A stretch of DNA of 62,252 nt from Acidobacteriota bacterium (lineage in GTDB: Bacteria; Acidobacteriota; Blastocatellia; Chloracidobacteriales; JADJPF01), in NCBI GenBank assembly GCA_016213785.1, contig JACQZQ010000087.1, positions 1 through 62,252 on the forward strand. Reading direction: 5' to 3'. This document shows positions 1 to 62,252 of the stretch, piece by piece. Positions within the stretch are counted from its first letter, which is position 1; every line of letters begins with the position of its first letter. The notes beneath the pieces are model-generated. The model ran no database searches, was not told the origin of the DNA, and worked only from the letters and a program-made list of their open reading frames with translations. The translations under genes were made by a program, and so were the position numbers.

Positions 1-1
1 A

Positions 2-460
2 CTGCCTATAGAAACAGCCTCAGGAGGTTTAACTAAGTTTAATCGCATTAAGCAAAACTTACCTAAAGCACATTGGATAGATGCTGCTTGTGTTGGTAAT
101 AGTACTCCAGTAAGACTAAATATTGATAAAGTCAATGTACTGCAAATAAAAGCTACTGGTCACGGTAGTAGGCAGATGTGTTTGATGGATAAGCAAGGCT
201 TTCCTCGTACTAAAGCTAAAGCAGGAAAGAAGTTTTTTGGTTTTTCTACAGGAGATATGGTTAAAGCTGTTGTTGCTAGCGGAAAGAAGGTTGGTACTTA
301 TAAGGGTAAAGTTGCTGTTCGTGCTACTGGTTACTTCAACATTACTTTTGGCAAAACTACTATCCAAGGCATTAACCATAAGTTTTGCAAACTGTTATTT
401 GCTTGCGACGGCTATTCTTATTCTTTTAAGAAAGGAAATGGCGATTCCTCTCTGGCCTGA
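2..460 (+). CDS. iscB: IscB-type RNA-guided nuclease, C-terminal part (gene starts before the window)
   Basis: Frame 2 is open from the window edge to a TGA at 458-460, giving 152 residues of a protein whose start lies upstream. It contains the last RuvC motif (AHWIDAACVG, with the His and Asp expected of RuvC-III), then IKATGHGSRQM, GFPRTKAKAGKKFFGFSTGDMV and GKVAVRATGYFNI-like blocks. These are characteristic of the target-interaction end of IscB, the OMEGA nuclease related to the ancestor of Cas9. IscB proteins are usually 400-500 residues, so about the last third is visible. The HNH domain, bridge helix and the omega RNA (normally upstream of the gene) are outside the window, so activity cannot be judged. 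The stop codon lies inside the hairpin at 440-479. No transposase is visible. Identification is strong from motifs, and completeness is unknown. Confidence 0.87.
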   Translation: MPIETASGGLTKFNRIKQNLPKAHWIDAACVGNSTPVRLNIDKVNVLQIKATGHGSRQMCLMDKQGFPRTKAKAGKKFFGFSTGDMVKAVVASGKKVGTYKGKVAVRATGYFNITFGKTTIQGINHKFCKLLFACDGYSYSFKKGNGDSSLA

Positions 461-479
461 AGACTAGAGAGGAATCGCC
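440..479 (+). other. Perfect hairpin overlapping the iscB stop codon; possible element right end
   Basis: Two 14-nt arms, 440-453 (GGCGATTCCTCTCT) and 466-479, are exact reverse complements around a 12-nt loop that contains the iscB TGA. There is no T-run after it, so it does not look like a classical intrinsic terminator. IscB genes are often carried by IS200/IS605-like elements whose ends hold subterminal hairpins. This is therefore a candidate right-end structure, and only 8 nt separate it from the next ATG. Confidence 0.6.
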
Positions 480-487
480 TAAGAAGG

Positions 488-2893
488 ATGAAATCTCCAG
501 AACCTGACCCAAATAAAAAAGCCCAAACTAATGAAGAGTCTTTACCTTCATCTACAATTATTGATCCTTCTAAGGTTCCAACAAAAAAAATAGATCCCCA
601 AGAAGCCTCTAAAGGACGATTAACTGCTGCTAGAGAAGATAGAGAAACCACAGACCAAGACCCTAGAGCTAATAACCCTACGGAATTTAATATAGATAAA
701 GAAACTAGCGAGCAAGATAAAACCTTAGCTGATATTGCTGAGCAAATTTCATTAGCTCAGGCTGCTATTTTGCAAGAAGAAAATGAGATAAAAAAAGGCC
801 GTAAACGTAGAGAAATTTTAGAGTCAGGAAAACTTTTTCAAAGTAAATATGAGATTATTAGAATGATAGGCTCTGGCGGGATGGGGCAAGTCTATGTAGC
901 AAATCATACTACTCTAGGTAGTAAAGTTGCAATTAAAGTTCTTAATCCTAATTTTATTGATGATTATGATGATGATTCGGCAGATAGATTTAAGCGAGAA
1001 GCTAAAGCTACTGCCTCAATTGATCATCCTAATGCTGTAAAGGTATTTGATTTTGGCGTAGAAAATAATATCTGTTATTTAGTAATGGAATACTTAAATG
1101 GTGAGCCTTTACGTAAAAGGCTTTCAAGACTTAATCGTTTTTCTATTCCAGAGGTAATTAATTTAGTTGACCAGGTTTGTAGTGTTTTAGAAGTTGTTCA
1201 CCGTAAAGGCATAGTTCATCGTGACTTAAAGCCAGATAATATTTTTTTTCATAAGCAAGAAGACCGTGAAATTCTTAAAGTCTTAGATTTTGGTATTGCA
1301 AAAGTTAGTGGTAGTACCCTCTCAGAAGGAAAGTTAACCAGCACTGGTGCTCTCTTAGGTACTCCTCATTATATGTCGCCTGAACAATGCCAGGGAATGA
1401 AATTAGACGGACGTTCAGACCTCTATTCTTTTGGGATTATTGTTTATGAGCTTCTTTCTGGTACATTACCTTTTGAAGCAGAAAATACCTTAAGTATGCT
1501 TTTTAAGCATGTTCGTGATAACCCATTATATATCAAAAAAATTGTGCCTGATTTGCCTCAAGCTATTGCTGATATAGTGATGAAATCACTAGAAAAAGAC
1601 CCTAAAAAACGCTACCAGACAGCTAAAGAGTTTGCACAGGCTTTTAACCAGGCTTTTGAATCTTCAAAAGCTGTTACTCATACAAATTTAGCTTTACTGG
1701 AAAGTTCTAACTCTATGGATTTAGAGGTTTTAACTACAGTTGAAACAATTATCTTACCTAAAGTAGAGACTAGTAAAGAAAATAGTCAAGATAGTGAAAA
1801 TAAAGAAAATAAAGAAAATAAAGAAAATAAAGAAAATAAAGAAGATAAACAGTATGATGTTTCTACAAAAAATTATCAAGCTAGCGCCACAAAACCTATT
1901 GGAAGACCTATCTTAAACCAAATAAATGACATAACCTCTAATGAAAATCGATCAAAAGATATAAGTAAAAATTTAGATCAAAAAGTAGCTAATATTTCAA
2001 ATAGAGGCTTAAAACAAAGTCTAGTACTTTCAATAAGCGCTGTGGCTATAATAATTGCAATATTTAGTGCTTGGAGAATGTTTTCTAATACTAATCCTAG
2101 TCAAGGTATAATACCTAGTCCTATAGCTACTAATCAAGCTACCCCTGAACTTAAAGCTACATTAAGAGACTTTGCATTAATTTCTGGAGGTAAGATTACT
2201 ATAGGAAGCGATGAAGAGACTTGTGATAGTTTTATTGGTTGTAAGATAGGCGAGTTTGAAAGACCATCACATATAATTACACTAAGCCCTTATTATTTAA
2301 GTAAATATGAAGTCACGAACATAGAATACTATGAATTTATAGTTGAAACCGGTCATGACATTCCACCTGGATGGGATAAGAAGCAAAAAAAATTTCCTAT
2401 TGGAACAGAAAAGCTTCCTGTAACGCAGATAACTTGGCAAGAAGCAAAAGATTATTGTCAATGGCGCTCAAAGCGTGATGGAATAAATTTTCGTTTGCCA
2501 AGTGAAGCAGAATGGGAGTATGCTGCTAGAGGTGATGACCCAAGGCTATTTCCTTGGGGTAATAATTGGGATCCTTCTTTGGTAAATGGTGCAAAGGCAG
2601 CAGATATTGTTAATACACCTTCATCTATAGATTTAGCACCTAATAACACATCAGATATTAGTCCACATAAAATTTATGCTTTAGCTGGTAATGTTGCTGA
2701 ATGGACAGACTCAAATTTTACACTTTATCCAAACAGCAAATTTAAGGCTAGCGAAAGCGATTTTCAGTGTAAAATTATTCGTGGAGGCGCTTTTAACACT
2801 AAAGCTAATCAACTGCGTACTACTAGTAGAAGTTGGGATTTACCAACATTTAAGGATAAAAATTTAGGGTTTCGTTTAGCTGTAACTCCTTAA
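488..2893 (+). CDS. Transmembrane Ser/Thr protein kinase with C-terminal SUMF1/FGE-like domain
   Basis: The 801-residue protein has a charged N-terminal region (1-118), a Hanks-type kinase domain (about 120-390), a low-complexity Lys/Glu/Asn linker, one membrane helix (about 511-531) and a sulfatase-modifying-factor domain (about 555-801). Kinase motifs are complete: GSGGMGQVY glycine loop, HRDLKPDN catalytic loop (His about 244), DFG (about 267) and GTPHYMSPEQ. The C-terminal domain has the family signatures (SKYEVTNIEYYEF, RLPSEAEWEYAARG, GNVAEWT, RGGAFN, GFRLA). The stretch that holds the catalytic Cys pair in true formylglycine-generating enzymes reads NQLRTTSR, with no Cys, so a binding or sensing role is more likely. 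By topology the kinase is cytosolic and the C-terminal domain periplasmic. AAGAAGG directly abuts the ATG, an unusual spacing that may reflect the IscB element next to it. The PEGA gene follows after 17 nt. Confidence 0.88.
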   Translation: MKSPEPDPNKKAQTNEESLPSSTIIDPSKVPTKKIDPQEASKGRLTAAREDRETTDQDPRANNPTEFNIDKETSEQDKTLADIAEQISLAQAAILQEENEIKKGRKRREILESGKLFQSKYEIIRMIGSGGMGQVYVANHTTLGSKVAIKVLNPNFIDDYDDDSADRFKREAKATASIDHPNAVKVFDFGVENNICYLVMEYLNGEPLRKRLSRLNRFSIPEVINLVDQVCSVLEVVHRKGIVHRDLKPDNIFFHKQEDREILKVLDFGIAKVSGSTLSEGKLTSTGALLGTPHYMSPEQCQGMKLDGRSDLYSFGIIVYELLSGTLPFEAENTLSMLFKHVRDNPLYIKKIVPDLPQAIADIVMKSLEKDPKKRYQTAKEFAQAFNQAFESSKAVTHTNLALLESSNSMDLEVLTTVETIILPKVETSKENSQDSENKENKENKENKENKEDKQYDVSTKNYQASATKPIGRPILNQINDITSNENRSKDISKNLDQKVANISNRGLKQSLVLSISAVAIIIAIFSAWRMFSNTNPSQGIIPSPIATNQATPELKATLRDFALISGGKITIGSDEETCDSFIGCKIGEFERPSHIITLSPYYLSKYEVTNIEYYEFIVETGHDIPPGWDKKQKKFPIGTEKLPVTQITWQEAKDYCQWRSKRDGINFRLPSEAEWEYAARGDDPRLFPWGNNWDPSLVNGAKAADIVNTPSSIDLAPNNTSDISPHKIYALAGNVAEWTDSNFTLYPNSKFKASESDFQCKIIRGGAFNTKANQLRTTSRSWDLPTFKDKNLGFRLAVTP
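1796..1849 (+). repeat. 9-bp in-frame tandem repeat in the kinase linker
   Basis: Five exact copies of GAAAATAAA and a sixth variant copy (GAAGATAAA) encode an (E-N-K)n run in the cytosolic linker between the kinase domain and the membrane helix. As a multiple of three, copy number can change without a frameshift. Confidence 0.9.
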
Positions 2894-2910
2894 TAAATGA
2901 GAATGTTAAA

Positions 2911-4299
2911 ATGTTTAAGAAATTAATTTATATTGTTGCTAGTTTACTTTTTATAGCTCTTTTTTCCATTCCATCCTACTCACAACGAAAACTAGAAACT
3001 GTTGAATCAAATAAAGCACTTATTCCTACTAAACCTACTCTAGGCTCATTACTAGTTGTTTCTAATCCTTCAGAAGCAGAAGTTTACTTAAATAATAAAA
3101 AAATTGGTCTAACTAATTCTAAGGGAGAACTAACACAAACTAGTGTAAAGCCAGGATCTTATACAGTAGTAATTAAACGACCAGAATATCAAGAACATAA
3201 AGAGCAAATTTTTATTACAGCAGGAAAGCCAAGTACAGTAAATGCTAAACTTAAGCCAACTTTTGCAATGATTTTACTTTCCTTTACTGAATTAGGAGAA
3301 GATATAAAAATAGATTTAGATGGTGGTAGTCTAGCTAAAGAAAACTTTATCCTTGACCTAGAAAATAAGACAATAAAAATTAAAACTACCCCTGGAGAGC
3401 ATAATATTACTGTTAATAGGCACAGCTATTTACCTGTAAATAATAAAATTATTGCTAATATTGAAGAAGATAGCCTTATACCTATTTCCTTAGAGCGTAT
3501 TCCAGTAAATCTAGTGATTAAAACTTTGGCTGGCACTAGTCTTTATTTAGATGGCGAGCCTAGTGGGAAAGTTCCTACTACAGGAGTATTAAAGCTTACT
3601 ACGCTTAAGCCAGATAAAAATTATAAACTTAGATTAGAATTAGATGGATATGAGCCAAAAGAAGAACTAGTAAAAACAGAAACAGAAAAAGATATTGAGT
3701 TAAACCTAGATTTAACTCCACTCCCAACAAGTGCTGCATTTAGCGAGACTTTTCTTGGAGGGCTAACTTTTTGGGATGCTCCTAAGAGTTGGAGGGCTGA
3801 AAATGGGTTACTTTACGTAAATGGAGAAATAGGTGTAGGGCTACCAAAAAATAAACGCTATAGAGACTGTAACGTTACTTTTGGATTACGCTTAAATAAA
3901 GGCGGTGGGGCTGTTTGGGTTTTACGCGCTAAGGATGAAAAAAATTACTATTTATTTTACTTAGGCGGAACAATTGGTAAATTTGCTAATCAATTTCGTG
4001 TTTATGTTTGTCGTGATGGGCTTTATAACTTAGACTTACCTGCTGATCCTATTTTGCCGCTTCCTGTGGCATTAAAGGTAGGCGAAGACTATAGAATCCG
4101 TATAGAAATAAAAGATAATGTTATACAACATTGGATTACACCTAGTAATATAGGGGAAGAATTTTCTCTAGGATTATTTAGAGATCCTAATAATAGTTTT
4201 CCAATTGGTGGAATGGGTTTTGCTTTAATCGAAGGCCAAGATTTTCTAATAAATGCTTTTGATATAAGTTTGCCTACTGATAAAAAAGCAACTAGATAG
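2911..4299 (+). CDS. Secreted PEGA-domain protein with C-terminal LamG/DUF1080-like domain
   Basis: A typical signal peptide (MFKKLIYIVASLLFIALF, cleavage near SYSQ) precedes at least two PEGA-type beta domains. The first (about 45-115) has SNPSEAEVYLNNKKIG and the KPGSYTVVI block. A second related segment lies at about 195-270 (LVIKTLAGTSLYLDGEPSG). Residues from about 275 to the end resemble the jelly-roll fold of 3-keto-disaccharide hydrolase/LamG-like proteins (FWDAPKSWRAENGLLYVNG, GGGAVWVLRAKDEKNYYLFY). It is probably an envelope binding protein, not an enzyme, since no catalytic motif is evident. It is encoded 17 nt after the kinase gene on the same strand. PEGA domains often accompany bacterial Ser/Thr kinases, so the two probably form an operon and may form one signalling unit. 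Confidence 0.8.
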   Translation: MFKKLIYIVASLLFIALFSIPSYSQRKLETVESNKALIPTKPTLGSLLVVSNPSEAEVYLNNKKIGLTNSKGELTQTSVKPGSYTVVIKRPEYQEHKEQIFITAGKPSTVNAKLKPTFAMILLSFTELGEDIKIDLDGGSLAKENFILDLENKTIKIKTTPGEHNITVNRHSYLPVNNKIIANIEEDSLIPISLERIPVNLVIKTLAGTSLYLDGEPSGKVPTTGVLKLTTLKPDKNYKLRLELDGYEPKEELVKTETEKDIELNLDLTPLPTSAAFSETFLGGLTFWDAPKSWRAENGLLYVNGEIGVGLPKNKRYRDCNVTFGLRLNKGGGAVWVLRAKDEKNYYLFYLGGTIGKFANQFRVYVCRDGLYNLDLPADPILPLPVALKVGEDYRIRIEIKDNVIQHWITPSNIGEEFSLGLFRDPNNSFPIGGMGFALIEGQDFLINAFDISLPTDKKATR

Positions 4300-4320
4300 A
4301 AAAATCTAGTGTTTTAGTAA

Positions 4321-4351
4321 AAAATATTTTCTAAAATTAAGAAAATATTTT
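4321..4351 (+). terminator. AT-only stem-loop downstream of the PEGA gene
   Basis: Exact 12-nt arms (AAAATATTTTCT at 4321-4332 and its complement at 4340-4351) around a 7-nt loop are followed by a T-rich stretch. The stem contains only two GC pairs, so it would be a weak terminator. Its place, 22 nt after the PEGA stop and 100 nt before the NHL gene, fits transcription end or mRNA protection. Confidence 0.45.
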
Positions 4352-4450
4352 CTATTTTTGTTAATTTTATTAAACTAATTATTTAAACTTAAAAGCTATA
4401 TACATATACATTTTAGCTAGTAACTATTTCCTGCTAAAGGAGTTAGACTT

Positions 4451-7400
4451 ATGAGCAAAATAAAATTCTTCAGACTGTTTTTAGCTATCGTACTAGTAAT
4501 ACCACTATTACCTACTCAAAAAGCTTTTTTAGCTGGAAAACAAGAAACCATTCGTTTAAGAGTTTCTAAAGTAAAAGCAAAACTTTTAACTCCTTTACAA
4601 AATACTAATATAAAAATTCTCTCACCCGATGGTAAAGTAAATCCAGTTGTTAACTCTGGTAACACTCTTAAATTACAAGTTGTAGATAGAAATAATCAAC
4701 CTGTAACGGGGTTTACAATTGAGTCAGGCAGCCCAAACGTCGTAACCATCGTTGATTCAGCTCAAGGAATAATTAAAGGAAATAGCGCTGGATATGGGAC
4801 TATTACGGCACGCCGTGGAGGTGAAACTAGCTCTACTTTTGTAATTGTTACCAAAGTTAACAAAGGAAAAGGTGCCAAGGTACTCGGACAATCTGATCAA
4901 GATATTAGTGGGGCAATTTACTTAGCTGATCCTATAAAAAACCAAGTTTTTAAGGTAGATGATCTTCAGCAACCAGCAATAATTTATGCTGGGACAGGTA
5001 TAAAAGGCAAGATTGACGGGGAAAGAACTAGACAAGCACAATTTGCTGGCCCAATAGGCATATCAGTTGATGATAGGGCTAGAAATGGTATTTTTATTGC
5101 AGATACATTAAATCATTCTATTAGAAGAATAGGGTTTGATAATAGTGTCCAAACTATGCTTGGAACTGGGAGTCCAGGGCTACTTGCTACTTTTACAAGT
5201 AGCGATGAAATGAATTTTACTAACCCAAATGATATTACTTTAAGCTCTCCTCAAGGTGTTGCTGTTGATGTAGGCGGGAATATTTTTGTTGCTGATACAG
5301 ATAATCATGCAATTTATTTTGTAGATTTTTCTAAATCAAAAGTGCTACTTGTTGCAGGTCAACCGGGTCGTGCAGGTCTACAGGATGGTAAAAAACGAGA
5401 TGCTCTTTTTAATAGCCCAACTAGTATTAGCCTTAGTCCTGATGGCTCTATATTAAATGTTGTAGATAGTGGAAATAACTTAATCCGTCAAATAAGCTCT
5501 GATGGAATGGTAATAACTCTAGGTTCTTCAACTCCTTCTAAAAATCTTACCCAGAATTTTACCCAAAGCTTATCTAAAACCATTTTTTCAGAAGACTTAA
5601 GCTTACAGTCAACTACTAATCAACCCTTTATCTTTAATAAGCCGATTGCCGTTACTCAAGACCTGTTTGGGACTATTTATGTTACTGATCAAGATGGAGT
5701 AGATGTATTAGTCCCAACAAAGAATGGTCGGGATAGAGTTTCTTTAGCTCAACCACAGGGTGCAACATTTAATAAGGCTGCCTCTGTTAATGTTCGAGGT
5801 ACGCAGATTTTTGTTTCTGATGCCGCAGCAGTTTCGAGTGATGAAGCTTTTAAGATTGTAACTATTGGAGCACCTGTTATTACTTCTATGAGTAGAAATA
5901 GCGATGATTTAGCAGGTGGGTCAGAGCTAATCTTAAAGGGAGAAAATTTTGGCCCAGAAAGCCAAGTTTTTGTTGGTGATAATGAGGCTACAGATTTAGA
6001 CGTAATAGATGCAAATACTATTCGTTTAACAATACCTAAACAAAAAACTCCAGGTAAAAGAACTCTGACTTTACAAACTCGTGGAGGGATGGATCAAAAG
6101 CTTTTTACCATCACCTCTAAACCTGTTTCTCAATTAATAGCAGGTGAAATAACCACGATTGCTGGAGGGATTCCTTTTATTGGAGATGGTGCTTTAGCAA
6201 AAGATTCTACTTTGTTTTCGCCTTCAAGCGTTGCTATAGATGGTATGGGCAACATTCTTATAGCTGATGAAAATAATAACCGTATAAGAAAAATCAATAC
6301 AAAATCAGGAATAATTACTAGTATTGCTGGAAACGGTGCTGCTGATTTTAATGGTGATAAGGGGCCAGCCCTTGTAGCTAGCCTAAATAAACCTGCTGGC
6401 CTTGCCGTAGATTTTGATGGAAATATTTATATTGCTGATAGAGGAAATGCTCGCGTCCGTAAAATAGATGCTACCACAGGCGATATAGACACAATTATTG
6501 GTAGTGGTAGAAGGAAAATAGAGACTAGAGAACAACAAGAAGGCATTGATGCACTTAGAGCCTCTATTGATCCAATTGCTTTGACCGTTTCTCCAGATGG
6601 AAAGTTTATATTTATTGCTGATAATGCAAATAACCGTGTAAGGGTTTTTAATGGCTTTACTAAACAAGTATTTACCTATGTAGGAACAGGAGAAAAAGCC
6701 TTTAATGGTGATGGAATGCTAGCCAAAATGGCTACGCTTGATAGCCCTACAGATGTTGTAATTGGTAAATTTGGTTTAGTTATTGCTGATTTTGGAAATG
6801 CTCGTGTTCGCTTAGTTCCTTTTACTGAAAATGGCGGAGGTCAAATTTCTACAATTGCTGGTTGTGGTTCTATGCCAGGTGAGCGTTGTAAACCGTCTGA
6901 TAACAGCCCTGCTACACAAAGTATTATTTCCCCAATTTCTATAGATGTTTCTGCTAATGGTGATTTAGCTCTTACTGATACAAGAACTCGTACTGTTCGC
7001 CGTGTTACTATGGCAACAGGAATAATTAATGTTATTGCTGGTAATCCTCAATCTTCTAAAGATGATGATTCAGGTATAGCAACCGATCTTAGACTATTTC
7101 CTAGAGCTATTGCTGCTGCTGGAGATAGTACTTTAATAATTGCTGAGGCTGATAATCTAAAAGCTGCTATAGGTAAAAATCGTATTAGAGTGCTAGTTTC
7201 TAAGCCTGATCCTATACGTGGTAGGGTAGGTTTTATTGATACTATAGCTGGGGGTGCTATTCCAAGTATTGGAGATTTAGACTTAGCAACTAATGCTAGT
7301 CTAAATGCAGCCCTATCATTAGCTTTAGATAGCCAAGGGAATATTTTTATTGCTGATTTAGGTAATCGTCGAGTAAGAGAGATAACCGCTTTTGATAGAA

Positions 7401-8611
7401 AAATTATCACTGTTGCAGGAGGTGTTATTTTTGATGAACGTTGTGTAAATGATGCTAGCTGTATTGGTGATAATGCTATGGCAAACAGGGCTGTGCTTTT
7501 TGCTCCAATAAGTGTTGCAACAGATGGTTTAAGGCTTTTAATTGCTGATGCAGGGATAGAACAACGTAACTCTAGCCTAGGTGATAGCCGTATTAGAGAA
7601 GTTTTAATAGCCGGGCCAATGGGTACAATTACCACAATAGCAGGTGGAGGTCAAAGCTTTAGCGAAGGAGTTGCTGCAACTACTGCTAAAATAGAATCTG
7701 CTGTTAGTATTGCTGTTGATAAAGAAGGCAATATATTTGTTTTAGAAACAGATAATAAAAAAGCAGACCTTAATCCAGGTGGACGTATTAGGCGAATAGA
7801 TAATAAAACAAAGGCTATTCAAACAATTGCTGGTACTGGTGGAATAGGCTCTGGAGGTGATGGAGGCTTAGCTATTAATGCTCAATTTTCTCGGCCTACC
7901 GCTATTACTTTAGACAAAATGGGTAATATTTATATTGCTGATGCTGGTAATGATAGGGTTCGTAAAATAGATGCTCAAACAAAAACTATCACTACTGTTA
8001 TAGGTGGTGGTACAAATAATGATGAAGGTGTGCTTGCAACACAAGCAAAACTTTCTAAGCCTTTAGGGGTTTTTGTAGATGATGCAGGTAATATATTTGT
8101 TTCTGATACTGCTAGCAGTAGAGTTAGAGTTGTTGAAGCTAAAACAGGAAAAATCCGTACTGTCGCAGGTCGTGGTAAATCTGATGTTGGTGGTGATGGT
8201 GGTTCAGCAACTAGTGCTGGGCTAAGGCTTCCTAGTGGGCTAGTTGTAGATAAAGACGGTAATCTTTATATTGCAGATGTTGGTAATAGCTCAATTCGTG
8301 CAATCAAAGGCCCATTAGTCCTTGAAGCTAAACCTGCCCCTCAAATTACTAGTGTTACATTTAAGAAGTCTACTTTAACCATTAATGGAATGAATTTTGC
8401 TCCTGTAAACTCATTAGTTACATTAAATAATAGAGATGTTACAGATAAAATTATAGGTAGAACTGCAAATATTATTTCCTTAAAAGGTAGCAAAAAGAAA
8501 CTAGGTTTAGAGAAAAAAGCAAATAACATCGTTACAATTACAGTTGATGGTGTAAGCTCTCAGCCTTTTATTTTTAATATAAGTAAAAATCTTTCAGATA
8601 AAGTTGAATAA
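4451..8611 (+). CDS. Giant secreted NHL-repeat beta-propeller protein with Ig-like and IPT/TIG domains
   Basis: The start is supported by AAAGGAG 8 nt upstream. A signal peptide (MSKIKFFRLFLAIVLVIPLL) leads into an Ig-like segment (about 55-135; GYGTITARRGG). Many NHL-type repeats follow, with the recurring pattern GI/LAVD-x-x-G-N-I-Y/F-I/V-A-D-x-x-N-x-R-V/I-R, e.g. GLAVDFDGNIYIADRGNARV. An IPT/TIG domain (about 472-555, GSELILKGENFGPESQVFVG) separates an early propeller from a longer series up to about 1290, and a short TIG-like segment (NGMNFAPVNSLV) ends the protein. At 1386 residues it could form three or four propellers. Such proteins are usually extracellular binding or adhesion surfaces, and no catalytic site was recognised. 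It stands alone between two terminator-like hairpins. Confidence 0.85.
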   Translation: MSKIKFFRLFLAIVLVIPLLPTQKAFLAGKQETIRLRVSKVKAKLLTPLQNTNIKILSPDGKVNPVVNSGNTLKLQVVDRNNQPVTGFTIESGSPNVVTIVDSAQGIIKGNSAGYGTITARRGGETSSTFVIVTKVNKGKGAKVLGQSDQDISGAIYLADPIKNQVFKVDDLQQPAIIYAGTGIKGKIDGERTRQAQFAGPIGISVDDRARNGIFIADTLNHSIRRIGFDNSVQTMLGTGSPGLLATFTSSDEMNFTNPNDITLSSPQGVAVDVGGNIFVADTDNHAIYFVDFSKSKVLLVAGQPGRAGLQDGKKRDALFNSPTSISLSPDGSILNVVDSGNNLIRQISSDGMVITLGSSTPSKNLTQNFTQSLSKTIFSEDLSLQSTTNQPFIFNKPIAVTQDLFGTIYVTDQDGVDVLVPTKNGRDRVSLAQPQGATFNKAASVNVRGTQIFVSDAAAVSSDEAFKIVTIGAPVITSMSRNSDDLAGGSELILKGENFGPESQVFVGDNEATDLDVIDANTIRLTIPKQKTPGKRTLTLQTRGGMDQKLFTITSKPVSQLIAGEITTIAGGIPFIGDGALAKDSTLFSPSSVAIDGMGNILIADENNNRIRKINTKSGIITSIAGNGAADFNGDKGPALVASLNKPAGLAVDFDGNIYIADRGNARVRKIDATTGDIDTIIGSGRRKIETREQQEGIDALRASIDPIALTVSPDGKFIFIADNANNRVRVFNGFTKQVFTYVGTGEKAFNGDGMLAKMATLDSPTDVVIGKFGLVIADFGNARVRLVPFTENGGGQISTIAGCGSMPGERCKPSDNSPATQSIISPISIDVSANGDLALTDTRTRTVRRVTMATGIINVIAGNPQSSKDDDSGIATDLRLFPRAIAAAGDSTLIIAEADNLKAAIGKNRIRVLVSKPDPIRGRVGFIDTIAGGAIPSIGDLDLATNASLNAALSLALDSQGNIFIADLGNRRVREITAFDRKIITVAGGVIFDERCVNDASCIGDNAMANRAVLFAPISVATDGLRLLIADAGIEQRNSSLGDSRIREVLIAGPMGTITTIAGGGQSFSEGVAATTAKIESAVSIAVDKEGNIFVLETDNKKADLNPGGRIRRIDNKTKAIQTIAGTGGIGSGGDGGLAINAQFSRPTAITLDKMGNIYIADAGNDRVRKIDAQTKTITTVIGGGTNNDEGVLATQAKLSKPLGVFVDDAGNIFVSDTASSRVRVVEAKTGKIRTVAGRGKSDVGGDGGSATSAGLRLPSGLVVDKDGNLYIADVGNSSIRAIKGPLVLEAKPAPQITSVTFKKSTLTINGMNFAPVNSLVTLNNRDVTDKIIGRTANIISLKGSKKKLGLEKKANNIVTITVDGVSSQPFIFNISKNLSDKVE

Positions 8612-8633
8612 ATTTTAATAAATACGTAAATTT

Positions 8634-8666
8634 AGGGAGCAAAAAATATTTTTGCTCCCTATTAAT
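8634..8666 (+). terminator. Intrinsic terminator after the NHL-repeat gene
   Basis: AGGGAGCAAAAA at 8634-8645 pairs with TTTTTGCTCCCT at 8649-8660, and a T-rich tail (ATTAATTTTTT) follows. It lies 23 nt after the NHL gene stop and just before the ribosome binding site of the next gene. Confidence 0.85.
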
Positions 8667-8686
8667 TTTTTAACCGAGGTAAAATT

Positions 8687-9361
8687 GTGGACTCTACCTT
8701 AAATCCTGTAGAAATTCGAGTACTTGGAGCATTAGTTGAAAAACACCTTTCAACCCCTGATTATTACCCACTATCCTTAAATGCTCTGGTAAATGCTTGT
8801 AATCAATTATCTAACCGTGAGCCAGTAGTTTCTTATGATGAAAATATAGTATTAAAAGCACTAGATAGTTTACGTAAAAAAGGTTTAGCAAGAGCTATTT
8901 CTGGCCCAGATATAAGAGTGCCTAAATATGCTCATGCAGTTGAAGATTTTTTTAATCTAGCAATTCAAGAAGTGGCTGTTTTATGTGTTTTAATGCTTAG
9001 AGGTGTGCAAACCGTTGGAGAAATTCGAGGACGCAGTGGACGCTTATATGAGTTTTCTGATTTATCTGAAGTAGAATTAACTATACAAGGGTTAATTGAT
9101 CGCCAACCTCAAGCCCTAATAGTTAGACTTCCTCGCCAACCAGGGACAAAAGAGTCTCGCTATAGTCATTTGCTTGGAGGAATAGTTGAGGTTGAACAGA
9201 AGACTAATGAGCTTAAACAATCTGAAACTGAACAAGTTGAAACCCTTAGCTCTAATGAAAACGAAAGAATTGATAGATTAGAAAAGGAAATAGAAGAATT
9301 GCGTAAGCAGCTAGGCTTACTTAGCCAACAGTTCCAAGAATTTAAACACCAGTTTGAATAG
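8687..9361 (+). CDS. YceH-like DUF480 family protein
   Basis: This is a 224-residue protein of the DUF480/YceH family, which consists of two winged-helix domains of unknown role. Family blocks are clear: NPVEIRVLGALVEKHLSTPDYYPLSLNALV at the N-terminus, ACNQLSNREPVVSY, and the second winged helix with LCVLMLRGVQTVGEIRGRSGRL. A charged coiled-coil-like tail (about 175-224, ERIDRLEKEIEELRKQL) is typical of the family. A GTG start is used, with GAGG about 8 nt upstream. It has its own upstream terminator and a 119-nt gap before dxr, so it may be a single-gene unit or the first gene of the dxr operon. DNA binding is plausible from the fold, but no target is known. Confidence 0.85.
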   Translation: MDSTLNPVEIRVLGALVEKHLSTPDYYPLSLNALVNACNQLSNREPVVSYDENIVLKALDSLRKKGLARAISGPDIRVPKYAHAVEDFFNLAIQEVAVLCVLMLRGVQTVGEIRGRSGRLYEFSDLSEVELTIQGLIDRQPQALIVRLPRQPGTKESRYSHLLGGIVEVEQKTNELKQSETEQVETLSSNENERIDRLEKEIEELRKQLGLLSQQFQEFKHQFE

Positions 9362-9480
9362 GATTAGATTTCATTTATAAGGCTTCTAAAATTTATTCAG
9401 CTAATTTTGATCGCGGAAATTATTAACATTAGTGTACTATTTTTTGTTTATCTAAAAAGTACTATTTTTGAGGTCTAACT

Positions 9481-10680
9481 ATGCAAAAAGTAGCAATACT
9501 AGGTTCTACAGGTTCAATAGGGAGAAATACTTTAGATGTGGTTGATAGGCTTTCGCCACGTTTTCAAGTTGTAGCTCTTTCTGGTGGAACAAATATAGAA
9601 TTACTAGCTGAACAAACATTACGTTATAAGCCTGAGATAATTTCTGTTGCAACAGAGTCACACGCTAAAGACTTAAAAGAGCGTCTAGCCTCTCTAAACT
9701 GTTTAACATCAAAAATTTATGTTGGTATGGAAGGGATGTTAGAAGTTGCTACTCATCCTCAGGCTGAAATAGTTGTTTCTGCTACTGTTGGTGCACTAGG
9801 ACTACTTCCTACTTATAAAGCTATAGAACTAGGTCGGCGAGTAGCTATTGCTAATAAAGAACCTTTAGTTATGGCAGGCGAGTTAATGCAAAAATGTGCT
9901 CGTGAAAATAGGGCTGAGATTTTACCTGTAGATAGTGAACATAATGCTCTACACCAGTGTTTAAGAGGCGAAAAAAAACATGAGGTAGTTAGGCTAATTT
10001 TAACCGCTTCAGGTGGCCCATTTCGTAATGCTTCTAAAGAGGAAATGGAAAAAGCTACTGTTAAAGAAGCCTTAAACCATCCTACTTGGCAAATGGGGTC
10101 AAAAATTACTATTGACTCTGCAACTATGATGAATAAAGGGTTAGAGGTTATTGAAGCACATTGGCTATTTGGTTTTACTCCAGAACAAATAGATATTGTT
10201 ATTCACCCACAATCTGTTGTGCATTCAATGGTTGAGTTAGTTGATGGTTCTTTTCTCGCTCAACTTGGTCGCACTGATATGAGACTACCTATTCAGTATG
10301 CTATGACTTATCCTGAGCGTTTAGTTTTAGATCTGCCAAGGCTTGACCTACCTAGTTTACAAAAATTAGAATTTTTTGCTCCAGATCGTGAACGTTTTCC
10401 TGCAATAGACCTCTCTTACAAAGCTTTGCAATTAGGTGGTGTTGCTCCTGCTGTCTTAAATGCAGCTAATGAAGTAGCCGTAGCTGCATTTTTAGCTGGT
10501 AAAATTGGTTTTATGGACATTTCAAAATTAATTGCTCAAGCACTCTTAGCTTGTGAAAAACAAGGAGTTAAAGAGCTTAACAGTATTGAAGATGCCTTAA
10601 ATGCCGATGATTGGACTAGGGTGCAAACATCAGCATTTATTACAGAATTAGCAGATTTAAGCTTAACAGGAAAATATTAA
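9481..10680 (+). CDS. dxr: 1-deoxy-D-xylulose 5-phosphate reductoisomerase
   Basis: This enzyme rearranges and reduces DXP to 2-C-methyl-D-erythritol 4-phosphate with NADPH, the committed step of the non-mevalonate isoprenoid pathway in the cytosol. The 399 residues match the family length. Visible motifs are the NADPH loop GSTGSIGRNTLDV (7-19), NKEPLVMAG (about 120), the metal-binding PVDSEHNALHQCL (about 150), GSKITIDSATMMNKGLEVIEA (about 205-225) and HPQSVVHSMVE. GAGG lies 9 nt before the ATG. The Gfo/Idh/MocA oxidoreductase follows after 14 nt, implying co-transcription. No anomalies were seen. Confidence 0.97.
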   Translation: MQKVAILGSTGSIGRNTLDVVDRLSPRFQVVALSGGTNIELLAEQTLRYKPEIISVATESHAKDLKERLASLNCLTSKIYVGMEGMLEVATHPQAEIVVSATVGALGLLPTYKAIELGRRVAIANKEPLVMAGELMQKCARENRAEILPVDSEHNALHQCLRGEKKHEVVRLILTASGGPFRNASKEEMEKATVKEALNHPTWQMGSKITIDSATMMNKGLEVIEAHWLFGFTPEQIDIVIHPQSVVHSMVELVDGSFLAQLGRTDMRLPIQYAMTYPERLVLDLPRLDLPSLQKLEFFAPDRERFPAIDLSYKALQLGGVAPAVLNAANEVAVAAFLAGKIGFMDISKLIAQALLACEKQGVKELNSIEDALNADDWTRVQTSAFITELADLSLTGKY

Positions 10681-10694
10681 TTTAGGGGAAATCT

Positions 10695-11651
10695 ATGTTA
10701 AAAGTTGCTGTTATTGGAGTTGGCTACTTAGGCCGCCACCATGCAAGAATTTATGCCAATATGCCAGGAGTAAAGCTAGTAGGTGTTTGTGATAGCAATT
10801 TAGAACGCGGCCAAGCTATTGCTAAAGAATATAACACTGAATTTTATGCAGATTATCGTGATCTTTTTGGAAAAATTGATGCTGTAAGTTTAGCCGTTCC
10901 TACAATTGACCATTGTTCAATAGGTTGTGATTTACTAAAAAATAAAATCTCAGTTTTAATTGAAAAACCAATTGCACGCACTTTAAGCGAAGCAGATGAG
11001 CTAATTAGTACAGCAAAAGCTAATAATGTTTGCTTACAAGTTGGTCATTTAGAACGTTTTAATCCTGGTGTTGTAGCTCTTAGTAGAGTTGTTACTACTC
11101 CAAGGTTTTTTGAAACTCATAGAATGAGTATGTTTTCCCCTCGTAGCCTAGATATTGATGTAGTGATGGATTTAATGGTTCATGACTTAGATATTATTTC
11201 CTGGCTAGTAAAATCTCCTATAACTAATATTAGCGCAGTAGGTATTCCAGTAATTTCCCCTAAGTTTGATATTGCTAATGCAAGGCTTGAGTTTGCTAAT
11301 GGATGTATTGCAAATGTTACAGCTAGCCGAATTTCTAGTGAAAAAACGCGTAAATTAAGACTTTTTCAGCCAGGTATATATATTTCCTTAGATTATGTTA
11401 CTCAACAAGCAGCAATTTGTAGCCTAAATCCACCTAAAACAGGTAATGCACCTGAAATAGTAGCAGGAGTTTTGCCTGTAAAAGCTGATGAGCCTTTAAG
11501 AGCCGAACTAGATGCTTTTGTTGAGGCTGTTAAAAATAACCAAAACCCTTTAGTTACGGGAGAAGATGGGCGTAATGCTTTAGCTTTGGCTCTAGAAGTA
11601 AGCGAAAAAATTGCAGAACATGCTAAAAAAGTGGGTTTGCTAAAGGGCTAA
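10695..11651 (+). CDS. Gfo/Idh/MocA-family NAD-dependent oxidoreductase
   Basis: The 318-residue protein has an N-terminal Rossmann fold (KVAVIGVGYLGRHHARIY, then CDSNLERG), the EKPIARTLSEADELI signature near residue 92, and a C-terminal substrate domain with VGHLERFNP and VHDLDIISWLV. Members reduce or oxidise sugars or UDP-sugars with NAD(P). The close sequence style and the neighbourhood of isoprenoid and lipid A genes suggest a nucleotide-sugar substrate, for example a GnnA-like 3-dehydrogenase of UDP-GlcNAc, but no aminotransferase partner (GnnB) is seen here. The gene follows dxr by 14 nt with AGGGGAAA as ribosome binding site and converges on the minus-strand block. Confidence 0.82.
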   Translation: MLKVAVIGVGYLGRHHARIYANMPGVKLVGVCDSNLERGQAIAKEYNTEFYADYRDLFGKIDAVSLAVPTIDHCSIGCDLLKNKISVLIEKPIARTLSEADELISTAKANNVCLQVGHLERFNPGVVALSRVVTTPRFFETHRMSMFSPRSLDIDVVMDLMVHDLDIISWLVKSPITNISAVGIPVISPKFDIANARLEFANGCIANVTASRISSEKTRKLRLFQPGIYISLDYVTQQAAICSLNPPKTGNAPEIVAGVLPVKADEPLRAELDAFVEAVKNNQNPLVTGEDGRNALALALEVSEKIAEHAKKVGLLKG

Positions 11652-11690
11652 ACACCAATGATTTATTAAGTTTACACAAACTAAGCCTTA

Positions 11691-13709
11691 CTATGTAGGT
11701 TTTTCACCTGTTTGTAAGTATTTCTTTAAGGTGCGTTTAGCTGATTCTTCATCAAATGGGCGATTTTGTAAAATTGAGCGCTTACGAATATTTTCTGCTA
11801 GGCTTGCAAATAAAGTAGATAATGAATGGATCCTTTCACAAAGTTGTTTTAAGTGGGTTTCTCCTATTGTGCTTTTACGATTAGCAATTAAATTAGCACA
11901 AGTGTAGAGATCATTAACTGTTCGCTTAAACTCTACTCTATCAGAATAAAAAACCTTGGGCAGGAATTTAGTTAAATACATTTGAATACGTTTTAGTAGC
12001 AGAGCTAAAAATGGCTTTAAGTCTATTATAGAAACTTTATCAGTAATATGCTCTCTTAGTTGACGCTCTGCACGTAAACATACCTGCCAAATACACCAAG
12101 TATGTTCACGCAGTAGTAATGTAGATTGTAGACGTTCACGATAATCTTTATAAAGATCTTCACGTGTTAAATCAGGTAAATAAATTTGTGCTAAACCTAG
12201 ATAGTTTTCTTGTAGGACATGAGTAAGTATGCCTAGGCTGTCTTCTACACGTTTAATATATTCTTCTAAGGAACTAAGTTCATTTAGGTGAACTAAATTA
12301 CCACGTTTACCAAAAACTCTTTCAGCCTCCATTTCTAAGGTAAAAGAGATACTATCAAAACGAGAGCTTAAAGGGTCATTAGAGGGGTAGGATTTTAGAA
12401 AACTTATTAATTGACGTAAACCTGTTTCAATTAGCTTAAATGAGTAAAAAGTAAGCTGATAACCTGTTAAATCATCTTTATTAGGGCTAACTCTTGAGAC
12501 ATTACGTAGCAGACGGCTTAGTTCTAAAAGTAGTGGGATAACATAACGTCTTTCCTGACGGTTTTCCTCAGGAATATTCTTAAAAGTATCTTGAAGACGT
12601 TTATCAATTACAGTTCTTTCTAAATAATAACGATATTTACGATGTAGTAAGGGATTGAAATAATTTAGGTCTTTAATAACTTTAACTGCAAAATACACAA
12701 AGCTTTTAAGATTTAGGAATGGTAGATGAACTTTTTCTTGAAAATGTTCCTCTCTCATTGTGGAACGTAAGTGCTTAAACGTATTTTTAGCAAGCTCCAA
12801 GCGTCTAAAATAAGGGTCTTCTAGGCGTGCAGAAGGTTGCTCTTCAAAGAAAATATCTAAGGCTCGGCTTACATGAGTGAGGTATTCTATAAAATCTAAT
12901 AGGAAAATAGAGTCAGGTAAAACAAGTTGAGAGACTTTTTCATCATTAATTTGTTTTTTAGAAAAACTATTTGTTAAAGAAATAATACTTTTTCTTAAAG
13001 AATTTAAAGCTTCTTTTGGGTCGGTACGTTGTTTAGGGGGTTTATTATTGTTGTTATTTTCTTGACCTGAAAGTTCTGTTGAAACAGTTATTTCGCGCCT
13101 TCTTATACTTTTAAGGTAGTCTTTATATTGAGGCAAAATACGCTCATTCATTGATTCTAAAAGCTCAAAAAGCTGTCTTCCATGAAGACTATTATTTAGT
13201 AATGATTTAAGCTGGTCTAAATTAGTATAAGCTTTAATTAAATCAACTTCAGGGGATTTATTACGGTAATATTGTTCTACAGGAAGAGGAGTGTTTTTTT
13301 GTAACCTATGAGTTTCTTTTACATAATGAACTTCGGGTTTAACTTTTAGAATATTGCTTAATACTTGTGTTACGGTTTGAAGTAGCAAGAGAGTTTTTTT
13401 AGCTGAATTTTCAGGAGTTTGACGGCTAAGTGGGTCTGATTCATCAAAAGCATCAACGTTATGCTGTAGCATTAAAATTAATTCAAAATCAGAATAAAGA
13501 TCTGCAAGTGCTATACGTTGTTCTTCAGCCATAATAGTTTTAAGAAACTCTGTAAAACTAATTTGCTTAGCATCAGGAGGTTCTGAACTATCTATATGGG
13601 AAGATACTTCAGGAGATTGAGATGAAATTAGCTCTATCTCAGAAGCTTCTTCAGTAGGATTGTGAACTTCTTCAGCTAAAAAGTTATTTTTGTCATTATC
13701 TCCCACCAT
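11691..13709 (-). CDS. Large helical protein of unknown function
   Basis: I do not recognise this 672-residue protein. It is mostly alpha-helical and rich in Leu, Arg, Lys and Glu, with no signal peptide or membrane helix. Residues 1-50 are acidic and probably disordered. An Asn/Lys/Pro-rich break (NNNNKPPKQRTDPKEAL, about 218-235) separates two helical halves. No catalytic motif was noticed. ATG is preceded by TAGGAG, which overlaps the TAG stop of the upstream TPR gene, so the two are almost certainly translated from one mRNA. That pairing suggests a role with the TPR protein, possibly as an accessory to the kinase and cyclase regulators upstream on the same strand. Confidence 0.8.
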   Translation of the reverse strand: MVGDNDKNNFLAEEVHNPTEEASEIELISSQSPEVSSHIDSSEPPDAKQISFTEFLKTIMAEEQRIALADLYSDFELILMLQHNVDAFDESDPLSRQTPENSAKKTLLLLQTVTQVLSNILKVKPEVHYVKETHRLQKNTPLPVEQYYRNKSPEVDLIKAYTNLDQLKSLLNNSLHGRQLFELLESMNERILPQYKDYLKSIRRREITVSTELSGQENNNNNKPPKQRTDPKEALNSLRKSIISLTNSFSKKQINDEKVSQLVLPDSIFLLDFIEYLTHVSRALDIFFEEQPSARLEDPYFRRLELAKNTFKHLRSTMREEHFQEKVHLPFLNLKSFVYFAVKVIKDLNYFNPLLHRKYRYYLERTVIDKRLQDTFKNIPEENRQERRYVIPLLLELSRLLRNVSRVSPNKDDLTGYQLTFYSFKLIETGLRQLISFLKSYPSNDPLSSRFDSISFTLEMEAERVFGKRGNLVHLNELSSLEEYIKRVEDSLGILTHVLQENYLGLAQIYLPDLTREDLYKDYRERLQSTLLLREHTWCIWQVCLRAERQLREHITDKVSIIDLKPFLALLLKRIQMYLTKFLPKVFYSDRVEFKRTVNDLYTCANLIANRKSTIGETHLKQLCERIHSLSTLFASLAENIRKRSILQNRPFDEESAKRTLKKYLQTGEKPT

Positions 13710-13717
13710 TTTTACTC

Positions 13718-16027
13718 CTAATCTTGATCTACAATAATTTGATTTTGAGAAGTTAGCCTAGTTATATTGCTAAGCATTTTTTCAACTAGCATATTTGGGG
13801 AGTTTGTTGCTGTTGGTTTTATTGTAGCAATAGCTTGGCTAATTGATAAAGAAATAGGATACTGAAAATTTCTTAACCCTAGCATAAGAGCATTAATTGT
13901 TTTAGCTACTGTAAATGCCTGTGTTGTTGTAGTTTCTGGTAACATCAGTATTAGAAGATCTTTTGCCTCACAACTTAAAAGTTGTTCACCTGCCTCATTA
14001 ATATTTTCTTCAATTGTATTAGAAATAGTATTTACTGATTCTTGGATAAAAGGATCGCCAAAAATTTTTATTTTCTCTGTATATTTATCAATTTTAATTG
14101 CTATCAAACTAATTTCTTGGCTATTACGAATTGCCCGCTTCCATTCTTTATCAAGAATTTTATTAGTTTGACAAAAGGTTTCTATGTTTATAACGGGTAT
14201 TGAGGTATTTGTTTGACTAAATATTGGTGGTTGTGTAGGTTGTTTTTCAGCACTAGAAAAAATACTACTTAAATCTATTTCAAATGAACTATTTTCTAAA
14301 CTTATGTTGTTTGGAGAATTTTCTTGGGGTGCAAGGGGAAGTTTTTCCACTTGATTAGAAAAAGGATTAGAAAAAGTCAAAGAAGGAGGCGGAGGTAAAG
14401 AAGGAGGTAAAGAAGGAGGTAAAGAAGGGGGTAAAGATTGTTTTGCTGGCTCTATTTCTTTCAAACCCAATTTTATTAGCTCTTCTTTTTTCTGTGGTGA
14501 AAGACTATAAGCTTCAGCAAGCATTTTTTGTGATTCTTCTAAATTTCCTTCATTCTTATGTATTTTAGCTATTTCTATACATTGTTGTGTAGCTTGTTCT
14601 ATAAGATTTTTTTGCAAATAAGAATTTTTTAATTTAAGCTTAGCCTCCCAATAATCAGGATCCATCGATACCATAGCTTCTAAGAGTTGCAATTGTGCAT
14701 CAGCATAAGAAGAGCCTAAAGACAGCATTCCATCCATTAAGTTTTTAGTAGACTCAGGATCATCATTTGCTTTTGTTTGTGAAAGAGTACTTGTTTGCAA
14801 GTTATTTGGCTTAGGTAAAGTGACTTTTGTTAAATTCTCAGTTGCAGAAAGTTTTCCTGTAATTGAAGTTTTTTCTAAGTTCTGTAATTTTTCCTTATGA
14901 ATATTTTTAGTAGGCTCTAGTTTTATCAATTGTTTTAGCGCCATCATTGCTTCATAGGTTAATCCATAATTAAGACAAGCTTTGACTAAAAGCTTTAATG
15001 TGCTAGTTAAGTTAGAGTTTTCTTGTAGCTTTTCGTAGATATTAACCAATGCATTAAGTGTAAGAACATGGTTAGGATCTTGTTTAAGTATTTCCTTAAG
15101 AATAGTTGTAATTTTTCTCTTTTGTTTATTTCTTAGAACTATGTCTATTATTGGAGTAAGTGCTCCCACAGCGCGATCGAACTCTTTTTCTTCCAAATAC
15201 ATATTGGCAATTCTTAACAAATATTCATAACGGGAATTATCTCTAGAGACTAGTTCTACAAAAACTTTTTCTGCCTCATCTAATTCCATTACTGTTAGAT
15301 AAGTTTTTCCTAAGAATATTAATAAATCTATATTATTTGGAGCTTTTTCTATTTCTTGTTGTACTATTTTTATTGCTCTATCTATTTGATTATTTTGCGT
15401 TAAGGTTTCTACTAAATGCTTTAATACTAGGTTAGGGTTATGTGCAATAACTAATGCTCTTTCAAAAAGCTCTATTGCTTCATTAATAATACCTAGTTTT
15501 AAGAGCATTTGACCAGTTTCTAAATAACAATCGTGTGCTTCAGTAAAAAGACCTTCTGCTTGACAAGTCTTAGCTAACTCCATTCTAGTAGGTAGGTTTT
15601 CAGGATTTACCTCAACTAAAGCTTGAAGTATCTTTACTACTTCTAATCGTTTATCTGCTCTTTTATAAATTTCTAATACCTGATTATAATATAATCGGGC
15701 ATCACCTAAGAGTTTTTTCTTAGCATGTAGCTCTGCTAATTGTAATAATATGTCAGTATCAGTTGGGGCAAACTTATGAAGTTTCTTATACATAGCAATA
15801 GCTTTAACTAATTGACCATCTTTAGCATAGTCTTCTGCTATTGGAAGGAAGCTATTAATTGCTTTAGGTATATCACCTATACGGATATATAAATCACCTA
15901 ATATATTTAGGGTATTTAAGTCTTTAGTGGCTTGAAATATATTTTTATATTCTTCAATTGCTGCGGGGATTTTATTAGTTTTCAAGTAGCTTTCTGCTTG
16001 TTTAAAGGCTAATTCTTTATTAAACAT
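13718..16027 (-). CDS. TPR-repeat protein with degenerate GGDEF-like C-terminal domain
   Basis: The 769 residues start with about ten tetratricopeptide-like helix pairs (about 8-390; e.g. AAIEEYKNIFQATKDLNTLNILGDLYIRIG and IDRAIKIVQQEIEKAPNNIDLLIFLGKTY). A linker and a second short TPR segment (about 430-525) follow, then a Pro/Leu/Ser run from 12-bp tandem repeats (14400-14435). The last 150 residues look like a GGDEF fold: KEWKRAIRNSQEISLIAIKIDKY aligns with the usual start, but the GGDEF loop reads CEAKDLLIL, so cyclase activity is not expected. The protein is probably a cytosolic scaffold or ligand sensor. AGGAG precedes the ATG, and the 672-residue gene follows with overlapping stop and SD. 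Confidence 0.83.
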   Translation of the reverse strand: MFNKELAFKQAESYLKTNKIPAAIEEYKNIFQATKDLNTLNILGDLYIRIGDIPKAINSFLPIAEDYAKDGQLVKAIAMYKKLHKFAPTDTDILLQLAELHAKKKLLGDARLYYNQVLEIYKRADKRLEVVKILQALVEVNPENLPTRMELAKTCQAEGLFTEAHDCYLETGQMLLKLGIINEAIELFERALVIAHNPNLVLKHLVETLTQNNQIDRAIKIVQQEIEKAPNNIDLLIFLGKTYLTVMELDEAEKVFVELVSRDNSRYEYLLRIANMYLEEKEFDRAVGALTPIIDIVLRNKQKRKITTILKEILKQDPNHVLTLNALVNIYEKLQENSNLTSTLKLLVKACLNYGLTYEAMMALKQLIKLEPTKNIHKEKLQNLEKTSITGKLSATENLTKVTLPKPNNLQTSTLSQTKANDDPESTKNLMDGMLSLGSSYADAQLQLLEAMVSMDPDYWEAKLKLKNSYLQKNLIEQATQQCIEIAKIHKNEGNLEESQKMLAEAYSLSPQKKEELIKLGLKEIEPAKQSLPPSLPPSLPPSLPPPPSLTFSNPFSNQVEKLPLAPQENSPNNISLENSSFEIDLSSIFSSAEKQPTQPPIFSQTNTSIPVINIETFCQTNKILDKEWKRAIRNSQEISLIAIKIDKYTEKIKIFGDPFIQESVNTISNTIEENINEAGEQLLSCEAKDLLILMLPETTTTQAFTVAKTINALMLGLRNFQYPISLSISQAIATIKPTATNSPNMLVEKMLSNITRLTSQNQIIVDQD

Positions 16028-16126
16028 AAGATACTCCTATTTCTAAGGTTTTTATTTATTTTGAACTTCCCAGATTTTTACCTTAAAGTTATTACTCTGT
16101 AAATTAAGTAATATTATATTTTTGAA

Positions 16127-16338
16127 TCTTAAGCCACGTAGTGGCGAAATAATTGTAGCCCAGTACGTAAGTGCTGGGTTTTCAGTTAGTTAGCTCTTCT
16201 AGCCTCAAGGGGGCGACATAATAAATATTCTAAGCTATTTTTATTCTTTCGCCGCTTTACGGCTTTTTCTTCTAACTAATTGTATTCCAAGGGTTTACAC
16301 TCTTGGCTACAATTATTTCGCCCCCTTGGGGCTTAAGA
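16127..16338 (+). repeat. 212-bp structured inverted-repeat element (MITE-like)
   Basis: The region between the TPR and cyclase genes is bounded by inverted arms 16127-16160 and 16305-16338. The inner 18 nt are perfect (16143-16160 with 16305-16322), and so are the outer 9 nt. Inside are two more hairpins: 16159-16178 (CCCAG/CTGGG) and a GCCG/CGGC stem at 16251-16263 followed by five T. A third copy of the arm motif CAAGGGGGCGA lies at 16205-16215. No ORF is present. The architecture suggests a non-autonomous mobile or RNA-structured repeat. A terminator function for the upstream gene is also possible. Confidence 0.7.
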
Positions 16339-16373
16339 GATAAGACTTTAATCTTACTTACTTTACATTGTAG

Positions 16374-19300
16374 TTATTTTAATAATAATCTTGCTGCTTT
16401 AAGATCAGGCATTTGAAAGCCTTCTGTAAACCATCGATATATTTCTGATAACTTTTCTATAGCAGCTTGCTTTTTACCTTGTTTTTGCCATAACTCAGCT
16501 AAGCTAATAGTGGCACGCAACTGCAAGAGCTTTGATTGTTGATTTTTAGCTACATTAATTGCTTTTATAAATGCTTCTTCTGCTTGAGTTATATTGCTAC
16601 TTTCTACTAAAAACATTCCTTTTAATCTATACATTTCTGCTTCATACCATAGGTCAGTATTTTTCTCTGCATAAATAAAAGCTTCATTTAATGTTTTAAG
16701 TGCATCAGAGAGACGACCAGCTTTATTATAACAATCTGCAAGTGTGGTCAGAAAGTAAGGGATAACTAATTCTGAACCTGAAGAGCGCCAGAAATCTAGG
16801 GCTTGTTCAACTAAAGCTATGCCATTATTTGTGTCACCTTTATACACTAAAGCCCAGCCTTGTACTACCATACCAGCAAGTAGCCAATTAGGAAAACCTT
16901 TTTCTTGAGCAAGTTTAACGGCTTCACTTGCCATTTGATAAGCAAGATCAACTTGTAGCAAATAATGATAACAACATGCTGTATGCACTAGTGCATAGCC
17001 AAGGCTATAAGGATGAGAGAGTTGAGTAGCTTCTGTAATAGCTTCTTGAGCACGTTTAAGAGCTTGTTCTGGATAACCCATTAAACTTAAAGGCCAAGAC
17101 TGCATTCCTCTATTAGCAACATCTGGATCTTGTCCATAAAGGAAAGCTAGGGTTCTATGTTCATTTTGAGTATAGAGTTTAATTCCTTCCTCCATATTTT
17201 GTTGTGCTAAAACTAGTTCACCACACCAAAATACAGCATTACCCATTGCTCTATAAGCTTCTAAAATAATTGCTGGGTCATTTTCTTCTTCTGCTAATTT
17301 AAGTAACTTTTCAGCTAAGCTTGTAGCCGTTAAATAGTCTGCACGTCCAATATAAAAAGCCCATAACCCACGAAGTGCAGGAAAAAGTAATTTATTATCT
17401 CCTAATTCTTCGCATAGTTTTTGAGCTTTAGAATAGGCTGTTAGCACCTCTTGAGCCGCATAACCTTTAGTTGCAATAACAGGAGCACCCATAGCAAGTT
17501 GTAATTCTAGTTCTTTTTTTGCACGTTCTTTGGTTTGAGGAAGAGAATTTATTAACTCTAGTGCCTCGCTAAAAAAGCCAATAGCCTCTTGGTTAACATA
17601 ACGCTGAACAGCTTGTTCACCAGCTTTTTGTAGATAGTCTATTGCTTTATAAACAAGCTCAGGTTCAGGCTCATGATCTTGAGCCGCTTTACACCAATGA
17701 AATGCTAAATAAGAGTAATAAGGTGATAAGTCGCTTGCATAAACCTTTTCATACCACTCAGCTACAGCCCTATGTAGTTGTCTACGCTGAGAAAATAACA
17801 TTAAGTTATAAACCACATCGCGGGTAATAATATGCTTAAATATATAAGCAAGGTCTGGAGCAGGTCGATCAAGTGGGGTTAAGTCTAGTGCTTCTAATAC
17901 TTGGAAATGGTCAGAGATAAACTCTCTATCTCTATCTATTGGATAAATATCTTGAAGAGTACGAAAAGGAAATACTCGTCCAATTACACTAGCTACTTTA
18001 ATAGTTAGCTGTTGAGCAGGTGTAAGGCGGTCAACTCGGCTAGTAATTATACCTTGTATAGTATCTGGAAATTTCCAAGTATTTACCTCCCCAACATCTT
18101 TAGCAATTAGGCATTGGCCGTCTACTACTTGAATATAGCCCATATCACGCATTGCATAGGCTAATTCTTCGCTAAAAAATGGATTACCATCAGATTTACT
18201 TATAATTAATTCTTGAACTTCTTTAGGTAGATTTTTTACACCTAGACGACGAGAAACTAGAGCAATTGTTTGCTCTGTTGATAAATGGCTTAGTTCCACT
18301 TTTTCTGTATTAACAAGGCTTTCTAGCTGTTTATAATCTGCTGCTATTGGCTCGGCTAAAGGTCTTGTTGCAACTATAAGCAGAAGATCTTCAACCTGTT
18401 GGCTTATTTGCAAGAGTAATGCTAAAGAACCTGAATCTAACCAATGAGCATCTTCCATAATAACTACTAAAGGATTTTCTTTACTATAGTGTTTAAGCAA
18501 ACTAACTAAAGTCTCGTGTAGATTATCAGCACGAACTTTACCAATTAATTGAGATGTATATTCATTATCAGGCCAATCCCAAGGTAAAAAGACATCTAAA
18601 AGCGGGGCATTTTGCAAAAGTTTAGGATCTGAGGGAAGTTGTCTTAAAATATGGGTTTCTTTAGTTGAATTATCGCTATTTTCTAAGCTATCTAATTGAA
18701 AAAATTCTGTTACTATATTGCGCCAAGCAAAATAAGGAGTAGCGCTTTCAATAGAATCACCTGCTCCTTGAAGCAGCAGAATTTCCATTTCTTGAGCTTG
18801 TAGGATAATCTCTTCTACTAAACGGGATTTACCAATCCCAGCTTCTCCTTCAATAATTAAGCGACTGCCTTGATGATTTTGTTTTAGGAGTTGAAGTTTT
18901 TCTTTTAATAGAGCCTTTTCTTTACTACGACCAATAATTTCTATTTTAGTTTTGTTTATAGTAGTTTTAGCTTTTTTAGTTTTAAGTAGTGAAGGTCTAT
19001 AAATAGCAATAGGGTCGATTTTTCCTTTTACTTTTAATGGAGCAAGTGGGGTAAAATTTAGCCTACCAAAAGCTGCTTTAGCTGTTAAATCATCACATAA
19101 AATATCGTCTGTAGCTGCTTGCATAAGACGTGCAGCTAAATTAACCGTATCTCCCATTACAGTATATTCACGTCTAAGACTACTACCAACAGAACCACAA
19201 AAAGTTAAGCCTGAAGTAACACCAATTGAACTTCGTAGCCCTAGATTTTTTAATGTTTCTTGCATTGCTAGCGCGGCACGCACTCCTCTTGCTGCATCAT

Positions 19301-20276
19301 CTTCGTGTGAGAGCGGAGGAAGCCCTAGAGCGGCTACAAGTGATGCTCCTTTATCATCAACACTAATCTTATTAATACTTCCTTCATAACGATATAAGCT
19401 AGTTTGCAGCGCACACATTGCTTCTTGAGCCTGTTCTAAAGAGGTTTTATGGTTAAAGTCTGGTAGATTAATAAAAAGTACTGTTATTTTACGCAGTTCT
19501 GCTAGCCAATCTGTTTGGCCTGCATCAATACGACTACGAATAGCTCCAGGAATAAAAGCTCTTATTGCGGCAGTTGTTGAGGCTGTAGCTTTAATTTTAG
19601 TTGTTGGCTGAAGTGATTTTGCATTACGTATTTTAGTTAGCTGAATTATTTGCTCACCATCATAGTCGCTAATAAGCACTTCGGAATTTTCTTTTATTAA
19701 GTTCCAAGCTTCGGGTGAGATTAATATTTGACCAGACTTAGCATATTTATTACATATTCCTACTTGAGTAAGCGGACTACCGGCAACTAAAAATTCCCAA
19801 CGACCAAAAATTCCTCCTAAAGTTTGAATTAAAATCTCACCTGCTCCTATTGCAAGCTTCATAGAAAGATTAACATCGCTTGCTACAGGATAATTATGTA
19901 AGCGTTCTTGAATTACCAAACAGCATTGAGCAACTTTTTGGGTTAGTTTTTCTAAGTTTGTATCTAGTAATTCTGTAGGCCAAATGGCAAGTAATGCATC
20001 ACCAGCAAATTTAACAATATCTCCCCCATATAAATAAATTAAGTCTATTAACTGGCCTAAGTAATTATTAAGTAAATGAGTTAGCTCTTCTGCTCCAGCA
20101 GGCCCGCGTTTTGCTAAGCGTTCTGTAAGTGCTGTGAATCCAGAAATATCTGCAAAAAGCACTACAGATATAAGTTTTTCTTTGGTTGGTTTAGTAAAGT
20201 AAGTAGGGTTTTTTGCGGCTTGATAAACAACAAAGGATGGCACATAACTACTTAAGGTTTCTAGTAGTGTAGACAT
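16374..20276 (-). CDS. Tandem class III nucleotide cyclase domains fused to AAA ATPase and TPRs
   Basis: The 1300-residue protein starts with two class III cyclase homology domains. The first (about 35-190) has both metal-site regions (LFADISGFTALTERL and VKFAGDALLAIWP). The second (about 260-420) has VLFINLPDFN in place of the first Asp motif but keeps YTVMGDTVNLAARLMQ. A STAND/AAA-type ATPase follows (GRSKEKALLKEKL, Walker A GEAGIGKS at about 477, VVIMEDAHWLDSG), then winged-helix-like linkers and TPRs from about 880 to the end. The order matches mammalian soluble adenylyl cyclase, where C1 and C2 form one catalytic pair. It probably makes cAMP in response to a signal sensed by the ATPase/TPR part. 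AAGGAAAAC precedes the ATG, 66 nt after the kinase gene. Confidence 0.88.
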   Translation of the reverse strand: MSTLLETLSSYVPSFVVYQAAKNPTYFTKPTKEKLISVVLFADISGFTALTERLAKRGPAGAEELTHLLNNYLGQLIDLIYLYGGDIVKFAGDALLAIWPTELLDTNLEKLTQKVAQCCLVIQERLHNYPVASDVNLSMKLAIGAGEILIQTLGGIFGRWEFLVAGSPLTQVGICNKYAKSGQILISPEAWNLIKENSEVLISDYDGEQIIQLTKIRNAKSLQPTTKIKATASTTAAIRAFIPGAIRSRIDAGQTDWLAELRKITVLFINLPDFNHKTSLEQAQEAMCALQTSLYRYEGSINKISVDDKGASLVAALGLPPLSHEDDAARGVRAALAMQETLKNLGLRSSIGVTSGLTFCGSVGSSLRREYTVMGDTVNLAARLMQAATDDILCDDLTAKAAFGRLNFTPLAPLKVKGKIDPIAIYRPSLLKTKKAKTTINKTKIEIIGRSKEKALLKEKLQLLKQNHQGSRLIIEGEAGIGKSRLVEEIILQAQEMEILLLQGAGDSIESATPYFAWRNIVTEFFQLDSLENSDNSTKETHILRQLPSDPKLLQNAPLLDVFLPWDWPDNEYTSQLIGKVRADNLHETLVSLLKHYSKENPLVVIMEDAHWLDSGSLALLLQISQQVEDLLLIVATRPLAEPIAADYKQLESLVNTEKVELSHLSTEQTIALVSRRLGVKNLPKEVQELIISKSDGNPFFSEELAYAMRDMGYIQVVDGQCLIAKDVGEVNTWKFPDTIQGIITSRVDRLTPAQQLTIKVASVIGRVFPFRTLQDIYPIDRDREFISDHFQVLEALDLTPLDRPAPDLAYIFKHIITRDVVYNLMLFSQRRQLHRAVAEWYEKVYASDLSPYYSYLAFHWCKAAQDHEPEPELVYKAIDYLQKAGEQAVQRYVNQEAIGFFSEALELINSLPQTKERAKKELELQLAMGAPVIATKGYAAQEVLTAYSKAQKLCEELGDNKLLFPALRGLWAFYIGRADYLTATSLAEKLLKLAEEENDPAIILEAYRAMGNAVFWCGELVLAQQNMEEGIKLYTQNEHRTLAFLYGQDPDVANRGMQSWPLSLMGYPEQALKRAQEAITEATQLSHPYSLGYALVHTACCYHYLLQVDLAYQMASEAVKLAQEKGFPNWLLAGMVVQGWALVYKGDTNNGIALVEQALDFWRSSGSELVIPYFLTTLADCYNKAGRLSDALKTLNEAFIYAEKNTDLWYEAEMYRLKGMFLVESSNITQAEEAFIKAINVAKNQQSKLLQLRATISLAELWQKQGKKQAAIEKLSEIYRWFTEGFQMPDLKAARLLLK

Positions 20277-20342
20277 TGAAGTTTTCCTTATAAAAAACTA
20301 AATTTCTAGTTAGAGATGATTAAAGCTTTATTTTCAAAGTAT

Positions 20343-23300
20343 TTAATTACCAATATGTTTTTGATATAAGTTTAATAGATCTGTTTTATCCGATAAAAAG
20401 TTAGGTATAACATCTTCAGGAAGATCAGCTTTCATTTCTTCTAATGCATGTTTTGCTTCGCGAATATAGGTTTTTGCTTCGGCTAAACGATTTTGATTAA
20501 CAAAACATCTTGCCATTACTTCAGATGATACCATTAAGCTATAACGAAATTGGTTTTCTCGTGAAATGGTTCTAGCTTGTCTACAGGTTTCTAGTGCTTT
20601 ATCTATTTGTTTGCTTTTAAGATAACAGTAACTTTGTTTAGCAAGTGCTTCTGCTAAGCGATAGGGATATTTTAATAGAGTAAAAAGCTCTATGGCTTGT
20701 TGATAATTGTTAATAGCTTCTTGTAATTCTCCACATTGATAATTTACTTCTGCAAGTTGGGCATAAGCTCGACTAATATGTAAACGATTGCTAGATTTTT
20801 GACTTAAGTGTAAAACATGTTGAACGGTTTCTAATGCTTTTTTTACTTCACCTCTATGAAGTAATACAGGCACCATAGTAATATTAGCGATAAGTTCAGC
20901 AAATATATTAATATTTGAGGCTTGTTCTAAGCCTTTTAAGCAACATTCTTCGGCTAAATCAAATTGACGGCGTTGTGTATAGGCAGTTCCAAGTAAAGAA
21001 AGTGTTCTTGCATATTGAGAAGTTTCTCCTGCTGCTTCTAGGTTTTCTAAGGATTTATTATAGTATTTAACTGCTTGACCAAGTAATCCAACCTGAATAT
21101 TTGAAAGGGCTAAGGCTGTATAAGCAAAACCTTTTGCTTGTGATGATTTTCCTGCAACAGCTAGTAACCAGCGAGCAGAGCGTTCTAGCTCTTTTACTTC
21201 AAATGATTTAGAAAGAGCAAAACCAGAAAGTGCTTCTAGGCGCTGAGCCGTATCACCTACACGCTCAAATAGTGAAATTGCTTCACTAAAATGTTTTTGT
21301 GCTGATTGGTAATCTGTAAGTAGTAGTTGTAGCATTCCCATTGCATTTAGTATAGCGCCATGTAACTGATCGTCGGCTACTTTTTGACTAATAATTAAAG
21401 CTTCTTCTAAATGGCTAAGTGCTACATCAGACCTACCTTTTAATGAAGCAAGTGAACCTAATCCTAAACGATAGGTTGCCATTAATCTTAAGAATTTCTT
21501 ATCATGAAGGTCTGTTGCCATTTCTGATAAAGCATTTTTAGCCCACTCTAAATAACGAGATTGATCACTTGATGAGCCTGCACGCCTTTCTTGTTCTGAT
21601 GCCCTAACAGAAAATTCAAAAGCTTTTTCTGGCATAGAAGCATGGTAGTAATGATAGGCAATTTGAGGGGTGACTTTTTCTATCATTGTTGCAAAGCATT
21701 TTTTTAAAGCTTCGGCTACTTTTTCATGTAATTGGCGTTTTCTACGTTTACTCAGTCCTTGATATAGAACTTGTTGGATAAAACTATGATGAAAGACATA
21801 TCTATCATCACCAGTAGTTCCTATTTCGTTTATTAAGTTTCGTTTAATAGCAGTTTCTAAAATATAAATAAGCTCTTCTTCATCAAGTTGCGTAACTACT
21901 TGGAGAAAAGCAAAACTAAATTCATCACCTATTACTGCTGCTTGGGTAAGTACCTCTGAAATAGGCTTATCTAAATTGTTTAAGCGCATTTCTATTAAGT
22001 CAGTAATTGATTTTGGTAGAGCTACGTTTTCTAGATTTGATACTATCCATTTACCATTATGTTTACATAGTGTCTCATTCTCTAGCCATAACATTAGCAT
22101 TTCTTTAATAAAATAAGGATTTCCTCCTGTTTCCCTATATAAAGTATTAAGTAATGCCTCAGGTAGCCCAATACCAGGACACATTTGATTTAACATTTGC
22201 CCTACTTCAACTATGTTAAAAGGCGAAAGATTACAAACCTCTACATTTGAGCGATGGCTTATTTGCTCAGCCCAGTTTTTTAATGTGCTACCTTGAGTTA
22301 AGTGTTCTGATCGTAGAGTTGCCATCAGCAAAATAGGGACATTACTTAGAGTTTTGACTAAATAAACAAATGCAAGCAAACTTGCATCATCAGCCCATTG
22401 AAGGTTATCTAGGAGAAATACTAGAGGTCTATGTTTAGACAATTCTTTAAGACATCGGCGGATTGCTTCAAAGCTACGAATAGCTTGTTCAGTACCACCT
22501 TGCATTTGAAGTAAAACATGAGAGGCTTTAACTGTATCTTTTTTCTTTAGTGCGTCTTCAATTTCTTTAGTGCGTTCTTCAAAGATTTCTCCTAATAGAT
22601 TATTAGATAAATCCATTGAATCACCGCTCCAATATTCGCTTAAAGCCTCAAGAAAAGTGACAAAAGGTAGCCCACAAATATTTTCAAAAAATCGGCCTGA
22701 AAGAAATTTAGCTTTAGATTTGTTTCTTTCACGAAACTGGCTAAGTAATATACTTTTTCCTTGGCCTGCTTCACCAACTATAAGTATTACTTGAGACTTA
22801 TTATCTAAGATGACCTGAAACCTTGACTCTAGTAGTTCAAGTTCTTTGCTACGACCAACAAAACCTTGTTTACTTGCAAATTCTTCTTCTAGGTTTTCTA
22901 CGGCTTCAGCGACGGTTTGGGCATTTTGTCCAGCAGGTTTAGCAAGTGACCATGTAGTAGTTGCCGAAGTATTTTTTCCAGGCTCAATTAATCTTAATGC
23001 TCTTATCATAGCTAAAGTATTTTGAAATCTATCTTCTTTACGTTTAGCTAGGGCTTTAGCGATAAAAAGATCAAATTCTGGTGTTAAAGAACTTAGTACT
23101 TGGCTTGGGGGAACAACTTCTAGGCGTAGAATTGCAAGCATTTTATCTGCTACAGTTTTTGCAGCAAAAGGTAGTTGACCTGTTAGCATTTCATAAATAA
23201 CTATGCCTAGAGAAAATAAATCGCTACGCGTGTCAACGTCTTCGCCTCTAACTTGTTCAGGCGACATATAGCCAACAGTTCCTTGCATTATTCTTTGGGT

Positions 23301-23846
23301 GTTAAGTTGCCCAACGCGCCCTAAAGTACTTTTACCTTTAGCTTCATCTAAAATGCTGCCAGGGCATATTTTAGCTAAACCAAAGTCTAGGATTTTTATA
23401 TGGTTATCTTCTCTAAGTATGATATTTTCTGGCTTAACATCTCTATGAATAATGCCTAGAGAATGTGCTGCTCCTAGACCTTCAGCTATTTGAATTGCAA
23501 ACTCTATAGCATCACTTGGTGCTAGTGCGCCACTATTAAGCCTATCGCGTAAGGTTTGACCAGTAATTAGCTCCATTGCAATATAATAGTAGCTATCTTG
23601 CTGACCAACATCATAAATAGTGATTATGTTAGGGTGGTTTAGACCTGAGGCGGTTATAGCTTCTTGCAAAACCAATCGGTCTATTTCACTATTTACTGTT
23701 TTATCTGAAAGAAGAATTTTTATTGCTATTTCACGACCAAGTACGGTATCTAGTGCTCTATAAACAACAGCCATTCCACCGCGACCTATTTCGGACAAAA
23801 GCGTGTAACGTCCAAATGTTGCACCGATTTCTATATTTTCTAACAT
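20343..23846 (-). CDS. Ser/Thr protein kinase fused to AAA-type ATPase and TPR domain
   Basis: The protein has 1167 residues. The kinase domain (about 12-285) has all key motifs: EIGRGGMAVVYRAL, EIAIKIL, HRDVKPENI, DFGLAK and GTVGYMSPEQVRG. After a linker the ATPase begins at about 328 (FVGRSKELELLESR), with Walker A GEAGQGKS (about 355) and the acidic FLLDNLQWADD strand. Winged-helix and at least eight TPR-like repeats (about 780-1160) complete it. There is no membrane helix, so it is cytosolic. The ATPase-TPR part is parallel to that of the cyclase protein encoded directly downstream, with only the N-terminal output module exchanged. GGTGGGATT lies before the ATG. The short-chain dehydrogenase gene is 61 nt upstream, so the three may form one operon. 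Confidence 0.9.
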   Translation of the reverse strand: MLENIEIGATFGRYTLLSEIGRGGMAVVYRALDTVLGREIAIKILLSDKTVNSEIDRLVLQEAITASGLNHPNIITIYDVGQQDSYYYIAMELITGQTLRDRLNSGALAPSDAIEFAIQIAEGLGAAHSLGIIHRDVKPENIILREDNHIKILDFGLAKICPGSILDEAKGKSTLGRVGQLNTQRIMQGTVGYMSPEQVRGEDVDTRSDLFSLGIVIYEMLTGQLPFAAKTVADKMLAILRLEVVPPSQVLSSLTPEFDLFIAKALAKRKEDRFQNTLAMIRALRLIEPGKNTSATTTWSLAKPAGQNAQTVAEAVENLEEEFASKQGFVGRSKELELLESRFQVILDNKSQVILIVGEAGQGKSILLSQFRERNKSKAKFLSGRFFENICGLPFVTFLEALSEYWSGDSMDLSNNLLGEIFEERTKEIEDALKKKDTVKASHVLLQMQGGTEQAIRSFEAIRRCLKELSKHRPLVFLLDNLQWADDASLLAFVYLVKTLSNVPILLMATLRSEHLTQGSTLKNWAEQISHRSNVEVCNLSPFNIVEVGQMLNQMCPGIGLPEALLNTLYRETGGNPYFIKEMLMLWLENETLCKHNGKWIVSNLENVALPKSITDLIEMRLNNLDKPISEVLTQAAVIGDEFSFAFLQVVTQLDEEELIYILETAIKRNLINEIGTTGDDRYVFHHSFIQQVLYQGLSKRRKRQLHEKVAEALKKCFATMIEKVTPQIAYHYYHASMPEKAFEFSVRASEQERRAGSSSDQSRYLEWAKNALSEMATDLHDKKFLRLMATYRLGLGSLASLKGRSDVALSHLEEALIISQKVADDQLHGAILNAMGMLQLLLTDYQSAQKHFSEAISLFERVGDTAQRLEALSGFALSKSFEVKELERSARWLLAVAGKSSQAKGFAYTALALSNIQVGLLGQAVKYYNKSLENLEAAGETSQYARTLSLLGTAYTQRRQFDLAEECCLKGLEQASNINIFAELIANITMVPVLLHRGEVKKALETVQHVLHLSQKSSNRLHISRAYAQLAEVNYQCGELQEAINNYQQAIELFTLLKYPYRLAEALAKQSYCYLKSKQIDKALETCRQARTISRENQFRYSLMVSSEVMARCFVNQNRLAEAKTYIREAKHALEEMKADLPEDVIPNFLSDKTDLLNLYQKHIGN

Positions 23847-23907
23847 AATCCCACCAAATATTTATTAGTTGTCAGTAGTTGCTATTAATTACTAATCAAT
23901 AGTTATT

Positions 23908-24798
23908 TTATCGACGGGGGCTAAGATGTCTTTTTCTTGTTGGATCTATAGCTAAGAGTTTATCAAATTGCTCATCAACATATTCTGGAGCTAAGCGTTC
24001 AATCCATTTATATGCATTATCACGAATGCGTACAAAGATTTCTTTATCTTTATTTGCAATACCTTGTAAGAATGCAAGAGCTACTTCTTCAGAAGATTCT
24101 AAACTAATAAATTGTTTTGTCATATTAAAAAGCTCTTCTTCAGCAAGATTTGTAAGTGTTACATTAGGGTGGATTATTGTTAATTGCACCCCACTATTTT
24201 TTGGGAGTTCTCTTCTAAGCGCTGCAACAAAATTATTTAACCCTCCTTTTGTTCCAGTATAAACACTATGAGAGGGTGAATAAACATGAGCACTTAAAGA
24301 ACCAGTATAGGCAATTACACCTGAGCGTTTATCTAAAAAATAAGGTAAAAAAGCATGAGTCATACGAATTTGAGCAATTAGGTTAACTGCTATTAAACGC
24401 TCAATTTGAGGTGTTGTCATATCCCAAAATGAGCCTAGAAAAATAATTCCAGCATTATTAAATAATAAGTCTACATTCCCAAATACACTACAAGCATGGT
24501 CAAGTATTTTTCTAGGAGCATCTTCTAAGACTAAATCCATAGGCAAAATTTCTAGTAAAGGTAAATCTTCCTGTAGTTGAACTAAGGCTTGTTCATTATA
24601 ATCGACAGCTAAAACTTTAGTGCCTATTCCAATAAGTTTTTCTACTATTGCCTTACCTATTCCACTTGCCCCACCTGTTACAATTGCTGTTTTATCCCTA
24701 TAATAATCTGGCAAACTCACTCTAGAATAGGTTTGGACTAGATTATAAGCAAGAACACCACCTGCTGCTAAAAGTAGAGCTTTAGCTAATTGATTCAT
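23908..24798 (-). CDS. Membrane-anchored short-chain dehydrogenase/reductase
   Basis: The 296-residue protein has a hydrophobic N-terminal helix (ALLLAAGGVLAYNLV, about 6-20) likely to anchor it, then a complete SDR Rossmann domain. The visible motifs are cofactor loop TGGASGIG (about 41-48), LFNNAGI, catalytic Ser in YTGSLSA, and the Tyr-x-x-x-Lys pair in SVYTGTKGG. The acidic residue after the second strand (AVDYNE) suggests NAD preference. The substrate is unknown; lipid or quinone-like molecules are possible given the anchor. GGAGG precedes the ATG. It is the first gene of the minus-strand block and is divergent from lpxC across a 413-nt gap. Confidence 0.87.
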   Translation of the reverse strand: MNQLAKALLLAAGGVLAYNLVQTYSRVSLPDYYRDKTAIVTGGASGIGKAIVEKLIGIGTKVLAVDYNEQALVQLQEDLPLLEILPMDLVLEDAPRKILDHACSVFGNVDLLFNNAGIIFLGSFWDMTTPQIERLIAVNLIAQIRMTHAFLPYFLDKRSGVIAYTGSLSAHVYSPSHSVYTGTKGGLNNFVAALRRELPKNSGVQLTIIHPNVTLTNLAEEELFNMTKQFISLESSEEVALAFLQGIANKDKEIFVRIRDNAYKWIERLAPEYVDEQFDKLLAIDPTRKRHLSPRR

Positions 24799-25211
24799 TA
24801 TTTTTTGCCTCCATAGATTTTGAAAAACGGTTTATTATATCTAGAACTTTATAGCCAACCAAAGAAAACTTTTTTGTCAGTCTTACTTTAGAGTTTATTT
24901 AGAGTTTACTTAAAATTTACTTAAAATTTATTTAAAATAAATTAAAAATTTGTAGTCTTTTAGCGACATCTTTAAGGCAGGATCGTTGCAGCTAAGCAAC
25001 AGTTGCTTATTTTAATTTCTTTCTTATAACAAGCCTATAAAAACTATAAACCCAAAAAATAGAATAATTGTTCATTAGAGAACCCAAAAGAAAAGTTTTG
25101 GTATAAAAAATGCTAAAGGCATCGCTGCAATTAAAATTTGAAATCCAAATTCCTAAGCAAGTAACAATACTAAAATACTGAATTGCTCTAGTGCTAGGGA
25201 GGAAGTAGAAA
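24799..25211. other. Divergent intergenic region between the SDR operon and lpxC
   Basis: No gene is seen in these 413 nt. The region is very AT-rich and must hold the promoters for both directions. It contains four 11-bp AT-rich tandem repeats (24890-24933) and a 15-nt palindrome AAGCAACAGTTGCTT (24994-25008). The lpxC ribosome binding site GGGAGGA is at its right end. No confident promoter boxes could be assigned. Confidence 0.6.
24890..24933. repeat. 4 x 11-bp AT-rich tandem repeat, helically phased
   Basis: The units are AGAGTTTATTT, AGAGTTTACTT, AAAATTTACTT and AAAATTTATTT with no spacers. The 11-bp step is close to one helical turn, so the A/T tracts face the same side and could bend the DNA or bind a nucleoid protein. 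Confidence 0.8.
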
Positions 25212-26141
25212 GTGACCCTCTTTACATCTCAAAACTTTACTAATTTTAATAATAATCAAGAACTTATCCAACAACGTACTATAAAACACACTGTTAGCTG
25301 TCAAGGACAAGGGCTTCATACAGGTTGTCAAGTAAAAATGACTCTAAAACCTGCCCCTCCTAATAGTGGTATTCGCTTTCGTAGAATAGATTTATCAGAA
25401 TTTGAAATCCCTGCTTCAATTGAATATGTCGCTAAAGTTGCTTATGCAACTACTTTGATGAGATTAGGCGTAATGGTTGCTACTGTAGAGCATTTACTTT
25501 CTGCTTTAGCAGGGTGTCAAATCGATAATTGCATTGTAGAACTTGACTCTTTAGAAGTCCCAATTATGGATGGTAGTGCAGGGGAATTTATTAATTTGAT
25601 AAAATCGGCAGATATAATTGAACAGTCTGCTAAAAGAGTGTGTTTAAAAGTGCTAGAACCTATAGAAGTTAGCGATGGCAATAGATGGATTAAAATAGAA
25701 CCTGCTCAAGCGCTCTCTATTAACTCAACCATAGATTTTTCACACCCTTTAATTGGTAGACAAGAGTTTAACTATCAATTTAGTTTTAGTAGCTATATTA
25801 AAGAAATTGCTTTAGCTAGGACTTTTGGATTTGTTAAAGAACTTGATGCGCTACGTAAGGCAGGCTTGATTCGTGGAGGATCTTTAGAAAATGCAATTGT
25901 TTTAACAGAAGATGGGTTAATGAATAGTGAAGGGTTAAGATTTGTTGATGAGTTTGCTCGCCATAAGGTGCTAGATATTTTAGGTGATTTAGCTTTAGCA
26001 GGTAGACCTATTATTGGAAAAGTTACTGCTGAACGTTCAGGTCATGCGCTACATGCTCAATTAGTCTCTCAATTATTACGTAATCCTAATAGTTGGCAGC
26101 TAGTAGAACAATCTAATTTACAATTAGCCGTAGGTAGATAA
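25212..26141 (+). CDS. lpxC: UDP-3-O-acyl-N-acetylglucosamine deacetylase
   Basis: LpxC removes the N-acetyl group from UDP-3-O-acyl-GlcNAc, the committed, zinc-dependent step of lipid A synthesis. The 309 residues match the family. Key motifs are visible: SCQGQGLHTG, the zinc ligand region ATVEHLLSAL (about 95), VPIMDGSAGEF, and the second zinc site FVDEFARHKVLDILGDLAL (His and Asp, about 250), then the catalytic SGHALHAQL. GTG is the start, with GGGAGGA 8 nt upstream. The first 20 residues are an Asn-rich extension before the conserved core. The gene shows the organism has an outer membrane. It is a single gene followed by a 143-nt gap. Confidence 0.97.
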   Translation: MTLFTSQNFTNFNNNQELIQQRTIKHTVSCQGQGLHTGCQVKMTLKPAPPNSGIRFRRIDLSEFEIPASIEYVAKVAYATTLMRLGVMVATVEHLLSALAGCQIDNCIVELDSLEVPIMDGSAGEFINLIKSADIIEQSAKRVCLKVLEPIEVSDGNRWIKIEPAQALSINSTIDFSHPLIGRQEFNYQFSFSSYIKEIALARTFGFVKELDALRKAGLIRGGSLENAIVLTEDGLMNSEGLRFVDEFARHKVLDILGDLALAGRPIIGKVTAERSGHALHAQLVSQLLRNPNSWQLVEQSNLQLAVGR

Positions 26142-26284
26142 ATCTAATCTCAAAGAGTCTAGGAGCAAATTAAGCTATTGCAACAAGGGCTTGACCTAAG
26201 AGATTTTGACGCTAAGCTATCAACTTACTAAATTAGATAAATTTTGCCTGCTTCTTTAAGTTTTTATTAGAGTTATAAAGAGTT

Positions 26285-27949
26285 ATGAATAGAAAATTAC
26301 TGTTTATTGGTTTAGATGGGACAACCTTTGATTTACTTGATCCCTTAATGCGTGAAATTGGTCTTCCAAACTTAGAAAAAGTAATCTCTAATGGTGCACG
26401 TGCTTCTTTAGAAACAACTATACCTCCAATTACTCCTACTGCTTGGGTTTCGCTAGTAACAGGAAAAAATCCTGGTAAACACGGGATTTTAGAATTTTTA
26501 CTTCGTCGTAGCGGCTCAATGCATGACCTACCAGTTAATCAAGCTCTACGTGATAGCCCTGCTATATGGGATATTCTTTCCCAGCTAGAGAAAAAAGTAA
26601 TTGTTACAAATATGCCTGTTACTTATCCACCTGCACCAGTTAATGGTTTAATGGTGTCTGACTTTTTAACTCCTAAAGGAAAACGTGATTTTACTTACCC
26701 AAGTGATCTACTTAAGGAAATAGAATCAAAATTTGGCCCTTATAGGCTTTATATAACAGAAGTTTATGCTCCTGGAAATATTGATAAAGTTCTAGATCAA
26801 CTTTTTGATGAATTAGAGTATAAAACCAAGGTGACAGAATATTTAATGGAAAATTATCCTTGGGATTTTTATGCTAACCATATTTGGAGTACAGACCGTT
26901 GCCAACATGAACTCTGGCATATTTGGGATGAAACACACCCTTTAAGTAGCCGCCAAGAAGTCACAAAACACCGCGATAGAGTAATGCAGTTTTGGAAAGC
27001 TATGGATGAAGCAGTTGGTAGAATGGTAAATAAAGCAGGCAGGGATTCTTTAGTAATGATGGCATCAGACCATGGGTTTGGCCCAATTCATAAATTCTTA
27101 TGTTTTAATATTTGGCTACTTGAACAAGGCTTATTAGTCCTAAAAGAAAGTGCAATGACCCAATTTAAGCGACTGCTATTTAGCTTAGGGTTTACTCCTG
27201 AATTTGGTTATCGTATGTCAATGCGCTTAGGACTTGCAAAAATTCGTTTAGCTGCTGGTGTAACAAATCGCTCTCAGCTTTTTAAGATTATTAATAAATT
27301 AATGCTTTCACTCCAAGATGTAGACTGGTCAAAAACTGTAGCCTACTCTAAAGGCAATTACGGCCAAATATTTATTAACTTAAAGGGTCGTGAGCCTGAA
27401 GGCTCAGTTAGCCCTGGTGTTGAGTATGAACGTACTTGTAATATGCTAGTAGATAAACTTAAAGCAATTATTGATCCCAACACAAAAGAAAAACTAATAG
27501 GGCAAATCTGGCGACGAGAAGAAATCTATACAGGCCCTCACGTAGAATCTGCTCCTGATATTTCTTTTCTTCCACAAGATATGAGGTATAAGCCTATGGG
27601 AACATTAGATTTAACCTCTAATCGTTTTATCACAGATGTTTATGGTAATTCAGGCGATCATCGTATGAATGGACTATATATTGCCAAAGGCCCAAATATA
27701 AAATCAGGAATTAGACTTTCAAAAGCACAAATTATTGATGTTGCACCAACAATGCTTTATCTAATGGGTTATTCTATCCCTGAAGATATGGATGGTGAAG
27801 TTTTAACCGAAATGATAGATGAGAGCTACTTAAAAGCTAATCCTATAGGTTCTACACAAGCTCTTGAGACTCAAAAAATAGAAGCAGATTTTTCTGAAGA
27901 AGATAGCGAAGAAGTAAGTGCACGACTTAAGAGTTTAGGATATTTATAA
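26285..27949 (+). CDS. Alkaline-phosphatase-superfamily phosphodiesterase/nucleotide pyrophosphatase
   Basis: The 554-residue protein belongs to the type I phosphodiesterase branch of the alkaline phosphatase superfamily. The metal and nucleophile motifs are in order: LFIGLDGTTFDLL (first metal Asp), PPITPTAWVSLVTGKNPGKHG (Thr nucleophile region), MMASDHGFGP (Asp-His pair) and GNSGDHRMNGLYIAKGP near the end. There is no signal peptide, so it is cytosolic or peripheral. Family members cleave nucleotide-sugars, polyprenyl or phosphoglycerol diesters. The gene starts a tight operon with a GT2 enzyme (gap 3 nt) and a flippase-like membrane protein (gap 4 nt), which points to a lipid-linked sugar or phosphoglycolipid pathway. 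Confidence 0.87.
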   Translation: MNRKLLFIGLDGTTFDLLDPLMREIGLPNLEKVISNGARASLETTIPPITPTAWVSLVTGKNPGKHGILEFLLRRSGSMHDLPVNQALRDSPAIWDILSQLEKKVIVTNMPVTYPPAPVNGLMVSDFLTPKGKRDFTYPSDLLKEIESKFGPYRLYITEVYAPGNIDKVLDQLFDELEYKTKVTEYLMENYPWDFYANHIWSTDRCQHELWHIWDETHPLSSRQEVTKHRDRVMQFWKAMDEAVGRMVNKAGRDSLVMMASDHGFGPIHKFLCFNIWLLEQGLLVLKESAMTQFKRLLFSLGFTPEFGYRMSMRLGLAKIRLAAGVTNRSQLFKIINKLMLSLQDVDWSKTVAYSKGNYGQIFINLKGREPEGSVSPGVEYERTCNMLVDKLKAIIDPNTKEKLIGQIWRREEIYTGPHVESAPDISFLPQDMRYKPMGTLDLTSNRFITDVYGNSGDHRMNGLYIAKGPNIKSGIRLSKAQIIDVAPTMLYLMGYSIPEDMDGEVLTEMIDESYLKANPIGSTQALETQKIEADFSEEDSEEVSARLKSLGYL

Positions 27950-27952
27950 AAA

Positions 27953-28663
27953 ATGACCAGTAAGTTCCGTTCAATTTCTGCTGTTTTGCCTGCTTTTAAT
28001 GAAGAGGAAAATATTGAATCCGCAGCATTAAAAATGCTTGATGTATTAAAAACGCTCCCTTTCTCTGAGTATGAGGTAATTATTGTTAATGATGGGAGTC
28101 GAGATCGTACTGGCGAAATTAGCGATGCTTTAGCAGCTAAATATAAGGAAATTCGCGTAATCCACCACCCAACTAACCTTGGCTATGCTCAAGCTTTAAG
28201 CAATGGTTTTACTGGTGCTAAATCAGAGTTAATTTTTTATACCGATTCTGATAACCAGTTTGATGTTAAAGAATTAAAAAATTTTATTGCTCCAATAGAA
28301 GATTATGATTTAGTTTGTGGGTTTCGTATTTATAGGTATGATCCATTAACTAGGCTATTTCTTTCTTGGGGTTTTAACTTATTAGTAAGAATAATTTTTA
28401 GAATAAAAGTGCGAGATATTGATTGTGCTTTTAAGTTATTTCGTAAAGAGATTTTTGACAAAATTAAAATTGAGTCACAACGCTTTTTTGTTGATGCAGA
28501 AGTACTTGCTAAAGCTCGCCATTATAAATTTTCAATGACAGAACTTGGTGTAAGACATTATCCACGTACAGCAGGAAGTTCAACTGTACGCCCTTCACAT
28601 ATTTTCTACACCTTACAAGAATTAGCAAAAATCTGGGTTAATATCCACTTGAAAGGTAAATAA
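27953..28663 (+). CDS. Family 2 glycosyltransferase, polyprenyl-phosphate type
   Basis: This is a 236-residue GT-A enzyme resembling DPM1/undecaprenyl-phosphate mannosyltransferases. It has the N-terminal nucleotide site AVLPAFNEEENIESAALKM, VNDGSRDRTGEI, HHPTNLGYAQALSNGF and the DXD-like FYTDSDNQFD (about 95-105), and it ends without the extra membrane helices found in some relatives. It probably transfers a hexose to a polyprenyl phosphate at the inner membrane. It is encoded 3 nt after the phosphodiesterase and 4 nt before the membrane protein, so the three act together. The exact sugar cannot be read from the sequence. Confidence 0.88.
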   Translation: MTSKFRSISAVLPAFNEEENIESAALKMLDVLKTLPFSEYEVIIVNDGSRDRTGEISDALAAKYKEIRVIHHPTNLGYAQALSNGFTGAKSELIFYTDSDNQFDVKELKNFIAPIEDYDLVCGFRIYRYDPLTRLFLSWGFNLLVRIIFRIKVRDIDCAFKLFRKEIFDKIKIESQRFFVDAEVLAKARHYKFSMTELGVRHYPRTAGSSTVRPSHIFYTLQELAKIWVNIHLKGK

Positions 28664-28667
28664 AAAC

Positions 28668-29747
28668 TTGAATTCAGAGTCATCAGAAATATTACTTGCT
28701 GCTAATTCTAATAGCTCTACCAATTCTGCTAATTCTGCTAATTCTGCTAATTCTACTGAAATCTCAACTTCTATTAATGAAATACCAAAAAAGAAAAGCA
28801 CTATATGGAAATTTCTACAATTAATAGTAGGCGTTTTAGCACTTGCCTATGTTTTATCACATATAGATAAAAACGAGTTACTAAGAGTACTTATTAAAGT
28901 AAATTACTTTGAACTGCTCGGAGCAATACTAAGTACTTTATTTATGACCTATTTAATGGGCTGGCGCTGGCAATTATTAGTAAAAGTAAGATATAAAGTT
29001 AGTAGCTTTACATTATTTGGACAATATCTTATAGCTCAATTTTTTAATCTTTTTACCCCTGGAGCGGTTGGGGGTGATCTAGTAAGAATGCTTAGGGTTA
29101 GTAAAATAACAGGTGATGGTAGTTTTGTTTTTACTTCTGTTGTAGTTGAGCGTCTAGTAAGTCTTGTTGGGCTTGTACTAAATGGAATGCTAGGGCTTTA
29201 TTTAGGGAGAAATTACCTTAATCACCCTGCTAACTTTTATGCTTTAATTATTCTACTTGCTATTTCAATAAGCCTCTGTTTAATTTTATTAAGTAAAACC
29301 GCTATGAAAAGATTTGTTGACTTAATAAAATTTATAGAAACCAAAATAGGACGAAAGTTTATTAGTGGTTTAGTTGAGCCAATTACCAACCATTTAGCAG
29401 TATTTAGTGAAAGACCTGGCCTTATATTAAGCATTATTCTTAGTACTTTTTTAGTTCGCTCTTTATGGTGTGTTTCTTGTTGGTTAGTTGCGCTTGCTTT
29501 AGGCTTAGAAATTCCTTTTTTTGTTTTAATGGCTCTTATTTCTGTAGTTGATGTAGCTAGGATGCTACCTATTTCGCCACCTAATGGTATAGGAGTTCGT
29601 GAATATTTGCTGGTTTTATTACTTAGTCCATTAGGAATAAATAACACTCAAGCTACAATATTTGCATTTGTTGCCTATAGTTTATTGATGGTAAATGGAC
29701 TTATAGGAGGATTGCTTTACACTAGCCAAGCCGTAATAGAAAATTAA
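28668..29747 (+). CDS. LPG-synthase-TM/UPF0104 family membrane protein
   Basis: The 359-residue polytopic membrane protein has about eight hydrophobic helices after a Ser/Asn-rich N-terminal segment. That segment is encoded by 9-bp tandem repeats AATTCTGCT (28722-28757). Family signatures are LFMTYLMGWRWQLLVK, LFTPGAVGGDLVRMLRV and MLPISPPNGIGVREYLLVLLL. This family includes the flippase/synthase membrane half of MprF and many unassigned proteins in glycolipid loci. A TTG start 4 nt after the GT2 stop is the only in-frame option near the N-terminus. It may flip or modify the glycolipid made by the two upstream enzymes. It converges with the metallophosphoesterase gene 5 nt away. Confidence 0.84.
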   Translation: MNSESSEILLAANSNSSTNSANSANSANSTEISTSINEIPKKKSTIWKFLQLIVGVLALAYVLSHIDKNELLRVLIKVNYFELLGAILSTLFMTYLMGWRWQLLVKVRYKVSSFTLFGQYLIAQFFNLFTPGAVGGDLVRMLRVSKITGDGSFVFTSVVVERLVSLVGLVLNGMLGLYLGRNYLNHPANFYALIILLAISISLCLILLSKTAMKRFVDLIKFIETKIGRKFISGLVEPITNHLAVFSERPGLILSIILSTFLVRSLWCVSCWLVALALGLEIPFFVLMALISVVDVARMLPISPPNGIGVREYLLVLLLSPLGINNTQATIFAFVAYSLLMVNGLIGGLLYTSQAVIEN

Positions 29748-29752
29748 AAATT

Positions 29753-31258
29753 CTATCTTAAAAAACTATTACTAAACACTGGGTTTTTAGTGTTTTGCTC
29801 ATAAAAATCTTCTTTTACCGTGCCATCTGATTTTATTGTTAACATGGTAAAACCATTGTATACACGAACACCTCCATCAGGATTAGGAGTGTGTGCATAA
29901 TAAACTATATTTTCACACTCGTTTAGCTCCCATGCGTTCCCAAAAGGAAAAGCTGCATGCCCAGTACAACGAGCTAAAGTATTTCTGCCTGTAACAGTGG
30001 GTGATTTATAAACAATACCATTATGAACATGTCCCCAATACCAGGCTGCTGGATCGCCTCCTAGTGCAGAATTTAACTCTGTCCATAGGTTGGTTTCTTT
30101 TGAACCATCGTCAGTTAGTCCATTGTGGTGAGTCAGTACAATGACTTTGTTAGCTGATAGATTAAGATTTTTAATCCAAGATATTTGACCATCATCTGGT
30201 CCTCCTAAGCTGCCATTTGTAAAAAAGACTGAATGAGAAAAATAAGCGGAGTCAAGCCCTAATATCGTCCATCCACCATAAGCTAAAGCAAAATAACTTG
30301 TTTTCTGTTGTTGAGAAAAGCGTTGGTCTGCAAGCAAAACATTGAAATATCCTTTACCACCACTATACATTTCATGGTTAGAATTGAGAGCAAAAGAATT
30401 TGCTATTGGAGGCCAAAGAGCTAAAAAATTATTTTTCTCTTCGTTTAAAGGTAAAAAATCCCCTGCCGTGCCCGCATAATAGACATCCCCTAAGTGAATT
30501 ATATAGTCTGGTTTTAATGCTAATACCTGGTTAATAATGGCTTTTGCTGTATCATCACCTGTCCCCCAATCACCTAACAATGCTATTTTAACTCTCTGCG
30601 GCCTACTACCTACCAAAGAGATAGGTGGTACATTGGTTGTACTAAAAGGAACACGATTATGAGAAATAGTAGATATCATATAATCAATTGCTGCCCATAA
30701 CCAATTGGCATCAAGTGATTCATAAAAGTTTAATCCAAAAATACTACCATTCATTGCTACTACACCCATGGTTTTAACGGCATTTAGTAACGCATTGTAG
30801 TTTTCAGTGCTAATTTGTGTAGGAGCAAGTGATTGAAACACATCCCAAATGGCTTTGAATATTTTATGTTCATCCAAAAGTTTTTGAATAAAATTGGGTG
30901 GGTTATGTATCCAGTAAAGAAAAAGACCATACATTACTTCCCCACTTCCTCCTGGATCAACTGGCGGGGACCCAATCCAGATATTGTTGTGTATCATTAC
31001 TTCTATCAATTCATATTCACTAGCTTGCAAAAAACTAACAAAGCCCAATACATGAAGTTTCTCAGCAGAATCACGTAGACTTAATTGCAGTGGTTCATCA
31101 CTCTTTAATTGCTCTTCTAATTTATCAAGAGGCTGTTCAAACATATCTATATTGCTAGCTTGCAAAAAACTAACAATATTGGTTAGATGTAACTTCATTG
31201 CCTCATCTTCTTCCAAACGCAGTTTTGATTCATTGAGAGAGTCTTTGGGTAGATCCAT
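29753..31258 (-). CDS. Calcineurin-like metallophosphoesterase at the end of the peptide locus
   Basis: The 501 residues have a C-terminal metallophosphoesterase domain (about 218-480) with all metal motifs: ALLGDWGTGDD, YIIHLGDVYYAG (a GDxxY form as in purple acid phosphatases), NSNHEMY, VLTHHNG and WGHVHNG. The N-terminal 215 residues are unknown. They hold a 45-residue tandem duplication with VSFLQAS at 29-35 and 74-80; at DNA level a 22-bp exact repeat recurs at 31020-31041 and 31155-31176. There is no signal peptide. GAGGTGAATT precedes the ATG. It is the last gene of the minus-strand peptide locus, 118 nt after a precursor gene, with a long hairpin between. A tailoring or immunity role is conceivable, but an unrelated neighbour is equally possible. 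Confidence 0.83.
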   Translation of the reverse strand: MDLPKDSLNESKLRLEEDEAMKLHLTNIVSFLQASNIDMFEQPLDKLEEQLKSDEPLQLSLRDSAEKLHVLGFVSFLQASEYELIEVMIHNNIWIGSPPVDPGGSGEVMYGLFLYWIHNPPNFIQKLLDEHKIFKAIWDVFQSLAPTQISTENYNALLNAVKTMGVVAMNGSIFGLNFYESLDANWLWAAIDYMISTISHNRVPFSTTNVPPISLVGSRPQRVKIALLGDWGTGDDTAKAIINQVLALKPDYIIHLGDVYYAGTAGDFLPLNEEKNNFLALWPPIANSFALNSNHEMYSGGKGYFNVLLADQRFSQQQKTSYFALAYGGWTILGLDSAYFSHSVFFTNGSLGGPDDGQISWIKNLNLSANKVIVLTHHNGLTDDGSKETNLWTELNSALGGDPAAWYWGHVHNGIVYKSPTVTGRNTLARCTGHAAFPFGNAWELNECENIVYYAHTPNPDGGVRVYNGFTMLTIKSDGTVKEDFYEQNTKNPVFSNSFLR

Positions 31259-31294
31259 AATTCACCTCAAAATAGTATTTTTCTATGTTTAGAG

Positions 31295-31340
31295 AAGGAT
31301 TAATATTAGCGCTAGCAATAGCCCTATAATATTAATCCTT
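31295..31340 (-). promoter_or_regulatory. Long hairpin between peptide gene 1 and the metallophosphoesterase gene
   Basis: Exact 14-nt arms (31295-31308 AAGGATTAATATTA and 31327-31340) enclose an 18-nt loop. No T-run follows on the minus strand. It may lower read-through or protect the 3' end of the peptide mRNA. Confidence 0.5.
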
Positions 31341-31376
31341 ATATACTAACTGCTAATGCTAATAATTTATAACAAG

Positions 31377-31586
31377 TTATGAGCATTCTTGGAAGCACTG
31401 AACCGCTTTTGGCCCAGCACAAGCTACCCAGCAAGGTATGCTGGTTAAACAATAAGCACACTTAAGAGCACCTAAGCCTAAACATTTCACCATACACCAA
31501 ATATCGATAGAGGGCATCACATTAGCTTGAGGCGCTGTTGCACTAAAACTTCTCATTACAGGTTTAGCTTGATTTGGTAATCTCAT
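31377..31586 (-). CDS. Cys-rich RiPP-like precursor peptide 1
   Basis: The 69-residue peptide begins MRLPNQAKPVMRSF. An in-frame upstream extension exists, but TAGGAGGAATA directly before this ATG and the identical start of its twin fix the start. Residues 1-26 look like a leader ending NVMPS; residues 27-69 are the core, with eight Cys at 31, 35, 43, 46, 52, 56, 64 and 68. The core is an internal repeat: C-x3-C-x7-C-x2-C then C-x3-C-x7-C-x3-C. This suggests two small helical hairpins cross-linked by disulfides, thioethers or metal. Leader and V-x-PS site resemble cyanobactin-type protease recognition. It is about 75 percent identical to peptide 2. It is the last precursor gene of the locus. 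Real expression and modification are inferred. Confidence 0.78.
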   Translation of the reverse strand: MRLPNQAKPVMRSFSATAPQANVMPSIDIWCMVKCLGLGALKCAYCLTSIPCWVACAGPKAVQCFQECS

Positions 31587-31631
31587 TATTCCTCCTAAAT
31601 TCCTGCTAAAAAATAATTGTTTATTAGATAA

Positions 31632-31668
31632 AGCTTTAGTCATCACTGTTAAAATGACGACTAAAGCT
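31632..31668 (-). promoter_or_regulatory. Hairpin between peptide genes 2 and 1
   Basis: Arms AGCTTTAGTCATCA (31632-31645) and 31655-31668 pair with one mismatch around a 9-nt loop. It lies in the mRNA upstream of peptide 1 and within the unlikely N-terminal extension of that ORF. It could set the ratio of the twin peptides by stopping read-through or protecting RNA ends. Confidence 0.5.
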
Positions 31669-31773
31669 CAGAATAAGAGCTTGTTTTGAGAGCAAAATTA
31701 ATACATAAGCAAGTTGGAGTTGAAGCGATATTACTTATGTTTTTCACTACCAACACCAATGATTTGTATTAAT

Positions 31774-31983
31774 TTATGAGCATTGTTGGAAGCATTGAAC
31801 TGCTTTTGGTCCAGCACAAGATATCCAGCAACTTATGTCTGTTCCACATTTAAGACAACCAATTGCTCCAAATCCTAGACACTTTATCATGCACCAAACA
31901 TCAAAAGAGGGTGTCACATCAGCTTGTGGTGCTGCTGCACTAAAACTTCTCATTACAGGTTTAGCTTGATTTGGTAATCTCAT
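31774..31983 (-). CDS. Cys-rich RiPP-like precursor peptide 2
   Basis: The 69-residue peptide has the same length, start (MRLPNQAKPVMRSFSA) and Cys positions (31, 35, 43, 46, 52, 56, 64, 68) as peptide 1. The leader ends DVTPS at 22-26 and the core begins FDVWC. Variation between the twins is concentrated in residues 24-55 (the end of the leader and the first half of the core), while the C-terminal block CAGPKAVQCFQ is invariant. TAGGAGGAATA precedes the ATG. It is separated from peptide 1 by 187 nt that include a hairpin and from peptide 3 by 274 nt. The pair looks like a recent tandem duplication under selection on the Cys scaffold. No homologous antibiotic is recognised. Confidence 0.78.
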   Translation of the reverse strand: MRLPNQAKPVMRSFSAAAPQADVTPSFDVWCMIKCLGFGAIGCLKCGTDISCWISCAGPKAVQCFQQCS

Positions 31984-32257
31984 TATTCCTCCTAAAAAAA
32001 TATAGTATTGTTCATTGTTTCAGCCCTATATCATCCACACCATAAGCGGGTTGATACACTATTAACGTCTCGAAAATAAAAAGGTTAAACAAAGCAAAAT
32101 TAACTAATGCGTTTAAAGAAAAAGGTTTTTGAGCAAGTAATGGAACTTAATGAGCTTTTCCATTAGAATTGTGCAAAAATATTAGCTTTAAGACTATTGG
32201 TTTAGTCTTTTGCTTAGTAACCAAAATCTTTCCAATTTCATTATTTCAAATAATTAC

Positions 32258-32470
32258 TTAACAACGTTGACAGGTTCCGCTATTAAGTAGTAATGATTTT
32301 CCACCTATAGCTCTACAGTTATGACAATCATATCTCTCGCCTATAACTCTACCTGTACAATCCGTTGTGTTGTAACACTTCAAGCTTGGCTCAATCCCTT
32401 TATTGAAAATGAACCTACTTGAATTAAAAGACACTCTCTCTATAGAAGGAGATTGTTTTGGTAATCGCAT
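32258..32470 (-). CDS. Cys-rich RiPP-like precursor peptide 3 (different core)
   Basis: The 70-residue peptide starts MRLPKQSPSIERVSF, sharing the MRLPxQ opening with the twins but with a different body. The leader ends with GIEPS (25-29), which fits the cyanobactin recognition consensus G-[LV]-E-[AP]-S apart from a conservative I. The core (30-70) has six Cys at 32, 38, 49, 52, 67 and 70; two are in CxxC pairs (CHNC, CQRC), giving a zinc-ribbon-like spacing. GGAGG precedes the ATG. It lies 52 nt after the double PatG-domain gene and is thus the first precursor in the transcript. The product is unknown. Confidence 0.72.
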   Translation of the reverse strand: MRLPKQSPSIERVSFNSSRFIFNKGIEPSLKCYNTTDCTGRVIGERYDCHNCRAIGGKSLLLNSGTCQRC

Positions 32471-32522
32471 AAATGCCTCCTTTTGTTCTCTAATATGTTT
32501 TAGTTAAACAAGTGGCTAAATA

Positions 32523-34595
32523 TTACATAGTCCAAGTACGCATTTTTCCTATTTTCACAGGAACAATGTCACTAACATCTATTGTAAATCGATACATTCT
32601 ACGAGCTTGGTTATTGCCAGAGGGATCAAAAAATATTAGCTTTACATCCCAGCAATCTCCACTTGGCCGGCAAATAGGGCTAGGCTCTACATCTATAGAC
32701 TGAAGATCCAGACTCTTATTTATGGCAGAGCTATAGACAGTATCTAGTTGGAATGCGCGAGTTGCAGCATAGTTAATAGCCCTTTCTTGGGGGCTAAGTC
32801 CTAGATTACGAATTTCATAGTAAACTCTTGCAAGAAAATTCCCTAATCCACCATCAATTCTATCTGCTACTGCTTTACTTTTTGTCTCATCCCAGTTGCC
32901 TCTTTTTCGCGTTTCTTCTGCGCGACTTCTAGACTTTTCAGTTAGTGTGTTTATTGACCATGCATACATACCTCTAACTTCTGGATGGATTACTGGTAAG
33001 GTATAGCCATTAAGTAAAGTGACTTTACCAGAAACAACCCCTGGTATTGATATTTGTTCTTCTTCCTTTTGTTCTTTAAGAAACTCTCTTAAACGTTGAT
33101 AGCCTACATCTGCAAAAGACCCAAATGGTTGAATAGCATATATTGGGATATCATCTGAATTAAGTGTCCAAATGACATCAGTAGCATCAGAAGGATTATT
33201 TTCAAGGTGGGCTAATAGTACTTCTGGTAAATCAACCTCTCCTCCATCAGTTTGTTGTACAAATGAGTCACGTCTTGCTTCAGTACCAAAGTCATAGCCA
33301 ATTTGCCCTAATGCATACACTAAAGAAGATGATATACCGTTACTATTATTACTTTTGCTACCATTACTACATTTACAATCGCCATTTCCACCAGAAGGAA
33401 AGATGCTATTAATATAAGGATTACTAAGAAAAGATTGTTTTTCTACAGTTTGGAGTTGGAAGTTATCTACTAGTGTTGCTTCTTGTTTTATTACACTTGA
33501 TTGATTTAGTTTAGTAAGACCTGATGGTTCAATAGCTCCAGACATAGACACTAAATCATTGTCAACATACCAATCACGTACTTCTCCTACTACAACAGGA
33601 ATAATGTCACTAACATCTATGGTAAATCGATATACTCTACGAGCTTGCTCAAAGCGACTATTAGGGTTGAAAAATATTAATTTCACATCCCAACAATCTC
33701 TTCCTGGTCTACAAGTTGAATTAGCTTCTACATCTATTGTATCAAGACTCATTTCTGCATTTATTGCAGAAATATAGATGTTATTAAGTTGGAATGCATT
33801 AGTTGCTGCATGGTTAATAGCTCTTTCTTGTGAAGAAAGCCCTAGATTACGAGCTTCATGGTAGATTCGTCTAAGAAAATTGATTATTGCTTGAGTTTTA
33901 TTGAATTGTCGTGCTCTTTCTTCTTCATTTTCTGAAATTTCTCCTATCAAACTTTTAATTAATGTAGCAGTTGACCAGCTATACATACCTCTAACATCAG
34001 GAAATAGCACTGGTACAGTGTGCCCATTGATTAAAGAAACCTTACCAGAAACAATACCTGGTATTGATACTCGCTCTGTCCCATCTTCTCCTTGGGCTTT
34101 GAGAAATTCCATTAGATATTGATAACCAATAGCAGCAAAAGGCCCAAATGGCCGAATAGCATATATTGGGGTACTGTCTAAATTAAGCGTCCAGATAACA
34201 CTAGCAGCATCAGAAGGATTATTTTCAAAATTTGCTAACAGTTCTGCTACTGAAATGATACCTTCTTCGTTAGGTTTTTCTAATAATGAATCGCGTCTTG
34301 CTTCAGTACCAAAGTCAAAGCCAATGTGCCCCAGTGCATATACTAGGGATGGTGGTGTACTGCCACCACATCCACAGCTACCACCTTCACCAGAAGGAGA
34401 TATATTACTTAGATAAGAGCCATTAGTGGAAATAGGATCTATCTCTATCTTTTCTGGTCTTGGGATATTCGCCATAGTCACTTCTTTTTCATTTGGTCTA
34501 GTAAGTCCTGATGGTTGAATGGATTCCGACACAGCAATGGAATTGTTGTCTAGGATCTGGAGCGATTCAGAAACTTCTATTCTTTGTTCGGACAT
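32523..34595 (-). CDS. Double PatG C-terminal-domain protein without protease
   Basis: The 690-residue protein contains two complete copies of the PatG C-terminal unit (PatG_D plus PatG_C regions of the cyanobactin macrocyclase), at about 84-345 and 424-690. Each begins LVYALGxIGxDFGTEARRDS and ends with CWDVKLIFF and a YRFTIDVSDI block. Before each unit lie an IxPSG motif (26-30 and 355-359) and a second I-x-PSG followed by a CxC cluster (65-76 with SCGCGG; 398-409 with DCKC). The first 20 residues copy the region after Met308 of the neighbouring protease. AAGGAG precedes the ATG. The PatG unit has no assigned activity; leader binding or scaffolding is inferred. The gene arose by duplication, as shown by protease remnants upstream. 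Confidence 0.85.
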   Translation of the reverse strand: MSEQRIEVSESLQILDNNSIAVSESIQPSGLTRPNEKEVTMANIPRPEKIEIDPISTNGSYLSNISPSGEGGSCGCGGSTPPSLVYALGHIGFDFGTEARRDSLLEKPNEEGIISVAELLANFENNPSDAASVIWTLNLDSTPIYAIRPFGPFAAIGYQYLMEFLKAQGEDGTERVSIPGIVSGKVSLINGHTVPVLFPDVRGMYSWSTATLIKSLIGEISENEEERARQFNKTQAIINFLRRIYHEARNLGLSSQERAINHAATNAFQLNNIYISAINAEMSLDTIDVEANSTCRPGRDCWDVKLIFFNPNSRFEQARRVYRFTIDVSDIIPVVVGEVRDWYVDNDLVSMSGAIEPSGLTKLNQSSVIKQEATLVDNFQLQTVEKQSFLSNPYINSIFPSGGNGDCKCSNGSKSNNSNGISSSLVYALGQIGYDFGTEARRDSFVQQTDGGEVDLPEVLLAHLENNPSDATDVIWTLNSDDIPIYAIQPFGSFADVGYQRLREFLKEQKEEEQISIPGVVSGKVTLLNGYTLPVIHPEVRGMYAWSINTLTEKSRSRAEETRKRGNWDETKSKAVADRIDGGLGNFLARVYYEIRNLGLSPQERAINYAATRAFQLDTVYSSAINKSLDLQSIDVEPSPICRPSGDCWDVKLIFFDPSGNNQARRMYRFTIDVSDIVPVKIGKMRTWTM

Positions 34596-34735
34596 ACTTT
34601 CTCCTTTTTAACTTTTTTAATGCTCTGATAACATTAGTAGTGTCGGCAATCTGAGAATAGTTCTTATCTATAGCCAGATATCTAAACTTATTTCTTTAGC
34701 AAAGCAAAATTGCCAACTTGTACATATTGGATATT
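34596..34735 (-). pseudogene. Decayed 3' end of a subtilisin domain upstream of the double PatG gene
   Basis: The minus strand aligns by eye with the end of the protease domain of the neighbouring gene (around 35781-35905): CGGCAATCTGAGAAT against TGGCAGTCTGAAAAT, TGCT..ATAA.ATT blocks, and the A-rich run before the ribosome binding site. It has a roughly 12-nt deletion and a one-base deletion that breaks the frame (readable as IRALKKLK against IEALKKIK). Homology fades beyond about 34700. Confidence 0.6.
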
Positions 34736-36701
34736 AGTAAACATGCCAGTCGCGTACTGTTCCTACTGACACAGGTATAATGTCGCTAACATCTACAGTG
34801 AATCGATATACTCTACGAGCTTGTTCAAATCGTTTAGAAGGATTGAAAAATGTCAATTTTACATCCCAACAATCTGATCCTAGCCTGCAAATGGGGCTAC
34901 GCTCTACACCAATTGTATCAAGAGTCATATTGTCTTTTATTGCAGACCTATAGGCTTGACTGACTTGAAATGCATTAGTTGCTGCATAGTTAATAGCTCT
35001 ATCTTGTGAAGAAAGCCCTAGATTACGGATTTCATAATAAACTCGTGCAAGAAAATTATGTATTTCTTGAATTTTCTTTTCTTTGTCTTCTTCTCCAAGA
35101 CCTTCTACTAAACTATTAACTAATGCGCCTGTTGACCAACTATACATACCTCTAACATCAGGAAAGAGTACTGGTATGGTATGACCATTAAGTAAAGTGA
35201 CTTTACCTGAAACAACTCCTGGTATCGACACTCGTTCTATTTCTGCTTCTTGCTGTGCCTTTAAAAACTCCCTTAAACGGTCATAACCAATAGTAGCAAA
35301 AGGCCCTAATGGTTGAATGGCATATATTGGAGTAGTATCTTGGTTAAGCGTCCAAATAACACCACTAGCCTGAGCGGGATTATTTTCAACATATGCTAAG
35401 AGTTCTGTTGGTAAATCGGTATTTTTTCCAGACTGTTGCAGAAATGAGTCGCGTCTTGCTTCAGTACCAAAGTCATATCCAATTTGTCCCAGTACATAAG
35501 CTAGAGAGGGCGGTGTATTATTACCACCACATCCACACCCACCATTTCCACCAGAAGGAAAGACACCACTACTTGCATAGATGCTACTATTACCAGGGAA
35601 AGACTGCGTTTGTGTACTTTGTGCTAAGGGATTTACTATAGACATCTCTTTTTTCATCATGCTTGATTCATTTGGTTTGGAAAGCCCTGAGCCTGAGGGT
35701 TGAATGCTTTCCGACACAGGAACGGAATTGTTGTTTATAACCTGGAGCAATTGAGAAGCTTCTATTCTTTGTTCGGACATGTTTTCTCCTTTTTTAATTT
35801 TTTTCAGTGCTTCAATAATATTGATACGACCTGCTAAAAGACGTTGGCAGTCTGAAAATGACTCTTCACCACATCCAGTAGCAGTATCTAAAATTACTTG
35901 GCGTATAAGACTAGGATTGATTTTTAAACCTTGTTTTAACTGTATGCTTAATAATAATGCAACAATACCTGAGACTATTGGAGTCGCAAAGCTTGTACCT
36001 GTGCGTAAAGCCGTTTCTCCGCCTGGCGTTGCTACCAAGATATTTTGACCAGGAGCAAGAACACCTTGAACTTGATATTTTTTACCCCAATTACTACTTT
36101 CTAATGGTGAACCTTGTCTATCCATTGCGCCTACAGCAAGCACAGAAGGAAGCGCAGCAGGAATGTGTAGACATTCACAACCATTATTTCCTGCGGCAGC
36201 AATAATTAATACATTATTTTTGGCACACAAACGTATAGCATCAGCTAATAATGGTTCAGCTTGACCAGTATTATCTAACTGTCCACCACTTATATTTATA
36301 ATATGTGCTCCATGTTGCACTGCCAAAGAAATAGCACGCGCAAGGTCAAGTTGTGAACAGGAAATAGATGAATCTGCATTACTGCCAAACACAGGTATTG
36401 ATAGACCTCGACAATAAGGAGCAATACCCCTTACTGTCCCTTTATGTGTACCGAAAATTATGCTGGCTACATTTGTACCGTGTTCTATTGGAAACCTTGC
36501 TGCTGACTTAGCTGATACAACAGTATCAATGGCTTTAAGATTAGCACCAATAAAACAGGGATGAGATAAATCTACTTGTCCATCAAGCACTGCAATGCAT
36601 ATGCTTGAGTTTCCTAGTGTTTCTCTCCATAACTCATCAAGACCTAATAACAATGGATCATTACTTTTGTTTGGAAGTATATTTGAATTTGTAACATTCA
36701 T
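34734..36701 (-). CDS. PatA/PatG-type subtilisin fused to a PatG C-terminal unit
   Basis: The 655-residue protein has a subtilase domain (about 15-300) close to the cyanobactin maturation proteases (LWRETLG, CIAVLDGQVDLSHPCF). The catalytic triad is Asp40, His74 (EHGTNV) and Ser237 (GTSFATP), with Asn172 as oxyanion residue. It has no signal peptide, so it acts in the cytosol on peptide precursors. A linker with IQPSG (333-337) and VFPSG plus CGCGG (380-393) leads to one PatG_D/PatG_C unit (400-655). Cyanobactin PatA cleaves precursors before the core; the GIEPS/VxPS sites in the three peptides are fitting substrates. An internal Shine-Dalgarno and Met308 mark an old gene junction. It is the first gene of the locus; no YcaO, oxidase or PatG macrocyclase protease is present. 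Confidence 0.9.
   Translation of the reverse strand: MNVTNSNILPNKSNDPLLLGLDELWRETLGNSSICIAVLDGQVDLSHPCFIGANLKAIDTVVSAKSAARFPIEHGTNVASIIFGTHKGTVRGIAPYCRGLSIPVFGSNADSSISCSQLDLARAISLAVQHGAHIINISGGQLDNTGQAEPLLADAIRLCAKNNVLIIAAAGNNGCECLHIPAALPSVLAVGAMDRQGSPLESSNWGKKYQVQGVLAPGQNILVATPGGETALRTGTSFATPIVSGIVALLLSIQLKQGLKINPSLIRQVILDTATGCGEESFSDCQRLLAGRINIIEALKKIKKGENMSEQRIEASQLLQVINNNSVPVSESIQPSGSGLSKPNESSMMKKEMSIVNPLAQSTQTQSFPGNSSIYASSGVFPSGGNGGCGCGGNNTPPSLAYVLGQIGYDFGTEARRDSFLQQSGKNTDLPTELLAYVENNPAQASGVIWTLNQDTTPIYAIQPLGPFATIGYDRLREFLKAQQEAEIERVSIPGVVSGKVTLLNGHTIPVLFPDVRGMYSWSTGALVNSLVEGLGEEDKEKKIQEIHNFLARVYYEIRNLGLSSQDRAINYAATNAFQVSQAYRSAIKDNMTLDTIGVERSPICRLGSDCWDVKLTFFNPSKRFEQARRVYRFTVDVSDIIPVSVGTVRDWHVY
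35778..35792 (-). promoter_or_regulatory. Internal ribosome binding site and ATG (Met308) within the protease gene
   Basis: AAAGGAG lies 5 nt before an in-frame ATG at the junction between protease and PatG region. The same sequence context, including MSEQRIE, starts the separate downstream gene. It could yield a stand-alone PatG unit of 348 residues, or be a relic of two fused genes. Confidence 0.6.
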
Positions 36702-36956
36702 AATAACAAACCCTTAAAAATCTTATGGTTAGACACACCTCAACCATAGCATCAAAATGATACTAATATACTGATGACGTTGCTATTGTGTGGTTATGCT
36801 TTATTAAAATAAAGACACTTGGTACTAGCTCATCATTGAGCACATTACAATAATACCAATAACATTGACAGACTTTCGTAAAATGCTTATTGCTACATCT
36901 CTATATAATTCAACTAGTTAATTCTTGTATTGTCACTTTTACTAAAGAGGAAAAGT

Positions 36957-37076
36957 ATGAATATATCCCCCTTCTACTCACAGCTTTTGGCTACTAGAAA
37001 CGATATATTATCTTTTGTGTACGATATGGTTTTAGAAAGTTATAGTAATTATATTACCTTAGAACAAAAATGCTAA
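36957..37076 (+). CDS. Possible 39-residue small protein
   Basis: An ATG with AGAGGAAAAGT just upstream opens a 39-codon frame (starts MNISPFYSQLLATRND, ends ITLEQKC). I recognise no family. It could be a genuine small protein, the 5' remnant of a lost gene, or chance. The well-placed ribosome binding site is the only support. It is transcribed away from the peptide locus. Confidence 0.25.
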   Translation: MNISPFYSQLLATRNDILSFVYDMVLESYSNYITLEQKC

Positions 37077-37423
37077 CTATGTTAAAATAACGAACATAAT
37101 CGCAATTAAATATATCTTAGGTCTGCGTATGCTTATGCAAGCACATGTAAGATAGGCTCCTACAAAAGAATCACTATCAGGAATTTACGTATTAAGAGTT
37201 TGTACCATAAAAAATAATTAAAGGCAAGTGAAAATTTCCATTTTTCCTAAGAAAAATTGCAGTTTCTTTGACTCTGTTTTATATACTAAAAAGTTGCCTA
37301 ACTGTTTGATATAAAGCAAGTTACTGTAATCTACTTATTTTACAGCAAATTATAGTTAAAAGGCTTAAATCACAAACAAGTTTGTTACTGAAAAAGTTTG
37401 CAAGGAAAATAAGCAAATAAAAG

Positions 37424-37536
37424 GTAGTGATAGAAATGTAAGGCTCAATAGAAGTTCAGTATTGCCTAGAATGCAGCTTTAGAAACGAGTTTCGGCCAAA
37501 ATGAACTATTGGTCAGCCTTACATTTTGCGCACTAC
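37424..37536 (+). repeat. 113-bp MITE-like inverted-repeat element, copy 1
   Basis: Termini GTAGTG...AAATGTAAGGCT (37424-37445) and their complement (37515-37536) form a 22-bp terminal inverted repeat with four mismatches; 12 bp are perfect. An inverted copy lies at 44511-44623, equal in length, with about 14 mismatches by eye. It has no coding capacity. Confidence 0.82.
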
Positions 37537-37648
37537 CAGAAATCTCTTTATTATTTCATATTTGTTTTTCTTGATTATTATTAGATAATTCCTGAATATA
37601 TTTACCAAAATTATTAAAATAGATTCTATATGTTGTTAGGAGAATAAT

Positions 37649-38374
37649 GTGGAAACAGAGCATTTTGTGCCTGTAGCAAGACGCAAAGTATCAGATGAGA
37701 TATTTTTAATGCTGCAAGAAAAAATATTTTTAGGAACATTAAAAGCTGGAGAAAAGCTTCCTCCAGAGCGTGAGCTTTCTCGTCAGCTAGGAGTTACACG
37801 CGTTCCTTTAAGAGAAGCCTTAAAACGACTTCAAGCTATGAATTTAATAGAAGTTAGGCATGGAGATGGAATTTATGTTTTAGATTATCAAAGTAATGGT
37901 AGCTTTGAATTTTTAATGTCTGTAATTCAATCAGGACTGCCTCTAGAACAGCCTTTAGTTAAATCTATACTGGAATTTCGCATAATTGTAGTTCCAGAAC
38001 TATTTCGCTTAGCTGCTAAAAATGCTAAAGAGGAAAATATTAAAAAATTAGAAGAAATTGTTGAAAAAGAAAAACAAAATAGCTCTAACCGCAATCGATT
38101 GATGGAATTAGACTTTGAGTTTCATTCAGAAATAGCCCGCGCTAGTGGTAATTTATTTGCCCAACTTTTATATAACTCGCTTCGTCCTGTATATCTTACT
38201 TTATCTGCTCAGTTTTTCCAGTCTGTCCCAGAACCAGAGCAAATTCCAGCACATGCAGAAATTATATTAGAAGCACTTAAAAGAGGTGATGGTGATACTT
38301 TAGCTAGAAATACTCGCTATTTTTTAGAACTTGCTAATGATTTTATGCTTACTAGCTTAAGCAGCAAACCTTGA
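37649..38374 (+). CDS. GntR-family transcriptional regulator (FadR/FCD subfamily)
   Basis: The 241-residue protein has an N-terminal winged helix (about 12-75; GTLKAGEKLPPERELSRQLGVTRVPLREALKRLQ) and a helical FCD ligand-binding domain. The FCD metal-type residues are present: EFRIIVVPELFRLA, DFEFHSEIARAS (Asp/His) and HAEIILEALKRGD. Such regulators bind carboxylate ligands and act near their own gene. GTG is the start, with TTAGGAG 6 nt upstream; the overlapping ATG frame stops at once. It is divergent from the peptide locus and convergent with the secreted protein genes. It could control either side, but nothing in the sequence decides this. Confidence 0.9.
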   Translation: METEHFVPVARRKVSDEIFLMLQEKIFLGTLKAGEKLPPERELSRQLGVTRVPLREALKRLQAMNLIEVRHGDGIYVLDYQSNGSFEFLMSVIQSGLPLEQPLVKSILEFRIIVVPELFRLAAKNAKEENIKKLEEIVEKEKQNSSNRNRLMELDFEFHSEIARASGNLFAQLLYNSLRPVYLTLSAQFFQSVPEPEQIPAHAEIILEALKRGDGDTLARNTRYFLELANDFMLTSLSSKP

Positions 38375-38439
38375 TTTTCCTTACGATAAATATTTTACTC
38401 TATATCCCTTAGCTGCTTAAGTTGATGCACATAGAGGGA

Positions 38440-40251
38440 CTATTTTTTTAGAGATTTCTGTGATTTAACAGATGGTTCTTTCTTTATATTAGAAATAGCC
38501 AATTTAACATTATCTACTGTCTCAAAAAATTTTACCTCAATGGCGTAATTAGCTGTTTCCGCTGTGCGTCTTAGTGCAGATCTTTTAGTATCATTCCAAG
38601 CTACATTAGTCTCAAGCGTACTAATATTTTTCTCATCAGCTTTTGCTGAAATTTCATGAGGTAAAGCAATAGCCCAATATTTTCCTGGTGCAATATTCTC
38701 CAAAAGAAAATTGCCTGATGCGTCAACATCAGTCTGATAATATCTTAATAGATTATCGACTAATTCTTTGTCTATAGGTATTAAATGTACTGTTAATGGA
38801 GGTAAACTCTTATTATTCTCTTTATTAATTTGCCCTTGAATTTTGCCAGCGCCTTCGGCAACTTTGACATTAAGTTTGGTGACACCATTGCCGTCTTTAA
38901 CCGTAATCCCCTTATTTAATTGTTCAATTTGTTGCTGTGGCTTACTTTCATCCCCTTGTGTAATAGCATCAAGATACCAATTCTTATTACTTAAATATAA
39001 AGAGAGAAAATAGAGTCCCGCATGTACATTATCAATTGTGAAATTGCCTTTACTATCGGGCACAATATCATCAATTAACTCTGGTGATGAAGGATTATAC
39101 TCTTTAGGGGTAACACTATTTTGTGCCTTAATAATAATTTCAGCATAAGGCAATTTGCTGCTAGTCTTATTTAACTGTTGTAACTGCTTCTCATCTAGTT
39201 TTTTACGTATAACCTGCCCATTTATAGCAGCTACTCTATTTAATGTCAGTGTAATGCCACTCACATCAGTATTTTTAATTTGTAGATGTTTTACTAGAGA
39301 CAAAAAATGTTCTTTGGTATTGGTGTCAATAAATTCTGCATAGAGGTCGTAATTGCCACTAGCTACACCAAAAAATTTAAATTCCAATTTATCATTTTTT
39401 ATTGTTGCTTGACTAAAATCGGCTATTAATTTGCTGTCACTGTCTACTAAATTGGTTCTAATGGAATATACATTCTCGTCCGTTTTTAGCTTTTTATCAT
39501 CAGCATTAATTGTGCCAGTAATTTGATAACCAGCAGCCTTGCGATAGCGAATATCAATACCGTTTATTTCCTCGCCAGAATGAACAGTAATCGATTTAGC
39601 CTGTGCGCGTGGCGTGCCAGGATAGTAAAGTTGTTGGTTATCATCAAATGCAGTAGCAACAATAGAGTATGGTGAGGAACCACCTACACGCACCAAATAT
39701 TCTCCTGGTCTTAGACCATAAAGACGATAGATACCACGATCATCGGTATATGCTCGTTGAGAAAAATAGTTTTTGTCCTTACGCACTTTACCATCAAGAT
39801 CTTTTAAATAGACATACGTAACCGGTAGACCGATAACTGGCTCATTATTGGAGCCTGCTGTAATTATACCGTTAATGGCACCACCTTTAATCATAGTAAT
39901 CTCAACATTATTATCACCTACGCGATAATAGGTTTCTTTATTTGAAGGTTTGCTCTCTATTACATAACCAGGAAAAGAGGCATTTATTGTGTAATTACCA
40001 GCGGTTAAACCGTCCAGTTGAAAATGTCCTTGTTCATCTGTAGTAGTAGAAACTGGCGCACTATCAATAATTTGTACTACGGCCTTGGTAGATACCATGA
40101 CATTATTCATTGGCTGTCCATTACCATCAACAATACGACCATTGATAATGCCTTTTAATGTGCTTTTATCATCACTCTCTTGAGCCTGCACAGTAATTAA
40201 ACCTGCAATAGTGAATAAAAAGATGATCAATATAGGCAATAATTTTCTCAT
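38440..40251 (-). CDS. Secreted carboxypeptidase-regulatory-domain (CarboxypepD_reg) protein B
   Basis: A signal peptide (MRKLLPILIIFLFTIAGLI, cleavage near VQA) precedes a 603-residue chain of Ig-like beta sandwich modules. The first (about 33-115, GIINGRIVDGNGQPMNNVMVSTK with DEQGHFQLDGLTAGNYTINA) and several later ones show the CarboxypepD_reg pattern; YRLYGLRPGEYLVRVGG is a block often seen in acidobacterial proteins of this type. No enzyme motif is present. It is probably a surface or periplasmic structural protein. It starts 2 nt after a paralog that ends in AAGGAGAATAG, which supplies the ribosome binding site, so translation is coupled. Confidence 0.83.
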   Translation of the reverse strand: MRKLLPILIIFLFTIAGLITVQAQESDDKSTLKGIINGRIVDGNGQPMNNVMVSTKAVVQIIDSAPVSTTTDEQGHFQLDGLTAGNYTINASFPGYVIESKPSNKETYYRVGDNNVEITMIKGGAINGIITAGSNNEPVIGLPVTYVYLKDLDGKVRKDKNYFSQRAYTDDRGIYRLYGLRPGEYLVRVGGSSPYSIVATAFDDNQQLYYPGTPRAQAKSITVHSGEEINGIDIRYRKAAGYQITGTINADDKKLKTDENVYSIRTNLVDSDSKLIADFSQATIKNDKLEFKFFGVASGNYDLYAEFIDTNTKEHFLSLVKHLQIKNTDVSGITLTLNRVAAINGQVIRKKLDEKQLQQLNKTSSKLPYAEIIIKAQNSVTPKEYNPSSPELIDDIVPDSKGNFTIDNVHAGLYFLSLYLSNKNWYLDAITQGDESKPQQQIEQLNKGITVKDGNGVTKLNVKVAEGAGKIQGQINKENNKSLPPLTVHLIPIDKELVDNLLRYYQTDVDASGNFLLENIAPGKYWAIALPHEISAKADEKNISTLETNVAWNDTKRSALRRTAETANYAIEVKFFETVDNVKLAISNIKKEPSVKSQKSLKK

Positions 40252-40253
40252 TT

Positions 40254-41903
40254 CTATTCTCCTTCTTTGGGTTGATCATCTTGATTCAACTCTAAAGTCA
40301 ATTTGACATCAATAGTCGCACCATCATTAATAGTTACTGACCGAGGTTTTGATTTAATAGGAGATTTATTATTACCTGGGTAATAGACCAGTGTGAGATC
40401 ATAAGTACCAGCAACAGCATTATTAATTGTAAAGCGGCCACGCGCATCAACAGATGCATTATAACTAGCGGTATTTGCTGTTTGTCCTTCACGCGTTCCT
40501 ATGACAGTCATAAAAGCTTCCCTAGGCAGTGTGCCGTCAATCTTTACTTCACCACGAATGGTTGCACTACCATAAGCAGCTAAAATGCGTACTCCATTAA
40601 TCTGCTCTTCTCCAGCAACGGTGAGAGTATTTGTTACACCATTCTGAGTCTCGATATTGATAATACAAATACCAGGATATTGACTACCAGAAAAGAGACC
40701 AAATCTAAATTCACCTGGAGCTAAACCGCGCAAAATAAAACTGCCATCACCATTAGGTCTAGTGCTACTCTCAGTGATCCCAATGGTATCTTTTATATCG
40801 ATGGCATGCAGGCTAAGACTTGATAAATTGGGCGCAGAGGTAGGGTTATTTAGCTTATCGATGACCAATGTTCCACTAATAGTTGTTGCCTTGTGTAATT
40901 TCACTTCCAAGTTATTTACATCGTCATTACTAATTGTAAACCTAGCTTTATCACTATAAAAATCTTTGAAAGCCTCAACGTTGAAGTAGTTGCTGCCCAT
41001 AACAAAATATCTTCCTGTTGTGAGACCATTGATCTGAAATTCACCACGTGCATTGGTTTTAAGCCCACTAGGAGAAGTCGCCCCAATTTCAGCACCAGTA
41101 TATTTGCCATATACCACGCCAACGCCAACAATAGGCTTACCAGTAATAGCATCAATCACTTTACCAGTAATACGAAAACTCTTTTCTGGCCGTTGTGCTG
41201 TAATATCAATATTGGTATTTTCTTTACCTTCTTTAACTTCAATAATCTGGGCTGATTCTTCTTGTGTAGTACTGGGAAAATAGGTCAAAGGAATATATGT
41301 TCTTCCTACTCCGAAAATGGGACTTGAGGCATCTGGTTTTATACCAACACTGACCAAATATTTTCCTGGAGGAATACCATAAATACGATAGATACCACGA
41401 TCATCAGTGCGTACCAGAACGGGGTTGATAGGATAGATGGGTGTCTTTTTACCATCTGATTCAATTCGTTGTAGCTTGATCGAAGTATTACCGATGGGTT
41501 TATTATCAAAACTTAAGATACGGCCAGTAATTACACCTCCACTCTGAAGAGAGAAATCCATACCTGTGATGTCGTCACCGTTGGACAGAGTTACTGCCTT
41601 ACCACCTTTGAGAGAACCAGGTTCTGAAGTGAAAGTAAAACCTGAGGTCAGTGGAATTACAAAGTAATCACCTGCTTTTGGTAATGTAACTTTATATTGG
41701 CCCTCAATATCAGTTTCAACTTTAGCCACTCGCCCATTACGGGCATCGAAGCTACCTTGTAAGACCAGAATCTGTGCCCCTGGTATACTCTTACCGTTTA
41801 CTGTTACCTTACCAGAAATAGTGCCACCATCCTGCGCTAAGCCCGTAATAAAAGTAGTGGATAGCAATACAAAAAAGCCTATTATTCGTATGAAGTAATT
41901 CAT
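40254..41903 (-). CDS. Secreted carboxypeptidase-regulatory-domain (CarboxypepD_reg) protein A
   Basis: The 549-residue protein is a paralog of the downstream gene product. A signal peptide (MNYFIRIIGFFVLLSTTFI, cleavage near GLA) is followed by repeated beta-sandwich modules: ISGKVTVNGKSIPGAQILVLQ, then ITGRILSFDNKPIGNTSIKL with DDRGIYRIYGIPPGKYLVSVG, and ITGKVIDAITGKPIVGVGVVY with NARGEFQINGLTTGRYFV. GGGGAG precedes the ATG. The tandem pair forms a two-gene operon. Function is unknown; envelope or matrix roles are common for this family. The 850-nt region upstream holds no intact gene. Confidence 0.83.
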   Translation of the reverse strand: MNYFIRIIGFFVLLSTTFITGLAQDGGTISGKVTVNGKSIPGAQILVLQGSFDARNGRVAKVETDIEGQYKVTLPKAGDYFVIPLTSGFTFTSEPGSLKGGKAVTLSNGDDITGMDFSLQSGGVITGRILSFDNKPIGNTSIKLQRIESDGKKTPIYPINPVLVRTDDRGIYRIYGIPPGKYLVSVGIKPDASSPIFGVGRTYIPLTYFPSTTQEESAQIIEVKEGKENTNIDITAQRPEKSFRITGKVIDAITGKPIVGVGVVYGKYTGAEIGATSPSGLKTNARGEFQINGLTTGRYFVMGSNYFNVEAFKDFYSDKARFTISNDDVNNLEVKLHKATTISGTLVIDKLNNPTSAPNLSSLSLHAIDIKDTIGITESSTRPNGDGSFILRGLAPGEFRFGLFSGSQYPGICIINIETQNGVTNTLTVAGEEQINGVRILAAYGSATIRGEVKIDGTLPREAFMTVIGTREGQTANTASYNASVDARGRFTINNAVAGTYDLTLVYYPGNNKSPIKSKPRSVTINDGATIDVKLTLELNQDDQPKEGE

Positions 41904-42453
41904 AACTCCCCATCCAAATATTTATTAATAAAGCTTACAATATGCTGTAATAAAATAAAATTGGAGAAATTTAGCCTTATCCTAGAATTTTAACTAAATG
42001 GCTATTATTAGTAATTTAGATAGAGAATTATTATATAGAGATAAACAGGATGCACTTGTAACTAACATCAAACAGAATTTACATATTAACTTGACATTAT
42101 TCTCCTAATGTTTTGAAGCTAAGGGTTGAGTTTTCTTTGCTATTATAGATAGTAAAATTGAGCCTTTTTGCTTATACGTTTGAACGCTTACAGAAAACAG
42201 TTTTGCAAATTCCTTAGCTCGCCAAAATGATTGCTAAAATTGGTTCTGACTTTAGGAGCTTTAAAAAAAATTGTAACTTACTGATTTTGTGCCAGTTTGC
42301 CCTTGTTTCTTGGGGGGCTTTCGTGTTGTTTGCCGGGTTTTACCCTAGGTTATAAAACGACTTAAAATGGACTAGCAAATTTTCTCAAAAAATACTATCT
42401 AAGCATATTCATTAAAGATGATAGAGCCTATATATAGACTAGTGCAGATTACC
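41904..42453. other. 550-nt region with no intact gene
   Basis: This is the presumed promoter region of the CarboxypepD operon (minus). It is AT-rich except for a GC-rich island at 42296-42352 (GGGGGGCTTTCG..CCGGGTTTTACCC), which stands out in composition and may be a relic of an insertion. No coding frame or clear inverted repeat was found. Confidence 0.5.
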
Positions 42454-42821
42454 ATGTTTACGATATCACGTAAATATGATATTGCCTATTTACTTGCAGA
42501 TTATATAGATCATCAAAATACGATAGGATCATACGACGGGGTTTTTGCGTAACCCAACAAGGTAGCACCTCATTTAACCGTGCCCAGGAGCAAAAGAACA
42601 AAACTGGAGATTTTAAAAAGCTTTGGTTAGCCGTAAGTTGTTGGTTTTTCATTCAAACGATTTTGGAAATCTATTTTTCCCTTATACTTTTAGTTGTTAT
42701 AGTGGGCACAATTCAATGGGGTGCTACCATAATAGTTGGTTTTAGTCTTATTTTTTACTTCATTGTTGTTTTCATTTCAGGTTGCCAATCAGTATTTATA
42801 GAAACCTGTTTAAGAGGATGA
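42454..42821 (+). pseudogene. Probable frameshifted small membrane-protein gene
   Basis: One frame opens with an ATG at 42454 and encodes SRKYDIAYLLADYIDHQ..SYDGVFA before a TAA at 42550. The frame one base away is open from 42480 to a TGA at 42819-42821 and continues with VTQQGSTSFNRAQEQKN and then two hydrophobic helices (LWLAVSCWFFIQTIL, YFSLILLVVIVGTI) and a third hydrophobic stretch. Joined near 42545 they read like one small membrane protein. No good ribosome binding site was seen. Its 3' end overlaps the 3' end of the convergent binding-protein gene by 67 nt. The frameshift could be a sequencing error. Confidence 0.35.
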
Positions 42822-44386
42822 ATATCAAAAAGATTAGGATACCAACCTTCAATATAGGGTTTTTGCATATAGCTTAAAGCATAAAAGTAAATAGGAATAA
42901 TTACTGTTTCATCAAGTAATATTTTTTCTACTTGAGCAAGCATTTGACTACGCTTAACTTCATCAGGTTCTTGATTAGCTTCTTGTAAGAGCTTTGTATA
43001 TTGCTCATTAACCCAACCAGGGTGATTATTAGGGGTGTTTGTAGCAAATAAATTAAGGAAAGTATCAGGGTCTAAATAATCACCAGTCCAAGAATCTCTA
43101 GCAACATCAAATTCATGTCTTTCTTGGCGAGCAGTAAAAGTTTGCCATTCTTCATTTTGCAACTCGGCATTTATATTTAAGCTTTGCTTCCACATTTTTT
43201 GAATTGCTTCAGCAATTTGTCTATTTGCCTCTAAACTGTTGAAATAAATAGTAATAGTTGGAAAACCCTTTCCATCAGCAAAACCTGCTTCAGCCATCAG
43301 CTTTTTAGCCTTTTCTGGATCATAACTATCACCAATAACTTTAGGATAACCAGATATTCCTGGCGGTATAAAGGAAGTAGCAGGAATGTCGCCTTTACCA
43401 ATTAATTTGTCAGTAATAGCAGACTTATCAATAGCCATATTTAAGGCACGACGAACCCGAACATCATCTAAAGGCTTCTTTTTTACATTTAGAGAATAAT
43501 AACAAGTTGTAAAAAATGCACCACTTACGTAATCTTTTTTCTTTCTTAGAGTTTTAATAAATGATGGCGGAATACCACCGCTTTGCATTACATCCAACTC
43601 TCCTGCTTTATACAGATTTGTATTTGTAGAGCCATTATCAATAGGATAAAAATAAGCCTTATCTAACTTAACGTTTGCAACATCCCAATAGTCAGGATTT
43701 TTTACTAAGAGTATTAGATCATAAGGCTTATGCTTAGCTAGTTTAAATGGCCCACATGAAACAATATTTTCTGGTGCAGTCCATTTATCACCATATTTTT
43801 CTACTACTTTGCGAGGTAATGGGGAAAATACAAAGTGAGGTGTCATTTTAATAAAAAATGCTGTAGGCTGCTGCATTTCTACTTCTAAAGTGTAATCATC
43901 AATTGCTTTAACTCCTAGTTCTGTAACAGGCATCTTTCCTTGAGAAATGGCCTCACCATTTTTTACATAATATAATAGGAAGACATAGCGAGTAGCAGTT
44001 TCAGGGTTAATAGCTCGTTGCCAAGCCCAAACAAAATCATGCGCTGTAACAGGACTTTTATCTGTCCAAAAAGCATCTTTACGTAGATAAAAAATCCATT
44101 TTCTAGCCTGATCTGCTGATTCCCAACGCTCCGCAAGCGCTGGACGAGGCTCTAAGGTTTTGGCATCATAATCTGTAAGTCTGTCTAAAAAACTCATTAT
44201 AATATTTCCCTCTGGTATTCCAGCAGTCTTATGTGGGTCTAATGAACTGGGTTCAGCCGCATTTGAATAATGAAGAATTTGTTCTTTTCTTACTTCTACT
44301 TTACCAAAATAGACGGAAGTACTTGTACAAGTAGAAAATATGAGTCCAACTACTAGACAAAGTATAAGAACTTTTACTTTATACAT
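42755..44386 (-). CDS. Oligopeptide ABC transporter substrate-binding lipoprotein (SBP_bac_5)
   Basis: The 543-residue protein resembles OppA/MppA-type periplasmic binding proteins. It has a signal with a likely lipidation Cys (LVVGLIFSTC), then SNAAEPSSLDPHKTAGIPEGNI, the family signature WIFYLRKDAFWTDKSPVTAHDFVWAWQRAINP and a second-lobe block RVRRALNMAIDKSAIT. The protein would catch peptides in the periplasm and pass them to an ABC permease, but no permease or ATPase genes are in the window, so it is an orphan. AGGAATT precedes the ATG. It sits just inside copy 2 of the 113-bp repeat. Confidence 0.92.
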   Translation of the reverse strand: MYKVKVLILCLVVGLIFSTCTSTSVYFGKVEVRKEQILHYSNAAEPSSLDPHKTAGIPEGNIIMSFLDRLTDYDAKTLEPRPALAERWESADQARKWIFYLRKDAFWTDKSPVTAHDFVWAWQRAINPETATRYVFLLYYVKNGEAISQGKMPVTELGVKAIDDYTLEVEMQQPTAFFIKMTPHFVFSPLPRKVVEKYGDKWTAPENIVSCGPFKLAKHKPYDLILLVKNPDYWDVANVKLDKAYFYPIDNGSTNTNLYKAGELDVMQSGGIPPSFIKTLRKKKDYVSGAFFTTCYYSLNVKKKPLDDVRVRRALNMAIDKSAITDKLIGKGDIPATSFIPPGISGYPKVIGDSYDPEKAKKLMAEAGFADGKGFPTITIYFNSLEANRQIAEAIQKMWKQSLNINAELQNEEWQTFTARQERHEFDVARDSWTGDYLDPDTFLNLFATNTPNNHPGWVNEQYTKLLQEANQEPDEVKRSQMLAQVEKILLDETVIIPIYFYALSYMQKPYIEGWYPNLFDIHPLKQVSINTDWQPEMKTTMK

Positions 44387-44510
44387 TATATAAATTCCTA
44401 ATAATTATAGAGTTTAGCTATGATATTAGTATCGTGGACCCTTTTGTCAAGTCACCAAAATAAGTTCTTAAAGATATAGTCCTTTTCCTATTAAGATTAA
44501 GTAAAATTTG

Positions 44511-44623
44511 ATAGTGAGCAAATTGTAATGCTGAGCGACAATTCATTTTGGCCGAAACTCGTTTCTAAACTTGCGTTCTAGGCAATACTGAACTTCTATT
44601 CACCCTTACATTTGTATCACTAC
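44511..44623 (-). repeat. 113-bp MITE-like inverted-repeat element, copy 2 (inverted)
   Basis: It has the same length and core as copy 1 in reverse orientation, including a shared block around CGAGTTTCGGCCAAAATGAA. Its termini pair less well than in copy 1 (ATAGTGAGCAAATTGTAATG on the left, GTAGTGATACAAATGTAAGG inverted on the right), so it may be the older copy. It lies between the binding-protein and pyrD genes. Confidence 0.82.
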
Positions 44624-44649
44624 CCTCAGTCTTTAGTCTTTAGTACTTA

Positions 44650-45600
44650 CTATTTAGCTATTAACTTAATAGACTTAACTAGTTCAGATATTTGAGAGAT
44701 ATTTTGCTTTTTACAATATTCTAAGAGTCCATCAATGGTTTTTATTGAACAAGTAGGGTCATAATAATTAGCTGTTCCAATTTGAATAGCACAAGCACCA
44801 GCAATTAAAAACTCTACTGCATCCATCCAATTAGCAATTCCACCTATCCCAATAATCGGAATTTTAACTACTTGGGCAACTTCATAGACCATTCTTACCG
44901 CAATAGGCTTAACTGCTGGGCCAGAAAGCCCTCCAGTTATATTAGCTAGGCGTGGACGACGGCTATAAATATCAATAGAGGTTCCTACCAAAGTATTGAT
45001 TAAGGAAAGGGCATCAGCACCAGCAGATTCTACCGCTAAGGCTAATTGCTTAATATCTGTTACATTAGGCGAGAGTTTAACAATTACAGGACGCTTTGCT
45101 ACACGTTTTACTGCTGAAGTTACGCTTGCTGCTGCACTAGGTGAATTTCCTATTACAATCCCACCCTCTTTAACATTAGGACAAGAAATATTTAACTCAT
45201 ATGCTGCAATTCCTTCACCTTGATTAAGTATTTCTATTGCCTCAATATATTCATCTAAACTATAACCAAAGACATTAGCAATTATCTGAGTGTTATAATT
45301 ACGTAGTAGGGGGAGTTTATCAGTAACAAACGCTTTAGCTCCAATATTTTGCAGTCCAATAGCATTAAGCATTCCTCCATGAGTTTCAACAATCCTAGGA
45401 GGAGGATTACCTTTCATAGGTTTTGGAGAAAGTCCTTTACTGCAAAAACCACCTAAACGATTTAGGTCAATTAATTCTGCAAAATCTAGCCCATAACCAA
45501 AAGTCCCGCTAGCAGTTAAAACAGGGTTCTTAAATTTAATACCAGCAATTTCTATAGCAAGAATCTCTGATTCGCTTTTAGTTGATAAGTTATCTACCAT
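44650..45600 (-). CDS. pyrD: Dihydroorotate dehydrogenase B, catalytic subunit
   Basis: The 316-residue FMN enzyme of class 1B oxidises dihydroorotate to orotate in pyrimidine synthesis. Visible motifs are the N-terminal [15 protein letters not shown], the active-site loop with catalytic Cys ([11 protein letters not shown], about 142), KLSPNVTD, the FMN loops [10 protein letters not shown] and [12 protein letters not shown], and IIGIGGI and [11 protein letters not shown]. In class 1B, electrons pass to NAD through PyrK, and the pyrK gene lies directly upstream, overlapping by 7 nt (ATGGTAG), which indicates translational coupling. No anomalies were seen. Confidence 0.96.
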
Positions 45601-46400
45601 ACTACCTCACTGCCTTCAAAGATTGGGCCTTCAACACAAACTCGCTGATAAGAAAAATCATTTGATTGTTGAATTTCAACTACACAACCAACACAAACCC
45701 CAAAGCCACAAGCCATTCTTGCTTCTAAAGATGCATAGGTTTTTAGCCCAAAACTTGTAGCTATTTCACTTGTGCGTTTCATCATTATTTCTGGGCCACA
45801 GGTATAGACAACAAAATTGTTTTGCTCTTGCATTTCTAAAAATTTCTCTAAGCTTTCTGTAACAAACCCTTTTTCACCTACTGAGCCATCATCAGTTGTA
45901 ATAGTTAATTTAGCTGGTAGTAGGCTAAAATCATCTATACCAATAAGATCGTCTTTACTACGAGCACCAAGAAAAATATAAGTCTCAACTCTTTTTAAGC
46001 AAAGCTCTTGGGCTAGTATTAAAACAGCAGGTGTTCCAACTCCACCAGCAACAATTAATGCTCGTAATACTTGGTCTTGTTTTTGAATAGGGGCTATAGA
46101 AAAACTTTTTCCAAGTGGCCCAAGAAATTCCACTTGATCGCCAGGTCTTAGCTCGGCTAAGGCTTGAGTTCCTCTACCTAAAATATGAAAGATAAAATCT
46201 ACAAAAGTAGTATTATTAATTACTTTAACTTGGTAAAATGCCATAGCTCTTCTAAGCAAAGGCTCAAAAAGTCTTGCAGGTTTAAGCATTGCAAATTGTC
46301 CAGCATTTATATCTAAAATTGTAGGGACAGAAAGTTTTAATCTACAATACCCATTGCCAAAGAGATTAATCTCTTGAACTATTGCTATAATTTCTTTCAT
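45594..46400 (-). CDS. pyrK: Dihydroorotate dehydrogenase B, electron transfer subunit
   Basis: The 268-residue ferredoxin-reductase-type protein carries FAD and a [2Fe-2S] cluster and links PyrD to NAD. It has an FAD-binding barrel (RRAMAFYQV, then [17 protein letters not shown]), the NAD loop [17 protein letters not shown] (about 120), CGPEIMM, and the C-terminal cluster motif [11 protein letters not shown] with the fourth Cys in VCVEGP. All four cluster Cys are present. It is the first gene of the pyrKD pair and is divergent from the SBBP-repeat gene. Confidence 0.95.
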
Positions 46401-46501
46401 AAGTATTTTTGTTTTGCTTAAGAAAATTCCCGGGTTATAATTTTTTGTTCTAAAATAAAATTGCTAGTCTAACACTTCATAACATTAATCAACAAGAGAG
46501 G

Positions 46502-46534
46502 CTAATCTGTAGCCCCAGCGTCCTAACAGATTAG
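46502..46534 (+). promoter_or_regulatory. Hairpin in the 5' leader of the SBBP-repeat gene
   Basis: CTAATCTGT (46502-46510) pairs exactly with 46526-46534 around a 15-nt loop that contains GCCCCAGCG. It ends 13 nt before the AAAGGAG ribosome binding site and 27 nt before the ATG, so it would be in the transcript and may protect or regulate the leader. Confidence 0.45.
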
Positions 46535-46561
46535 TAACTAGAAAAAAGTAAAGGAGTTTTT

Positions 46562-49087
46562 ATGATAAAAAGATCTGTCTTTTCTATATTTGCTATTATT
46601 TTAGCTGTAGTTTTGCTAGCTAGTTATTATATGCTTACAAAAAAACATAGTACTTTAACTAACCAAACTTCTAAAACAAAAGAACTTAATACGCAAAATA
46701 AAGCTAAACTAATACAAGCCTACAAAAAGACTCCTCTTAGTTTTGAAGAAAACCTTGGACAAACTAATTCAGAAGTTAAGTTTTTATCTAGAGGCAATGG
46801 CTATAATCTCTTTTTAACACCAAATAAAGCTACTTTATCATTAAAGAAAAGCAATAAATCTAAAGAAAATTCTAATCAAACTCTAGCTATACAAATGTCT
46901 GTGCTTGGTGCAAAATCTAACGCAAATCTTATTGGTGAAGAAGAATTAGCAAAAAGTAATTATTTTATAGGTAATGATCCGGGTAAATGGAAAAACTCTA
47001 TAACTAACTATAAACAAGTAAGATATCAAGAGATCTATGATGGAATAGATTTAGTTTATTATGGCAATCAACAAGAACTCGAATATGATTTTATAGTCAA
47101 AGCAGGTGCAAAGCCAAATACAATAAAGTTAGGCTTTGATGGTGCTGATAAAATTACTATAGATAGTAATGGAAACTTAATTTTAACGATTGAAGACGAA
47201 GAATTAATCCAGCATAAACCCATAATATATCAAACAGTTAACGGAAATAAACAGACCATAGAAGGTAACTACTTAATTTTAGATAATAACCAAGTGGCTT
47301 TTCAAGTAAATAGCTATGATAAATCCAAAGATTTAATAATTGACCCTGTTCTTGCCTATTCAACTTATTTAGGTGGTAATAGCATTGATTTTATGGCTGA
47401 TATTGCTGTTGATACCGATGGTAATGTTTATGTAACAGGTGAAACTCAGTCACCTAATTATCCTCTTACTTCAGGCGTTCTAGACAACTCTTTAAGCGGT
47501 GCTTCAGCCGCTTTTGTCACAAAACTTGATTCAACTGGTACAAAATTAATGTATTCAACTTATTTAGGTGGCGGAGCAGATAATAATGATGCTGCCCGTA
47601 GTATTGCTATAGATTCACAGGGTAATGCTTATATTACTGGAGTTACAAGCTCAGAAAGTTTCCCTGTTACATCAGGCGCTATTCAAACCGCTTTGCGAGG
47701 AACTACAGATTCCTTTATAGCAAAATTAAATCCTACTGGTACAAGTTTAGTCTATGCTACTTACTTAGGTGGGACTAACCTAGATAATGTGACTAGTATT
47801 TCAGTAGATTCTACTGGTAATGCCTATATAGTTGGCGGCACACAATCTATAGATTTTCCTGTTACATCAGGAGTTTTTCAGCCTAGGTATGGTGGATCAG
47901 GCCAAGATGCTTTTGCTGCAAAAATAGACTCTTCAGGCACAAACTTACTCTATGCAACTTATCTAGGTGGTACTGGGAATGAAGGTGCTTTAGATGTTGC
48001 AGTTGATTTAGAAGGTAATGCTTATATAGTTGGTTCTACAAGCTCTATGGACTTTCCTACTACTGAAGGCTCTTTTCAACGTACTTTTGTAGGCGGATCC
48101 GTTGATGGATTTGTAACAAAACTAAATTCTAGAGGAAGTGCTTTAGTCTATTCAACTTTCTTAGGTGGAACTAATACAGAAACTCTTATTGGGGCAGATA
48201 GCGTTAATTCTATTGCACTAGATTCTAAAGGTAATGCTTATTTAGTAGGTGATACAAGTTCTATGAACTTCCCTACCACTGAAGGCTCTTTTAAAGCTAC
48301 ATTTCCTGGAAATCTTACTAATAATGCGGCTAATTCAGCTTTTGTTACAAAATTAAATGCTATGGGTACAGGGCTAGAATATTCTACCTTTTTAGGTGGG
48401 GATACTTTTGATAGTGCTGTAACAGTAATTGTTGATCCTATGAATAGGGCTTATATTTTTGGAAATACATCTTCTAGTAATTTCCCAGTTACTCAAGATG
48501 CTATTCAAACAAAATCCGCAGGCGAATTAGACGTATTTGTTACCCAATTAAGTGATACTGGTAAAGAACTTGTCTATTCTACTTTACTAGGCGGTAGCAG
48601 TAGCGAACTTGCCGTAGGTCTTACACTAGATAAAGATGGGAATATTTATTTAGCAGGTGTAACTACATCTGATAACTATCCGACAAGTGTGAGGGCTTTT
48701 CAAACAAAATTTGATAGTGTAATAGATGGGTTTGTTTCAAGGATGTCTGAAAAGCCTTTGCCACCAGTAGGAATGCCAATGGCAACAATATCTACTACAA
48801 GTTTAACTTTTGCAAAACAAAAAATTGGGTCTACCAGCGCACCTATGACAGTTATGATTTCAAGCAGGGGAACAGCCCCATTAAGTATTTCTAAAATTAT
48901 GACTACAGGTGATTATGCTGCTACTAGTGCTTGTGCTAATGCTCCTATTGATCCAGGAAAGGACTGTGCTATTAATGTAACTTTTACTCCTACAGGAACT
49001 AAAGTTAGAACTGGAACACTAGTAATTATGGATGATGCAGAGGGAAGCCCAAGAACAGTTTCTCTAACAGGGAAAGCAAAGAAGTAG
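46562..49087 (+). CDS. Secreted SBBP-repeat beta-propeller protein with C-terminal ASH-like domain
   Basis: The 841-residue protein starts with a signal anchor (SVFSIFAIILAVVLLASYYML) and an N-terminal domain that commonly precedes SBBP repeats (SFEENLGQTNSEVKFLSRGNGYNLFL; YDGIDLVYYGNQQELEYDFIVKAGA). About seven SBBP repeats follow (about 262-730), each with YSTYLGG, a DxxGNAYITG-type strand and FPVTSGAIQ. The final 100 residues form an ASH/immunoglobulin-like domain (LTFAKQKIGSTSAPMTVMIS, PGKDCAINVTFTP). It is probably envelope-bound with binding or structural roles. AAAGGAG lies 7 nt before the ATG. The stop codon overlaps the first copy of a 25-bp tandem repeat. Confidence 0.86.
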   Translation: MIKRSVFSIFAIILAVVLLASYYMLTKKHSTLTNQTSKTKELNTQNKAKLIQAYKKTPLSFEENLGQTNSEVKFLSRGNGYNLFLTPNKATLSLKKSNKSKENSNQTLAIQMSVLGAKSNANLIGEEELAKSNYFIGNDPGKWKNSITNYKQVRYQEIYDGIDLVYYGNQQELEYDFIVKAGAKPNTIKLGFDGADKITIDSNGNLILTIEDEELIQHKPIIYQTVNGNKQTIEGNYLILDNNQVAFQVNSYDKSKDLIIDPVLAYSTYLGGNSIDFMADIAVDTDGNVYVTGETQSPNYPLTSGVLDNSLSGASAAFVTKLDSTGTKLMYSTYLGGGADNNDAARSIAIDSQGNAYITGVTSSESFPVTSGAIQTALRGTTDSFIAKLNPTGTSLVYATYLGGTNLDNVTSISVDSTGNAYIVGGTQSIDFPVTSGVFQPRYGGSGQDAFAAKIDSSGTNLLYATYLGGTGNEGALDVAVDLEGNAYIVGSTSSMDFPTTEGSFQRTFVGGSVDGFVTKLNSRGSALVYSTFLGGTNTETLIGADSVNSIALDSKGNAYLVGDTSSMNFPTTEGSFKATFPGNLTNNAANSAFVTKLNAMGTGLEYSTFLGGDTFDSAVTVIVDPMNRAYIFGNTSSSNFPVTQDAIQTKSAGELDVFVTQLSDTGKELVYSTLLGGSSSELAVGLTLDKDGNIYLAGVTTSDNYPTSVRAFQTKFDSVIDGFVSRMSEKPLPPVGMPMATISTTSLTFAKQKIGSTSAPMTVMISSRGTAPLSISKIMTTGDYAATSACANAPIDPGKDCAINVTFTPTGTKVRTGTLVIMDDAEGSPRTVSLTGKAKK

Positions 49088-49183
49088 AGGTAGACCTTCG
49101 TGTCTACCGTAGAAGTAGACCTTTGTGTCTACCATAGAGGTAGACCATCGTGTCTACCGTAGAAGTAGACCATCGTGTCTACA
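49084..49183 (+). repeat. 4 x 25-bp tandem repeat, each unit a hairpin
   Basis: Units start at 49084, 49109, 49134 and 49159 with no spacers and differ at only a few positions. Each contains GGTAGACC or AGTAGACC and the complement GTCTACC around a 4-6 nt loop, so the RNA could fold as four hairpins in a row. It begins at the SBBP gene stop codon and ends 20 nt before the acyltransferase ATG. Confidence 0.92.
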
Positions 49184-49203
49184 ATAAGGAAGGAAACCTA
49201 ACT

Positions 49204-50064
49204 ATGTTAAATATGGCGCTACGTCTAATAGGCTCGCAGATAGATAGTGCAGTAGATAAAGAAATTAAACGCCGATTAAAACGGCTTCCTAATAAGCTTA
49301 ATGAATATAACTATGATGCTTGGGGTTTTCATCCTGAAGTAGCACAATATGGTTTACAGCTTTGTATATGGCTTTATCGCTATTATTGGCGCACAGAAGT
49401 TTATGGAATTGAAAAAGTTCCTGAGGGAAGAGTGTTGTTAATTGGTAATCACAGCGGGCAACTGCCTATGGATGGGGTAAATATTGCTTCTGCTATGCTT
49501 ATGGACGCAGAACCTCCTCGTTTGGTACGTACAATGATTGAGCGGTGGTTTGGGACTATGCCACTAATTAGCACTTTTGCAGCAAGGCATGGGCAAATTC
49601 TTGGCGATCCAAAAAACTGTGTTAAACTCTTAGAAAATGATGAATGTGTAGTTGTTTTTCCTGAAGGTGCAAGAGGTTCTGGAAAGCTTTGGTATGATCG
49701 GTATACTCTAGTAGACTTTGGCTTAGGTTTTATGCGCCTAGCATTAAAAACTAAGACTCCCATCGTTCCTGTTAGTATTATTGGCGGAGAAGAGCAAATG
49801 CCTTCTTTTTATGATGCTAAACCTTTAGCTAAGATGTTAGGTTTACCATATTTTCCAATTACTCCTACTTTTCCTTGGCTTGGACTACTAGGATTTGTTC
49901 CCTTTCCTACTAAATATCATATTTATTTTGACGATCCTCTTTATTTTGAAGGCACTGGAGATGAAACAGACTCAGAAATTCAAAAAAAGGTAGATATAGT
50001 AAAGAAAAAAATCTTAGATAATGTTGCTTTTGGTCTAGCTCAACGTAAGAATATATTTTGGTAA
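49204..50064 (+). CDS. 1-acylglycerol-3-phosphate-acyltransferase-like protein (PlsC superfamily)
   Basis: The ATG at 49204 (MLNMALRLIG) is chosen over an in-frame GTG at 49150 that lies inside the tandem repeats; AAGGAAGGAA precedes it by 8 nt. The 286-residue protein has a PlsC-type core: GNHSGQLPMDG in place of the usual NHxxxxD (here the Asp is six residues further than normal spacing suggests), FGTMPLISTFAARHG, the FPEGARGSGKLW phosphate-binding block and a VPVSIIGGEE strand. It would acylate a glycerophosphate or related lipid at the inner membrane. The epimerase gene starts at its stop codon (TAATG), so the two are coupled. Confidence 0.84.
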   Translation: MLNMALRLIGSQIDSAVDKEIKRRLKRLPNKLNEYNYDAWGFHPEVAQYGLQLCIWLYRYYWRTEVYGIEKVPEGRVLLIGNHSGQLPMDGVNIASAMLMDAEPPRLVRTMIERWFGTMPLISTFAARHGQILGDPKNCVKLLENDECVVVFPEGARGSGKLWYDRYTLVDFGLGFMRLALKTKTPIVPVSIIGGEEQMPSFYDAKPLAKMLGLPYFPITPTFPWLGLLGFVPFPTKYHIYFDDPLYFEGTGDETDSEIQKKVDIVKKKILDNVAFGLAQRKNIFW

Positions 50065-51017
50065 TGATAGGTAGAATTTCTATGACTACAAGACGGAAAA
50101 AAGTTCTAATTACTGGTATCTCTGGCGGTTTAGCTCATCAGGTTGCAGAAATGATTCCCCAAAATTGGGATATTATTGGAGTTGGGTTAAGAGAACTAAG
50201 ACCAATAAAGGGAAGAAAAATTGAGTTTCATAAGCTAGATATTACTAAGAATAAATTAGAAGATATTTTTCGTCGTCGCCAATTAGATTGTGTTATTCAT
50301 ATGGCCGTTAATGATAACCCTCGTGTGCCTATTAAACATCGCCACCATATTAATGTTGTTGGTACTATGAAACTCTTAGAAGACTGTGAACGCTATAAAG
50401 TAAAAAAAGTAGTACTACTGTCTAGTGCAAATGTCTATGGTGCAGACCCAAATAATCCTGTTTATATTAGCGAAGACCACCCACTGCGTGTAACACAAAG
50501 CTACTCAGAAATTAGCGATAAAGTAGAATTTGACTCTTATTGTCGCTCTTGGATGTATAAAAATCCAAGTATTTCTACTATTATTTTACGGCCTTGTCAT
50601 ATTATTGGGTCACAAGTTCATAATAATCTTACTGGATATTTACGCTTAAAATATATTCCTATACCTTTAGGTTTTGACCCAATGATTCAAGTCATTCATG
50701 AAATAGATATGGCTAGAGCGATAAATGCTTGTTTACGATATAATCTTAGTGGAATTTATAATGTTGTTGGGCCTGGAGAATTACCTTTAACAGAAATTAT
50801 TAATATTGTTGGAGGTGCGCCTTTTCCAATTCCTCATGTAGTTGGATATTCTGCTTTAAGAGCCTTATGGGCATTAGGGATTGGCCCGCTTCCTGCTCCA
50901 CAAGTAGAGTTTTTGATGTATCCTTGCATAATCGATGGTACTCGTTTTCAAGAGGATTTTCGCTTTTCTCCACAACTTTCTCTTAGCGAAACTCTCCGCT
51001 CAACAGTACTTTATTGA
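50064..51017 (+). CDS. NAD-dependent epimerase/dehydratase family protein
   Basis: The roughly 317-residue extended SDR has RKKVLITGISGGLAHQVAEM (an imperfect TGxxGxxG cofactor loop, here ITGISGGLA), HMAVNDNPRVP, VKKVVLLSSANVYG and a C-terminal sugar-nucleotide-type lid. The usual catalytic Tyr-x3-Lys is not obvious: the region reads SYSEISDKVEFDSY, where Y-S-E-I-S-D-K has a wider spacing. The start is uncertain among 50058, 50064 (TAATG overlap, preferred) and 50082 (weak GATAGG upstream). It is coupled to the acyltransferase, so it may act on a lipid-linked substrate. Function is otherwise open. Confidence 0.78.
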   Translation: MIGRISMTTRRKKVLITGISGGLAHQVAEMIPQNWDIIGVGLRELRPIKGRKIEFHKLDITKNKLEDIFRRRQLDCVIHMAVNDNPRVPIKHRHHINVVGTMKLLEDCERYKVKKVVLLSSANVYGADPNNPVYISEDHPLRVTQSYSEISDKVEFDSYCRSWMYKNPSISTIILRPCHIIGSQVHNNLTGYLRLKYIPIPLGFDPMIQVIHEIDMARAINACLRYNLSGIYNVVGPGELPLTEIINIVGGAPFPIPHVVGYSALRALWALGIGPLPAPQVEFLMYPCIIDGTRFQEDFRFSPQLSLSETLRSTVLY

Positions 51018-51042
51018 TAATTAAAGAGAACTACTCTAATAA

Positions 51043-52572
51043 CTAAAGAAAAGAAACATTTTTGTTGCCTTCTTCTTTTAATACTTCTAAAGTTTTTTGG
51101 TAGTAATTTGTTGCCTCTTCAGGTGATTTAGCAATACAAACAAGCCCAAGTTTTCCATATTGTGAAAGAGCACCCATTAAATGAAATGTTGCACCTTGTT
51201 CTGTTGAAGCGTCATAAAAGAGATTGTTACATACTGTAATATCAATTAAATCAGGTGGTGTAAGCCCTTTAAACTTTTCATCTTGTAAATTATCTGAACA
51301 AAAATAATAACGTTTTTGTTGATTTGGAGTGTAATATTCTCCTTGTTCATAGTCGTATTTTCCATTAGTTAAAAACTGAAGCATTAAAAATGGATGTGTT
51401 GTCCCACCTTTACGTAAGTTTATCTCTATTGCATAGTGTTTCCACGTTTTATTTTCTTTTACAGAAAGGAAATCTACTCCAAAACGACCTATTACCCCTT
51501 TCTTTTGTAACTCTTTAGCTAGAGTTTTTCCTAAATGCCCTATTTCAATAGCATAATCTTGATGAGCAGGGAAATGTGCTCCTAAAAACACTTGACCATC
51601 TTCACCACCAAGAACTTGATCATGAGTAGATATAACTTCATTATTTCCTGAAGGGTTAATCCTACATTGAACCGAAGGTGATTCTTTTATATCTCCTTCA
51701 ATAAAAGTCTCTACAACCCCTCCCATTGCTTCCCATTTATCAAAAAATTGTCTTACGTTTAAATCACTAGCAACAAATGACAGTCGGTTAATAAGTTGTT
51801 CTTGAATTTTTTCTGTTAAATTAAAATTCAGGGCTAAATCATCGTAACTAAAAATTGCATTACCATCACCTGAAAAGCCTTCATTTAGCTTAACAACAGC
51901 TTTTTTTAGTTCTGGATATTGGAGTTTTAAGGAAAACAAGGCTTGTGTCATTTCTGAAAGTGAACGCAAGTCTTCATAACCTGGAGGTAGCAATAACCCA
52001 CATTCTTTAAATAATTTTCTGCTATTACTTTTATCTCCTAAGTAAGAAAGGTCTGGATCACAACCATAGAATGGCAGTTCAAGGCGCATAGCTAATTCTT
52101 TTTCTAGTGGAGTTATATTAAAAAATGATAGGTGGGTAAAATTGTCTTTAGGGATAGATTTTTTAATTTTCTCAATAAGTCTAGGTCTTTCTAAAATCTT
52201 TTCTGTTAAAGAACGAGGCGAACTATCAAAACAACTTAGTAAAGTTAACCGTTCACTTGCATGGTAGTTTGTAATCCCTGGTAAAAGATGAAGATAGTAA
52301 TCTATGATAATAGGATCAATCGGTAGACTAGTAACATATATTACTTTAGTCCTAGGCATTCTAAGAAGCATTAACATACATAATAATCTTTCCTCATAGT
52401 AAGAAATACCATTTATTTTTGCTAATATTTCTTGATCCATTGTTAGGCTAGGCACAATTACTACTGTTTTAGGTGCCAGAGCATTAGGAAAAATTTTTTC
52501 GTATTGTTTTAAGAAGAAATTTTGTAATTCTTGAAAGTCGTTTTTGGAGAAATTTGGAGTATTAATGCTCAT
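51043..52572 (-). CDS. ATP-grasp protein related to peptide ligase PGM1
   Basis: The 509-residue protein resembles the preATP-grasp/ATP-grasp family that includes PGM1, the ligase joining a nonproteinogenic residue to a ribosomal peptide in pheganomycin synthesis. Family blocks are ISYYEERLLCMLMLLRMPRTKV, SLPIDPIIIDYYLHLLPGI, LTLLSCFDSSPRSLTEKIL and FYGCDPDLSYLGDKSNSRKLF. The ATP-grasp core has KLNEGFSGDGNA and the metal site FGVDFLSVKE..YAIEINLRKGGTTHPF. It is cytosolic. No peptide precursor or aminating enzyme lies beside it; the Cys-rich peptide locus is about 15 kb away. Many such proteins occur outside known clusters, so the substrate is unknown. Confidence 0.82.
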   Translation of the reverse strand: MSINTPNFSKNDFQELQNFFLKQYEKIFPNALAPKTVVIVPSLTMDQEILAKINGISYYEERLLCMLMLLRMPRTKVIYVTSLPIDPIIIDYYLHLLPGITNYHASERLTLLSCFDSSPRSLTEKILERPRLIEKIKKSIPKDNFTHLSFFNITPLEKELAMRLELPFYGCDPDLSYLGDKSNSRKLFKECGLLLPPGYEDLRSLSEMTQALFSLKLQYPELKKAVVKLNEGFSGDGNAIFSYDDLALNFNLTEKIQEQLINRLSFVASDLNVRQFFDKWEAMGGVVETFIEGDIKESPSVQCRINPSGNNEVISTHDQVLGGEDGQVFLGAHFPAHQDYAIEIGHLGKTLAKELQKKGVIGRFGVDFLSVKENKTWKHYAIEINLRKGGTTHPFLMLQFLTNGKYDYEQGEYYTPNQQKRYYFCSDNLQDEKFKGLTPPDLIDITVCNNLFYDASTEQGATFHLMGALSQYGKLGLVCIAKSPEEATNYYQKTLEVLKEEGNKNVSFL

Positions 52573-52598
52573 TTAAATTTTCTTTTAGGGTATTTTAT

Positions 52599-52627
52599 CT
52601 AGTTACTTTAAATTTTTAAGTAACTAG
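52599..52627 (-). terminator. Stem-loop between the 1037-residue gene and the PGM1-like gene
   Basis: CTAGTTACTT (52599-52608) pairs exactly with 52618-52627 around a 9-nt AT loop. It lies after the stop of the upstream minus-strand gene and 27 nt before the next ATG. There is no T-run, so it may be a weak terminator or mRNA-end structure. Confidence 0.4.
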
Positions 52628-52741
52628 AACATAACTATAACCTATTCATTAAACTAGGGTAAAGCAAAATAAACAGCTAAAAAATAACATCTTTATTAAA
52701 AAATGCTTAAAAGCATATCTACTAAAGACTTACTTAGCTAT

Positions 52742-55700
52742 TTAACCTACTTGTATATGAAATTGTGTTTCGGATAATTCATGTTTTAGTAAATACTGTA
52801 TTAATCTATATTTACTACGTAAAAACGTCATCATTAATTTTTCAGAGATATTTTTATTTGATTCTGTAAATATTGGATCTACAGATATTTCTGGGCTACC
52901 TATTACAAATGAATCACTATATTTTCTAAGTCCTACTGCACCTAAAACTAAATATTCTGGTATCCAGTCTGATAATTGACCTATAGCAAAAGACTTTAAG
53001 AAATCTTGAAATCTTTCTAAAGTTGAGTTTACACGCTCTCTAACTAAAAAAACAAAGGTGCGTCCATATACTTGAAAAATAATTAGGTTAGCTCGGCTAT
53101 TTTGTTCTAGGGCTTGTATTTCAATTAGGTCTTCTGTAGGAAATAAAGTCGCTTCCTCCAAAGTGTTTTCTATAAAATTATGAAAAACTTGTGTTTGAGT
53201 TAAATATTCTTCTAGATGAAAAACAACCTCTGATGTAAGGGCAGAAGGGTTTTCTGATAAACCTAAATTTTTCAAATAATTAGTAGCGTTTTGAGTTACA
53301 CTTGGCATACTAATAAACAAATTTCTATGTTTAGGATTAAGAAATCTTTCTCTAAGTAAGTTTCTATGGTCAGCTAAAAAAGCTAAGTTTTCTCGCATAT
53401 TTGAACTTTGAAATGCAGAAATTATTTTTAAGACAAATAGCGGGTCTAGATTTTCTTGTCCTATCAATTCATTAGCTATAAAGTCTACAATTTGAGCATC
53501 TTGTTCGCTTAAAACAGGGGCATTTAATGTTAGAGCATCAGGGATACGTTGGCTAAGGGTTATATATTTTTTAACGGGTTTTCTAGCTATGATAGGGCTT
53601 GGATAATTTATTTCTAGCTGTTTAAGGATTGCAGCCATTAATTTTTCTTGTTCTACTGCGCCAAATTTCTTTAAGTCTCCTTGTAATTGTTGTAGGTAGA
53701 GTTTTAAGCTACTTGTAAAAGCTACCCAGCCATCATGAGGAATTTCTGTATCATAGTAATATCTAATAAGCTCATTTACACCTGGAAAGGTTTGGTATCT
53801 TTGAAATGCTGCTAAAACCAAACTTCCAGTACTTTCTGCATCAGTTGTTAGTCGTTCTGTTGCAATAGGGCTTGTAGATTCTAAGATTACAAGTAGTCTA
53901 GTTGCATCTGCACAAAGGCTTAATAAAGTTACAAGTGCATCTTCTGGATATAATTGAGTTAAACTTGTTGTCCAAGCTTGACTAGTGGCAATTTTTGTCC
54001 AAAAGTCCCAAGTCATAGGTATACTGGCAGTTAAAACTTGCCATATAACTTGTTGATTTGTCGCCCATTTAGAGAAAAATCTTTTTCCTATTGCTTCTTC
54101 CTGCTCGGCTACTTTTAATGGTAAGCAGTTAATAACTGCTGGTAGGTTAGTTCCTATTTCCATAGAATTAATACTACCGCTAACCTCTTGAACAAACTTA
54201 AGTGTTGAGTTAACTAATTCTACAAAACGTATTTGATCAGCAAGTCCAAGTTTAGTTAGTAAATCTTCAACCCCAGGCCTAGGTTTTTCTCCTAGCATTG
54301 TTGCAGTACGAGAAAGCATTGTAGATAGCTGAATAGAGAGTTGGCTAGCTTTTTCTGGTGCAGGTTCTCCTATTTCCTTAAACTTATTATGAATAGTTTT
54401 TGCGTAACGCTCTCCTAATAAAAGACTTGGGCGACGTTTGCCCATTGCTCTCCAAAACTGTGCTAAATATTTAAGTTGCTCAGACTCAGCCATTGTTGAA
54501 CTTGCAGTTACAAAGGCTTTTGAATCAAGCATTGCCATTGCTGTTAAGGTTTCTAGTACATCTCCTAGAGGAGTATTAAAAGCTATAGCTAGTGTATCAT
54601 CAGCCTCTACTACATACTTAAGTATTTGGCCTGTTAGTTTATAACCTGATAAAAATTTATGTGTATAGGTTGTGGAGTTAAGTTCTAAAGAAGCTAGACC
54701 AACGCTTCTATAAGGTTGTAGACCTCGCTGTGAAAGTTCTGTTACTAGAGTAGAAATATTAATATGTTCAGCACTTTGCCAATTAAGTAAATTAGCATTT
54801 GAGACAATAAAATGAGCTAAGGTTGCAGCTTCTCGTTTTAGTTTACGGTCAATAGTTTCTTGGTTTACAGGCTGCCATTGTTGTTCTTGAACTTGATAGC
54901 GCCAAAACTTTGTAGGTTCATCAATATCAACAATAAGGCTATTACTCATTAATGGAATTTCAAACCAGCAAAAATAAAATAGTTCAACAATAGCACGTAG
55001 TAGTATCATCAAATTAGACCAAGCATTTGATGAGTCTTTTTGCTCTTTTCCTTGAAAATAACCACTAACTTCTTGGCTAAGACTCTTAATTATGTGTAAT
55101 GAGTGGTGTAAGTAAGCTAGCGTGTCATAATCAATTAATAGGTCTGTTCCTAAAGGGTTGGAGATACTATCGTTTATAGCCACAATAAAACCAGGAAGTA
55201 GCGGAGCAGGGAATTCGGGGTTTGCTGGCAAAGGAAATACATAATTAGGAGATTTATTCTTAAAAGCTTTTACTCGCATCCAACCACGCCAAGCTTGGCC
55301 TAAAAGGCGCATTCTTTGTTCAGATAAAAAAGAGCCTTCGCTACTTGCTGTGCCTAAAACAGGCTTTAGGAAAACCTCTAGAGCATCAACAGAGGTTAAA
55401 TGATAGCGTAAAGTCTGTAGTTCTTCTTGAACTGTACGAACTTCTGCTTCTAGTTGGGCAAAAATATGTTGTGGGTGTTTAAGTGAAGGGTTAAGTTCTG
55501 TGGCATTAATTTTTTGTAGTGCGTCTAGACGAGTACGAGTAAAGGTAACAGCCTTACGTTTTTTTCCTAGCAAGCTACGAAAAGCATCGTTACTTCGAGT
55601 TAATTCTTCACGACGGCGGTCTATTAGGCGATAGCCAAGTTCGGTATCGCGTGTTTGCCAATCTAAATAAAGTGAGGCTTCTTGTGCAGATGTTAAGTTT

Positions 55701-55855
55701 TCAGCGTTAAAAAGCTCTAATGGAATACGTTGAGCTAAAGCCGTTGGATCATCAAAGACTTTTTCAACCCATTTCCACAAAAGAGACTTATCAGTTTTAT
55801 TTTCTTCATTTTCAAAGAAAAAGCTTGCAGAAGTATTGTCATAATATCCACTCAT
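52742..55855 (-). CDS. Large helical protein of unknown function
   Basis: I do not recognise this protein, about 1037 residues from the ATG at 55855 (MSGYYDNTSASFFF), chosen because GGTGGTG lies just upstream; an in-frame ATG at 55876 would add seven residues. It has no signal peptide and no clear membrane segment, and it is mostly helical with long Leu- and Glu-rich stretches, including a coiled-coil-like part near 100-160 (AEVRTVQEELQTLRYHL). No catalytic motif was noticed. Its size and composition recall the unknown 672-residue protein at 11691-13709, but no clear sequence match was seen by eye. It lies alone between two hairpins. Confidence 0.75.
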   Translation of the reverse strand: MSGYYDNTSASFFFENEENKTDKSLLWKWVEKVFDDPTALAQRIPLELFNAENLTSAQEASLYLDWQTRDTELGYRLIDRRREELTRSNDAFRSLLGKKRKAVTFTRTRLDALQKINATELNPSLKHPQHIFAQLEAEVRTVQEELQTLRYHLTSVDALEVFLKPVLGTASSEGSFLSEQRMRLLGQAWRGWMRVKAFKNKSPNYVFPLPANPEFPAPLLPGFIVAINDSISNPLGTDLLIDYDTLAYLHHSLHIIKSLSQEVSGYFQGKEQKDSSNAWSNLMILLRAIVELFYFCWFEIPLMSNSLIVDIDEPTKFWRYQVQEQQWQPVNQETIDRKLKREAATLAHFIVSNANLLNWQSAEHINISTLVTELSQRGLQPYRSVGLASLELNSTTYTHKFLSGYKLTGQILKYVVEADDTLAIAFNTPLGDVLETLTAMAMLDSKAFVTASSTMAESEQLKYLAQFWRAMGKRRPSLLLGERYAKTIHNKFKEIGEPAPEKASQLSIQLSTMLSRTATMLGEKPRPGVEDLLTKLGLADQIRFVELVNSTLKFVQEVSGSINSMEIGTNLPAVINCLPLKVAEQEEAIGKRFFSKWATNQQVIWQVLTASIPMTWDFWTKIATSQAWTTSLTQLYPEDALVTLLSLCADATRLLVILESTSPIATERLTTDAESTGSLVLAAFQRYQTFPGVNELIRYYYDTEIPHDGWVAFTSSLKLYLQQLQGDLKKFGAVEQEKLMAAILKQLEINYPSPIIARKPVKKYITLSQRIPDALTLNAPVLSEQDAQIVDFIANELIGQENLDPLFVLKIISAFQSSNMRENLAFLADHRNLLRERFLNPKHRNLFISMPSVTQNATNYLKNLGLSENPSALTSEVVFHLEEYLTQTQVFHNFIENTLEEATLFPTEDLIEIQALEQNSRANLIIFQVYGRTFVFLVRERVNSTLERFQDFLKSFAIGQLSDWIPEYLVLGAVGLRKYSDSFVIGSPEISVDPIFTESNKNISEKLMMTFLRSKYRLIQYLLKHELSETQFHIQVG

Positions 55856-56006
55856 AAACACCACCATAGCACACAAGATTAAAAGATTAAAAAAGATTGT
55901 TTTTTAGAAATTTTCACAGGAACAAAGGTTTTTGGATTATATACTAGATATTTTTATGTAAAAAAGCTTTTATAACCTAACAGTTAAAATAATTTTGCTA
56001 AAAACT

Positions 56007-56044
56007 AAAAGTGGTTAGTGAGTAAATTCTCACTAACCACTTTT
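56007..56044 (-). terminator. Strong intrinsic terminator downstream of the PilZ gene
   Basis: Exact 16-nt arms (56007-56022 and 56029-56044; AAAAGTGGTTAGTGAG) flank a 6-nt loop. On the minus strand the stem ends in T-rich sequence (TTTTAGTTTTTAG). It lies 43 nt after the PilZ stop and could also work in the opposite direction. Confidence 0.85.
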
Positions 56045-56086
56045 AAGAAGCTTAAGAAGCTTAATTAAAACCAATAATATTATCAC

Positions 56087-56458
56087 CTATTTAATCACGA
56101 CCCATTTACCAGTCTTTCTAACAAATTCAAGCCCAATTGCCCAACCACCTTCTTTACAAGCAACTACATGTCTAACTTGAGCAACAGCAGAAAATTTTCC
56201 ATTTAACCCTGAAAACACTAACTCGGCTCCTTGTTCTAAAGGCACATCACAAATTATTCTTGCACCATTCCAAGAAACATCTGTAGTTTCTACACTTCTA
56301 AAGTAAGTAATATTATTAATTGTGCGTCTTACATACATTTTTAAGCTTAAGCTAATTCTTTTGTCTGTTCTTCTATCAAAAATATCCATTGAACTTGTTT
56401 TCCATTGAGAAGTTTTTATTGTTTCTAAAGCGGGATAGTTAGCAATTGCGGTTTGCAT
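56087..56458 (-). CDS. Single-domain PilZ protein
   Basis: The 123-residue protein is a PilZ domain, the common cyclic-di-GMP receptor. After 28 variable residues it has FDRRTDKRISLSL, which supplies the RxxxR binding motif (RRTDKR), and TTDVSWNGARI for the second motif D-x-S-x-x-G, then a beta-barrel ending GWAIGLEFVRK. Both ligand motifs are intact, so binding is likely. AAGGAG precedes the ATG. It is a single gene with its own terminator, so it probably acts as a free adaptor in the cytosol. The window also carries a GGDEF-like domain that appears unable to make the ligand. Confidence 0.92.
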   Translation of the reverse strand: MQTAIANYPALETIKTSQWKTSSMDIFDRRTDKRISLSLKMYVRRTINNITYFRSVETTDVSWNGARIICDVPLEQGAELVFSGLNGKFSAVAQVRHVVACKEGGWAIGLEFVRKTGKWVVIK

Positions 56459-56651
56459 AAGTCCTTAATCTCCTTAAAGTTAGTTATAATTTTATTTTGT
56501 ATGTCTTAAGATAGAGCAAAAAGAAGACCAAAATTTTTAAGTTAGTCTATAAAATATGCTGATTAAGTTAACTATCTGAAATAAAAAGAGGTTAAGGTTT
56601 TAATATTTTATTTAGGTTAGAAAAGCTAGATGAGTTTAGCCTATAAGTTCT

Positions 56652-56728
56652 GCCATTTTTGGCAAATAGATTATCGCCATTTTTGACATAACTGCCATTT
56701 TTGACATTGACTTTAGAAAAAATAACAT
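56652..56728 (+). promoter_or_regulatory. Three GCCATTTTTGRCA boxes and a candidate promoter ahead of the aldehyde dehydrogenase gene
   Basis: Near-identical 13-bp boxes lie at 56652-56664, 56676-56688 and 56694-56706; the first is a palindrome (TGCCATTTTTGGCA). The third ends in TTGACA, a consensus -35 box, with TAACAT 16 nt further as a possible -10 (56723-56728). The arrangement suits an activator or repressor overlapping a promoter. Confidence 0.5.
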
Positions 56729-56738
56729 TATAAATCCC

Positions 56739-56793
56739 CAAGACCAAAGTCGTTTGGGAATGCCTGTCGGACTAAAGTATTGGGCATTTTTTT
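56739..56793 (+). promoter_or_regulatory. Structured leader with terminator-like hairpin ahead of the aldehyde dehydrogenase gene
   Basis: A first stem (CCAAA-GTCG-TTTGG, 56744-56757) is followed by a second, AATGCC (56759-56764) with GGCATT (56783-56788), directly followed by a run of seven T ending at 56793. The two halves also resemble each other (GACCAAAGT.. and GACTAAAGT..). It ends 61 nt before the ATG, as an attenuator or riboswitch would; no known class is recognised. Confidence 0.5.
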
Positions 56794-56854
56794 AATCTTC
56801 TGTAAAATAATTTCTTTGACTAACAATTCAATTTTTCAAGGAGTAACCTCTATT

Positions 56855-58327
56855 ATGAGTAGTCCTAGCAAAGCCACAATTAAGCCAGGTAAATTATTTA
56901 TTGGTGGTGAGTGGTGCGAAGCAAAATCTGGTAAAACTTTTTCTACTATTAACCCTGCCAAAGCAACACCAATTATTGATATAGCTGATGCTGATGCAGT
57001 AGATGTTGATTTAGCTGTTTCTGCTGCTCGAACTAGCTTTCAAAGCGGTGCTTGGGCAAAAATGAGCGGCTCAGAAAGGGGTGAAATTCTTTGGCGAATT
57101 GGCGATTTAATAATGAAATATGCCGATGAGCTTGCAGAATTAGAAACCCTTGATGTAGGAAAACCTATATTAGAATCACGTCGTATAGACATACCTTTTT
57201 CAGCAGATTGTTTTCGTTATTTTGCTGGTGCTGCAAGTAAACTCCAAGGCGACACTATTCCTGTTCGTAGCAATTGCTTTACCTACACTTTACGTGAACC
57301 GCTTGGAGTAGTGGCTTTAATAGTACCTTGGAATTTTCCACTCTTACTTGCTACTCGAAAAGTCGCTCCTGCTCTAGCCGCAGGTAATACTGTAATTCTT
57401 AAACCTGCTCCAAATAGCCCATTAACAGCAATTCGTTTAGCAGAAATTTGCGCGGAAGCAGGGCTTCCTGCTGGTGTACTAAATCTATTAACAGGCTCAA
57501 CTCGTGAGTTAGGACAAGCTTTAGTCGATCACTCAGGGGTTGATGGGGTTTCTTTTACTGGCTCAACTGCGGTTGGACAAGAAATTCTACGCCGCTCTGC
57601 AAATACATTAAAACATGTAGAAGTAGAACTAGGGGGTAAATCTCCTAATGTGATTTTTGCTGATGCTGATATTGAGGCAGCCGTTAAAGGGGCTATTTCA
57701 GCGATTTTTTATAACTGTGGTGAAGTTTGTACTGCTGGCTCACGTCTTTTTGTTGAAGAATCTGTGCATGAAAAATTTGTAGAACAAATTGTTGCTCGTG
57801 CTAAAAAGCTTACTCCAGGCGATCCTCTAGATCCTAAAACTAGGCTAGGCCCAGTAGTTTCTAAAGAACAAATGGAAAGAGTTTTAAGCTATATTGAAAG
57901 TGGCAAAGCTGAAGGTGCTAGGCTACTAACAGGCGGAAGCCGTGCTAGCGTAGGTAATGGAGACGGCTATTTTATTGAACCAACAGTTTTTGACCAAGTA
58001 GATAATAAGATGAAAATCGCTCAAGAAGAAATTTTTGGCCCTGTGCTTTCTACTATAACTTTCCGCGATCTTGATGAAGCAATAGCAAAAAGTAATGATA
58101 CTATTTATGGCTTAGCTGCTGCTGTTTGGACTCGCGACATTAAAAAAGCCCATCGCCTAGCTCGTGCAATTAAAGCTGGTACTGTTTGGATTAATACCTA
58201 CAATATGTTTGATAGTGCTTCTCCTTATGGTGGTTATAAAATGAGTGGATTTGGCCGTGAACAAGGCTTAGAAGCTTTTAACTTCTACACTCAAACTAAA
58301 ACCGTTTGGATAGACTTAAATGAGTAA
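56855..58327 (+). CDS. NAD(P)-dependent aldehyde dehydrogenase
   Basis: The ATG at 56855 (MSSPSKATIKPG) is supported by AAGGAG upstream and gives 490 residues, the normal size. A longer reading from a TTG at 56780 would start inside a hairpin and is rejected. Motifs are VPWNFPLLLATRKVAPALAAG, FTGSTAVGQ (cofactor), VELGGKSPN with the general-base Glu (about 260), and NCGEVCTAGSRLFV with the catalytic Cys (about 294), then EIFGPVLS. It resembles the ALDH1/betaine-aldehyde group. As the KGD gene is next, succinic semialdehyde is an attractive substrate, but the sequence does not prove it. Confidence 0.92.
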   Translation: MSSPSKATIKPGKLFIGGEWCEAKSGKTFSTINPAKATPIIDIADADAVDVDLAVSAARTSFQSGAWAKMSGSERGEILWRIGDLIMKYADELAELETLDVGKPILESRRIDIPFSADCFRYFAGAASKLQGDTIPVRSNCFTYTLREPLGVVALIVPWNFPLLLATRKVAPALAAGNTVILKPAPNSPLTAIRLAEICAEAGLPAGVLNLLTGSTRELGQALVDHSGVDGVSFTGSTAVGQEILRRSANTLKHVEVELGGKSPNVIFADADIEAAVKGAISAIFYNCGEVCTAGSRLFVEESVHEKFVEQIVARAKKLTPGDPLDPKTRLGPVVSKEQMERVLSYIESGKAEGARLLTGGSRASVGNGDGYFIEPTVFDQVDNKMKIAQEEIFGPVLSTITFRDLDEAIAKSNDTIYGLAAAVWTRDIKKAHRLARAIKAGTVWINTYNMFDSASPYGGYKMSGFGREQGLEAFNFYTQTKTVWIDLNE

Positions 58328-58430
58328 GCTAGTTTGCTAAATAAACTTTCTATGCCAGATAATGGCGCTTGATAATAGCCCAGTAGATTTATCTCTGGAA
58401 ATTAATTTAAGATTAAGTGAAGATACTAAT

Positions 58431-61400
58431 ATGACGACTCAAAATAGCTCAGATTTAATGGAAAAAATTACTGCCCAATTTGGACATAATGCAAGTTATG
58501 TAATGTCCTTACTTTCTCAATTTCAAACCGACCCTAGTAGCATTACAGGAGAATGGCAAACCTACTTTCAAAGTCTTTCTCCTAACGCTAATGGAGCTAA
58601 TGGACATAACCAAACTAGTGCTGTTTCTAGTTCTAATGCAACTAGTGCTAGCCTAACTAGTGCTAGCCTAACTAGCGCTAGTAAACCTGCTGTAGCAGTA
58701 AAGGTAGAAGGCCAAGCCACGCCAATACGCGGAGCAGTACGTAAGCTAGTAGAAAATATGGAAATTAGTCTTACTGTTCCTACTGCAACCTCACAACGCC
58801 AAATTCCATTAAAAGTATTAGAGGAAAATCGTCGTTTAATAAACGAGCATTTAACTTCCCAGCATATCAGTAAAATTTCTTTTACCCATATAATTGCTTG
58901 GGCAATAGTTAAAGCGCTTAAGAAATATCCTAGTCTTAATGATGCTTTTGCTTTAATTGATGGTCAGCCTAATAGAATTCAACGACCTGATGTAAACATT
59001 GGTCTAGCCGTAGATGTCCCAAAACCCGATGGTTCACGCTCATTACTTGTTCCTAATATAAAGAAAAGTAATGAAATGGATTTTGCACAATTTTTTGATG
59101 CTTATAATAAAGCTGTAAGTGGTGCTAGAGCAGGAAACTTGCCTGTTACAGCCTATCAAGAGACATCTATTACATTAACAAACCCTGGTACAATCGGTAC
59201 TACAGCCTCTAATGCCCGTTTAATGGCTGGTCAAGGTGTGATTATAGCTACGGGTTCAATTGATTATCCTCCTCATTATCAAGGAATGGCTGAAGATGCC
59301 CTTTCTCAACTAGGAATTAGCAAAGTTTGTACTCTTGCTAGTACTTATGATCACCGTATTATACAAGGTGCTGAATCAGGATCTTTACTTGCAGAAATAC
59401 ACCGCTTACTTATAGGTGAAAGTGATTTTTATGAGCAAATTTTCCTTGACCTACAAGTCCCTTATCCTCCTATAAAATGGGCAGTTGATCACTATCCTGC
59501 ATTGTTAGGTAATAACCTTCAAGGAGAGGCTATTGATAAACAAGCTAGAGTCCTTGAATTAATCACTGCTTATAGGTTGCGAGGACATTTAGCTGCTCAT
59601 GTTAACCCTCTAGAAAAACATATGCCTCAACACGCTCACCCAGAGCTTACTCTAGAACATTATGGTTTAACTCTTTGGGACTTAGACCGAGAGTTTTTTA
59701 CAGGCGGACTTGTAGGAACTCAAAGAGCTACATTAAGAAACATTTTAGCAATGCTTAGGAAAACTTACTGTGATAAAGTAGGAATTGAGTTTAGACATTT
59801 ACCAGATCTTACTGAGCGCGAATGGTTAAAAGCTAGAATTGAAACACCTAGAGAACTTCCTCCTGTTGAAGTTAGAATGCAAATTCTAAAGAAACTTATT
59901 GCTGCCGAATACTTTGAACGGTTTATACATACTAAATACTTAGGGCAAAAGCGTTTCTCTGTTGAAGGTGGAGAAATATCTGTAGCACTTCTTGACCAAT
60001 TAATTGAGCTTGCTGGGGCTGATGGTGTTAAAGATATTACTATAGGCATGTCACATCGTGGTCGGTTAAATGTGCTATCTAATGTAGTTGGCAAATTCTG
60101 CGAAAGAATTTTCTCTATCTTTGAAGGTTCAGTACACCCAGATTTTGCCCATGACCAAGGCGATGTTAAATATCACCAAGGCGCTGTAGGAGTTAAGAAA
60201 ACCACTAGTCAAAATGATGTAACTGTTAGTGTTACATCCAATCCAAGTCACTTAGAATTTGTTGATCCTGTTGTTGAAGGTATTGTTAGAGCTAAACAAG
60301 ATAGCTTAGGCAAAAATTCTGGTAAAAAAGTTCTTCCTGTTCTTATTCATGGTGATGCAGCTTTTGCAGGAGAAGGAATTGTACCAGAAACTTTAAGTCT
60401 ATCACGCCTAAAGGCTTATCAAACTGGTGGAACAATTCATATTGTAATTAATAATCAAATAGGTTTTACAACTTCACCAGAATCGGCTCGTTCATCGCTT
60501 TATTGTACAGATATTGCAAAAATGACTGAAACCCCTATTTTCCACGTTAACAGTGATGAACCAGATGTTGCTTATTGGGTACTAAAATTAGCTTTTGAGT
60601 TTAGACAGCAATTCCAAAAAGATGTAGTAATTGACCTAATTGGTTTTCGTCGTCATGGTCATAATGAAGGCGATGAGCCTAGTTATACTCAGCCTGTTAT
60701 GTATCAAATAATTAAACAACATCCTGGAGTCTGTAAGCTCTATAGCGATAGATTAGTTAAAGAAGGTTTAATAACTGCTGAGAATTTTGCAGAATTAATT
60801 AAACTAAGAATGGCCCGTTATGAATCTGCACAACTAGCAGCAAAAGAAGTTACACAAAAACAACACGCCTACCATGACATTGTTTGCTCTCCTTCAATTG
60901 ATGATAAACATATTATAATTGAAAGCCCTGATACAGGAATTTCTCAATCAGTAGCTTCAATTATTACTAATGCAATAGCTAGTGTGCCTGAAGGTTTTCA
61001 GCTTAATCCAAAGATTAAGCCATTAATTAATAGACGTGCATCTATGGGCGAAGGTAAAACCCCTTTAGATTGGGGCTTTGCTGAGCTTTTAGCTTATGGA
61101 TCACTAGTTTTAGAAGGAACACAAGTAAGGTTAACAGGCCAAGATTGTATCCGAGGCACTTTCAGTCAACGTCATTCTGGCTATTATGATAATGAAAACA
61201 ATGATTTATGGATGCCTCTACAAAATCTTTCTGAAAATCAAGCTTCTTGTGAAATTTATGATAGTCTTCTTTCAGAAGCGGCTGTAATGGGTTTTGAATA
61301 CGGCTATAGTGTTGCATCTCCTAACTCTTTAGTTTTATGGGAAGCACAATTTGGGGATTTTGCTAATACTGCCCAAGTCTTAATTGATCAATTTATTTCC

Positions 61401-62078
61401 GCAGGTGAAGAGAAATGGAATCAATTTAGTAGGCTTGTATTGCTCTTACCTCACGGCTTTGAAGGCCAAGGGCCAGAACATTCAAGTGCAAGAATTGAAC
61501 GATTTTTACAACTTTGTGCTAATTACAATTGGCAAATCTGCCAATGTACAACCCCAGCACAGTATTTTCACTTATTAAGACGACAAGTAAAACAACATGC
61601 CGCTAAACCCCTAGTTATATTTACTCCTAAGAGTCTACTTAGACTACCTAGTGCAAGTTCTTCTTTAGAAGAAATAACTAATGGTCAGTTTCACCCTGTA
61701 ATTGATGGAGGCGATCAAAAAGAACCAGTTACTAGAGTAGTTTTATGTAGCGGCAAAGTCTACTATGATTTAGTAGCAGCACGTAAGTCTGAGTCTACTA
61801 GGATAGTTAGATTAGAGCAATTCTATCCATTTCCTTACAAAGCTTTATCTCAAACTATTGCTAGGTTTTCTCAAGCAAGTGACTGGGTTTGGGCCCAAGA
61901 AGAGCCTAAGAATATGGGGGGGTGGACATTTGTTAATGAGCGACTATCAGAGATGTTACCTAATGGTCGTCGTTTACGTTATGCAGGTCGTGTAGCCGCA
62001 GCAAGCCCTGCTACAGGCTCACATCATATCCATCTTCTTGAACAACAAGAACTTGTTAAAGACGCTTTAGCACAGTAA
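58431..62078 (+). CDS. kgd: Multifunctional 2-oxoglutarate decarboxylase/dehydrogenase E1-E2 fusion (KGD type)
   Basis: From the ATG at 58431 (with AAGTGAAGA upstream; an in-frame ATG at 58362 lacks one) the protein has 1215 residues. A short E1 N-terminal segment (MEKITAQFGHNASYVMSLL) leads to a Ser/Thr/Ala linker with 15-bp tandem repeats (58641-58682, TSASL). An E2 acyltransferase domain follows with its DHRIIQGAESG catalytic motif and no lipoyl domain. The E1 part has GMSHRGRLNVLSNV, HGDAAFAGEGIV and NNQIGFTTSP (thiamine site), and FGDFANTAQVLIDQF. The enzyme decarboxylates 2-oxoglutarate and can feed the dehydrogenase complex. It is encoded after an aldehyde dehydrogenase gene, so a decarboxylase route to succinate is possible. 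Confidence 0.95.
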   Translation: MTTQNSSDLMEKITAQFGHNASYVMSLLSQFQTDPSSITGEWQTYFQSLSPNANGANGHNQTSAVSSSNATSASLTSASLTSASKPAVAVKVEGQATPIRGAVRKLVENMEISLTVPTATSQRQIPLKVLEENRRLINEHLTSQHISKISFTHIIAWAIVKALKKYPSLNDAFALIDGQPNRIQRPDVNIGLAVDVPKPDGSRSLLVPNIKKSNEMDFAQFFDAYNKAVSGARAGNLPVTAYQETSITLTNPGTIGTTASNARLMAGQGVIIATGSIDYPPHYQGMAEDALSQLGISKVCTLASTYDHRIIQGAESGSLLAEIHRLLIGESDFYEQIFLDLQVPYPPIKWAVDHYPALLGNNLQGEAIDKQARVLELITAYRLRGHLAAHVNPLEKHMPQHAHPELTLEHYGLTLWDLDREFFTGGLVGTQRATLRNILAMLRKTYCDKVGIEFRHLPDLTEREWLKARIETPRELPPVEVRMQILKKLIAAEYFERFIHTKYLGQKRFSVEGGEISVALLDQLIELAGADGVKDITIGMSHRGRLNVLSNVVGKFCERIFSIFEGSVHPDFAHDQGDVKYHQGAVGVKKTTSQNDVTVSVTSNPSHLEFVDPVVEGIVRAKQDSLGKNSGKKVLPVLIHGDAAFAGEGIVPETLSLSRLKAYQTGGTIHIVINNQIGFTTSPESARSSLYCTDIAKMTETPIFHVNSDEPDVAYWVLKLAFEFRQQFQKDVVIDLIGFRRHGHNEGDEPSYTQPVMYQIIKQHPGVCKLYSDRLVKEGLITAENFAELIKLRMARYESAQLAAKEVTQKQHAYHDIVCSPSIDDKHIIIESPDTGISQSVASIITNAIASVPEGFQLNPKIKPLINRRASMGEGKTPLDWGFAELLAYGSLVLEGTQVRLTGQDCIRGTFSQRHSGYYDNENNDLWMPLQNLSENQASCEIYDSLLSEAAVMGFEYGYSVASPNSLVLWEAQFGDFANTAQVLIDQFISAGEEKWNQFSRLVLLLPHGFEGQGPEHSSARIERFLQLCANYNWQICQCTTPAQYFHLLRRQVKQHAAKPLVIFTPKSLLRLPSASSSLEEITNGQFHPVIDGGDQKEPVTRVVLCSGKVYYDLVAARKSESTRIVRLEQFYPFPYKALSQTIARFSQASDWVWAQEEPKNMGGWTFVNERLSEMLPNGRRLRYAGRVAAASPATGSHHIHLLEQQELVKDALAQ

Positions 62079-62142
62079 TCATATGAAAGCTTTAATAACT
62101 CCTTTAGGGTCATTGAGCAATTTTAAGTGTTGCGCATCCTAG

Positions 62143-62170
62143 GACTACATTTGGCGAAGCCAAATTAGTC
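62143..62170 (+). other. Hairpin in the noncoding end of the window
   Basis: GACTA-C-ATTTGGC (62143-62155) pairs with GCCAAAT-TAGTC (62159-62170) with one bulged base and a GAA loop. Outer segments GTGTTGC and GCAACAC (62127-62133, 62180-62186) can extend the fold. It lies 65 nt after the KGD stop and has no T-run, so it is more repeat-like than a terminator. The remaining sequence holds no gene. Confidence 0.55.
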
Positions 62171-62252
62171 GGTAGACAAGCAACACAAGCGCGAATGCGC
62201 TTAATGATCGAAAAATAAGAAAAACAAATTGAAATAAGTAAAAACTTTTGCT

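Follow-up and report, generated by a model that had tools for sequence, protein, structure and literature searches.

Results

A block of six genes in a genome assembly devoid of YcaO

The window, i.e. the whole stretch of 62,252 nucleotides that was analyzed, carries a gene block on the minus strand at positions 29753-36701. It consists of six ORFs, all intact and in line as the earlier note on this DNA had described them, which encode an S8 protease fused to a PatG-DUF, a protein with two PatG-DUF units, three Cys-rich peptides of 69-70 residues and a metallophosphoesterase. Absence of a YcaO heterocyclase, likewise reported in the note, extends to the whole genome assembly, which is 96% complete (the remaining 4% may be missing). 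Only three PatG_C units are present in the genome, all of them within this locus. Neither a signal peptide nor a transporter or disulfide-forming enzyme was seen in the locus, and a search with the flanking genes revealed no clear empty site that would mark the operon as an insertion.

The protease is of the PatA type and is accompanied by three PatG-DUF units

The gene at 34734..36701 (minus strand) encodes a protein of 655 aa with matches to Peptidase_S8, PatG_D and PatG_C and a TIGR03895 match of 706 bits. Its catalytic triad (D40, H74, S237) is unchanged across 40 homologues. The best matches of the S8 domain are the PatA-type proteases 4h6w, 3zxx and 4h6v (306-337 bits, 4h6w scoring 337), whereas PatG macrocyclase 4aks reached 179 bits in two pieces flanking an insertion that is absent from the window protein. 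Judged by these alignments, the protease is of the PatA type and not a PatG macrocyclase; it is the sole S8 protein of the locus, which thus lacks a PatG macrocyclase. Of the previous designation as a PatA/PatG-type protease, only the first half holds.

The 690 aa product of the second gene (32523..34595, minus strand) comprises two PatG_D/PatG_C units and no protease. The window matches the PatA/PatG DUF family (PF18047 and PF18065) above the Pfam cut-off, and its DUF aligned with the patellamide PatG-DUF (PDB 4uvq) with 216 bits over 253 residues. The DUF tree placed the DUFs of the window outside the cyanobactin PatA/PatG clade (100/100). The structure of PatG-DUF represents a new fold, and the patellamide domain did not bind PatE' in NMR experiments (PMC4259220), which argues against a role of the DUF as leader-binding domain. 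The domain occurs here outside any macrocyclization context, in agreement with the earlier proposal that the PatG C-terminal unit acts separately from macrocyclization.

Three putative precursors combine a leader, a PatA-like site and a long Cys-rich core

Good ribosome-binding sites precede the start codons of the three small minus-strand genes. Peptide 1 (32258..32470; 70 aa, 6 Cys) has an MRLPKQ leader, the site GIEPS and a 41-residue core (32261-32383). Peptide 2 (31774..31983; 69 aa, 8 Cys) has the leader LPNQAKPVMR, the site DVTPS and a 43-residue core (31777-31905), while its paralogue, peptide 3 (31377..31586; 69 aa, 8 Cys), has the site NVMPS and likewise a 43-residue core (31380-31508). 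Peptide lengths and Cys counts are as previously noted, and the core lengths of about 41-43 residues given there agree with the predicted cut site; they argue against a small N-to-C macrocycle or a short linear product.

The leader start LPxQxxPVxR is present in the window precursors, though only partly in peptide 1, whose leader is weaker (LPKQSPSIER). Peptides 2 and 3 aligned with the cyanobactin leader model TIGR03678 over this motif only, a partial match of 16.5-16.8 bits compared to the model cut-off of 39.6. The heterocyclase recognition motif LAELSEEAL is absent from all three peptides, as is a macrocyclase site (AYDG or similar); the peptides stop at the core end. PatA cuts on the C-terminal side of G(L/V)E(A/P)S (PMC10885120), and the window sites represent a relaxed form of this motif, G[IV]x[PA]S-like and located directly ahead of the Cys-rich core. 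Canonical GVEAS or GVEPS occurs in relatives L105 and L016, the latter being a locus of Shewanella hanedai JCM 20706, which is in culture. The strict motif [GN][VIL]x[PA]S preceded the first Cys in 13/19 Cys-rich precursors (0.24 in shuffles, maximum 3), a count that leaves out close matches like DVTPS and GIEQS.

Peptides 2 and 3 share 75% identity, with a nearly constant leader and a diverged core, and the NG86 method yielded dN 0.17 and dS 0.44 (dN/dS about 0.4). Their cores are hydrophobic (GRAVY 0.74 and 0.92, respectively). The AlphaFold model of peptide 2, based on only four aligned sequences, showed a disordered leader and a helical core (pLDDT 75-79), for which no match was found in the PDB.

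The layout recurs in other phyla, but the metallophosphoesterase probably does not take part

The same layout was detected in Acidobacteriota, Pseudomonadota and Planctomycetota, and two further loci from other phyla share it; several of the related loci are contig ends from metagenome bins. Leader-type peptides near DUF genes lie on the same strand as the DUF in 112 cases and on the opposite strand in 3. No YcaO was found in related loci L010, L014-L029, L032 and L035, and no extra gene recurs across the related loci. In another acidobacterium (L024), homologues of peptides 2 and 3 with all 8 Cys kept adjoin a PatG-DUF gene. Three weak matches to these peptides in a phylum sample contained stop codons and were judged to be noise. 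The note had considered that such peptides might never lie near these proteases in relatives; they do lie near them, and the proposed YcaO-free family of Cys-rich peptides, presumably matured by the protease, gains support from relatives across phyla that share the layout.

The metallophosphoesterase (Metallophos; 29753..31258, minus strand) had also been counted in the gene set, but its linkage was not seen elsewhere. Orthologues with about 52% identity exist in two relatives of the class (L107, L108). Neither a PatG-DUF gene nor a leader peptide was seen beside them within the short loci covered, and the one scanned genome of the two (G275) was not among the matches of the PatG_C scan. The enzyme was therefore rejected as a member of the system and is probably a neighbor rather than a partner.

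PatA-site-like motifs and a predicted internal start at the protease/DUF junction

The linker of the S8-DUF protein contains two PatA-site-like motifs on the minus strand: SIQPS (35694..35708) and, upstream of the DUF, GVFPS + GGNGGCGCGG (35523..35567), in which the motif is followed by a CxC stretch. In the double-DUF protein, NISPS (34392..34406, minus strand) precedes GGSCGCGG and unit 1, and SIFPS (33393..33407, minus strand) precedes GDCKC and unit 2. A PatA-site-like motif followed by CxC is present in 38/51 nonredundant PatA-type linkers compared to 3.1 in shuffles, a count not corrected for shared descent. This combination looks like precursor mimicry at the sequence level and, as the linkers share the cut-site motif of the precursors, the protease probably trims its own linker, too. 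Across 24 loci, P/A usage at the cut site of the precursors covaries with that of the enzyme linkers (rho 0.51, p 0.012); as shared descent is uncorrected, this was set aside as support. AlphaFold predicted S8 domain and DUF of the fusion protein to be folded and the linker (residues 307-394) to be disordered. The model gives the linker motif no fixed position, and docking of the linker in the protease active site accordingly gains no support either way.

The junction also contains an internal Shine-Dalgarno sequence, AAGGAG, followed by an in-frame ATG (Met308; 35778..35797, minus strand), a predicted second start for a free DUF. At this junction, 53/63 PatA-type genes have an in-frame start preceded by a dedicated ribosome-binding site, as opposed to an internal Shine-Dalgarno at 79/1892 other start codons and in 0/7 PatG-type fusion genes having a linker Met (counts uncorrected for shared descent). 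The DUF-only gene of the window begins at the codon homologous to Met308, and its ribosome-binding site is identical. Together, these start signals suggest that the DUF is probably also made as a separate protein. An excess of GGA codons upstream of the internal start was discarded as partly circular. We found no description in the literature of the junction start or of the motif plus CxC in PatA-type genes.

Alternatively, linker motif and internal start could be functionless by-products of low-complexity linkers and an old gene fusion. The linkers are indeed rich in A, S, P, T and V, in addition to their predicted disorder. We nevertheless consider this explanation rather unlikely, given the scarcity of motifs in shuffled linkers, the descent-uncorrected excess of the internal Shine-Dalgarno in PatA-type genes and the homologous start codon of the DUF-only gene. 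As a tentative proposal, to which we give somewhat less than even chances, PatA-type genes, in classical cyanobactin clusters as well, may be two-product genes: they would yield the protease-DUF protein and a separately translated DUF, whose precursor-mimicking N-terminal tail (site plus CxC) would be cut by the same protease. If so, the DUF would be a processed pathway partner rather than an enzyme tail, and the double-DUF gene of the window would be a later duplicate of the second product.

Discussion

We consider it likely that the locus encodes a minimal cyanobactin-related pathway without YcaO, in which a PatA-like protease frees linear Cys-rich peptides. The three small genes would provide precursors composed of the leader LPxQxxPVxR, a PatA site of the type G/D/N-[IV]-x-P-S and one long Cys-rich core. 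The cytosolic PatA-type S8 protease would cut past the final Ser (PS/AS) to release linear peptides of 41-43 residues (about 4.5-4.6 kDa). Calculated masses of the three cores are 4521.10, 4619.06 and 4624.15 Da in reduced form, and 6.05 or 8.06 Da lower with all disulfides formed. The freed peptides would then probably acquire disulfides or metal ions and have a bacteriocin-like action. PatG-DUF, with three copies here, would be the second essential part, probably also translated alone from the internal start, and the protease probably trims its own linker as well. Points against this reading are the weaker leader of peptide 1, the origin of several related loci from contig ends, and the lack, within the locus, of any recognized means for a Cys-rich core to be exported or oxidized.

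Cytosolic Cys residues seldom stay disulfide-bonded. This fact, the 6-8 Cys per peptide and the lack of a signal peptide or exporter in the locus would also fit cytosolic metal-binding or redox proteins that are kept at full length, the protease and DUFs acting on another substrate. This appears quite improbable in view of a leader that is kept across unrelated cores, the cut-site motif at the leader/core border, the diverging cores behind a constant leader in peptides 2 and 3, and the hydrophobicity of these two cores. Genes for modification can sit unlinked from their precursors, and modified peptides have similar Cys-rich cores, so heterocycles or other modifications might be introduced by enzymes encoded elsewhere in the genome. 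We regard this as very unlikely: the genome lacks YcaO (apart from the 4% that may be missing), related loci share no extra gene, and the precursors lack LAELSEEAL, which guides the heterocyclase. The modification of Cys suggested in the earlier note is likewise unsupported, no such enzyme being present in the locus. Decay of a cyanobactin cluster through loss of heterocyclase and macrocyclase would account for the shared PatA, DUF, leader and cut site, but is largely refuted by the DUF tree and the intact ORFs, and the recurrence of the YcaO-free layout in other phyla and the dN/dS ratio also speak against it.

These loci indicate that the PatA toolkit is used for a broader and largely uncharted range of Cys-rich peptides beyond Cyanobacteria. 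Loci containing only PatA, DUF and precursors offer the simplest setting for working out the role of the DUF, and they separate the universal leader motif LPxQxxPVxR from the heterocyclase-tied LAELSEEAL. Both the predicted internal start and the putative cut sites of the linkers lend themselves to testing in any cyanobactin system.

Several known systems bear comparison. Two-product phage endolysin genes (PMC9430671, PMC4777826) resemble the proposed arrangement in that one gene, through an in-frame internal start, yields the full enzyme and a lone C-terminal domain; this is an analogy only, and the second product is a prediction here. The PatB/AcyB/McaB family (TIGR04220) comprises small proteins encoded beside PatA, whose LPxxSPPVxR start is akin to the leader of the precursors; they lack a Cys-rich core and were not found in the window. 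Lack of a heterocyclase is in itself no novelty, as it is known from the cyanobactin clusters acy (anacyclamide) and pag (prenylagaramide) (PMC4663559), which, unlike the locus described here, have kept the G macrocyclase and yield cyclic peptides of small size. The patellamide PatG-DUF is a clear homologue of the window DUF, and the Prochloron protein likewise carries VEASTAFSG directly ahead of the domain, whereas the window also has the DUF in tandem without a protease. With the pat cluster (PatA, PatE, PatG), the locus has in common the PatA-type protease, the PatG-DUF, the LPxQxxPVxR leader and the PatA-like site ahead of the core. It differs by lacking heterocyclase, PatG macrocyclase, AYDG and LAELSEEAL, by one Cys-rich core of 41-43 residues in place of short cyclized cores, by DUFs in three copies and by a host that is not a cyanobacterium.

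Gene content and protease type of the locus

All six minus-strand ORFs listed in the earlier note were found intact. The first (34734-36701) encodes a subtilisin (S8) domain fused to PatG_D/PatG_C (TIGR03895, 706 bits), hereafter DUF, and the second (32523-34595) a protein with two such units and no protease according to profile matching. Next come peptides 1 to 3 (32258-32470, 31774-31983 and 31377-31586), which are 70, 69 and 69 residues long and contain 6, 8 and 8 Cys, respectively; a metallophosphoesterase gene is the last of the six. The lack of a heterocyclase (YcaO) at the locus, already described in the earlier note, held for the whole genome assembly (6.4 Mb, 132 contigs, 96% complete), which also contained no PatG_C units beyond the locus. 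No exporter, signal peptide or modifying enzymes were seen at the locus.

The closest structures to the S8 domain are PatA-type N-terminal cyanobactin proteases (4h6w, 337 bits, versus 179 bits for the PatG macrocyclase 4aks). The alignment with 4aks is interrupted at a 4aks segment of ~50 residues, to which 14 residues correspond in the window protein, indicating that the macrocyclase insertion is missing. The triad D40, H74 and S237 is invariant in 40 homologues. As the domain is of PatA-type and lacks the insertion, macrocyclisation would not be expected from its sequence.

Precursors carry putative relaxed PatA sites

The cyanobactin leader model matched peptides 2 and 3 in the LPxQxxPVxR part only, with 16.5-16.8 bits and thus below cut-off. 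Both LAELSEEAL, the leader motif recognized by YcaO, and the macrocyclase site AYDG are missing from the window precursors. PatA cleaves after G(L/V)E(A/P)S (PMC10885120), and relaxed versions of this site, GIEPS, DVTPS and NVMPS, are located directly upstream of the Cys-rich part. The leader is almost constant between peptides 2 and 3, while the core has diverged. In the AlphaFold model of peptide 2 the leader is disordered and the core helical, with helix 1 beginning at residue 29, shortly downstream of the cut that is predicted to follow residue 26; this model is supporting evidence only, because the alignment had just four sequences. In the best supported reading, the PatA-like S8 domain would cleave the precursors after PS/AS, which would release linear Cys-rich peptides.

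Related loci in other genomes

When the DUF was searched against 84,980 species genomes, 77 loci were obtained. PatG_C was present in 4 of 396 genomes sampled from the bacterium's own phylum, 5 of 294 Planctomycetota and 2 of 398 Pseudomonadota, each count including the centre genome, a known holder. The closest DUF loci are non-cyanobacterial (Cellvibrio, an oxalobacterium, Shewanella hanedai), followed by several Planctomycetota, another acidobacterium, Mesorhizobium and others. The earlier note had proposed to search other genomes for the gene set without YcaO, and indeed no YcaO is present within L010, L014-L029, L032 and L035, numbered loci fetched around DUF matches, some of which stop at contig ends. 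Peptides of the YcaO-free loci are Cys-rich; 13 of 19 such precursors have a strict-pattern site ahead of the first Cys (shuffles 0.24), and L024 encodes homologues of peptides 2/3 with all 8 Cys. Leader-type peptides near DUF genes are on the same strand in 112 cases and on the opposite strand in 3; two window peptides fit the leader pattern used for this count, both on the DUF strand. The same layout was found in L104 (Planctomycetota) and L105 (Pseudomonadota), which were fetched later and played no part in forming the idea. Apart from the protease-DUF family, no gene recurred in at least three of these loci in a manner suggestive of a shared partner, and therefore the core system appears to consist of protease-DUF plus precursors.

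Leader-bearing small proteins with a CxxC...LNR ending, unlike the Cys-rich cores, adjoin DUF genes in L022 (6653-6856) and L024 (3605-3799). YcaO-free cyanobacterial PatA-type loci (L042 11201-11633, L070 11949-12116, L086 6013-6171) encode Cys-free peptides, in which an exact GVEAS site precedes a hydrophobic, possibly membrane-active helix. PatB, a cyanobactin protein of unknown role (TIGR04220; L031 10847-11062, L048 10995-11246 and similar), starts with LPxxSPPVxR as do the precursors. YcaO is present in Sphingomonas sp. ERG5 (L058) and Bradyrhizobium sp. LTSP885 (L076), which possess cyanobactin-like clusters outside Cyanobacteria with YcaO, PatA-type and PatG-like genes.

A maximum-likelihood tree was built from 109 DUF units; some of its long branches are uncertain. 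The three window units cluster together (99/96) with Cellvibrio, Oxalobacteraceae and Shewanella as neighbours (98/92), and the cyanobactin DUFs, from both PatA and PatG, belong to a separate clade of 83 units (100/100). Both units of the double-DUF protein look like in-locus duplicates. In a second lineage, the DUF genes are unfused to a protease and lie next to series of small peptides, most of them Cys-rich, whose starts resemble MNxPGFTAEASL (L012 ~10300-11400; in reverse-complement coordinates L101 6145-7976, L102 6301-6483 and 9022-9417, L103 2459-2860), a motif that did not occur in the literature searched. The DUF gene of the two acidobacterial loci L011 and L012 has a separate S8 gene next to it.

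The cut-site motif recurs in enzyme linkers

Within the 30 residues upstream of the DUF, 62 of 73 nonredundant linkers contain [VILF]x[AP]S (shuffles 11.4, max 22 in 300 shuffles) and 35 of 73 contain [GSNTA][VIL][EDTQ][AP]S (shuffles 1.3, max 7). The exact canonical G[VIL][ED][AP]S is found in 0 of these 73 stretches; it occurs farther upstream in some cyanobacterial PatA linkers. In 38 of 51 S8-DUF proteins a looser [VILF]x[AP][SA] is followed by CxC within six residues (expected 3.1, max 8); the window example is GVFPSGGNGGCGCGG, that of cyanobacterial PatA GVEPSGGCGCGG. All of these linker counts overstate independence, since the rows share descent. In L104 (8623-8829), a precursor core begins with GECGCGG straight after GLSPS, nearly identical to the enzyme-linker CxC stretch. 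Prochloron PatG carries VEASTAFSG immediately upstream of the DUF, and SVEASIAYDG of a Nostoc PatG resembles the PatA site with AYDG, the macrocyclase site, directly behind it. The linker is disordered in the predicted structure, and the protease may cleave itself there.

A predicted internal start at the protease/DUF junction

The S8/DUF junction of the window has the sequence AAATTAAAAAAGGAGAAAACATGTCCGAACAAA, and the beginning of the separate double-DUF gene is AAAGTTAAAAAGGAGAAAGTATGTCCGAACAA: its start codon is homologous to that of Met308 in the S8-DUF gene. An in-frame internal start codon with a ribosome-binding site is located at this junction (35778-35797). A Shine-Dalgarno match of at least 5 bases plus a start codon in the first linker part was detected in 53 of 63 PatA-type genes (30 of 39 nonredundant), compared to such a match at 79 of the 1892 start codons located in other parts of these genes. 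The fair chance value lies a few-fold above 4%, because the best of several candidate codons per linker was taken, and the observed frequency is still far above even this raised value. Such a site is absent from all seven PatG-type fusion genes whose linker contains a Met. Most PatA-type genes (L017-L090), cyanobactin clusters included, possess such a predicted internal start, of which no description was found in the literature searched, most subscription papers being outside its reach.

Role of the DUF and comparison with cyanobactins

The DUF is constant across all these systems, whether heterocyclase and macrocyclase are present or absent, and its role must therefore be tied to one of the shared parts: PatA protease, LPxQxxPVxR leader or cut site. 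For the PatG-DUF, a role in simple leader binding is doubtful, as a published NMR test revealed no binding of PatE' (PMC4259220). Absence of the heterocyclase is by itself not new, since such cyanobactin clusters are known (PMC4663559). As far as checked, the following are new: PatA-only loci that lack a macrocyclase, encode long Cys-rich cores and occur across several phyla; enzyme linkers containing the cut-site motif; and the internal start in PatA-type genes. Because macrocyclase, AYDG and LAELSEEAL, which are defining features of cyanobactins, are all missing, the window system is not classed as a cyanobactin system; rather, it probably operates like the first half of the cyanobactin pathway.

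Follow-up and report, generated by a model that had tools for sequence, protein, structure and literature searches.

Cassette layout and the question that it raises

Three short genes in an Acidobacteriota contig encode peptides with similar leader ends directly before a Cys-rich segment, and they raise the question of whether a cyanobactin-type protease frees that segment and at which bond it would cut. Throughout the window, that is, the whole 62,252-nucleotide stretch of DNA that was analyzed, positions are counted from its first letter. The genes of interest lie on the minus strand in the transcription order subtilase (36701-34734), 690-amino-acid (aa) protein (34595-32523), P3, P2, and P1, with the following features.

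34734..36701, minus strand: PatA-type S8 protease, 655 aa, with S8 domain, disordered linker, and PatG_D/PatG_C; predicted leader peptidase (TIGR03895, Pfam, PDB matches, model)
35694..35708, minus strand: SIQPS motif, protease linker residues 332-336 (linker pLDDT <50)
35553..35567, minus strand: GVFPS motif, protease linker residues 379-383, followed by GGNGGCGCGG (sequence, model)
32523..34595, minus strand: 690-aa protein of two tandem PatG_D+PatG_C modules without protease domain (TIGR03895 C-terminal half twice; PF18047/PF18065 twice)
32258..32470, minus strand: precursor peptide 3 (P3), 70 aa; leader 1-29; predicted core LKCYNTTDCTGRVIGERYDCHNCRAIGGKSLLLNSGTCQRC, 41 aa, 6 Cys
32384..32398, minus strand: GIEPS recognition motif of P3, predicted cut after Ser29; the same five residues occur in a precursor from a Streptomyces xanthophaeus plasmid
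31774..31983, minus strand: precursor peptide 2 (P2), 69 aa; leader 1-26; predicted core FDVWCMIKCLGFGAIGCLKCGTDISCWISCAGPKAVQCFQQCS, 43 aa, 8 Cys
31906..31920, minus strand: DVTPS recognition motif of P2, predicted cut after Ser26
31377..31586, minus strand: precursor peptide 1 (P1), 69 aa; leader 1-26; predicted core IDIWCMVKCLGLGALKCAYCLTSIPCWVACAGPKAVQCFQECS, 43 aa, 8 Cys; homologues in locus L039
31509..31523, minus strand: NVMPS recognition motif of P1, predicted cut after Ser26 (sequence and family conservation)

All three precursor genes have AGGAGG ahead of the ATG, so the ATG starts are right and a longer GTG reading of P1 is unnecessary; a purine-rich ribosome site also precedes the gene of the 690-aa double-domain protein. 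A terminator scan, whose matches were overall no more numerous than in shuffles, gave no site between the cassette genes, and no exporter gene was recognized adjoining the cassette. Downstream, a metallophosphoesterase is encoded at 29753-31258, with an N-terminal segment that is apparently repeated (HLTNIVSFLQASNIDMFEQPLDKLEEQL / HVLGFVSFLQASEYELIE).

The cassette encodes a PatA subtype

The initial annotation had placed a PatA-type protease next to the peptides, and the adjacent gene is indeed a member of the PatA/PatG family. Its product matched TIGR03895 at 706.3 bits (curated cut-off, 421.05), contains the domains PF00082, PF18047, and PF18065, and retains all catalytic residues, namely, the triad D40, H74, and S237 together with N172. 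In sequence comparison it scored 341 bits with PagA, 314 with PatA, and 175 with the PatG macrocyclase, and the best matches of its predicted structure were PagA (Z 47.5, rmsd 1.1) and PatA (Z 46.0). The Asp-His spacing is 34, versus 35 in cyanobacterial PatA (the comparison is with PatA; the triad pattern did not pick up PatG proteins). In a tree of 45 proteins, which was midpoint rooted and has several long branches, the window protease grouped with PatA-only loci of several phyla in a clade of 19 rows (support 100/100), and this clade stands apart from that of cyanobacterial PatA and PatG. The window protease is a PatA subtype, nearer to PatA/PagA than to the PatG macrocyclase. We found no PatD-like gene in the loci of the 19-row clade and no PatB (TIGR04220) in the seven genomes of this clade that were tested. 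Several genomes with other PatA-only loci carry YcaO genes outside those loci; the general statement is therefore limited to the lack of a PatD-like gene in the loci. In two loci of the same phylum (L112 and L113, genomes G021 and G135), the PatG_C domain is encoded by a separate gene of 316 to 336 aa, which in G021 lies beside a separate S8 gene.

Other parts of the cyanobactin pathway were searched for in the whole assembly, which is 96% complete. It contains no YcaO heterocyclase, no match to the PatB family TIGR04220, and no PatG-type C-terminal protease that we could find; just one TIGR03895 match exceeded the cut-off, and the remaining matches were either subtilases at ≤61 bits or the double-domain protein. 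The window cassette is not a canonical cyanobactin pathway but a PatA-only variant of cyanobactin-type leader processing, in a genome without YcaO. The description "cyanobactin-like" given in the initial annotation applies to leader removal and not to the rest, with heterocyclase, macrocyclase, and C-terminal recognition sequence all missing. According to a 2015 review, cyanobactin clusters were known only from cyanobacteria and always with A and G proteases (PMC4663559); a second paper describes cyanobactins that have no heterocyclase (PMC4603692). We found no description of PatA-only systems in the open-access papers searched, and an earlier report elsewhere is possible.

A [VI]xPS motif ends each leader

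For PatA, the published recognition consensus reads G(L/V)E(A/P)S, and PatA is reported to cut after it in cyanobactin precursors (PMC10885120). A site of this RSII type is present before the core of the window peptides in relaxed form (NVMPS, DVTPS, and GIEPS), confirming the V/I-x-P-S leader ends reported in the initial annotation. The open reading frames read MRLPNQAKPVMRSFSATAPQANVMPS/IDIWC... (P1), MRLPNQAKPVMRSFSAAAPQADVTPS/FDVWC... (P2), and MRLPKQSPSIERVSFNSSRFIFNKGIEPS/LKC... (P3), the slash marking the predicted cut. In P1 and P2, four residues separate Ser26 from Cys31, and in P3, two residues separate Ser29 from Cys32; the spacing of two to four residues from motif to first Cys thus holds for all three. 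The agreement with the PatA consensus proved partial: GIEPS of P3 and its relatives fit, whereas P5 is N in P1 and D in P2 rather than G. The three leaders also share an M-R-LP-x-Q start and Arg at position 12 ahead of the [GND]-[VI]-x-P-S site.

When residues 13 to 45 were shuffled 5,000 times, [VI]xPS was expected in a mean of 0.06 of the 3 peptides, and 3 of 3 was reached in none of the shuffles. In the same stretch of 307 other small ATG open reading frames from nine loci, [VI]xPS occurred in 7 and G[VIL]x[PA]S in none. P1 and P2 are paralogues (75% identical) and hence count as roughly one observation, so that homologues in other phyla carry the weight. Matches to curated precursor models stayed below the cut-offs: TIGR03678, the patellamide leader model, matched P1 and P2 weakly, at 16.8 and 16.5 bits (E of 0.006 to 0.008; cut-off, 39.6), over the LP-x-Q-x-x-PV-x-R part, PF19155 scored 9.5 and 8.7 bits on P1 and P2 (below its cut-off of 25), and neither model matched P3. 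No C-terminal RSIII (AYDG and similar; FAGDDAE) is present in P1 to P3, which end in QECS, QQCS, and CQRC, and no double-glycine site was found at their leader ends.

The site is conserved in homologous precursors

Searching 84,980 species genomes with a PatG_D/PatG_C alignment, we obtained 77 loci in Cyanobacteriota, Pseudomonadota, Planctomycetota, Acidobacteriota, Nitrospirota, Hydrogenedentota, Actinomycetota, and one archaeal metagenome-assembled genome (MAG), an assignment to be read with the caution that MAG contigs can be misassigned. Neither a scan of genome contigs with the window protease alone as the query nor a scan of viral contigs found a relative. Using a leader model, we found precursors directly downstream of the protease in many noncyanobacterial loci, and in about 20 loci a PatA-type gene has precursors with a P1-P3-type leader downstream of it. 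Some 30 additional precursors encoded next to homologous proteases combine the leader start M-x-LP-x-Q-x-x-PV-x-R, or one near it, with a G-[VIL]-x-[PA]-S-like border site. In a genome of the same order (G004), two peptides with such leaders, carrying GVTLS and GIRPS, are encoded after a PatA-type gene. Border sites elsewhere are GVTAS and GLLPS (Cellvibrio), GLQPS (Oxalobacteraceae), GIEQS and GVEAS (Shewanella hanedai), GLLPS (Alphaproteobacteria), GVLPS and GVIPS (Acidobacteriota L039), GVTPS (Proteobacteria), and GIHPS and NVTAS (Mesorhizobium); three loci added later, with a similar leader start, have GVQPS (Acaryochloris), GIKPS (Gloeocapsa), and GIEPS (Streptomyces plasmid). An alignment of homologous precursors, a check proposed with the initial annotation, is thus positive across Acidobacteriota, several proteobacterial groups, Cyanobacteriota, and Streptomyces.

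Among the 19 precursors with the clearest leaders, [VIL]x[PA]S was found in 14 (shuffle mean, 1.6) and G[VIL]x[PA]S in 11 (shuffle mean, 0.22), with none of 5,000 shuffles as high in either case, figures that overstate independence because the sequences are partly related. The site is kept while most cores of these 19 differ from one another. By residue, with the register set by eye in 36 genes, P5 was G in 25, P4 was V/I/L in 35, P2 was P in 29 and A in 5, and P1 was S in 26; the other 10 have Q, A, T, L, or C at P1, so Ser is not absolute. The shuffle counts above involve no choice of register by eye. When the window was compared with 23 other loci, the protease/DUF protein was the only gene family common to all; other shared families were of general types (response regulators, kinases, oxidoreductases, etc.) in ≤6 loci each. 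Among open reading frames of at least 120 aa, no modification enzyme or exporter common to the precursor loci was found. No NCBIfam or Pfam model covers the precursor peptide family, and the leader features offer a handle for finding it.

Predicted cores are long and Cys rich

The P1 and P2 cores aligned without gaps to two L039 peptides, with all eight Cys invariant, and P3 has a homologous peptide in Cellvibrio (L029:8844-9053; E=1e-12). A search of 396 genomes of the same phylum found P1/P2-type peptides in the window's own genome alone. In a low-confidence model of P2, the leader is disordered and the core is helical from residue 29. The even numbers of Cys (8, 8, and 6), the lack of YcaO in the genome, and the lack of a shared modification gene suggest that the P1 to P3 cores form disulfides. 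Formation of azol(in)es in the window peptides was considered and rejected, the assembly being without YcaO.

Compared with PatA of Prochloron or PagA and their PatE precursors, the window has the same S8 protease with PatG_D/PatG_C, the same leader segment LP-x-Q-x-x-PV-x-R, and a G(L/V)E(A/P)S-type site before the core. Unlike those systems, it lacks any PatD, PatG, or PatB that we could find, as well as a C-terminal recognition sequence; PatE cores are short and cyclized, whereas those of the window have 41 to 43 aa and are Cys rich, and the acidic leader stretch LAELSEEAL of PatE-type precursors is absent. PatD-free cyanobacterial PatA loci (Symploca L032, Komarekiella L036, and Oscillatoria L057) are similar in having one PatA-type protease followed by several small MxLPxQ open reading frames, but their cores differ, and L057 is on a different branch of the protease tree. 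The lanthipeptide S8 leader peptidases NisP, ElxP, and AmyP belong to lanthionine-forming pathways and are not known to carry a PatG_D/PatG_C domain. As in the proposed system, leader removal falls to a subtilase that acts at a short motif, but the motifs are other ones (PMC10885120). In the window and its relatives, the leader-removal half of the cyanobactin machinery stands by itself, forms a separate clade, and is accompanied by long Cys-rich peptides, in Acidobacteriota as well as in several further phyla.

Probable leader cleavage by the PatA-type protease

Taken together, we consider it probable that the locus is a PatA-type maturation cassette, in which the subtilase recognizes the border site, cuts after Ser26, Ser26, and Ser29, and frees linear Cys-rich cores. 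We infer the scissile bonds of P1, P2, and P3 and the identity of the cutting protease from homology of enzyme, site, and position, which make these bonds the likely ones. The subtilase would read the exposed leader-border site through P4 Val/Ile, P2 Pro, and P1 Ser; hydrolysis would leave P1 to P3 as linear cores (43, 43, and 41 residues; 8, 8, and 6 Cys) that begin with Ile27, Phe27, and Leu30. The freed cores, running to the C terminus, would then form disulfides, and the products may be antimicrobial or serve in signaling. PatA or its C-terminal domain is also the likely reader of the leader start LP-x-Q-x-x-PV-x-R, since the segment persists in loci in which no pathway enzyme besides PatA was found. 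PatA-only loci thus point to two precursor features that belong to PatA alone, this start and the [VI]xPS site, and give a clue, open to experiment, to what the PatA/PatG C-terminal domain does, a role long described as unknown (PMC4259220).

An unlikely alternative is that [VI]xPS is mainly a docking tag for the PatG_D/PatG_C domain, with the cut made nearby or by another protease. The motif does stand directly ahead of this domain in PatA/PatG proteins and ahead of stand-alone copies of it (L037 and the window double-domain protein, whose linkers each carry [VI]xPSG motifs: SIQPS, NISPS, AIEPS, and SIFPS). Against this, PatA is reported to cleave after the consensus in cyanobactin precursors (PMC10885120), and nuclear magnetic resonance detected no binding of the PatE' precursor in an experiment confined to PatG's copy of the domain (PMC4259220). 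It is very improbable that the protease is a ligase or macrocyclase with a head-to-tail circular product: PatG, another member of this family, has transamidase activity (PMC4663559), but the window protease is PatA type by Asp-His spacing, is nearest to PagA/PatA, and falls outside the PatG clade, and the precursors end without a follower of the AYDG or FAGDDAE kind. Equally improbable is leader removal by an export-linked or general protease, with the PatA-like gene serving another purpose; any export would need another system, as no export partner was recognized in the cassette, but about 20 loci have leader-type precursors downstream of a PatA-type gene, P1/P2-type precursors were found in none of the other genomes among the 396 searched in the phylum, and the leaders have no double-glycine end.

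The motif recurs inside the protease linker

Cleavage by the PatA-type protease remains our preferred reading, and the enzymes themselves carry the motif. In 39 PatA-type proteins, 75 copies of [VI]x[PA]S were counted in the linker before PatG_D, spread across 33 linkers, compared with 10.9 after shuffling (maximum of 23 over 1,000 shuffles), composition-matched shuffles being an imperfect control for linkers that are of low complexity and partly related. The remaining 22,622 residues of these proteins contain 21 copies. In proteins of the window and of loci L029 to L105, the linker copies often precede a Cys-Gly-rich stretch. Cyanobacterial PatG has VEAS-x-AYxG at the linker place, and Prochloron PatG as solved (4uvq) starts with AMVEASTAFSG there, resembling both PatE recognition sequences. 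The enrichment fits the title of PDB entry 3zxx, "Structure of self-cleaved protease domain of PatA," and self-processing of PatA/PatG at the linker is plausible. PatA itself has a VEA(S) motif right after its protease domain. Tentatively, the linker copies could be a built-in substrate by which the protease trims itself, releases its C-terminal domain, or holds a competing substrate, a proposal with somewhat less than even chances. If true, maturation of the enzyme and of the peptides in several phyla would be governed by one short motif, and the C-terminal domain would be a separable module. We found no description of a cut motif in the PatA/PatG linker in the open-access papers searched. 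Docking of the linker motif in the active site was unsupported: the window protease model leaves residues 312 to 394 disordered and is neutral on self-cleavage.

Further gene sets near PatG_D/PatG_C genes

Several other arrangements were observed among the loci. In L077 (Sphingomonas) and L092 (Bradyrhizobium), PatA, PatG-like, and PatD-like genes form near-complete cyanobactin-type sets in proteobacteria. L049 and L055 contain tandem precursor genes with near-identical ends (MKNKTVMPKQAAPVERLSPATAG ... PFAGDDAE) and differing short cores, with no PatD-like gene found in either locus. PatB-like small proteins (L062, L065, L071, L074, L082, and others) begin with LP-x-Q-x-x-PV-x-R as in precursors, e.g., MKLPKQSPPVKRPDLIQPHEAV, which shows that the segment also occurs outside precursors. 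Finally, a small protein with the pattern GLGD...K.C..C..R...LNR recurs near PatG_D/PatG_C genes, some copies having the LP-x-Q leader start, at the following positions.

L039:3605-3799, L037:6653-6856, L045:6862-7053, L112:9575-9727, and L113:10947-11093: GLGD...K.C..C..R...LNR small proteins
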